NCBI GenBank assembly: GCA_029941785.1
Contig: JAPYTK010000034.1
Span: forward strand, 1-33,752
Length of the DNA: 33,752 bases
Source of the DNA: Polyangiaceae bacterium
Lineage (GTDB): Bacteria > Myxococcota_A > Polyangia > Polyangiales > Polyangiaceae
Reading direction: 5' to 3'
Within the stretch, counting starts at the first letter, position 1. Each line of letters starts with the position of its first letter. The notes below the pieces were generated by a model. It had not been told where the DNA came from. It was given only the letters and a program-made list of their open reading frames with translations, and ran no database searches. The position numbers and the translations under genes are program-made. Positions 1 to 33,752 of the stretch are shown here, piece by piece.

Positions 1-23
1 GTGTTCTTGCGGCGTCGTTGCAT
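1..23 (-). CDS. Possible start of a gene cut by the left edge
   Basis: An ATG at 23..21 on the minus strand is preceded by GAGGAG (32-37) at an 8-nt spacing, which is good Shine-Dalgarno geometry. The reading frame gives seven residues (MQRRRKN) before the window ends. The basic N-terminus would suit a signal peptide, but nothing more can be said. It would be the next gene downstream of the flavin reductase on the same strand. The call rests only on start codon and ribosome binding site. Confidence 0.4.
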
Positions 24-203
24 GATCGTTGCTCCTCGCTCTGGCACAGGGTGGCACACGCGTGAGGTGTTTCCGGTGCTCATGTTCTGCTCGTGCGGGT
101 GAAACCTCGGGAGATTTCGGGGTTCTGTTGTGGTCGAGCAAAGACCATTGCAAGCGTTGTGCCGGTCGTGGTCGTCTCGCCGTCAAGTCGGCACGCGGCG
201 GGC

Positions 204-749
204 TCAGCTCGGGAAGAGCGCGCGGCAGAATGCGACGAATTCCTCGGCTTGCGTGCCGATCCGGGCCTGGATCTCGTCGTCTTTCAATGCGCCGTCCCCG
301 TCGAGCTGCTCGAACACCTCGGGAATGAACACGCGACGCGGAAGCGACGGCGTGTTGCGGTATCCCCAAACCAGCTGAAGTTGCTCGACCGACCGCAGCG
401 CGCCCCAGCGACCGGCGGCCAGGCCGGTGAACGAGACGGCGCGCCCTTCGTAGGCATCGGGGTAGGGGAGCATGTCGATGAAGAGCTTGAGCACGCCCGG
501 GAAAGAGCCGTTGTATTCAGGCACGACGATGGCGAGCCCCTTGCTGCCGAGCACCGCGTCGCGGAAGCGATCGAACTCAGCCGGCTTCTCATTGTAGGCT
601 TCCGGAGTGAGCAGATCCTGGGGAAGCTCACGCAGATCGAGAAGCTCGACTTCGGCACCGGCCGATTCGTGGGCCGCGGCGACGATACGTGCGATCTTGA
701 TGGAGTTGTTGCCCGCTCGGTTGGACCCAGAAATGACGCAGATCTTCAT
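204..749 (-). CDS. NAD(P)H-dependent FMN reductase family flavoprotein
   Basis: A 181-residue single-domain flavodoxin-fold protein of the NADPH-dependent FMN reductase (azoreductase/chromate reductase-like) family. The N-terminal phosphate-binding loop SGSNRAGNNS (residues 7-16) follows the first beta strand. PEYNGS (77-82) is the family's isoalloxazine-contacting loop, and GLAAGRWG (109-116) matches the third flavin-facing loop. Such enzymes are cytoplasmic and reduce flavins, quinones or azo compounds with NAD(P)H; the substrate cannot be read from sequence. The ATG at 749 is preferred to an in-frame GTG at 767 because it places the start directly before the conserved first strand. The gene lies 70 bp downstream of the MoeZ-like gene on the same strand and may be cotranscribed. 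Confidence 0.88.
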   Translation of the reverse strand: MKICVISGSNRAGNNSIKIARIVAAAHESAGAEVELLDLRELPQDLLTPEAYNEKPAEFDRFRDAVLGSKGLAIVVPEYNGSFPGVLKLFIDMLPYPDAYEGRAVSFTGLAAGRWGALRSVEQLQLVWGYRNTPSLPRRVFIPEVFEQLDGDGALKDDEIQARIGTQAEEFVAFCRALFPS

Positions 750-819
750 CGCGCATGGATCTACCACAAGCGCAGCAGGGCGGCGGGTTGAGACCTAGGC
801 TTGAGTGCTGGGCCGCCGC

Positions 820-1965
820 TCAATAGGTCGTCATCGTCGGATCGAGATCTTTGGCCCAACCGACGATACCGCCCTCGAGGTTGTACAAGCGCTCGAAGCC
901 GGCTTCCTTGAGCGCGGTGCACGCCTTGGCGGAGCGACCTCCGAGCTTGCAGTGGATCAAGATGTCGCGGTCGCGCGGCAGCTCGTCGGCGATCCCCGTG
1001 ATCTGTTCGTGGGGCTCCAAGCGATCGGCGAAGTCGAACTTGACGATCTCCGCCTCGTGAGGTTTGCGCACATCGAGGATGTACGGCTTCCAGCCGCCGT
1101 CGAGCTTGGCTTTCGCGTCCTTCGCACTGATCCGCTCAAAACCGTCGCCTTGGCTCGGCAGATCTTCTTGTCCGACGGGCACGCCGCAAAACTGCTGGTA
1201 GTCGATGAGCTCGGTGATGGGCTGTCGATCCGGCGCCTTGCGCAGCTTCAGCTCGCGAAACTTCATTTTCAGCGCGTCGTAGATGAGTAAACGGCCGCTG
1301 AGCGTGTCGCCTTTGCCGAGCAAGATCTTGATCGTCTCCGTCGCTTGAATGCAGCCGATGACGCCGGGGAGGATCCCAAGCACGCCACCTTCGGCGCACG
1401 AGGGCACCATGCCGGGAGGGGGAGGCTCTGGGTACAGATCCCGGTAGTGGGGGCCGTCCTGATAGTTGAACACGCTGGCCTGACCTTCGAACTTGAAGAT
1501 GGAGCCGTACACGTTCGGCTTGCCGAGCATGACGCAGGCGTCGTTGACCAAGTAGCGGGTCGGAAAGTTGTCGGTGCCATCGACGATCACGTCGTAGGGC
1601 TCAAACAGGCGCAGCGCGTTTTCGCTGTCGAGCATCTCGTTGTACACGTCGACCTGCACGTGGGGATTGACCTCGGCGATGCGCGCCGCCGCGCTCTCGA
1701 CCTTGCTCTTGCCCAGGGTTGATGTGCTGTGGATGATCTGCCGCTGCAAGTTGCTCTCGTCGACCACGTCGAAATCGACGATGCCGATCCGCCCGACTCC
1801 GGCCGCGGCCAAGTATAAAAGAAGCGGTGAGCCGAGCCCGCCGGTTCCTATACACAGTACGCTCGAGCCCTTGAGTTTTCGTTGTCCCGTCATCCCTACG
1901 TCTTCGAGGATGAGGTGACGCGAATAGCGTGCGATTTCTTCTTGGCTCAGCTCGGGCAAACTCAT
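820..1965 (-). CDS. moeZ: MoeZ/MoeBR-type adenylyltransferase-sulfurtransferase (ThiF + rhodanese fusion)
   Basis: A 381-residue fusion of an E1-like ThiF/MoeB domain (about 1-250) and a C-terminal rhodanese domain (about 275-381). The ATP-binding loop GTGGLGSP is at 40-47, the VDGTDN motif at 128-133 and the conserved cysteine in PSCAEGG at Cys190. The rhodanese active-site Cys339 lies in HCKLGGRS. By family knowledge, these enzymes adenylate the C-terminal Gly-Gly of a ubiquitin-like sulfur carrier (MoaD, ThiS or CysO type) and transfer sulfur to give the thiocarboxylate, for molybdopterin, thiamine or cysteine synthesis. The CxxC zinc ligands of E. coli MoeB are absent: the first pair is replaced by HYRDLY, as in mycobacterial MoeZ. 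No carrier-protein gene lies nearby in this window, so the pathway is unassigned. Confidence 0.92.
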   Translation of the reverse strand: MSLPELSQEEIARYSRHLILEDVGMTGQRKLKGSSVLCIGTGGLGSPLLLYLAAAGVGRIGIVDFDVVDESNLQRQIIHSTSTLGKSKVESAAARIAEVNPHVQVDVYNEMLDSENALRLFEPYDVIVDGTDNFPTRYLVNDACVMLGKPNVYGSIFKFEGQASVFNYQDGPHYRDLYPEPPPPGMVPSCAEGGVLGILPGVIGCIQATETIKILLGKGDTLSGRLLIYDALKMKFRELKLRKAPDRQPITELIDYQQFCGVPVGQEDLPSQGDGFERISAKDAKAKLDGGWKPYILDVRKPHEAEIVKFDFADRLEPHEQITGIADELPRDRDILIHCKLGGRSAKACTALKEAGFERLYNLEGGIVGWAKDLDPTMTTY

Positions 1966-2007
1966 GACCTGTCGTCTCCGGTCCCCAAGCGAACTTGCCT
2001 CGAGCTG

Positions 2008-2032
2008 AGGCTACGCCGGGGGGGCGCAGCCT
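2008..2032 (-). terminator. Candidate hairpin between cysteine-rich lipoprotein gene and moeZ
   Basis: Arms AGGCTACGCC and GGCGCAGCCT pair over ten positions with one A/C mismatch, around a five-G loop. It sits 109 nt past the stop of the minus-strand lipoprotein gene and 43 nt before the moeZ start. There is no clear U-tract, so it could equally be a leader structure for moeZ. Structure only; function is inferred. Confidence 0.3.
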
Positions 2033-2140
2033 AGCCCCGATCGCAGCTACATTTCAACCTACGCGGCATCGCCACGGCGAGGCGCGGCCAGACCCGACGT
2101 CGAGCCGAGCCGTGCTTTGAACTCATCCGCTACCAAAATG

Positions 2141-3982
2141 TCAGTTTGCTTCTTCGGCACCTAGCGCGATGGCCGGCAGCTCCAGTTTGGCGCTCGGGGT
2201 GCTGTTGTCGCTCTGAGGTACGGTCGCGCCGCCGGCTTCACTTCCGGAGGCGGTGCCGTTGGGACCACCTTGGCCGCCGTTTGCGACGACCGTGGCGTTG
2301 TTGGTCAGGGCCTCTCCGTAGAAGAGCTTGATGCGTCCGCCGCCGCCGCCACCGCCGCTGTCGTTGGCCGTGATGGTTCCCTGGCCACCCATGCCGCCCG
2401 AGGCGGAAATCGCGCCGCTCAACAGGAGATGCCGGCCGCGCAGCAGCACGCCGCCGCCCGAGCCGCCGCCGTTGCACCGACCTTCGCCCCCTAAATTGCA
2501 GTTGGAGCCACCGGCGGTGCCGTTTGCCGTGATGGCGCCCGAGGCCCTGATCTCGATGCCTTCGGCGTCGATGGTGATCGAGCCACCGCCGCCGCTGCCC
2601 GGGATGTTGTCGCCGCCGCCCCCTGAGCCCATGTCGATGTCCGGGCCGGTGAGCGTGCCGTAGAGCGGACCGCCGACTCCTGGCGTGTTGTTGATATCGA
2701 AGCCGCCCTTGCCGCCGGTGGCTCCGTAGCTGCCGGCGCCGGCGCCCGCGTTGGTGGATGTCGTTCCGGCTCCGGGGCCTGCCTTTGATCCATTGCCCCG
2801 GCCGGTGCCGTTGATCGTGCCCTCGATGAGCACGACCGTGGCCGTGATCGTCACGGCCGAGCCGGCAACCACGCTGAGTATATCGTCCGCCTGCACGTGG
2901 AAGAAATCCGTGACGATGTCGCCGGTGATGTTGGCCGCCCCGTTGGAAACCATTTTGTTGGGGAACGCGGCGTCGAAATCACTGGTCGTGTTCACGCTCG
3001 ATCCGCTGAAATCGTAAAAGGCGTAGACCGTGTTGGCGCCCATGGCGAGCGCGGGAATGCGGATGAAGACGTAGCTCGTGCCGCCTGGATCCCACGCGCC
3101 CAGGGCGTACTTCAGCTCGAAGCCGTTGAGGGAATCGTTGTCCGTGCCGAAGCGCAGATCGGAACCATCGGCGGCGGCAGCGTTGTAGTTGAAGTTGTTC
3201 GAATTGAGCGCGATGACCACGGTGTAGGGGCCCGTGGCGTTGGTCGCCGTGAGCGTGATGGGCTGCCGCTTGAGCCAACCCTCGCAGGCATTGGTGCAGC
3301 CGTCATCATCGACCATGTTTCCGTCGTCGCAGACCTCCGTGCCCAAGTAGAGAAAACTGTCACCACAGCTAGCGGTCTGACAGGTGCCGCCATTGTTGGC
3401 GTCGTCAGGACAGCTGTCGGTATTGGTCATGTTCCCGTCGTCACAAGCTTCACCCATTTGCACGATGCCGTCGCCGCATGCTGGCAGCGTGCAGGTGTTC
3501 GTGCATTCGTCGTCGTCGACCATGTTCCCGTCGTCGCAACTCTCGACGCCCATCTGGACGAAACCGTCGCCGCAGCTCGCGTCCTGGCAGGTGCCGCCAT
3601 TGTTCGGGTCGTCGGGGCAATCGTCGGTGTTGTTGTTGTTCCCGTCGTCACAAGCTTCACCCATTTGCACGATGCCGTCGCCGCACGCCGGTAGGCCGCA
3701 GGCGTTCGTGCAGGCATCGTCGTCGACCATGTTCCCGTCGTCGCAGCCTTCTCCGGGATCGACCTTGCCGTCACCACAGCGAGGGGCAGCCGAGCCGCCT
3801 TGACCACCCGTTGCCGAGCCGCCCGTCGATGTCGCCGTCCCGGAGCTGCCGCCGCTGCCCCCGGTCGCGCCGGCGCCGCTTGTGCTGCCAGCCGTGTCGG
3901 TCGTGTTTCCGCCACCGCAAGCCGTCGCCGCTGCGGCCACTGCGATCATCAAGGAACATCGGCTTAGCCAAGAGCTACCCAT
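2141..3982 (-). CDS. Cysteine-rich repeat (DUF4215) surface lipoprotein with DUF2341-like domain
   Basis: From the ATG at 3982 this is a 613-residue lipoprotein. A signal peptide ends at Cys22 (AAATAC), followed by a Gly/Ser/Thr tether (23-66). Five DUF4215 ('Myxococcus cysteine-rich') repeats follow at about 69-233, each built on CGDG...CDDGN...C. A DUF2341-like beta-sandwich (about 236-365) carries the PYTVVIALNSNNF and YAFYDF type strands. A long Gly-rich C-terminal region (about 400-590) resembles a low-complexity beta-helix. It is likely a secreted or outer-membrane adhesin-like or substrate-binding protein; no catalytic site is visible. Four further in-frame ATG codons at 3988, 3994, 4000 and 4006 come from a hexamer repeat, and the true start is uncertain. 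The gene begins 87 bp after the stop of the DUF3556-like gene, so they may form an operon. Confidence 0.82.
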   Translation of the reverse strand: MGSSWLSRCSLMIAVAAAATACGGGNTTDTAGSTSGAGATGGSGGSSGTATSTGGSATGGQGGSAAPRCGDGKVDPGEGCDDGNMVDDDACTNACGLPACGDGIVQMGEACDDGNNNNTDDCPDDPNNGGTCQDASCGDGFVQMGVESCDDGNMVDDDECTNTCTLPACGDGIVQMGEACDDGNMTNTDSCPDDANNGGTCQTASCGDSFLYLGTEVCDDGNMVDDDGCTNACEGWLKRQPITLTATNATGPYTVVIALNSNNFNYNAAAADGSDLRFGTDNDSLNGFELKYALGAWDPGGTSYVFIRIPALAMGANTVYAFYDFSGSSVNTTSDFDAAFPNKMVSNGAANITGDIVTDFFHVQADDILSVVAGSAVTITATVVLIEGTINGTGRGNGSKAGPGAGTTSTNAGAGAGSYGATGGKGGFDINNTPGVGGPLYGTLTGPDIDMGSGGGGDNIPGSGGGGSITIDAEGIEIRASGAITANGTAGGSNCNLGGEGRCNGGGSGGGVLLRGRHLLLSGAISASGGMGGQGTITANDSGGGGGGGRIKLFYGEALTNNATVVANGGQGGPNGTASGSEAGGATVPQSDNSTPSAKLELPAIALGAEEAN

Positions 3983-4010
3983 AGACATAGACATAGACAT
4001 AGACATAGAC
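3981..4010. repeat. Hexanucleotide repeat (ATAGAC)x5 across the start of the cysteine-rich lipoprotein gene
   Basis: Five perfect tandem ATAGAC units. On the minus strand each reads ATG TCT in the lipoprotein frame, so the array supplies five alternative in-frame ATG codons (Met-Ser repeated) just before the signal peptide. Because the unit is six bases, copy-number change keeps the frame but alters the N-terminus and the spacing to upstream signals. A TATATT element (minus strand, 4012-4017) sits directly upstream. No Shine-Dalgarno sequence is evident at any of the five ATGs. Confidence 0.9.
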
Positions 4011-4069
4011 CAAATATAGACCGCTTCGCTCCGCTTCGGGGAGTCAAATCGGTGCAGCCAAGACATTGC

Positions 4070-5725
4070 TCAGGGATGGGCGGGGCTATCGTAGGGCTGT
4101 CGCGCGAGGAGGGTGTTGACGCTGATGTGACCTTCTTCGAGAAGACCATCGGCGGCGTCGCGGATTTGCCAATGAAGTCGGCGCCTAAAGAGAGGTTGGG
4201 ATTCAACGAAGACGTGACGTAATTCGCCCGGCGCGAAGTGGCACTCGGCTTGAACGCTCTGGAGCAATCGCCTGTCGTGGAGGTGGCCGTCGCCGAAGTT
4301 GTAGCCAATGACGACGCCGGCGAGGATTTCGCCGTCGTAGTAGTGGTATTCGTCCAGGTCTTCGACGGCGCGCGGGAGCAGCAAGCCCAGAGCTCGCCCA
4401 TGCAGGTGCATCGCGCGGAAGGCGGGGATCTTGCTCATCAAGCCAGCGATGGTCTTCTCGTCATAAAAGCGCCTGAGTTGATCGTTGGGCAAGGGCGAGA
4501 TCTTGACGATGTGCTCATCGAGCTTGGTATCGCTGTCGCCCCGAAAGAGCCACACGCTGTAGGCCCAATTGCCTGCGTAGTAACGCATGGAGAGCAAGAA
4601 CGAGACCCACTTTGGTGCGATGTTTCCCGCGGCGGGCACGACGACGAGAGCGAGCGCGAGGTAGGCGAGGAGCACGGGCGAGCCGATGTGAAGGGGGATC
4701 GCGGTCGCTTGGGCACCGAAGAAGAAGAATCCGCTGTAGACCACCATCACGTTCCATTCGATCGGTACGGCCATCGGGAAATGGCTCGTGATGTAGATGT
4801 GAAACAGAAGCATGAGGCCGAGGCCAAGCATCGTGAGCGCTCCGCCTCGACCCACGACGAGCAACACCGGGAAGGTGAACTCGAGCAAGGTGCCGCCGTG
4901 CGCCATCACGGACGCGAGTCGCGAGGGGCGAAGGTCGTCCGGAAAGTGGCGGTACATCGCGCGACGCAGTTTTTGCCATCTCAGCACCGGGCTGTTGCTC
5001 GTCATGACGCCGATGACGGTTGGGAAGTGGCTCGTGAGCTTCGACACGGCTGCCCAGATCCAAATGGCGAGCTGTACGGCCATCGCCCCGCTGAGCCAAT
5101 CGTCGGCAAAGAGGAAGCAGACGGTCATCGAGAAGTAGTGTTCACCCCGAGCGGCGAGGAAGATGGTCTTGTCCATCACGCCGAGCAGGGGCAGGAGGAC
5201 GACGGTTGGCAGCACGAGCTCGGGCGTTATCGCGGGCGCGCACAAGGCGTGAAACAAGACCACATAGTGCGCGGCGTAGGTGGCAGCTTCGACGTAGCCT
5301 CGCTTGGTACGACCGAAAAATGGCAGCCTCGGAAAGAGGGGCATCTTGATCGTGCCGGGCTTGAGGAAATGCCATGGTGCGGCAACCGGAGGAACATAAC
5401 GGCCGGTGAGCGGGCCGCTCGCGCAGCCGAGGCCCAAGCCTTCGAAGGCCATGCTCCACAGCACGGCTTTCTGAAAAGCGATCGGGGTGAATGCCCACGT
5501 TCGGACGTCGCCCAGTTCGTCGATGCCCCGATTGAACTGGCAGAAGAACATCCACATCGCGACGTAAGCCATGACCTTCACCACGTACAAGACGTAGGTG
5601 AGCAGGGGTGCGCCGTAGCCATCGAGCGCCCAGGCCTGACAGGCGAGGTGCATCCGCTCCGACCACGGGAGTCGTTGCCACTCTTCGGGATCGTAGGGCG
5701 GAGCTTGTGGTGTCGGTAGTCGCAT
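4070..5725 (-). CDS. DUF3556-like multispanning membrane protein
   Basis: A 551-residue integral membrane protein. Hydrophobic segments occur at about 41-61, 146-162, 168-186, 215-230, and several in the 280-380 range. They are followed by a soluble C-terminal part (about 420-551) with many His, Tyr and Asp residues. The N-terminal pattern (short Pro-rich start, DPEEW, then a YVLYVVKVMAYV helix, WAFTPIAFQKAVLWSMAFEGLGLGC and LKPGTIKMP) matches my memory of the uncharacterised DUF3556 family, best known from mycobacteria. The family has no established function and I infer none. It starts at the ATG at 5725 and ends 87 bp before the cysteine-rich lipoprotein gene. The PhoD-type gene on the same strand ends 76 bp upstream. 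Confidence 0.68.
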   Translation of the reverse strand: MRLPTPQAPPYDPEEWQRLPWSERMHLACQAWALDGYGAPLLTYVLYVVKVMAYVAMWMFFCQFNRGIDELGDVRTWAFTPIAFQKAVLWSMAFEGLGLGCASGPLTGRYVPPVAAPWHFLKPGTIKMPLFPRLPFFGRTKRGYVEAATYAAHYVVLFHALCAPAITPELVLPTVVLLPLLGVMDKTIFLAARGEHYFSMTVCFLFADDWLSGAMAVQLAIWIWAAVSKLTSHFPTVIGVMTSNSPVLRWQKLRRAMYRHFPDDLRPSRLASVMAHGGTLLEFTFPVLLVVGRGGALTMLGLGLMLLFHIYITSHFPMAVPIEWNVMVVYSGFFFFGAQATAIPLHIGSPVLLAYLALALVVVPAAGNIAPKWVSFLLSMRYYAGNWAYSVWLFRGDSDTKLDEHIVKISPLPNDQLRRFYDEKTIAGLMSKIPAFRAMHLHGRALGLLLPRAVEDLDEYHYYDGEILAGVVIGYNFGDGHLHDRRLLQSVQAECHFAPGELRHVFVESQPLFRRRLHWQIRDAADGLLEEGHISVNTLLARQPYDSPAHP

Positions 5726-5801
5726 AGCTCGGGCAGGCCTTCGCCGTGCCCATGCGGGTTAGCGTAGTGGCCGCTGCACTTCGCGCCAAACGGGACGTCG
5801 G

Positions 5802-7568
5802 TCAGGCGGTGTCGATGCGGTTGCTGCCCGCTTGACAGAGGAAGGTGTCCCGCTTCACGTCATTGGGATCGAACGCTTCCTTTTTGACATCGCCGGTGGT
5901 GAGCATCGTCACGCGGACGCGCTGGTCCCCTTCCACGTCGACGATCCCGATCCCGTTGACATTCGAGCGCGCGAACTTGTAATGCGGACCTGCAGCCGTC
6001 AGACGTTGATCGAACATCGGCACGATGTCCCCGAGTCCGAGATCGGACAATGTCGCGTTGCCGTCGACCGTGTTTTGCGTCAACTCCTGCACCGGCGCCG
6101 AGCTGATCCCCGCGCAGACGAACTCGACCGCGAGTGGAGGATCGGAAGGCTTGTCGAAGTCGGCGTGCAGTTCCGTCGCGTAAAAGGCGTGGATGTCTCC
6201 TGTGAGCACGACGACATTCTCTCCGGCTCCGCCGATGGCGCTGAGGATCTCGGCACGTTCGGTGCGATACCCATCCCACTGATCGCAGTTGAAGTAGAAG
6301 TGGTTCTTGTATTGCTCGGGCAAGGCCTCCAGATCGGACAAGTCGATCGTCATCTGGCCCAGCTGCGTTTCGCTACCCCAGATTTTCCACGTGGCGTTCG
6401 ACGCGCCCATGCTGTCGAGAAGCCATTGCTTTTGGTTGCCACCGAGCATCGTAGGGGCAGGGTTCGCAGCTGCTTCGAGGGCATCGAAACCACTTTTGAG
6501 TACGAAATAGCGCGAGCCGAGGCTCGACTCGGGGAAGATCTTGCCGACATCCGGATTGGCAGGGCCTTCGGGGACGAGATGGTCGTCCCGATAGGAGCGC
6601 TGGTCGGTGAGGAAGAGTTCGACGTGTTTGCCGAAGCGCAGTTGACGGTAGATGCTTAGATCGCTGGGGAATCCCGCCGCGGCGTCAAAGCTCAGATCGG
6701 CGGGCGTGTATTCGAACCAGGCGCGGCTCGAGGCTTCACGTCGTGCGGTGTCTTGCTCGTCGCCCATGGTGCCGTCGAAGTAGTTGGCGTGATCCTGCCA
6801 GCTGTCGTCACTAAACTCGTGGTCGTCCCAAATGGTGACGAAGGGATAGAGCCGATGGGCCTCCTGAAGATCGGGGTCGCTCCGAAACTGCCGGTACAGG
6901 GCGCGGTAATCCGCGACGGTCAACGCTGCGTAGTAGCTGTCTTCGCCATCACCCAGCGCCATCCCGTCGGGGACGCTCACGTTCCGTGCTTCGGTCGGTG
7001 CCTGAAAGGAGGGGTTGCCCGTCGTCTCGTAGATGTAGTCCCCGAGGAACAGGACGAAGTCGACCTCGGCTTCCTCGGCGAGCGCGCGCCAGCCGTGATA
7101 ATAGCGGCCATTGTAATCCTGACAGGAGGCGAAGGCGAAGCGGACCTTTTCGTCTTGGTCGAGGGCGGGCGCGGTCTTCGTTCGCCCTGTGACGGAGGCG
7201 CCCGTCTCGGTGCGGAAACGGTAATAGTAATGGGTGTAGGCTTCGAGAGCCTCGACCTTGACCCGCACGGTGTGATCATCGTCGGCCACGGCCTCGAGCG
7301 GTGTCGAGAGCACCAGGTCGCTGAGGGCTTCGTCGCGAGCGACGTCGCAGTGCACGGTGACCGGGGCGCCATCCGATGAGGTGACGCGGGTCCAGAGCAC
7401 CACCGAGGCGGCCTTGGGATCGCCGCTCGCCACGCCTTGGGGAAAAAGAGCCGCATCGACGGGCAGTTCTCGTTGTATTGGATCATCGAGCGCGCAGGCC
7501 CCGAGGGCGACAGCGGCGCTCGAGGCGCTCGCGACGTGAAGGAAACGGCGTCGGTTCAGGGTGCTCAT
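5802..7568 (-). CDS. phoD: PhoD-type alkaline phosphatase/phosphodiesterase, Tat-exported lipoprotein
   Basis: A 588-residue metallophosphatase of the PhoD family. The start at 7568 has AGAGGAAC upstream and opens with a twin-arginine signal (NRRRFLHVAS) ending in a lipobox at Cys25 (ALGAC). The PhoD N-terminal domain follows (FPQGVASGDP near 42-51, then VVLWTRV). The metallophosphoesterase core shows FASCQDY near 147, LGDYIYE near 174, WDDHEFSDD near 246 and TGDIHAFYATEL near 456. Known enzymes use Fe/Ca centres to hydrolyse phosphomono- and diesters outside the cytoplasm under phosphate starvation. Divergent to the alpha/beta-hydrolase lipoprotein gene across 73 bp, and 2.8 kb from the Na/Pi-PhoU pair, suggesting a phosphate-acquisition neighbourhood. 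No clear Pho box was recognised in the 73-bp gap. Confidence 0.9.
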   Translation of the reverse strand: MSTLNRRRFLHVASASSAAVALGACALDDPIQRELPVDAALFPQGVASGDPKAASVVLWTRVTSSDGAPVTVHCDVARDEALSDLVLSTPLEAVADDDHTVRVKVEALEAYTHYYYRFRTETGASVTGRTKTAPALDQDEKVRFAFASCQDYNGRYYHGWRALAEEAEVDFVLFLGDYIYETTGNPSFQAPTEARNVSVPDGMALGDGEDSYYAALTVADYRALYRQFRSDPDLQEAHRLYPFVTIWDDHEFSDDSWQDHANYFDGTMGDEQDTARREASSRAWFEYTPADLSFDAAAGFPSDLSIYRQLRFGKHVELFLTDQRSYRDDHLVPEGPANPDVGKIFPESSLGSRYFVLKSGFDALEAAANPAPTMLGGNQKQWLLDSMGASNATWKIWGSETQLGQMTIDLSDLEALPEQYKNHFYFNCDQWDGYRTERAEILSAIGGAGENVVVLTGDIHAFYATELHADFDKPSDPPLAVEFVCAGISSAPVQELTQNTVDGNATLSDLGLGDIVPMFDQRLTAAGPHYKFARSNVNGIGIVDVEGDQRVRVTMLTTGDVKKEAFDPNDVKRDTFLCQAGSNRIDTA

Positions 7569-7641
7569 GGTAGTTCCTCTTACACCTAGCCGCGGCGCGA
7601 TGAAACGACCACAGGCCACGGAGACGCGGTACACTTCCGCC

Positions 7642-10047
7642 ATGAGATGGCTTGCTCGTAGCGCGGTGGTGTCGTTCCTGAGCCTGTCAGTGGGTGGTTT
7701 GGGGTGCAGTGACGAGGCCCTTCAATCGGCGAGCAGTTCCACCGGGGCGGGCGGAGCTGCCGGAGCCGGCGGTTCGGGTGGCAGCCCCGCGCAACCTCCA
7801 GGGGAGGCCCAGCCGCTCGCCGTGCCCGAGTGGATGGTGACGGAGGTCGGCGCGTCCAACGATCCGGTGGTGAGCGCGATGATTGCGGGGACCTTCGACC
7901 TGCCCCCGGCAGGCGACTACCTCGGCTTGAACTGGTGGCCCGTCGCCCCAGGCGAGGACGGCAAGCTGGTCGACACCAATGACGATCGCCTCTACGCCGC
8001 GGCGCGGATCCAGGTTCCCGACGGCCATCACGTCTTCGCGCGCGGTGATACCGTCATATCGTTTTACACCGATAGCCTGGCGCGTCATCCGGGTGACTTT
8101 TATCACTCGAAGAAGATGCGGGTTCCGTTGGCGGCTCACGGCGGGGAGCACCTCATCGTGGTCCGCGCGATGGGCAAGCGCAACACACCCGAGGTCGAGC
8201 TGTGGTCGACGGATGCGGAGATCGTCTTCAACGCGGCCGACGTGACCAAGCCCGATCTCATCGTAGGGGACAGCAGTGAGCGACCCTTTGGCATCGCGGT
8301 GCTCAACATCACCGCTGAGGCGATCGCCGATGTGAGCGCGCGGGTCGTCGAGAGCGACCACTTCGAGGCCACCGAGATCCGCTTTCCTTCGCTGGCGCCT
8401 GACGCGACCACACAGCTCAGCTTTCTCTTGCGGCCGAAGGCACCGCCAGCCGAGGGCGTGCGCGAGCTGTCGGCCACCCTCCGGATCGACTCGCCCGAGC
8501 TCGATTGGGATTACGAAGAGGAGGTCATCGTTCCTGTGGTGCAGGCCGGCGCGCGCTACCGCCACACCAGGCGGAGCCAGGTCGACGCCTCGACGCAGTA
8601 CCACGCCGTGGTGCCTCCGGTCGCCGTGGAGAACGGCAAGACGTACGGGCTGTTTCTCAGCCTGCACGGTGCGGGCGTCGAGGCGAAGGGGCAGGCTGCC
8701 TCCTACGGCCACATGGACTGGGCCTATGTGGTCGCGGCGACGAACCGCAGGCCGTTCGGTTTCGACTGGGAGGAGTGGGGAAGGCTCGACGCGGTCGAGG
8801 CGCTCGACACCGCGATCGCGAGCTACCCGATCGACCCCAACCGCGTGCACCTGACCGGTCATTCGATGGGGGGGCACGGCAGCTGGCACAACGGCGTGCA
8901 CTTCGGTCATCGCTTCGGGGTGGTCGCGCCGAGCGCGGGTTGGATCGCCTTCGACCAATACGGGGGCGGACCGTTTCCCTCCGGCGTGATCGGGCGGGCC
9001 CGGGCCGCGAGCATGACGCTCGATTTCGTCGACAACTTCTCGAACAACGTCGTCTACATCATTCACGGCAGCGCCGACACGAACGTCCCCATCTCGCACG
9101 CCAAGCAGATGAACACCGTGCTGACGCCCATCGTGAGTGATCTGACTTTCCACACCGAGCCTGGAGCGGGCCACTGGTGGGACAACGATCCTGACGAGCC
9201 CGGAGCCGACTGCGTGGACTTTCAGCCAATGATCGACAAGGCCGAGGCCACGATCCTCGATCCCGTCCCGCTCGACTTCACCTTCACGACGCCGGGCTCC
9301 TGGGTCAGCTCGACGCGATCGTTCGCGACCGTGTCCTCGTGCGCCAGCCCCATGGACAACTGCAGCGTGAGCTCGGTCGCGACGGGGACCGACGTGGCGG
9401 TCACGACCAGCAACGTGCGCACGCTGTACATCGACGGCGACGCGCTCAAGTCCAAGCAGGTCGGCTCGCTCACCGTGGACGGCCAATCGCACGCGATCGT
9501 GGACGGCTCGATCCGCATCGGCCCCGAGGGCGGCAAGGTCCCCAGCCTTCACGGTCCGTTGAACCAGGTGTTTCACCGTCCCTTTTGTTTCGTGTGGTCC
9601 GACGACGGCCCCCCTGCCTACCGACACTACGCGGCGTGGCTCCTCTCCTGGTGGTCGGTGATCGGCAACGGGCACGGTTGCGGGCTTCCGCTCAGCGGGC
9701 TGACCGATGATCTGCGTGAGAACTACAACCTCGTGTTTCTCGGCGTGCCGCTCGACGCCGTCGACAAGGCCTCCGATCTCCCCATCGGCTGGACGGACGA
9801 GGCGATCACCGTCGGGGCCAAGAGCTTCAACCAGGCGGCGGTCGCCTTCGTCTATCCACGCGGCGAGCGTCTGTTCGGTTACTGGGCCGCAGCGGCGGGT
9901 CACGAGCACCTGATCTTCAGGTACACGCCGTTTTCTTCCCGAGCGGGGATGCCGGACTATCTCGTCTTCGATACCGACGGCGTGGCCGCTACCGGTTTCT
10001 TCGACGCGGACTGGAAGCTCGCGTCCGCTTACGCGGAGGGTCTCTGA
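7642..10047 (+). CDS. Alpha/beta-hydrolase (prolyl oligopeptidase/esterase-like) lipoprotein
   Basis: An 801-residue lipoprotein. The ATG at 7642 is chosen because it opens a signal peptide ending at VGGLGC, followed by a Gly/Ala/Ser tether. Residues about 60-310 look like beta-rich N-terminal domains. The catalytic domain has LFLSLHGAG (oxyanion strand), the nucleophile elbow GHSMGG (Ser408), a candidate acid at Asp479 in GSADTNVP and His511 in GAGHWW. This arrangement is typical of the polyhydroxybutyrate depolymerase / feruloyl esterase / S9-like group. The C-terminal 250 residues resemble a non-catalytic accessory domain. Substrate unknown; an extracellular ester or peptide is plausible. 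It is divergent from phoD and may share its regulatory region, so a phosphate-linked role is possible but unsupported by the domain itself. Confidence 0.78.
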   Translation: MRWLARSAVVSFLSLSVGGLGCSDEALQSASSSTGAGGAAGAGGSGGSPAQPPGEAQPLAVPEWMVTEVGASNDPVVSAMIAGTFDLPPAGDYLGLNWWPVAPGEDGKLVDTNDDRLYAAARIQVPDGHHVFARGDTVISFYTDSLARHPGDFYHSKKMRVPLAAHGGEHLIVVRAMGKRNTPEVELWSTDAEIVFNAADVTKPDLIVGDSSERPFGIAVLNITAEAIADVSARVVESDHFEATEIRFPSLAPDATTQLSFLLRPKAPPAEGVRELSATLRIDSPELDWDYEEEVIVPVVQAGARYRHTRRSQVDASTQYHAVVPPVAVENGKTYGLFLSLHGAGVEAKGQAASYGHMDWAYVVAATNRRPFGFDWEEWGRLDAVEALDTAIASYPIDPNRVHLTGHSMGGHGSWHNGVHFGHRFGVVAPSAGWIAFDQYGGGPFPSGVIGRARAASMTLDFVDNFSNNVVYIIHGSADTNVPISHAKQMNTVLTPIVSDLTFHTEPGAGHWWDNDPDEPGADCVDFQPMIDKAEATILDPVPLDFTFTTPGSWVSSTRSFATVSSCASPMDNCSVSSVATGTDVAVTTSNVRTLYIDGDALKSKQVGSLTVDGQSHAIVDGSIRIGPEGGKVPSLHGPLNQVFHRPFCFVWSDDGPPAYRHYAAWLLSWWSVIGNGHGCGLPLSGLTDDLRENYNLVFLGVPLDAVDKASDLPIGWTDEAITVGAKSFNQAAVAFVYPRGERLFGYWAAAAGHEHLIFRYTPFSSRAGMPDYLVFDTDGVAATGFFDADWKLASAYAEGL

Positions 10048-10242
10048 TCGGGCCCGACCACCTCAATCGAAGCAGGTATGGGTGACCCTGAGAGTCGAGT
10101 TCTTCAAGACGCTCGTGCCGATCGCCGGCGAGCGGTGACGACGATACCGCGCGCGATGCCAGCCTGGCGCACTCCGCGACGCACCTCGGTTCCTGCGTGG
10201 AGGGGGGAGCAAGGCCTGAGACGAGACGGCTCGGCAAATCGT

Positions 10243-10273
10243 TGAATTGGCGTTTTGTCAATGTCGAATTGGT
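10243..10273 (+). promoter_or_regulatory. Direct repeat GAATTGG spaced 22 bp, candidate Pho-type operator
   Basis: GAATTGG occurs at 10244-10250 and 10266-10272, exactly 22 bp apart (two helical turns on one face). The sequence between them includes TTTTGTCAATG. PhoB/PhoP-type regulators bind direct repeats in 11-bp register, and the genes downstream encode phosphate uptake, so this could be a regulator site. It does not match the E. coli Pho box, and the assignment is inference. Confidence 0.3.
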
Positions 10274-10310
10274 GCCATCGAAAAGTGGGTGGCACGTGGG
10301 TTTTTGTTGT

Positions 10311-10325
10311 TTGGCGTTTGGCCAA
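10311..10325 (+). promoter_or_regulatory. Inverted repeat TTGGC-N5-GCCAA upstream of Na/Pi gene
   Basis: A perfect 5+5 inverted repeat with a 5-bp centre, 41 bp upstream of the symporter ATG. The size and spacing suit a dimeric repressor or activator operator near a promoter. No regulator gene is adjacent, so the partner is unknown. Confidence 0.35.
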
Positions 10326-10366
10326 CCATGATACGTGGCGGCCACGAGCAAGCCGGAGTCGGACCC

Positions 10367-11542
10367 ATGAGCGAGATATCGTCCACCGTTCCCCCGCCGA
10401 AACCACCCCAGGAGGGTGGGGGTAAGTTCTATGCTTGGCTTCGACTGGGACAGGTTCTTTCTCTCCTGTTCATCTTCCTGATCGGGATCCGGGGGCTTGG
10501 CACCGGTTTCAAAGGCCTGGGCAAGCCACTGCTCGACAGCCTGTTCTTGGTCACGGATAACCCCTTCGTCGGCTTGGCGGTCGGGATCCTCGCTACCACC
10601 TTGGTGCAGAGTTCCTCGGTAACCACCGCGATGATCGTTGGGCTCGTCGGCGCATCCGAGAACGCCCTGCCGGTGGAGAACGCCATTCCGATGATCATGG
10701 GCGCGAACATCGGAACCACCGTAACGAACACCATCGTGTCTCTCGGGCACGTGTCTCGACGGGACGAGTTTCAGCGCGCGTTTGAGGCGGCCACCTGCCA
10801 CGACTTCTTCAACTTCATCACTGTGGCGGTGCTTCTGCCGCTGGAGCTGGCCACCGGTTTTCTGAGGCGTTCGTCGGAAGTTCTCGCCGCCTACGTTAGC
10901 GGCGGGAGCGGTCCGGGCAAGCTGCCGAACCCGATCAAGACCGTCACCAAGGGGGCCGTCGAACAGCTCCAGCACGGGATTGAGACGTTCAGCGGAAGCT
11001 CGAAGGCGCAGGCGATCATCCTGATCATCCTGTCGGCAATCATCATCTTCGGCGCGCTGTACATGATCGTGCGCACCCTGCGCCGCCTCGCCGCCACCCG
11101 CCTGCAGGTCTACATCACACGCTCCTTTGGCAAGAACGCCTACCTCGGCATCGTCGTCGGCATCGTGGTGACCGTGATGGTGCAGAGCAGCTCGATCACC
11201 ACCTCGGTGATGGTGCCCTTGGCAGCGGCGGGGATCGTGACCTTGCGGCAGGTGTTTCCGGTCAATATCGGCGCGAACATCGGTACGACGGTCACGGCGA
11301 TTTTGGCGTCGATGGCGGCGGCGGAAGCGGGCGGCGTTCAAATCGCCATCGTGCACCTCTTGTTCAATCTGTTGGGCACGCTCATGATCTACCCTTGGAA
11401 AAAGACCCGCGAGATCCCGCTTCGTATGGCCGAGTGGTTGGCGGCCATTGCGACAAATAACAAGAAGGCCGCACTCGTGTACGTGATTGCGCTATTTTAC
11501 GGACTACCCGCCCTGTTAATCCTCATCAGCAAATCGGTCTGA
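10367..11542 (+). CDS. Na/Pi cotransporter family protein (NptA/SLC34-like)
   Basis: A 391-residue polytopic membrane protein with the duplicated hallmark of sodium-phosphate symporters. QSSSVTT begins at Gln81 and QSSSITT at Gln273, each followed by a GANIGTT motif, reflecting the inverted-repeat architecture of the family. It should move inorganic phosphate across the inner membrane, coupled to sodium; some bacterial members are thought to export. The ATG at 10367 (MSEISSTV) is preferred over far-upstream in-frame codons because the preceding stretch does not look coding. The C-terminal PhoU domain seen in many homologues is absent here and is supplied by the next gene, which starts one base after this stop. 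Confidence 0.9.
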   Translation: MSEISSTVPPPKPPQEGGGKFYAWLRLGQVLSLLFIFLIGIRGLGTGFKGLGKPLLDSLFLVTDNPFVGLAVGILATTLVQSSSVTTAMIVGLVGASENALPVENAIPMIMGANIGTTVTNTIVSLGHVSRRDEFQRAFEAATCHDFFNFITVAVLLPLELATGFLRRSSEVLAAYVSGGSGPGKLPNPIKTVTKGAVEQLQHGIETFSGSSKAQAIILIILSAIIIFGALYMIVRTLRRLAATRLQVYITRSFGKNAYLGIVVGIVVTVMVQSSSITTSVMVPLAAAGIVTLRQVFPVNIGANIGTTVTAILASMAAAEAGGVQIAIVHLLFNLLGTLMIYPWKKTREIPLRMAEWLAAIATNNKKAALVYVIALFYGLPALLILISKSV

Positions 11543-11543
11543 C

Positions 11544-12224
11544 ATGTTCAAAGAACTCCTATCCATCTTCACCGCCACCGACCCCCTACCAGGGGCTACG
11601 GAAAATTTTTACAAGATGCTCGAGCTCGCCCAGGAGATGATCCTGGAAGCGAGCGCGGTCTATTGGGGGAAGGAGCAATCGCCGGAAGAGCGCACCGCGC
11701 TGTACAAGAAGGACGTCGAGGTGAACAAGCTCGAGCGCCGGGTGCGCAAGCAGATCATCGCGCACCTCACGGGCCCTCAGGACCATGCCGTCACCTACGC
11801 CTTGTTGATCATGAGTTTGATCAAGGACGCCGAGCGACTCGGCGACTACGCGAAGAATCTTCTCGAGGTGAGGGAGATGCATGGCAAGGATCTCCCGGAC
11901 GATGAGCGGGTCGGTGAGCTTCGGGAAATTCGCCAGAGTGTCGAGACGCTCGCTAGCGAGACGCGCCAAGTCTTCGAGACGAGTGACGAGGAGCGGGCGA
12001 CCGAGCTGACCATCGAGGGGCGCATCGTGGCGAAGCGCTGCGATGACCTGATTCGCCGGATCGCCGGGGCGGATTACGATGGTGCTACGGCGGTCGCCCT
12101 GACCTTGGGGGCGAGGTTCTACAAGCGCATCGATTCGCACCTGCTCAACTTGCTCAGCGGCGTCATCATGCCGCTCCACAAGCTGGACTACTTCGACGAG
12201 AAGGCGCTGCAGGCCGACAGCTGA
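11544..12224 (+). CDS. PhoU-like phosphate regulatory protein
   Basis: A 226-residue all-helical protein with the PhoU signature KDAERLGDYAKN at residues 94-105, which carries the E/DxxxD metal-binding pattern, and a matching second half (TIEGRIVAKRCDDLIRRI, about 149-172). The ATG lies one base past the TGA of the Na/Pi gene, so the two are translationally coupled. In the family, stand-alone PhoU-like proteins next to Na/Pi symporters replace the PhoU domain fused to the transporter in other species and limit phosphate influx. The acidic N-terminal half of the signature is intact, so metal binding is likely. No pstSCAB or phoBR genes are in the window. Confidence 0.85.
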   Translation: MFKELLSIFTATDPLPGATENFYKMLELAQEMILEASAVYWGKEQSPEERTALYKKDVEVNKLERRVRKQIIAHLTGPQDHAVTYALLIMSLIKDAERLGDYAKNLLEVREMHGKDLPDDERVGELREIRQSVETLASETRQVFETSDEERATELTIEGRIVAKRCDDLIRRIAGADYDGATAVALTLGARFYKRIDSHLLNLLSGVIMPLHKLDYFDEKALQADS

Positions 12225-12249
12225 GCGCCAGAATTTTGCCCCACCACAA

Positions 12250-12265
12250 CGCGTCCATGGGCGCG
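12250..12265. promoter_or_regulatory. 16-bp near-palindrome downstream of phoU-like gene
   Basis: CGCG-T-CCATGG-G-CGCG is symmetric except for one T/G pair. It sits 26 bp past the phoU-like stop and 124 bp before the next start. It could be an operator for the DUF1508 gene or part of the upstream transcript's end; there is no U-tract. Confidence 0.25.
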
Positions 12266-12389
12266 GCTTGATCCAGGTGACGAAACCGTCTCCGAACCAT
12301 ATTTCGCATACTTACGATGTGGTTCTATGTAGGCAATAGTGGCATACGCCTTGCTTGTAGGACTCGCCAGAGCACAGAGAGGACATGCC

Positions 12390-13232
12390 ATGAAGAGTTT
12401 CGTTCGTTCGTTGAGTTTTGCCGTTGCCGTTTCTGCCGCCGTGATCGGCGTCGGTTGCACCGCTGACCTGGGTCAAGACCAGGGCAATCAGACCGACAAT
12501 CAACGCACCGGCGCGTTCGAGGTCTTCGAGGGCCAGAACGGTCAATATTACTTTCGACTGCGAGCGGCCAACGGCGAGATCGTATTGGCCTCGGAGGGCT
12601 ACGTCAGCAAACAAGGCGCGGACACCGGTGTCGAGTCTGTCAAGGCGCACGCGGTCATCGCGAACAACTTCGAACAGCGTGACTCGGCCGACGGTCAGTT
12701 TTACTTCGTTCTCAAGGCCGACAACGGCGAGATCATCGGGACGAGCGAGACCTACGTGTCGACATCGAATGCCAAGCGGGGCGCCGAGACGGTACGGCAG
12801 ATTGTCGCCAAAATCCTTCGCGCGGAGGCAGCGGCCACGGGCGGGGCGCACTTTGACATTTTCGTCGGTGCGGACGACCAGTATTACTTTCATCTGCAGG
12901 CCGCCAACGGCGAGATCGTGCTTCAGAGCGAGGGCTACGTGAGTGAGCAAGGTGCGCGCAGCGGCGTGGCTTCGGTTCGGACGCACGGCAAGCTCGCGGA
13001 GAACTTCACCATCGCCGAGTCAGCGGACGAGCAGTTTTACTTCGTGCTCAAAGCGAACAACGGCGAGACCATTGGCGTCAGCGAGACTTACGTCTCCAAA
13101 TCGAACGCCGAGCGCGGGGTCGAAGGCGTCGTACAATTGCTCGTGAGCGAGCGGGTCGCTGAGGCGGGTGAGGCCTTCGAGAACGAAGAGGATGCGACCG
13201 TGGCTGTCGCGCAGCAAAGTGCGGCCGAGTAG
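12390..13232 (+). CDS. Lipoprotein with four DUF1508 (YegP-type) repeats
   Basis: A 280-residue lipoprotein: signal peptide ending at Cys23 (GVGC), a Gln/Asn/Asp-rich linker, then four DUF1508 units at about 43-87, 94-139, 154-198 and 206-250, and an acidic tail. Each unit has the (Q/D)(Y/F)YF.L.A.NGE.I..SE.YVS..N/G A..G pattern. Units 1 and 3 (SEGYVS, QGA) resemble each other, as do 2 and 4 (SETYVS, SNA), so an A-B pair has been duplicated. Known YegP-like proteins are usually small, with one or two units and no export signal; their function is poorly defined. The ATG at 12390 has a GAGAGGA ribosome binding site. It ends 27 bp before the Ntn hydrolase start, so they are probably cotranscribed. 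Confidence 0.88.
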   Translation: MKSFVRSLSFAVAVSAAVIGVGCTADLGQDQGNQTDNQRTGAFEVFEGQNGQYYFRLRAANGEIVLASEGYVSKQGADTGVESVKAHAVIANNFEQRDSADGQFYFVLKADNGEIIGTSETYVSTSNAKRGAETVRQIVAKILRAEAAATGGAHFDIFVGADDQYYFHLQAANGEIVLQSEGYVSEQGARSGVASVRTHGKLAENFTIAESADEQFYFVLKANNGETIGVSETYVSKSNAERGVEGVVQLLVSERVAEAGEAFENEEDATVAVAQQSAAE

Positions 13233-13259
13233 GACCATGGCCGTGATAGGCTGGCCGCC

Positions 13260-15380
13260 GTGCGAGCGAAGCTGACACGAGACGAGCACGGGATCTTCCA
13301 CATCGCAGCGGCCGAGGAAATCGACCGCGCCTGGGGGCTGGGCTACGCTCACGCTACCGATCGGGCATTGCAGCTGTTGTTCATGCGCTTGTTGGGCCGC
13401 GGCGAGCTGGGCAAGTACCTGGACAGCAGCGACGCATCGCTCGAGATCGATACGTTCTTTCGGCGAATGAATTGGGCCGGCGAACCCGATGAGGTCGCCG
13501 AGCTGAGCGATCGAGCGCGCGCGGTGTGTTTGGCCTACGCAGAGGGGATCAACGCTGGGCTGGCCGGCAAGGTGCCCTGGGAGCTGAAATTTGCTGGCTA
13601 CAAGAAGCTCGAACCGTGGACTATCGAGGACGGCTTTCTTCTGGCTCGCATGACGAGCTATCTCACGCTCGCGCAATCGCAGGGCGAAATGGAGCGACTG
13701 CTCGTGCAGATGGTGCAAGCCGGCGTGAAGCGGCCGCTCCTGGACGAGCTGTTTCCCGGTCAGCTGGATGACTTGGACGAGGGGCTCGTTCGGCAAGTGA
13801 CACTGGTCGAGCGAATCGTACCGGAGAGCGTCAAGTGGGCCACGGGCGGTGCGCGGATGATGGCCTCGAACAACTGGGTGATCGGTCCGGAGCGCAGCGA
13901 GAGTGGGAAGGCGATGCTCGCCAACGACCCTCACCTCGAGGTCAATCGCCTCCCGGCCGTTTGGTACGAGGTCGTGATCGAGGGGGGAGACCGCTGGGCG
14001 ATCGCGGCGACCATGCCCGGGATCCCTGGCCTCGTGACGGCCCGCACGCCGGACCTTGCCTGGGGACCGACCTACGCCTTCATGGACGCCATCGATTCCT
14101 GGGTCGAGCACTGCAAGGACGGGCAGTTTCGGCGAGGCGAAAACTGGGAGTCGTTCGATCTGCGGCAGGAGACGATCGAGCGCAAAGGAAAGCAGCCGGT
14201 CGTCGTGACCTTTTACGAGAACATGCACGGGGTGCTCGAGGGGGATCCGAGTTCCGTTGAGGAGCAGCATTTGCTGTGCACGCGGTGGGCCGGAAGCTCC
14301 ATGGGCGCTCTCTCCTTCAACGCCATGATCCAGATGTGGGACGCGACCGACGTCGTGAGCGGCATGGAGGTGATCCGCGAGCTCGAGGGGGCTTTCAGTT
14401 GGGTATTGGCCGATGCCGACGGCAACATTGGCTTTCAGATGTCGGGCCTGATGCCGGCCCGCAAGGACGGCTGGCTGGGCTTTACCCCTATGCCGGGTTG
14501 GATCGAGGACAACGACTGGCGAGGCGTCATGCCGAGCGCCGAGCTGCCGAGCTGCTTGAATCCGGAGGCCGGTTTTTTCGCCACCGCGAATCAAGATCTG
14601 AACGCCTACGGAGTTGCCCGTCCGATCACCGTTCACCAAGGTCCGTATCGTGCGGATCGGATCGCCGAGATCATTCGCGAGAAAAAGAAGCTCTCGCGCG
14701 AGGACATGGCCGCCATTCAGCTCGACATGCGGTCAGCCCAAGCGCCGCTCTTCATGGAGGTTCTTCGCCCGCTACTGCCCGATACGCATCAAGGGAAGCT
14801 GCTCGCCGAGTGGGACTACGGCTACGAGCTGTCGAGTCGCGGGGCCTTCCTGTTCGAGCGGGTATACGAAGAGATCTTGCGCAGCGTCTTCGGTCCGCAC
14901 CTCGGTGAGGAGGTCTTGTCCTTTCTCTGGGGCGGAACGGGCATGTTCGCCGATTTTTTCATCAACTTCGATCGCGTGCTGTTGTCTGACGAGTCGAGCT
15001 GGTTCATGAAGGATCGTGCCACCCTGTACCGGGAAGCCGCGGACCGCGCGCTGCAGATCGAGCCGCGACCGTGGGGTCAGGGGCGAGAACTCGTGCTTTC
15101 GCACATTCTGTTCGGCGGGAAGCTGCCAGCTTGGATGGGCTTCGACCGTGGTCCTATACAACTCGCTGGCGGACGGGCCACTCCTCATCAGGGGCAGCTG
15201 TATCGGTCGGGCGATCGCGCCACGAGCTTCGCGCCATCCATACGCTTCTTGACCGATTTTGCGGAAGATGCGGCTCACACGCGTCTCATGGGCGGTGTGA
15301 GTGATCGGCGCTTCTCGAAGCTTTACTGCAACGAGCTCGGTCCATGGCTGGCGGGAACCTACAAGAAGCTCCAGCCCTGA
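13260..15380 (+). CDS. Penicillin acylase (Ntn hydrolase) family protein lacking a signal peptide
   Basis: A 706-residue member of the penicillin/acyl-homoserine-lactone acylase family (peptidase S45 clan). The N-terminus RDEHGIFHI with GLGYAHATDRALQL is the usual alpha-chain start. The nucleophile is Ser203 in MMASNNWVIG, which would become the beta-chain N-terminus after self-cleavage, giving about 202 and 504 residues. NDPHLEVNRLPAVWYEV follows as in the family, and FATANQD marks the later conserved Asn region. Enzymes cleave amide bonds of acylated substrates; the substrate here is unknown. Most homologues are periplasmic, but here an in-frame TAG at 13230 and the absence of ATG, GTG or TTG before the GTG at 13260 rule out an N-terminal signal. 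The stop overlaps the next start (TGATG). Confidence 0.88.
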   Translation: MRAKLTRDEHGIFHIAAAEEIDRAWGLGYAHATDRALQLLFMRLLGRGELGKYLDSSDASLEIDTFFRRMNWAGEPDEVAELSDRARAVCLAYAEGINAGLAGKVPWELKFAGYKKLEPWTIEDGFLLARMTSYLTLAQSQGEMERLLVQMVQAGVKRPLLDELFPGQLDDLDEGLVRQVTLVERIVPESVKWATGGARMMASNNWVIGPERSESGKAMLANDPHLEVNRLPAVWYEVVIEGGDRWAIAATMPGIPGLVTARTPDLAWGPTYAFMDAIDSWVEHCKDGQFRRGENWESFDLRQETIERKGKQPVVVTFYENMHGVLEGDPSSVEEQHLLCTRWAGSSMGALSFNAMIQMWDATDVVSGMEVIRELEGAFSWVLADADGNIGFQMSGLMPARKDGWLGFTPMPGWIEDNDWRGVMPSAELPSCLNPEAGFFATANQDLNAYGVARPITVHQGPYRADRIAEIIREKKKLSREDMAAIQLDMRSAQAPLFMEVLRPLLPDTHQGKLLAEWDYGYELSSRGAFLFERVYEEILRSVFGPHLGEEVLSFLWGGTGMFADFFINFDRVLLSDESSWFMKDRATLYREAADRALQIEPRPWGQGRELVLSHILFGGKLPAWMGFDRGPIQLAGGRATPHQGQLYRSGDRATSFAPSIRFLTDFAEDAAHTRLMGGVSDRRFSKLYCNELGPWLAGTYKKLQP

Positions 15381-17722
15381 TGTCCCGTCGTTTGCGTTTG
15401 TTCGCGGTCCTCGTCGCCTTCGTCAGTTGCGGGTGCCCCGCCGACCCTCCGCCGCCCGGGCCGCTTGCCGCGAGCGCGTCGGCCGGCCGGGTTCGGTATC
15501 TCGACGTGCGTACGCGGCACGAGTTTCGCGGTGGCCACATTCCTACCGCGAAGAACATTCCGGTGGACGAACTGGCAGGACGAATCGGTGATATTCGCGA
15601 TTGGCGGGACCACGAGGTCGCGACCGTGTGCCAGGTCGGTGCGCGATCGGCGCGCGCCGCGAAGATCTTGCGCGCGCGTGGGTTTACGCACGTGCGCAAC
15701 CTCGATGGCGGCATGGCCGCATGGACGGGCGATCTCAATGGTCAGCGCCTCGATCGGATCGACGCGGCAGCTTACCGGGCCGGCTATCTTCTCGGCGCGG
15801 TCTTGGTCCGAGTGGTCAAACCCGAAGGTCGATTGCGGGCGCCGGGCCTGCTCGTACGCACCGTGTTTCCCGGGGGGCCGGTCGCGAAGGTCTTGCGGGC
15901 CGGGGACTTCATCACGAAGGTCGCTGGCGAGGCCCTGACGACCGAGCGCGTGCGTTCTGTGCGCTACCGGGACATCTTTCCTCTCGGCGAGAAGGTGCGG
16001 GTGACGGTGCAGCGGGCCGGCACTTCTCGGACGATGACGCTCATCATGCGCGAGCCGACGCGGCCGGCGGGCGAATCGATGCCAATGGGTCCCTTGCCCG
16101 CCGACCTCCTACGGGCCACCTCGGTGTCGGAGATGTCGGCGGTCGTCGAGGCGGGCGCCCTCGACCGCGCAGCGTGGGCCCCTACGGTTCTCCCTGCGGT
16201 AGCACGGGTGCACCGCGATCTGCTCAAGGGATTCGGTACCTGGCCCGACGCGGCTGCCATCCCGGTGGCGTCGGATGTGCTCGCGCAGGCCCGCCTCGCG
16301 CTTGATCGCGCGGTACGCTCGTTCCAGGTGGAGTTTGCCGACCGTGGGCTCGACGACGGTGCCCGCACGGGTACCCGGGACGAATTGATGGTCCGACTAC
16401 AACGCTTCGCCGTCCGGGCCCAGGCCGCCCTCAGGAGCGGCCGTCCAACACCAGCCGTCGCCGCGGCTCGGGTGGCTGAAAGCATCCTCCTGCACGATCT
16501 CGAAGAGCAGGCCGTGTCGGTGACGGAGCACGCGCGTCGCTGGCGGGCCACCGATTGGGCTGAACCGCTCGCCCTCAGCTACCGAGGGCTCGCCCTCATC
16601 GCGGATGTGTCGCGCCGCTCATCATGGGGCGAAGCGACGCGTCGTGCTCCTCGCGTGGAAGGCGACGTGCTCGCGTGGCGTGAGACGCCGGTCGGCCCGG
16701 TTGTGATCGGTGGCCCCAAGGCCAATCGTTACCGGGGCCAGTTTGCGGCGATCATCGACCTTGGTGGGAACGACGAGTACGCAGACATTCCTGTGGGGGG
16801 GCCGGCTCTGTTGGTGGATCTCGCCGGTGACGACCTGTACCGCCTCGCCGCCCCCTCCGGTGCGGTCGGGGGTGTGCAACTCTGGTTCGACAAGTCTGGC
16901 GATGACCGGTACGAGACGACGACCTTTGGTCTCGGAGGTGCTTTTCACGGTGTGCAGATCCTTCTGGACCAGTCGGGGAACGACGCCTACGCGGCGCGGT
17001 CCTTGTCGCTGGGGGCAGCGATTTTCGGGGTTGGGATCTTGATCGACGGCGCAGGCAACGACCGTTATCGAGCCGTGCGCGGGGCCATGGGTTTCGGTGG
17101 GCCTCACGGTTTTGGCGCTTTGATCGACCATGCGGGCGACGACGTTTACGAGGCCGTGTCCGTGGCCAAGACATCGATCAAGCTCCTCCATCCGCGCGCG
17201 AGCATGATGCAGGGCTGCGGAATGGGGATTAGGCAGCTGTCCTTTGGCGGTTTGGGCATGCTCATCGATTCTGCCGGTGACGACCGGTACGAAGCGAAGG
17301 AGTATGCTCAGGGCGTGGGCTATGTCGGCGGCCTGGGTGTCCTGTTGGATCGCAAAGGGAACGACCGTTATCGGGGGGAGAAGTTCGTGCAGGCTTCCGG
17401 TGTGCATGCCGGTGTCGGCGTGCTTCGCGATGTGACGGGGGACGACGAGTACGTCCTGACGCGACTGCAGGGGCAGGCGATGGCGTGGGACCTCGGAATC
17501 GCTTTGCTCGAGGACGGTGGCGGGCGGGACTCTTTTCGCGCCCCCGAACGGGCGCAGGCTTTTGCGGCCAACAACGGCATTGCGGTGATGCGTCTCGGCG
17601 GAGCCAATCCCCGGCTGCTCTGCGAGCAGGAGGCCACCTGTCGGGGGCATGCGGGTTCCAACGATTACGCAGGGGGCCGCGGCGCGAAGAGCATCGCCAT
17701 CGTCACGCTCGCTTCGCCGTAG
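15380..17722 (+). CDS. Rhodanese-PDZ lipoprotein with about ten GNDxY-type repeats
   Basis: A 780-residue lipoprotein (signal ending at Cys17 or Cys19). A rhodanese domain (about 28-120) has its active-site Cys84 in CQVGARSA. A PDZ-like domain (about 145-225) shows LLVRTVFPGGPVAKVLRAGDFI. A helical middle (about 230-440) follows. From about residue 460 to 720 there are ten repeats centred on G-G/A-N/D-D-x-Y (for example GAGNDRYRA, SAGDDRYEA), mostly 26-27 residues apart with one 47-residue gap, each preceded by a short hydrophobic strand ending in Asp. The pattern suggests a solenoid of short strands with acidic turns, perhaps metal-binding. I do not recognise the repeat as a named family. 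Translation is coupled to the Ntn hydrolase by TGATG. An extracytoplasmic sulfur-handling, scaffold or sensing role is only a guess. Confidence 0.75.
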   Translation: MSRRLRLFAVLVAFVSCGCPADPPPPGPLAASASAGRVRYLDVRTRHEFRGGHIPTAKNIPVDELAGRIGDIRDWRDHEVATVCQVGARSARAAKILRARGFTHVRNLDGGMAAWTGDLNGQRLDRIDAAAYRAGYLLGAVLVRVVKPEGRLRAPGLLVRTVFPGGPVAKVLRAGDFITKVAGEALTTERVRSVRYRDIFPLGEKVRVTVQRAGTSRTMTLIMREPTRPAGESMPMGPLPADLLRATSVSEMSAVVEAGALDRAAWAPTVLPAVARVHRDLLKGFGTWPDAAAIPVASDVLAQARLALDRAVRSFQVEFADRGLDDGARTGTRDELMVRLQRFAVRAQAALRSGRPTPAVAAARVAESILLHDLEEQAVSVTEHARRWRATDWAEPLALSYRGLALIADVSRRSSWGEATRRAPRVEGDVLAWRETPVGPVVIGGPKANRYRGQFAAIIDLGGNDEYADIPVGGPALLVDLAGDDLYRLAAPSGAVGGVQLWFDKSGDDRYETTTFGLGGAFHGVQILLDQSGNDAYAARSLSLGAAIFGVGILIDGAGNDRYRAVRGAMGFGGPHGFGALIDHAGDDVYEAVSVAKTSIKLLHPRASMMQGCGMGIRQLSFGGLGMLIDSAGDDRYEAKEYAQGVGYVGGLGVLLDRKGNDRYRGEKFVQASGVHAGVGVLRDVTGDDEYVLTRLQGQAMAWDLGIALLEDGGGRDSFRAPERAQAFAANNGIAVMRLGGANPRLLCEQEATCRGHAGSNDYAGGRGAKSIAIVTLASP
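16763..17535 (+). repeat. Coding repeats: ten GNDxY-type units
   Basis: Unit cores begin near 16763, 16823, 16895, 16973, 17051, 17132, 17273, 17354, 17435 and 17516. Spacings are 60, 72, 78, 78, 81, 141, 81, 81 and 81 bases, all multiples of three. The 141-base interval appears to hold one degenerate or replaced unit. Core codons vary (gatgaccggtac, aacgaccgttat, gacgacgagtac), so protein conservation rather than recent DNA duplication explains the pattern. Confidence 0.8.
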
Positions 17723-17801
17723 GCCCGGACCGAGCACTTTCTTGGGCCCTGCGCCGCCACTTCAGGCCCTCGATGGCCTCCCGCGATGGGGTGAGACGGC
17801 T

Positions 17802-17895
17802 GTTTTGGGCATGCCTCATGCCCGGCGAGATGCCCGCCAGTGCCCCAAAACGTCATCATCGACCCCAAAACGGCGGGTTTCTATGCCCCCAAAGG
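17802..17895 (+). promoter_or_regulatory. CCCCAAAAC motif cluster upstream of rpoD
   Basis: CCCCAAAACG occurs at 17843-17852 and 17863-17872 (start-to-start 20 bp). CCCCAAAGG follows at 17887-17895, and an inverted copy GTTTTGGGC at 17802-17810. The inverted copy overlaps a hairpin GGGCATG-CCT-CATGCCC (17807-17823). A GATAAT hexamer at 17907-17912 could be a -10 element, with the last motif copy lying over its -35 position. The cluster lies 101-194 bp before the sigma factor start and may be an operator array. No known regulator consensus was recognised. Confidence 0.35.
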
Positions 17896-17995
17896 GTCAG
17901 TTTTACGATAATTTGCGCGCAAGTGGAGAAAGTGGGCTACAGAAGAACCAAGAATCGAGCGGAAGCGCTTCCATCGAGGATCCTCTGAGCAATCA

Positions 17996-19792
<1,797 letters not shown>

Positions 19793-19798
<6 letters not shown>

Positions 19799-19817
19799 GG
19801 CCGTTGTCGGCCTAGCT
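19793..19817 (+). terminator. Hairpin at the rpoD stop codon
   Basis: AGCT-G-AGGCCG, loop TTGT, CGGCCT-AGCT: ten base pairs with one bulged G, overlapping the TGA stop (19796-19798). No U-tract follows, so intrinsic termination is uncertain. It may instead affect 3'-end stability or the gap to the helicase gene. Confidence 0.38.
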
Positions 19818-19925
19818 TGTGGATTTCGGGATTGGACGGCGATACCTGCGCCAACGAGGTCGGGGGGTTGGAGTCGCACTGGAGCGACCCCGAGCGATGA
19901 TGGACCGGGGAATGGGTAGGCTCTT

Positions 19926-21242
19926 TTGAAATCTTTTGCTTCGCTCGACTTGATCGAGCCCCTAAAACGAGCGGTTTCCGCCGAGAACTACGAGACCCTG
20001 ACTCCGATTCAGGCGCAGGCGATCCCGCCGTTGCTCGAGAGGCGAGACGTACTGGGTTGTGCTCAGACCGGCACCGGTAAGACGGCGGCCTTTCTGCTCC
20101 CCATTCTGCACCATCTCGCAAACGAAGAAATCGTTGGCAAGCCCTTCATTCGAGCGTTGATTCTGACGCCGACACGCGAGCTGGCAGCCCAGATAGGCGA
20201 GAGCTTCGAGGCCTACGGACAGTTTCTCGACTTGCGGCATCTGGTCGTATTTGGGGGCGTCAGTCAGCGTCCGCAGGTGGCGGCACTTCGGCGCGGCATC
20301 GACCTGATGGTGGCTACGCCTGGCCGTTTGCTCGATCTGCACGGTCAGGGCTTCATTCACTTCGACGACGTGGATTTCTTCGTCCTCGACGAAGCGGACC
20401 GCATGCTCGACATGGGCTTCATTCGAGATATCCGCCGAATATTGGAGATGCTTCCCCAAAAGCGGCAAAACCTCTTGTTCTCGGCGACCATGCCAGAGTC
20501 GATCGTGAAGCTGGCGAGCGCGTTCTTGACCGAGCCGGTGAGGGTGGAGGTCGATCGTCAATCGACGACCGTCGAGCAAATCATCCAACGCGTGATGTTC
20601 GTTGCCCGAGCCGACAAGAAGCGCCTGCTTCGCCACTTGTTGGGCGATGCCGACGTCGAGAGCGCCATCGTATTTACGCGCACGAAACACGGGGCCAATC
20701 GCGTCACCAAGGATCTAAAGAAGGCGGGAGTCGAGGCTGCTGCGATTCACGGCAACAAGAGCCAAGGCGCACGCTTGCGAGCGCTAGCGGGTTTCAAAGC
20801 AGGGGAGGTTCGGATCTTGGTCGCGACGGACATCGCGTCTCGCGGCATTGACGTGGAAGGGGTGAGTCACGTGTTCAATTACGACTTGCCCAATATCTCG
20901 GAGAGCTACGTGCATCGCATTGGTCGCACCGGCCGAGCCGGTCGCGAGGGCATTGCGATCGCTTTTTGTGACGAAAGTGAGTCGGAGTATCTTCACGACA
21001 TACAGAAGCTCATAGGAAAATCTCTCGACGTGGATCTCGACCACGAATGGCACTGTCCTGAAGCGGTCCCGGTGCCTCGGCAAGGCAGGAACTCCGGAGC
21101 GGGTGGAAGCCGTCGACCTCCCGGTCGGCCGCAGTCGGGTGCATCGCGATCGCGAACCGAGTCCTCGCGGCGTAATGCGGACCGCTCCGGTGGCTCCTCT
21201 CGACCTCGATGGCGAGGGCGTGGCGGAAGCGGCCGTGGGTAG
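19926..21242 (+). CDS. DEAD-box RNA helicase, RhlE-like
   Basis: A 438-residue ATP-dependent RNA helicase. The Q motif is TPIQ (26-29), motif I AQTGTGKT (46-53), Ia PTRELAAQ, Ib TPGR, II DEAD (155-158), III SAT (186-188), [11 protein letters not shown] and [10 protein letters not shown] (330-337). The C-terminal tail from about 387 is rich in Arg, Gly and Ser, as in RhlE-type helicases where it binds RNA. Likely roles are ribosome assembly, RNA decay or cold adaptation. The start is a TTG at 19926; no ATG precedes the conserved SFASLDL start, and the ribosome binding site (TAGG, 19917-19920) is weak, implying modest translation. It follows rpoD by 127 bp and converges with the acyl-CoA ligase gene. 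Confidence 0.93.
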
Positions 21243-21257
21243 AAGCGGCCGTGGGTA
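21226..21257 (+). repeat. Tandem 16-bp duplication spanning a helicase stop codon
   Basis: GAAGCGGCCGTGGGTA is present twice in perfect tandem (21226-21241 and 21242-21257). The TAG stop of the RhlE-like gene lies at the junction (21240-21242), so the second copy is untranslated in that frame. Since 16 is not a multiple of three, deletion or expansion could only alter sequence beyond the stop. Confidence 0.85.
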
Positions 21258-21307
21258 GGGCCGTGGTCTCACGCTGACCCTGCTCGCATGAATCAGCGTC
21301 GCGCGTG

Positions 21308-22981
21308 TCAGTCTTCCCAGACGACCTTGTCGCCGGCGGCGTACCACCGGTCCAACTGTGCGGCGTATTGGTCTTCGATGGCCCCGCGCTTGAGCTTCAT
21401 GGTTGGCGTGAGGTGGCCAGCCTCGATCGACCAGCGGTCCTTGACCACGACCAGAAAACCGATTTTTTCGAACTCTTCGATCTGACTGTTGGCTTCCGCA
21501 AGCAAACGCTCGAGCGCCGTGTGCACCCGCGCTTTCTCGTCGGGGTCGCTCATTTTCGGCACCAGATCTTCGGCGAGCTGGATGACCCCGTGTGTCAGTG
21601 CTTGGCCCGATCCGGCGATCAATGAAAGCTCGACGTGGGTATCGTTGTTGAGGATGTTCTCAATCGGTGCCGGGGCGACGTATTTTCCCTTGCTGGTCTT
21701 GAACAGCTCTTTGATCCGACCGGTGATCCGCAGTCGCCCATCAGAATCGATGTCACCGCGATCGCCAGTCTTGAGGAAGCCGTCCTCGGTGAACGCTTCG
21801 GTGCTGAGCTCGGGCTGCTTGTAATAACCGAGCATGTTGCCCGGGCCCTTGACGAGGATTTCGCCTGCCTCGGAGATCTTGCACTGCACGGAGGGGTAGG
21901 GGTGGCCGATGTAACCGGCGCGACCTTTGCCCGGCATGGTCAGATGGGAGAAATTGAAGTTTTCGCTCATGCCGTAGCCCTCGAGCAGTTCGAGGCCGAG
22001 GTTGCGGTACCAGGTGATGAGTTCAGCCGGGATGGGAGCCGAGCCACTGCCGGCGAAACGCACGTTGTCGAGCCCGAGCTTCGTCAGAATTTTCTTCTTT
22101 ACGATCCCTGAGAGGATCGGGATCTTGAGCAAGAAATCGAGCTTCTTGGGCGTCATGTTCTTGAACACGCCAAGCTGGAACTTCAGCCACAAGCGGGGAA
22201 CCGACACGAAGAGCGTGGGGCGGGCGCGATTGAGATCCGCCACGAACGTGTCGAGACTCTCCGCGAAGAAGATGTGTTCGCCCGCGTAAAGAGAGACACA
22301 TTCGGAAATCCATCGATCCATACCGTGCGCGAGCGGCAGGTAGGACAACCCGCGGTCGTTCTCGTCGACACCCAAAATGGCGACGAGGCTCTTGGTCGGC
22401 GCGGAGATCGTACGGAAGGAGTGCAGCACGCCTTTTGGTTTGCCAGTGCTCCCCGAGGTGTAGATGATCAAAGCGTGGTCGTCGGCGTCTCGTACCGGCT
22501 CCCCCTCGATCGGCTCGCATGTGGCGGTGATCGAATCCCAGGTGGGATACTCGGTCTGGGGGGCCAACGGGAAGGAGATGCAGTCGAGATCGGCTGGTAC
22601 GCCCTTCTTGGCCTCGTCCCAGGTGTCGAGCTTGCCCACGAACAGCAATTCCGAGTCGCTATGCTCGAGAATGTACGCCACGGTCTCAGACTGCAGGGTG
22701 GGGTACAGCGCAACGGACACGTGGCCGGTCATCCAGATGGCGAGGTCGGCCATGATGAAGTGCGCGCAGTTCTTGCTGATGATCGCGATCTTGCTGCCAG
22801 CGGGCAGACTGAGACCGGCGATGTGGGTCGCCATGCGTTTGGCCTGGTCGAGCACTTCCGCGAAGGTGTAATCGAGCACGCCGGAGCCCGTCGGTTGGGT
22901 GAGGTAGACCGCTGTAGGGCGTCTCGTGCAGTGGTCGTAGAAGCGCTGGAGCAAGAGTTCGTCGTCGCGAAGTTCAGTCAT
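21308..22981 (-). CDS. Long-chain fatty acid-CoA ligase / AMP-binding protein
   Basis: A 557-residue adenylate-forming enzyme. The P-loop-like A3 motif YTSGSTGKPKG is near 173-183, A5 is GYGMSE, and A7 is TGDRGDI. The RITGRIKELFKTSKGKYVAP hinge follows, and the C-terminal catalytic lysine is in TPTMKLKR. It should activate a fatty acid to acyl-AMP and then acyl-CoA at the cytoplasmic face of the membrane. The sequence resembles long-chain (FadD15-like) ligases rather than acetyl-CoA synthetases. The start at 22981 has CGGAGAA eight bases upstream. It is downstream of the DeaD-like helicase on the same strand with a 147-bp gap. The crotonase at 28.6 kb is a possible pathway partner but is not linked. 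Confidence 0.9.
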   Translation of the reverse strand: MTELRDDELLLQRFYDHCTRRPTAVYLTQPTGSGVLDYTFAEVLDQAKRMATHIAGLSLPAGSKIAIISKNCAHFIMADLAIWMTGHVSVALYPTLQSETVAYILEHSDSELLFVGKLDTWDEAKKGVPADLDCISFPLAPQTEYPTWDSITATCEPIEGEPVRDADDHALIIYTSGSTGKPKGVLHSFRTISAPTKSLVAILGVDENDRGLSYLPLAHGMDRWISECVSLYAGEHIFFAESLDTFVADLNRARPTLFVSVPRLWLKFQLGVFKNMTPKKLDFLLKIPILSGIVKKKILTKLGLDNVRFAGSGSAPIPAELITWYRNLGLELLEGYGMSENFNFSHLTMPGKGRAGYIGHPYPSVQCKISEAGEILVKGPGNMLGYYKQPELSTEAFTEDGFLKTGDRGDIDSDGRLRITGRIKELFKTSKGKYVAPAPIENILNNDTHVELSLIAGSGQALTHGVIQLAEDLVPKMSDPDEKARVHTALERLLAEANSQIEEFEKIGFLVVVKDRWSIEAGHLTPTMKLKRGAIEDQYAAQLDRWYAAGDKVVWED

Positions 22982-23128
22982 GGATCATTCTCCGATGGGC
23001 AGACGCTTCTGCTTATCCGACATTCTGCGACCGATGAAGCGGTTTTTTTTGCGATCGCGTCGCGGTCGCCTCGGCGGAAGCTCGTTTGGTGCTGCAGGAG
23101 CCGCTACCGTTCGAGCCCATCGGCGCGG

Positions 23129-24712
23129 TCAGGGTTTCTTGGGGCTGCGCTTTTTTCGCTTGGCCCGTTTGGGAGCGGCGGTCTTGTCGGCGGCCCCTTT
23201 AGCGGCTCCCTTGTTCGTCCGCTTCTTGGGTCCTTTTCCTGGGCGCTTCTTGGGTCCCTTGCCTGGGCGCTTCGTACCAGGGCTGGCCCCCGTGTGTCCC
23301 TGCTTCGCGCGACGTGGACGGGCCGCGGGGTGCTTCTTGGTCCGCGAGTGCTCGCTGTCTTTGTCGTGGGTTGGCCGCTCTGCAGGAGCTTCTTCTTTGA
23401 TCAGTTCGAGGGTTGCGCCTCGGCTCTTGGCGAGCAGAGCCATCGCGGCGGCGGCGATTTCCTCAACCTGAAGGCCCGACTCCTTTGCGGCTTGCTGCAC
23501 CCAGCCCTGAGCCTCTTGCAGGTCGCCGCTCAAGACCTCACGGAGCTCATCGATCAGCATGGTCTGCTTATGCCGAGCGATCGTCGCATCGGAGGGCACG
23601 GTCATCGGGTGGATCTCGACGCGCAGTTTGTTTTCGAAGAATCGAAACTGGCGCCGCTCGCGAGGCGTGAGGAAGGAAATGGCGGCGCCCTTGCGTCCGG
23701 CACGACCCGTTCGGCCGATGCGGTGAACATAGGTTTCGACATCGTGTGGGAGGTCGAGGTTGATCACGTGGCTGATGTGATCGACGTCGAGCCCGCGGGC
23801 CGCAACATCCGTGGCGATGACAATGTCGAGGCCGCGCGCGCGAAATCGACCGAGAACGTGTTCACGGGCTGATTGTGTCAGGTTGCCGTGCAAGGCGTCG
23901 ACGGCCAGGCCTTCTCTTGCGAGGGTGTCGGCGGTCTCGGCGCAGCCCAACCGCGTGCGGGCGAACACGAGCGTTGGCCCGGTGACCGTTCCCAGAAGCA
24001 CCCGTCGCAGGGCTTCGAGCTTCCTGTGTTGGGGCACGATGATGCCGAACTGCTCGATGTGATCAACGGAAAGTGCCTCCCGCTCGACCTGGACGTTAAT
24101 GGGCTCGTGCAGGTGCTCGTTCGCCACGCGCCGAATGACCGGTGGCATGGTGGCAGAGAAGAGCATGACCTGACGTGGCGTCGGGACGGCATCGAGCACC
24201 TTGCGCACGTCCTCGATGAAGCCCATGCGAAGCATCTCGTCAGCCTCGTCGAGGACCACCGCCTCGATTTTGTCGAGCTTGAGGGTGCCCCGGTCCATAT
24301 GATCGATGACCCGCCCCGGTGTTCCCACCACGATGGCCGATCCACTGCGCAGGGCTTTGATCTGCGGAGGGTAGGGCGACCCACCATAAATCGTGGCGAT
24401 TCGAACGCCCGGAAGCTTGCGAGCGTAGGTCCGTATCGCTTCGCTGACCTGAAGCGCGAGCTCGCGCGTGGGGCACAGCACGATCGCCCGCGTGCCCTTT
24501 TCCCGATCTCGCACCCGCTGTAGCAGAGGCAATCCAAAGGCCGCCGTCTTGCCCGAACCTGTGCGCGCCCGCCCAATCACGTCCTTGCCAGAGACGAGAG
24601 CCGGTATCGCTTGGGCCTGGATCGGGGTGGCATACTGGAAGCCCAACTCGTCGATCGCGTTGAGAATACGTTCGTCGAGTTCGAATTGTGAGAATGGGGT
24701 TTGGTCGGACAT
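23129..24712 (-). CDS. DEAD-box RNA helicase, DeaD/CsdA-like, with Lys/Pro-rich tail
   Basis: A 527-residue helicase from the ATG at 24712. The Q motif is ATPIQ (28-32), motif I ARTGSGKT (49-56), Ia PTRELALQ, II DEAD (155-158), III SAT, V ATDVAARGLD and [17 protein letters not shown]-terminal region (HKQTMLIDELREVL...) resembles the DeaD dimerisation/RNA-binding segment. It ends in a very basic tail (about 450-527) containing two copies of KRPGKGPKK. Likely roles are ribosome biogenesis and mRNA turnover. A longer reading frame opens upstream to 24868 but overlaps the candidate tRNA promoter, and the conserved FSQFELDERIL start favours 24712. No good Shine-Dalgarno sequence is visible. Confidence 0.9.
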   Translation of the reverse strand: MSDQTPFSQFELDERILNAIDELGFQYATPIQAQAIPALVSGKDVIGRARTGSGKTAAFGLPLLQRVRDREKGTRAIVLCPTRELALQVSEAIRTYARKLPGVRIATIYGGSPYPPQIKALRSGSAIVVGTPGRVIDHMDRGTLKLDKIEAVVLDEADEMLRMGFIEDVRKVLDAVPTPRQVMLFSATMPPVIRRVANEHLHEPINVQVEREALSVDHIEQFGIIVPQHRKLEALRRVLLGTVTGPTLVFARTRLGCAETADTLAREGLAVDALHGNLTQSAREHVLGRFRARGLDIVIATDVAARGLDVDHISHVINLDLPHDVETYVHRIGRTGRAGRKGAAISFLTPRERRQFRFFENKLRVEIHPMTVPSDATIARHKQTMLIDELREVLSGDLQEAQGWVQQAAKESGLQVEEIAAAAMALLAKSRGATLELIKEEAPAERPTHDKDSEHSRTKKHPAARPRRAKQGHTGASPGTKRPGKGPKKRPGKGPKKRTNKGAAKGAADKTAAPKRAKRKKRSPKKP

Positions 24713-24861
24713 GGGGTCTCGTGAGGAGGGCTCATAGAGCGGTTGTCGCAAAAGCGCCAGCTGCGGCGACAAAGTGATGGCGTCCATGAGCACGATTTCG
24801 CCCCGCCCCGGCCGTCCAGCGGCAAAGTTGGCGACGGGCTGCCCCAGCCCATGAGACCGCG

Positions 24862-24890
24862 TTGCCATTTGGAAGGTCTGCGGCTAGCCT
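24862..24890 (+). promoter_or_regulatory. Candidate sigma-70 promoter of tRNA-Leu
   Basis: TTGCCA (24862-24867) and TAGCCT (24885-24890) are separated by 17 bp and end nine bases before the mature tRNA 5' end. The -35 matches five of six consensus bases; the -10 keeps the key T, A and T. Position and spacing support it; no expression evidence is available. Confidence 0.45.
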
Positions 24891-24899
24891 CCCCGGTGC

Positions 24900-24984
24900 G
24901 CACGAGTGGCGGAACTGGTAGACGCGCCGGATTTAGGTTCCGGTATGGAGACATGTGGAGGTTCAAGTCCTCTCTCGTGCACCA
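24900..24984 (+). tRNA. tRNA-Leu (anticodon UAG)
   Basis: The acceptor stem GCACGAG (24900-24906) pairs perfectly with CTCGTGC (24974-24980), followed by discriminator A and an encoded CCA (24982-24984). The anticodon stem CCGGA/TCCGG encloses loop TTTAGGT with anticodon TAG, reading CUA and other CUN codons. A long variable arm fits the class II leucine type, and TTCAAGT is the T loop. Length is 85 nt. It is divergent from the DeaD-like helicase gene. No integrated element or attachment-site repeat was seen beside it. Confidence 0.95.
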
Positions 24985-25080
24985 AATGGAGCGACACGGT
25001 CAACCGCTGGGTGATCGGTTGGCCTCCGGGTGGCGCGCTCTGGTTTGGCCTTCGCCTGCTCGATCAGATACCGTAGGCCC

Positions 25081-25569
25081 ATGAACCGTTTCGCGAAGTG
25101 GGCTTTTGGTGGACTCGTCGCGGTCTGCCTTGGTGCATGTGGGCCTGGGACAACCCAATTGAAGGTCGCGAAGACCTGTGATGGTGGCAACTTGAAGGAA
25201 TGCAAGTCCCGCTGTGACAGTGGCGAGCCGAGGGCTTGTTATCGTCTCGGTTGGTTCTTCGAGCAGGGGCAAGCTCGACCGAAGAACGCGAAACAGGCGG
25301 TGAAGCTGTACAAGCAGGCTTGCGATGCCAAGATGGCGATTGCGTGCCGTGCGCTTGCGATCGTGTACAAGCGGGGCGAAATCGCGCCGAAGAGTCGCAA
25401 GAACTACGTCTACTACAGCGACCGCGCGTGTCGTCTCGGACTTACGCTCGCCTGTCCGACGGCTGCCGAGTTGCGCGCTGCAGCACGCGCGAAAGCGAAA
25501 GCCAGCGGTCGCTCGGGCGGCGCGAAGGCTTCGGGATCCATCAGCATTTCGGTTGGCGGCGACAAGTGA
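25081..25569 (+). CDS. Small Sel1-repeat lipoprotein
   Basis: A 162-residue lipoprotein with a signal peptide ending at Cys20 (CLGAC) and two to three Cys-containing Sel1-like (HcpA-type) helical repeats at about 40-130. Examples are CDSGEPRACYRLGWFFEQGQ, KQACDAKMAIACRALA and DRACRLGLTLAC. The tail is Ala/Lys/Ser-rich. Sel1 proteins mediate protein-protein contacts, and Cys-rich ones fold with disulfides outside the cytoplasm. The ATG at 25081 starts the signal peptide exactly. It begins 96 bp after the tRNA and converges with the HtrA gene, with a 42-bp gap. A specific partner is not apparent. Confidence 0.8.
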   Translation: MNRFAKWAFGGLVAVCLGACGPGTTQLKVAKTCDGGNLKECKSRCDSGEPRACYRLGWFFEQGQARPKNAKQAVKLYKQACDAKMAIACRALAIVYKRGEIAPKSRKNYVYYSDRACRLGLTLACPTAAELRAAARAKAKASGRSGGAKASGSISISVGGDK

Positions 25570-25611
25570 GCCATCCCTCAGTAGGCGCTCCGTCCTGGCG
25601 CGCTTTGGCGC

Positions 25612-27081
25612 TCAATGCCTGAGTGGGATGCCGACGTAGCGGTGTCGGTTACCGCGGCGGACCTTGAGAAGGACCGTGTCCCGGCTCTTTGCTTTAGCGA
25701 CCGCCGATTTGAGTGCGGCCACGTTCGTGACGCTCTTTCCGTCGATTTCGACGATGACGTCGCCACGTTCGATACCGTTGTGAGGCCTGTTCAGACCGAT
25801 GACCCGCACGCCGCCATCGGGATGATCCGCGATCTGTAGGCCCAGCATCTTGCCGTTCTTGAGTTTTCGCGCGGCGGGCGTGCCCTGAGGGCTCCGCTCG
25901 CGTTCCTCGAGTTTGTCCAACTTGGCTCGAAGCGTGAGGCGTTTACCTTTCCGAAGCACGTGGACGTCGATGGTGGATCCGGGGGCGTAACGAGCGACGT
26001 TGCGCGGGAGCTGGGTCGCGCGATCGATGGCGACATCCCCAACGCCAACGATCACGTCACCTGCGCGTAGTCCGGCACGTCCCGCGGCGCTGTTCGGTGC
26101 GATCTCGCTGACCAAGGCGCCGTTCGGGCGATCGAGCCCCATGGCGCGAGCGATCTCTTCGGTGACGGGTTGAAAGAGAAGGCCCAGCTTTCCCCGCTCG
26201 ACGAAGCCCTTGTTCCGTAGCTGAGCCATGACGTCCTTGAGGGTGCGAACGGGGATGGCGAAGCCAATACCGTCGGCGCCAGCGCGGATCGCGGTGTTGA
26301 TTCCGACGACGCGGCCCCGCAGATCGAACAGGGGGCCCCCGCTGTTGCCGGGGTTGATGGAGGCATCGGTCTGAATGAAGTCATCGTACGGACCGGCTCC
26401 GATACTGCGCGCCTTGGCGCTCACGATACCCATCGTGACCGTGTGGCCCAGACCGAAGGGGTTTCCGACGGCGACGACGTGTTCGCCGACGCGTAGGACT
26501 TCGCTGTTACCCAGTGGAACGGCCGGAAAACGCGCGTTGCCTTTGGTTTGGAGCTTCAACAGGGCCAAGTCGAGCTTCGCGTCTCGTCCCACCACTCGCG
26601 CGGTGAAGCGACGGTTGTCTCGGAGCCGCACTTTCACCTCATCGACGTTGTGAACGACGTGTTCGTTGGTCACGACGTACCCCGTTGGGTCGACGATGAA
26701 GCCCGTGCCGGCCCCGTGTTGTGGCGGACCGAAGCGCTTGGGCATCCCCTCTCGCGGCTGAAAGAAGTCGAAGAATGGGCGGTTTGGTGCGGAGCGGTGA
26801 CGCGCTTGCCGGTGGATCGTCGTGATGTTCACGACCGCAGGGGCGACCTGCGCGACGAGATCGGCCACGGACGACGCGTTGGGGATGACCGCCCGTACGG
26901 GCAGGATGTCATCACTGCTTCCGACTCGGGCTGTTGCCGCGGCTGCGCACTTGGCGGTGTTGTTGCACGCAGAACTCTGGGTATGACCCGAGCCGCATGC
27001 GCCGAGCAGAAGCGGAAGAGCGAGGGCGACGGCGCCGAGGGTGGGCTGATTGAAGCGTACGCGCGAAAAGCTCGGTATCAC
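25612..27081 (-). CDS. HtrA/DegP-family serine protease, lipoprotein, two PDZ domains
   Basis: A 489-residue periplasmic protease. The start is assigned to the GTG at 27081 because AAGGAG lies seven bases upstream, whereas an ATG at 27099 has no ribosome binding site. The lipobox ends at Cys29 (LLGAC). The trypsin-like domain has His141 (TNEHVV), Asp171 (LDLALLKL) and Ser247 (GNSGGPL). Two PDZ domains follow, about 260-370 (SEIAPNSAAGRAGLRAGDVI) and about 400-489 (IGLNRPHNGIERGDVI). The enzyme should degrade or refold misfolded envelope proteins. Lipid anchoring is less usual than free periplasmic DegP and would hold it at a membrane. It is downstream of the SUMF1-like gene on the same strand (134 bp). 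Confidence 0.9.
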   Translation of the reverse strand: MIPSFSRVRFNQPTLGAVALALPLLLGACGSGHTQSSACNNTAKCAAAATARVGSSDDILPVRAVIPNASSVADLVAQVAPAVVNITTIHRQARHRSAPNRPFFDFFQPREGMPKRFGPPQHGAGTGFIVDPTGYVVTNEHVVHNVDEVKVRLRDNRRFTARVVGRDAKLDLALLKLQTKGNARFPAVPLGNSEVLRVGEHVVAVGNPFGLGHTVTMGIVSAKARSIGAGPYDDFIQTDASINPGNSGGPLFDLRGRVVGINTAIRAGADGIGFAIPVRTLKDVMAQLRNKGFVERGKLGLLFQPVTEEIARAMGLDRPNGALVSEIAPNSAAGRAGLRAGDVIVGVGDVAIDRATQLPRNVARYAPGSTIDVHVLRKGKRLTLRAKLDKLEERERSPQGTPAARKLKNGKMLGLQIADHPDGGVRVIGLNRPHNGIERGDVIVEIDGKSVTNVAALKSAVAKAKSRDTVLLKVRRGNRHRYVGIPLRH

Positions 27082-27087
27082 GAAGGA

Positions 27088-27094
27088 ACTCCTT
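27088..27094 (-). promoter_or_regulatory. Ribosome binding site fixing a GTG start for the HtrA gene
   Basis: AAGGAGT on the minus strand, with seven bases between AAGGAG and the GTG at 27081..27079. It lies inside the longer reading frame from the ATG at 27099, so it argues that translation starts at the GTG. Confidence 0.7.
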
Positions 27095-27215
27095 GGCATG
27101 AGAAAGCGGGTGGGCACGTTGCGTATCACCCTCCACTTCATCAACACGTCAAGCTATCACTTCATTCCCCCCTGGACCATCGAGGAGCAAGGCTTCGCCG
27201 CCGGGGGTGGGCGTG

Positions 27216-28520
27216 TCATTGGCGACAGCAGGCACTCGTCCAGGTGGCCCCCATGTCGCGTGGCACGCAGCCGGCGGCCGCGACGGTGCTCTTACGCGAG
27301 GGATATGTCTTGCCCCCCCGGAAGATGTACGAGGCCGGGGTAGCGGGCCAATGGCGTTTGCAATCCTGGTCGTGATGGGCGGTTCTCGAACGGGTGAAGG
27401 TGGGTTGGCTACTCACGGGAGCTTCGCTCGTGGCTGCACCCTCTGGTGGCGGCGAGCCCTGAGGCGCCGTCGGCGGTCTTGCGCGGCGCCAGGTGTTCGG
27501 TGGCGAAGCGGCGGTCCGATTCCCGCCATCGATACGGCAGGCCCCGTCCCGAAAAGAATATCCTGGCTCGCACCGAACATCTCCTCGCACGCGGACGCAG
27601 ATCCCGTCCTTCGCTTCGCTGTTGGCTGGGCACACGAGCGGCCTGACGGTCTGCGCGCATCGTACGCCGATCGAGGCGCTGAACTCGTCGGGCTTGTATC
27701 GATTTCGGAGCATCGTGCGCATCCACTTGGGGAAGCGTCGGCTCCAGCTACCGCCACGGTAAACATAATGCCGGTAGCGGCTGAGGGCCTCGTCTCGAGG
27801 GGGTGAGGGGTAGGGATGAAACTGCGAACTGGTCCACTCCCAGACGTTACCCGTCATGTCGTACAAGCCAAAGGCGCCCGCTTCAAAGCTGCCACCGACA
27901 CAACTACCGGGGTTGTCGTAGCAACAGTTGGTCTTGGTCGGCAGCTCTTCGCCCCAAGAGTAGGTGCGTCGATCGCCGCCGGTCGCCGCGTATTCCCATT
28001 CGCGTTCGGTGGGCAGCCGCTTGCCCGCCCAGCGGCAGTAGCTGTCGGCGTGCATCAAGTCGATGCAGTTGGCGGGGTACTTGTCCCGATCGGTCGCGCC
28101 CTTGAGTTGCAATTTGACGTTGCAGTACATGTGGTCCAAGCGCGGCACCTTGCACGAGCCGGCTTTCACGCACTTCATGAAGGCGCCGTGCGTGACCTCG
28201 TACTTGTCGAGAAAGAAGCTGGCGACGATGGCCTCGTGCGCTGGCTTTTCATCGGGGTTTCCACGGAGGTTTGGCGCCCCCATCAGGAAGATCCCCGCGG
28301 GAATGTACGCCATGCCTTCAGGAACTGGCACCGACTTGTCCTTTTCGGCCGAGTTGAGTGGAGCGGCGCTCGCCTCGGCTGTCGGTACGATCGGTGCAGC
28401 GTTCGTGTTGGCGGCCGAGTTTGCCGCCGGAGCAGACGAGACAGACGACTCCTCTGCGCTGCACCCAAGGAGTCCGAAGAGCAAGCTTCCGACCAGGCCG
28501 ACGACGAGGGGCTCTCGCAT
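27216..28520 (-). CDS. SUMF1/FGE-like domain lipoprotein with Cys-rich C-terminal part
   Basis: A 434-residue lipoprotein (signal ending LLGC, Cys20; Ala/Ser/Asn tether to about 65). The formylglycine-generating-enzyme-like domain spans about 66-290: MAYIPAGIFLMGAPN, DKYEVTHGAF, CRWAGKRLPTEREWEYAA, FGLYDMTGNVWEW, YRGGSW and IGVRCA. The copper-binding Cys pair of true FGE (within the CxxxxC after GGSW) is missing: the segment reads SRRFPKWMRTML. It is therefore probably a non-FGE member, perhaps binding or structural. After it come four Cys in a short EGF-like stretch (297-328) and a Ser/Pro/Thr-rich tail. Start at 28520 with AAAGGA upstream. Divergent from the crotonase gene. Confidence 0.85.
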   Translation of the reverse strand: MREPLVVGLVGSLLFGLLGCSAEESSVSSAPAANSAANTNAAPIVPTAEASAAPLNSAEKDKSVPVPEGMAYIPAGIFLMGAPNLRGNPDEKPAHEAIVASFFLDKYEVTHGAFMKCVKAGSCKVPRLDHMYCNVKLQLKGATDRDKYPANCIDLMHADSYCRWAGKRLPTEREWEYAATGGDRRTYSWGEELPTKTNCCYDNPGSCVGGSFEAGAFGLYDMTGNVWEWTSSQFHPYPSPPRDEALSRYRHYVYRGGSWSRRFPKWMRTMLRNRYKPDEFSASIGVRCAQTVRPLVCPANSEAKDGICVRVRGDVRCEPGYSFRDGACRIDGGNRTAASPPNTWRRARPPTAPQGSPPPEGAATSEAPVSSQPTFTRSRTAHHDQDCKRHWPATPASYIFRGGKTYPSRKSTVAAAGCVPRDMGATWTSACCRQ

Positions 28521-28578
28521 GCGTCCTTTATACGCCGGTGGCGGCAGGAGCCCATGTTTATGACATACTCATGCCCCC

Positions 28579-29379
28579 ATGAAAGACCGTATCGACATCA
28601 CCATGACCGAGGGGGTCGCGGATGTGAAACTGGCGCGCCCCGAGAAACTCAATGCGCTGGACCAAGCCATGTTTTCAGCGCTTATCGAAGCCGGCGATCA
28701 TCTCGCCCAGCAGAGCGGGCTGCGTGCGGTCGTCTTGTCCGGCCAGGGCAAGGCCTTCTGCGCCGGACTCGATTTCATGAGCTTTCTCACCGGCGGTGCT
28801 GACGAAGCGATCGCCAAACTGCTCGAGCCTTCGCCCGGTAGCCCGGCCAACTTTGCGCAGCAGGTTGCCTATACGTGGACGTCCCTGCCCGTGCCGGTGA
28901 TCGCCGCACTTCACGGAGTGGTTTACGGCGGCGGCCTGCAGATTGCGCTCGGCGCAGACATTCGAGTCGTTCATCCCCACGCCAAGCTCAGCGTGATGGA
29001 GATCAAGTGGGGACTCATTCCGGACATGACGGGCCCCCAGACCTTGCGTCATCTCGTGGGATTGGACGTCGCGAAGCTGTTGACCTTTACCGGACGTGTC
29101 GTCACCGGCGAGGAAGCGCTGACGCTGGGGCTGGCTACGGAGACGAGCGAAGATCCGCACGCCACGGCGATGGCGATCGCTACGTCCATTGCGTCAAAGT
29201 CACCGGATGCCATTCGACGCGGGAAACAACTCCTGAACGCCTCCGTTCGCCTCGAGCACGACGAGGCCCTTCGCCTCGAGGCCAAACTGCAGACCGAGAT
29301 CCTCGGATCGGCAAACCAGCTCGAAGCGGTCGCCGCGAATCTTGCTCGCCGATCACCGGCTTTTGCTGACCCGACGTAA
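28579..29379 (+). CDS. Crotonase-fold enoyl-CoA hydratase/isomerase family protein
   Basis: A 266-residue cytoplasmic crotonase. The oxyanion-hole segments are GKAFCAGLDF (57-66) and GVVYGGGLQIALGADIRV (113-130). Glu141 in MEIKWGLIPD aligns with the first catalytic Glu of rat enoyl-CoA hydratase (Glu144). The second (Glu164) aligns with Leu167 here, so simple hydratase activity is doubtful and an isomerase or other acyl-CoA reaction is possible. The KWGLIPDM signature is common to a bacterial subgroup annotated only as crotonase/enoyl-CoA hydratase family. The ATG at 28579 is the only usable start; an ATG nine bases earlier is out of frame. Ribosome binding site is weak. Confidence 0.88.
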   Translation: MKDRIDITMTEGVADVKLARPEKLNALDQAMFSALIEAGDHLAQQSGLRAVVLSGQGKAFCAGLDFMSFLTGGADEAIAKLLEPSPGSPANFAQQVAYTWTSLPVPVIAALHGVVYGGGLQIALGADIRVVHPHAKLSVMEIKWGLIPDMTGPQTLRHLVGLDVAKLLTFTGRVVTGEEALTLGLATETSEDPHATAMAIATSIASKSPDAIRRGKQLLNASVRLEHDEALRLEAKLQTEILGSANQLEAVAANLARRSPAFADPT

Positions 29380-29395
29380 TCGGGGGAGGCGATGC

Positions 29396-30943
29396 TCAGA
29401 GCACGCCGATGACCAGCTGGTGGGTACGCACCTCGTTGCTCGCGCTGAACCGGACCCACTCCGAACCCGCTCCGCCGAGGCTATCGACGTGCATTCCGAC
29501 GGAGAACTTACCGCCGAGCGCGGCGTTGATATCCGTGACCGCTTGAGCGTTGAGCGGAATGTCGAGCACCTTCCCCTTGTCGGTCAAGGCGACGACAAAG
29601 GGCCCGTAGGTATTGCCCGACATCAGATCGGTATAGATGGGCACGCTGTTGCCGTTGGCCTCGAGCGTCGCTGCTGCCGTGCTCACATCCCACACGGACA
29701 TGCTCTCGCTGATGTCGGTGCCGCCGTAATTCTCGATCTCCATCTTGAGGGCCGCGGTGATGACCGTGCCACTCACGCCAGCCAAATCGAAGATGAAGTA
29801 GGAGTTGTATTGGTTCGTGGCTGAGGTCTGGCCCGTCAGCGTGTTGTTGTTGTTCGACGTGTGGTTGCCCGTGTTCCTCCACCAACCTCGCTCGATGGCG
29901 TCCTTGGTTACCATGTTCGGCTGGCAATCGGAGTCGGTCTGAATCGTGCAGCCTTGGGGACAGCAAAAGTCGCCGCCCATACACATCGTGATGTTGTTCA
30001 GTCCGATGCAGTTTCCCGACGAGCAGTAGTCGCCACTCGAACAGTAGCTGTTGTCGTTGCAGCCTTGACCCTCATTGGAGGCTTGCGGGTTGCAGTTGCC
30101 CATGTTGTCGCAAATGCCCTGGTTGCATTGGTCGCTCGCCTCGGCGCAGGTGCCGCCGGCGGGGATGGGCACGCTGACGCAATCGCCCGACTGTGGATTG
30201 CAGACGCCATCGAAGCATCCGACGGTTTGGCTCGAGCAGTCTTTCGCGGCACCACCGACGCAGGAGCCCTCACTGCACTGCTTGTTGACCGTGCACAGGT
30301 CATTCTTGTCGACACACGACTTGCCGTCGTTGCCCGCCACCGGTTCACACAAGCCGTTTTGCGGATTGCACTGCGACACGTGACAATCATCGGGCTTGGG
30401 GGCGAAAAAGCAGTCCTTCTCCAACCCTCCGCTGCACAGGCCTCCCTGGCATACGGCATTGATCTTACAAAGATCGGCGGCCGTGCACGGCGCCCCGTCC
30501 ATGGCGGGGGTGAGTCCGCACGATTGACCGACCTCGTTGCAGAGCACGCTCTGGCAATCCGGGGCGCTCATCCCGCAGTCGTTCATCGGCCCGCCGACGC
30601 ATTCGCCATTGGCATCGCAGATGTCGTCGGTCGTGCAGAACTTCCCATCGTCGCAGGGGGCCCCGCCTTCGGTTGGGAGGATTTCGCAGTTCTTGGTCGC
30701 CGCGTTGCAAGTCGCCTCATGACAGGCGTCGGTCTTGATGGTGCTGCAGTCGATGCCGCACGGCATGCCGGCGGTCGCGCCGCCCGATCCTCCGCTTCCG
30801 CCGGCTCCGCCGTTTGCTACCGCGGTGGAGCCGCCCAAACTCGAGTCGTCGTCTGACGTGCCCCCGTCAAAAACGGCCGCTCGTGCGCACGCCGCAAGCC
30901 AGATAGCGCCACCCATAAGCCAAACAATTCGATTCGACGTCAT
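29396..30943 (-). CDS. Cysteine-rich stalk lipoprotein A with DNRLRE/PEP-CTERM-like beta-sandwich
   Basis: A 515-residue lipoprotein from the ATG at 30943 (GAAGGA upstream). The signal ends at Cys19 (WLAAC), followed by a Gly/Ser/Ala tether. A Cys-rich stalk (about 60-340) holds repeated C-DG-x-x-C units such as PCGIDCSTI, CDDGKFC, DCFF.PKPDDCH, CNPQNGLCEPV and CVGGAAKDCS. The C-terminal ~170 residues (from about 345) form a beta-sandwich-like domain with GWWRNTGNHT, YFIFDLAGVSG and SVWDVSTAAAT, as I recall from PEP-CTERM and DNRLRE-type surface proteins. It is likely displayed on the cell surface, with the stalk stiffened by disulfides. It is the divergent paralogue of the gene at 31190. Confidence 0.8.
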   Translation of the reverse strand: MTSNRIVWLMGGAIWLAACARAAVFDGGTSDDDSSLGGSTAVANGGAGGSGGSGGATAGMPCGIDCSTIKTDACHEATCNAATKNCEILPTEGGAPCDDGKFCTTDDICDANGECVGGPMNDCGMSAPDCQSVLCNEVGQSCGLTPAMDGAPCTAADLCKINAVCQGGLCSGGLEKDCFFAPKPDDCHVSQCNPQNGLCEPVAGNDGKSCVDKNDLCTVNKQCSEGSCVGGAAKDCSSQTVGCFDGVCNPQSGDCVSVPIPAGGTCAEASDQCNQGICDNMGNCNPQASNEGQGCNDNSYCSSGDYCSSGNCIGLNNITMCMGGDFCCPQGCTIQTDSDCQPNMVTKDAIERGWWRNTGNHTSNNNNTLTGQTSATNQYNSYFIFDLAGVSGTVITAALKMEIENYGGTDISESMSVWDVSTAAATLEANGNSVPIYTDLMSGNTYGPFVVALTDKGKVLDIPLNAQAVTDINAALGGKFSVGMHVDSLGGAGSEWVRFSASNEVRTHQLVIGVL

Positions 30944-30996
30944 CCACTCGTTCCTTCGTCCGCCAACGTGTCGCAAGTCGTCACCGCGGGGTCCTT

Positions 30997-31029
30997 ATGT
31001 GACACATTTTCGATCCCCGGGGGTGAAAA
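30997..31029. promoter_or_regulatory. Two adjacent palindromes between the divergent lipoprotein genes
   Basis: ATGTGACACAT (30997-31007) is a perfect palindrome around a central A. It abuts a second inverted repeat (31007-31029) with outer arms TTTTC and GAAAA and a CCCCGGGG core. Both lie 54-86 bp from the minus-strand start and about 160-190 bp from the plus-strand start. That is suitable for a shared operator or bidirectional control. No cognate regulator is identifiable. Confidence 0.5.
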
Positions 31030-31055
31030 CGGCCCAATAAAGGAGGTCCTAAGTC

Positions 31056-31193
31056 GTGATCGATGGTCTAGCATGGGCTCTCGCGAAGCCTCGGAGTCTG
31101 CGCGACATGGTGTGTAGACGGGTGAATCGAAGTAAGAAAGCACCAAACGCCCGAACTTCAGCGAGACAATTACCGGCAGGAATCATAAGATGA
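31056..31193 (+). CDS. Possible 45-codon leader ORF upstream of lipoprotein B
   Basis: A GTG at 31056 follows AAAGGAGGT (31039-31047), a nearly perfect anti-16S match, with a nine-base gap after GGAGG. The frame runs 45 codons and its TGA (31191-31193) overlaps the ATG of the downstream lipoprotein gene as ATGA. The product would be basic (about ten Arg/Lys in the last 30 residues) with no recognisable domain. Against it, its codons are unlike its neighbours, with many A/T third positions and several AGA, CTA, TTA and ATA codons. If real it may act as a translation-coupling leader. The strong ribosome binding site and exact ATGA overlap are the supporting facts. Confidence 0.35.
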   Translation: MIDGLAWALAKPRSLRDMVCRRVNRSKKAPNARTSARQLPAGIIR

Positions 31194-32647
31194 CGAGCAA
31201 CATCATGGTCTTGCGAGCTTTGTTTCTGTCCGTCTTTTTGGTCTCGGTCATCGGGGGCTGTGCCGCATCGGGCAGCAGGTTCACCTCGACGGAGGACGAC
31301 GATGGCGGCTCAGGCACAAGTGTCGGCGGGCAAGCCGCAAGTGGGGGAGCCGCTGCGGTGGGCGGGGCGTCTGCAGGAGATGGCGGCGCCGGCGGCGACG
31401 CTACGACGTGGCCATGCGGGATTGACTGCAGCACCATCGCGACGGATCCATGCCGCGAAGCGGTGTGCAATCTGCAGTCCAAGCAGTGCAGCATCGAAGA
31501 CACGCTCGATGGCACGGCTTGTGATGACGGGAAGTTTTGCACCGTAGGCGAAAGCTGTCAGGCCGGGATGTGCGCCGGGGGTTCGCAGAACGACTGCGAT
31601 ATCGAGGTTCCACCTTGCACTGATGTCATCTGTCAGGAGTCGACGCAGACCTGTTCGATGGCGCCTGCGATGGACGGCGCATCGTGCGCGCCGACCGACC
31701 TGTGCCAGATCAACTCCTCATGCAAGAGCGGCCTTTGCGTGGGGACGGTGAAGGACTGTTTCTTTTCGCCGAAGCCCGACGATTGCCACATTTCGGAGTG
31801 CAATCCGCAAAACGGCTTGTGCGAGCCTGTGCCCGGCAATGACGGTCAGGCCTGCGACGACAAGAGCGATTGGTGCACGGTCGACAAGAGCTGCGCGGGG
31901 GGCGCGTGCGTCGGCGGTCAGGCGAAGGACTGCTCCGCGCTGACCCAAGGTTGCGTCACGGGGCTGTGTGATCCGCAGAACGGCAACTGCCAAGCGATGC
32001 CGGTTCTCGATGGTGAGCTGTGCGATGATCTGAACCCATGCACGAACGGCGAGATTTGTCAGATGGGCATGTGCGCCGGCGGGGCTGCGGTGACGATGTG
32101 CATGGACGGAGACTCCTGCTGTCCCATGGGTTGCGACGAAAACAACGACGTCGACTGCGGGATTGCCGATCTGGACATCGGTCCGTTTGGCAGCACCTAT
32201 TCGAGTTCGGCTGCGACGCGCGGCTACTGGTTCACGGCGCCGACCAGTTTCACCATCAAGGAATTGCGTGTTCCGACGGATGTGGGGACCGACCCGCAGA
32301 ACATCCAGGTGGTTCGCTTCAATGGCGGTGTTCCGCCCAATTATCCGGGCGCGACGACCAATCATCAGACGCTTGCCTATCATAAGGCGGTGCCCGGAAC
32401 GAACTACATCGTGGTGAACATCTCGGTGAACAACGGCGACGTCATCGGGATCCTGGGCGCGCGCGGGACGACGACGATGAAGAACTCCTACGGCAACGGT
32501 AATCCCTACAACACGACGCTGTTCAATTACCCCATCGCGCTGCAGCGTTTGGTGTACCAGGCCAACGTTCACAACACCCAGGCGGGCGCCTTGTCGACAG
32601 AAGCGGGTGGTTCCTACAGCCGGATCGAGATGAAGTACGGACCCTGA
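31190..32647 (+). CDS. Cysteine-rich stalk lipoprotein B with a different C-terminal beta domain
   Basis: A 485-residue lipoprotein: signal ending at Cys24 (VIGGC), Gly/Ala/Ser tether to about 75. Its Cys-rich stalk (about 76-325) is clearly homologous to that of the divergent neighbour, with CGIDCSTI, CDDGKFCT, DLCQINSSC, DCFFSPKPDDCH, CNPQNGLCEPVPGNDG and CVGGQAKDCS. From about 325 the C-terminus differs: FGSTYSSSAATRGYWFTAPTSF, then RVPTDVGTDPQNIQVVRFNGG, GDVIGILGARG and a closing YSRIEMKYGP. This resembles a secreted beta-sandwich of unknown role seen in other surface proteins. AGGAA precedes the ATG at 31190. It converges with the shikimate dehydrogenase-like gene 42 bp away. No enzymatic site is visible. 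Confidence 0.8.
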   Translation: MTSNIMVLRALFLSVFLVSVIGGCAASGSRFTSTEDDDGGSGTSVGGQAASGGAAAVGGASAGDGGAGGDATTWPCGIDCSTIATDPCREAVCNLQSKQCSIEDTLDGTACDDGKFCTVGESCQAGMCAGGSQNDCDIEVPPCTDVICQESTQTCSMAPAMDGASCAPTDLCQINSSCKSGLCVGTVKDCFFSPKPDDCHISECNPQNGLCEPVPGNDGQACDDKSDWCTVDKSCAGGACVGGQAKDCSALTQGCVTGLCDPQNGNCQAMPVLDGELCDDLNPCTNGEICQMGMCAGGAAVTMCMDGDSCCPMGCDENNDVDCGIADLDIGPFGSTYSSSAATRGYWFTAPTSFTIKELRVPTDVGTDPQNIQVVRFNGGVPPNYPGATTNHQTLAYHKAVPGTNYIVVNISVNNGDVIGILGARGTTTMKNSYGNGNPYNTTLFNYPIALQRLVYQANVHNTQAGALSTEAGGSYSRIEMKYGP

Positions 32648-32689
32648 GTTCGAAGGCGGGCCCTGCCGGTCGTCGTGGAGACTTGGCGT

Positions 32690-33526
32690 TCAGGCGAGCT
32701 GCGCTCGCAAGGCGGCGTCCATCTCAGCGAGCGGAGCCGCTTGGAGGGTGTAGAGCTCGAATTGCGCCGCCGCCTGATGGAGCAGCATGCGGCTTCCGTC
32801 GATGGTCCGTGAGCCGCGCGCGCGGGCAGCACGCACCAGCGCGGTGTCGAGCGGCTTGTAGACGGCGTCGAGCACCACCAAGTCTCCGTGCAGAGCGTCT
32901 TCGTTGACGGGGCTCGTGGCATCGACGTCGCTCATGCCCCGGCTGCTCGCGTTGATGAGCACGTCGAATTCGTCGAGCGCGTGACGACTTTCATAAGGCA
33001 CAGTCTCCGCAGCTGTCGCGGCCGCCAACGCGCCCGCTCGCGCATCATCACGATTGCAGATCGTGAGCTTCGCCCCCCGGCTGATCATGCCGTGGGCCAC
33101 GGCCCGCGCAGCGCCACCGGCACCGAGGAGCAGCACCCGCGCGTCACGCAGCGGCCGCGCCTCTTCGATGGCTCGGCTCGCGCCTACCCAATCGGTGTTG
33201 TGTCCCTTCAACACGCCCTCGTCGTTGACAACGGTGTTCACGGCGCCGATCTGTACGGCGAGCTCGTCGAGCTCGTCGAGCAAGGGAAGGATCGACAGCT
33301 TGAAGGGCATCGAGATCCCCAAGCCGCGGATCGCGAGTGAACGCATCGCCCCGAGCGGACCTTCGAGCTCATCGACGGCGAACGGAACGTAGTGCCAAGG
33401 AAGGCCGAGCGCGCGATAGCCGGCGTTGTGCATCGCTGCGCCGAGGGCCACCGGGTAGAGCGACAAGGAGCCGCAGAGGCGTGGGAGATTCGCGTCGTTG
33501 CTCGATTCGCTGGCCGTGAGGCTCAT
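32690..33526 (-). CDS. aroE: Shikimate dehydrogenase-like protein (AroE/SDH-L type)
   Basis: A 278-residue protein with the AroE fold: substrate-binding N-terminal domain, then a Rossmann domain with GAGGAARA at 135-142. The catalytic pair is Lys76 (SMPFK) and Asp112 (GHNTDW), both present. The usual SxS shikimate-binding segment is diverged (GSLSLYPVALGAAMHNAGY), and the RSLAIRGLGISMPFK stretch resembles the SDH-like (HI0607-type) subgroup. The role in aromatic amino-acid synthesis, reducing 3-dehydroshikimate with NADPH, is probable but the SDH-L resemblance leaves doubt. The start at 33526 is preceded by AAGAAGA and overlaps by ATGA (4 nt) the upstream gene; the longer in-frame extension upstream is rejected. 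Confidence 0.85.
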   Translation of the reverse strand: MSLTASESSNDANLPRLCGSLSLYPVALGAAMHNAGYRALGLPWHYVPFAVDELEGPLGAMRSLAIRGLGISMPFKLSILPLLDELDELAVQIGAVNTVVNDEGVLKGHNTDWVGASRAIEEARPLRDARVLLLGAGGAARAVAHGMISRGAKLTICNRDDARAGALAAATAAETVPYESRHALDEFDVLINASSRGMSDVDATSPVNEDALHGDLVVLDAVYKPLDTALVRAARARGSRTIDGSRMLLHQAAAQFELYTLQAAPLAEMDAALRAQLA

Positions 33527-33752
33527 TTCTTCTTGCAGCGCCGAACATTGGACCCCGCGATGCCCTTCCGACTTCCGGTGCACTTGCGGTAGGCGGCTCG
33601 CGCTTGAGCGCAACGCCCAGCCAAGGCGGCGGCGATCGCCGTATTGCACGCGCTCGCCCCGCTTTGCGTCGGGGGCGGCGGTGGAGGCGGCGGCGGTGGT
33701 GGAGGCGGAGGTGGAGGTGGAGGTGTATCCGGGCCATCCGGCTCGGCCGTTC
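33523..33752 (-). CDS. C-terminal part of a proline-rich protein, cut by the right edge
   Basis: An open frame enters from the right edge and ends at TGA 33525..33523. The last 75 residues contain a short Asp/Pro/Gly-rich lead-in, a run of 18 prolines (33668-33721) and a C-terminal segment with four Cys and a basic end (RRCKKK). The stop overlaps the aroE-like ATG as ATGA, the classical coupling pattern, which is the main reason to accept it. Homology cannot be assigned. Polyproline runs occur in periplasmic or surface proteins and may require EF-P for translation. Confidence 0.55.
   Translation of the reverse strand, partial: TAEPDGPDTPPPPPPPPPPPPPPPPPPTQSGASACNTAIAAALAGRCAQARAAYRKCTGSRKGIAGSNVRRCKKK

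Follow-up and report, generated by a model that had tools for sequence, protein, structure and literature searches.

The gene and its neighbourhood

What kind of protein is encoded at positions 15380..17722 of the window, the 33,752-nucleotide stretch of Polyangiaceae DNA analysed here, and what might it do in the cell envelope? An earlier note, made from the letters of the DNA, had described an exported lipoprotein in which a rhodanese domain, a PDZ-like domain and a helical middle were joined to ten repeats, a combination unfamiliar to its author. The open reading frame proved to be genuine, running from an ATG at 15380 to a stop codon ending at 17722 and giving a product of 780 residues; all features of the protein described below lie, with the gene itself, on the forward strand. 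A further in-frame ATG is present at 15344, and the signal peptide begins at 15380. The start codon overlaps the stop codon of the upstream neighbour (TGATG), a penicillin-amidase family gene at 13260..15380 on the same strand, which lies outside the domain family studied here. This overlap with the TGA of the neighbour suggests translational coupling, and the two genes are likely to be co-transcribed. Downstream lies a sigma-70 family gene.

The upstream gene in the relative L044 differs from the penicillin-amidase family gene of the window, and a conserved operon was ruled out since the neighbours differ between relatives. The only recurrent neighbours were HEAT proteins and members of several families unrelated to one another, each accounting for 2-4 of 62 neighbours. 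The gene neighbourhoods of the relatives thus gave no hint of function and, because the neighbours do not recur, function was read from the anatomy of the protein.

Signal peptide, rhodanese and PDZ domains

Residues 1-19 (15380..15436) form the signal peptide, with C17 or C19 as the probable lipobox cysteine. The two candidates, FVS-C17 and SCG-C19, were read from the sequence itself, and the orthologue L044 carries a canonical LSGC lipobox at the equivalent place. The window protein is exported and probably lipid-anchored.

Residues 33-116 (15476..15727) matched the rhodanese family PF00581 at E 1.4e-17 (64.5 bits against a cut-off of 22.2) and rhodaneses in the PDB at E 6e-14. The catalytic loop, C84-Q-V-G87-A-R89 (CxxGxR; 15629..15646), was compared among the three proteins of the same architecture (the window protein, L009 and L044), and C84, G87 and R89 were invariant in all three; Cys84, which had been singled out in the earlier note, thus stands as the cysteine of an intact rhodanese loop. 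The NCBIfam PspE model matched the window protein at E 8e-10, far under the model's own cut-off. In its fold and CxxGxR loop the domain resembles single-domain rhodaneses such as PspE, a periplasmic thiosulfate sulfurtransferase, from which it differs in being fused to a PDZ domain and a solenoid within a protein of 780 residues. The rhodanese and the N-terminal part of the window model, the PDZ domain included, were of low confidence, with no alignment rows covering that part, and the assignment of the domain as a rhodanese is one of sequence.

A PDZ domain was assigned to residues 143-224 (15806..16051) by profile comparisons. Alone, the window protein remained under the Pfam gathering score (PDZ_2, 18.5 vs 27 bits). 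A profile built from the three orthologues matched a PDZ profile at an hhalign E of 2.5e-9 and, at E 4e-6, PDB entries with a PDZ domain, among them a DegP-like chain. The equivalent domain of L046, a relative from Candidatus Latescibacterota, was modelled at good confidence and superposed on the DegS PDZ with Z 14.9 at 1.1 A. Judged from the profiles, the PDZ domain of the window protein is divergent but real. It is of the same kind as those of the HtrA, DegS and DegQ proteases, although, unlike these, the window protein has no protease domain. The helical middle was also recovered, as residues 239-410 (16094..16609), in the secondary structure predicted by AlphaFold2, at low to medium confidence in the window model and mostly high confidence in that of L046; taken as part of a longer model, this region gave no fold match. 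The exported rhodanese, PDZ and repeat protein proposed from the letters is thus upheld by the reading frame, the Pfam match, the profile comparison and the ten motifs described below.

The repeats are predicted to form a beta-solenoid

The motif D..G.D.[YF] was found exactly ten times within residues 460-719 (16757..17536), at 460, 480, 504, 530, 556, 583, 630, 657, 684 and 712, with a spacing of 20-28 residues and a single gap of 47. When residues 420-780 were shuffled 20,000 times, the mean was 0.03 motifs and the maximum 2, against the ten observed. The count of ten repeats is therefore exact for the motifs, but the solenoid domain has 11-12 coils, one of which has lost the motif. This degenerate coil, recognised in the family alignment at residues 739-746 (17594..17617), follows motif 712 and carries L739, A742, P744 and L746 at positions where 87-99% of the relatives retain the motif residue. 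A Gln that recurs in the repeats is missing at 544 and 570 in the window copy. No sequence match to the repeats was obtained in Pfam, NCBIfam, PHROGs, PADLOC or the PDB.

AlphaFold2, run with 55 sequences, predicted residues 420-780 as a hairpin followed by a beta-solenoid, with pLDDT mostly above 90. The beta-hairpin occupies residues 426-452 (16655..16735), where the relatives share the consensus TPxGxxVxGGxGxNxY, and the solenoid domain, delimited by the model, structural alignment and the family alignment, residues 457-780 (16748..17719). The nearest solved fold, by a clear margin, was region IV of the Marinomonas primoryensis ice-binding adhesin (3p4g), which a structural aligner superposed on the window model with Z 19.4 at 2.2 A over 243 residues and 20% identity; the next-best row had Z 13.8. 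The solenoid of L046, from a different phylum, again placed 3p4g first (Z 18.7, 3.3 A, 266 residues), the two models having most of their alignment rows in common and thus not being fully independent. Foldseek returned no significant match for the full window model and weak E-values for the solenoid in both models, and the 3p4g match rests on the second structural aligner and the two models rather than on Foldseek. The window model had no match in a viral fold library. The models point to residues 420-780 as a beta-solenoid of the RTX or Marinomonas-adhesin type, in keeping with the repeated fold that the earlier note had anticipated.

Likeness to calcium-binding solenoids

The RTX calcium loop consists of six residues ending in Asp and bridges Asp residues of adjacent turns, which lie 4.8 A from each other (PMC6891781), and the XGTGND turns of the Marinomonas solenoid are confined to one edge (PMC3492233). 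In both, the six-residue turn holds calcium through Asp and main-chain carbonyls (PMC6891781; PMC3492233). The family turn, D-x-x-G-x-D, is also of six residues, and its Asp residues at phases 0 and 5 are near-invariant in every coil. From this sequence phase, and from the likeness in fold to a Ca2+-bound RTX-like solenoid, we infer an Asp ladder, and we reason by analogy that the D-x-x-G-x-D turns may bind calcium. The fold match thus favours the earlier suggestion of a solenoid with Asp turns able to bind cations and, as the solved structure nearest to it is that of an adhesin solenoid with calcium bound, a dependence on calcium could be tested directly.

Like region IV of the Marinomonas adhesin, the window solenoid has a single G-[ND]-D turn in each coil, all of them along the same edge of the roll. 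The two differ in coil length and motif (19-21 residues with xGTGND in Marinomonas, mostly 26-27 with D-x-x-G-x-D-x-Y in the window) and in their mode of export, the adhesin using type I secretion and the window protein a Sec-type signal. The Marinomonas solenoid also carries a Thr ice-binding array, which the window protein lacks, the +2 positions of its coils being G, A, S, S, A, A, A, K, T and G, with Thr at one of ten; ice binding was rejected on this ground. Conversely, four once-only residues, R, Y, H and D, are an addition of the window protein relative to the Marinomonas solenoid. The likeness to RTX repeats (PF00353, GGxGxDxUx) lies in the six-residue turn ending in Asp with a hydrophobic residue two positions later, and block V of the CyaA RTX domain aligned to the window model with Z 5.2. 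However, the period is different, and the first Gly of the RTX turn is an invariant Asp here. The window repeat, D..G.D.Y with a period of mostly 26-27, does not contain the GGxGxDxUx nonapeptide; PF00353 gave no match in the window protein up to E 10, nor did it appear when 61 relatives were compared with Pfam at E 0.01.

Distribution and phylogeny of the family

With the full protein as query, no match was found in named genomes, its peptide patterns being too specific. An alignment of 14 repeat domains was therefore used in a pattern-based scan of named genomes, and 80 of the 156 matching loci were taken. In all, 78 relatives were aligned, and by the labels of the loci members of the solenoid family occur in at least 16 bacterial phyla: Latescibacterota, Zixiibacteriota, Stahliibacteriota, Planctomycetota, Lentisphaerota, Pseudomonadota, Ignavibacteriota, Nitrospirota, Nitrospinota, Armatimonadota, Acidobacteriota, Electryoneota, Eiseniibacteriota, Fermentibacterota, Thermodesulfobacteriota and Myxococcota. 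One further match labelled Gemmatimonas phototrophica (L051) was left out of the phylum count; its protein shares 91% identity with one from Latescibacterota, and the contig is probably mislabelled or misbinned. Within the phylum of the window, 40 of 189 sampled genomes contained the domain, and the genome of the window itself encodes a second copy (L008) without a rhodanese. The domain is about 330-430 residues long in almost all members, and the number of coils hardly varies. The repeat profile matched no described family, and its relatives are spread more widely than the earlier note had assumed; a search of the open literature likewise gave no description of the solenoid family. PDZ-only matches (L041-L043) were rejected as members because the repeats are absent. 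An origin from viruses or plasmids was rejected, viral contigs and plasmids containing no relatives, as was a role in defence, for which there was no PADLOC match.

Among 61 members scanned for partner domains, PDZ was found in 7, HEAT in 6 and rhodanese in one, the window protein. HEAT repeats lie C-terminal to the solenoid in the long members that were checked, which include proteins from other phyla (L115, L123, L050, L056 and L092), and in several Myxococcota proteins (L014, L015, L017-L020) N-terminal cysteine repeats resembling CxxDxDCPxGxRRC take the place of the rhodanese and PDZ domains. Proteins with a PDZ domain, a helical region and the solenoid in this order are also present in Latescibacterota, Planctomycetota, Eisenbacteria and Nitrospinae; three undescribed proteins from the first three of these groups (L046, L072 and L110) share this order and a common clade with the window protein, but lack its rhodanese. 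The rhodanese fusion was found in the window and in two genomes of one other genus (L009 and L044), that is, in three of 108 genomes of the same bacterial family, with no further case among 284 genomes sampled from the phylum, and was rejected as a common architecture. L009 and L044 have the architecture of the window protein at 36% identity, and both stop at contig ends near residue 584. The combination called unfamiliar is thus rare as regards the rhodanese, whereas the pairing of PDZ with the helical region and solenoid is found in several phyla. It is a real, rare domain combination on a widespread solenoid family that is undescribed in the libraries searched.

A quick tree of 102 solenoid domains, in which L009 and L044 occupy 38-39% of the columns, grouped the window protein with its two relatives of the same architecture in one clade (SH-aLRT 96). 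This clade is nested, with the PDZ-solenoid proteins L046, L072, L110 and L057, in a clade of support 95 that contains nearly all the PDZ-solenoid proteins found; the PDZ-bearing L083 lies elsewhere. The second copy of the window genome (L008) falls in a clade separate from this one. Read most simply, the tree has a PDZ-solenoid gene reaching this lineage through either ancient paralogy or transfer, and gaining the rhodanese at its front. The window was assigned to Myxococcota on the ground that an order-mate genome (L010) is identical over the solenoid domain to a record labelled Myxococcota in the tree (L099). Elsewhere in the phylum, the solenoid lipoproteins L131, L133, L134, L144 and L148, all from a single other family (f24), form a clade of their own that is well separated (support 100).

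A candidate site and its possible roles

When the strongly conserved columns were arranged by coil phase, they comprised the repeat positions, the recurring Gln and four once-only residues: R618 (17231-17233), Y648 (17321-17323), H676 (17405-17407) and D704 (17489-17491), together spanning 17231..17491. Each occurs once, at a non-repeat position, on four successive coils, and H676 and D704 share an identical phase on adjacent coils. They are conserved in 91, 95, 96 and 96% of the 78 relatives, respectively, and 67 of the 78 have the full set. The window copy retains all four; the contigs of L009 and L044 end before these positions, and in the rhodanese-fused proteins the site is thus known from the window alone. 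Four once-only residues in a domain of steady length point towards a site for ligand binding or catalysis, and away from an adhesive repeat of the variable kind, and their conservation suggests that R618/Y648/H676/D704 is a candidate binding or catalytic site. The adhesion once proposed for the repeat, in the sense of a plain adhesive repeat, is not supported, given the near-constant coil number and the four polar residues conserved once each.

We lean slightly towards a protein of the cell envelope whose solenoid is stiffened by calcium and bears a single ligand or active site, with a PDZ for docking and an added sulfur-transfer module, a preference that applies mostly to the anatomy. The domains, the fold class, the family, its conservation and the rarity of the fusion were computed; calcium binding, the role of the site, the PDZ partner and rhodanese activity are the inferred part. 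The stacked Asp residues of the D-x-x-G-x-D-x-Y loops would bind a row of calcium ions, stiffening the rod outside the cytoplasm, and the patch of R618, Y648, H676 and D704 on the rod would bind or act on a ligand, for which a glycan or peptide of the envelope is the likeliest candidate. Docking through the PDZ domain may involve the C-terminal tail of either a partner or a substrate, and the thiosulfate-type rhodanese, added in front in this lineage, could move sulfane sulfur at the same place.

The strongest rival holds that the solenoid is a parallel beta-helix enzyme, a lyase, epimerase or hydrolase of envelope or extracellular glycan, with the four residues as its active site and the PDZ and rhodanese domains as accessories. 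A once-only, near-invariant R/Y/H/D set over at least 16 phyla, the matching phase of H676 and D704 on adjacent coils and a domain length similar in almost all members would all fit such an enzyme, and beta-helix sugar enzymes do align to the model (AlgG epimerase, Z 11.4; PL6 lyase, Z 10.2). However, many non-enzyme beta-helices align equally well or better, a ligand site could also give a conserved cluster, no member with known activity was among those found, and D stands for R618 in several Nitrospira members and F for Y648 in two from Myxococcota (L098 and L099). We therefore take an enzyme to be a minority prospect, if one to be reckoned with. A passive adhesive or spacer rod, whose conservation would reflect no more than folding and in which the four residues would have a structural part, appears improbable to us. 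The nearest fold is indeed an ice-binding adhesin domain, and repeat-phase Gly, Asp and Tyr make up most of the conserved columns, but the coil number is near-constant across phyla, unlike adhesin repeats, the Thr array is absent, and R/Y/H/D stand outside the repeat positions.

It would be very surprising if the protein served in envelope quality control or thiol repair, with the PDZ catching misfolded C-terminal tails, the rhodanese repairing or persulfidating thiols and the solenoid as a scaffold. The HtrA/DegS kind of PDZ is in its favour, as are the HEAT repeats that several other members carry beyond the solenoid and that suggest protein-protein scaffolding. Yet protease, chaperone and sulfur genes do not recur as neighbours, the HtrA-like gene of the window is 8 kb away on the opposite strand, and the conserved R/Y/H/D site would be left unexplained.

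The preferred reading, of a calcium-stiffened envelope protein, can be extended to the family as a whole: an undescribed, broad, calcium-laddered solenoid family with an R-Y-H-D site, which would serve as an enzyme or receptor in the envelopes of bacteria from at least 16 phyla and would here be coupled to sulfur transfer through the rhodanese. In this full form we hold it only tentatively. A domain found so widely, with a fixed architecture and a once-only residue cluster, yet apparently without a Pfam or NCBIfam entry, a structure or a paper in the libraries searched, is what gives the locus its interest; and because fused domains often work together, the rhodanese joined to it here gives a lead to the function of the family.

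Other genes of the window

Three long open reading frames, at 9989-11356, 29396-30976 and 31190-32647 (455, 526 and 485 residues), had no Pfam match at E 0.001. A 641-residue protein at 2141-4066 contains DUF4215 five times, with other recognised domains absent, and a 297-residue protein at 12339-13232 gave four DUF1508 (YegP-like) domain matches. A second rhodanese of the window lies at 820-1965, at the C-terminus of a ThiF/MoeB-like adenylyltransferase.
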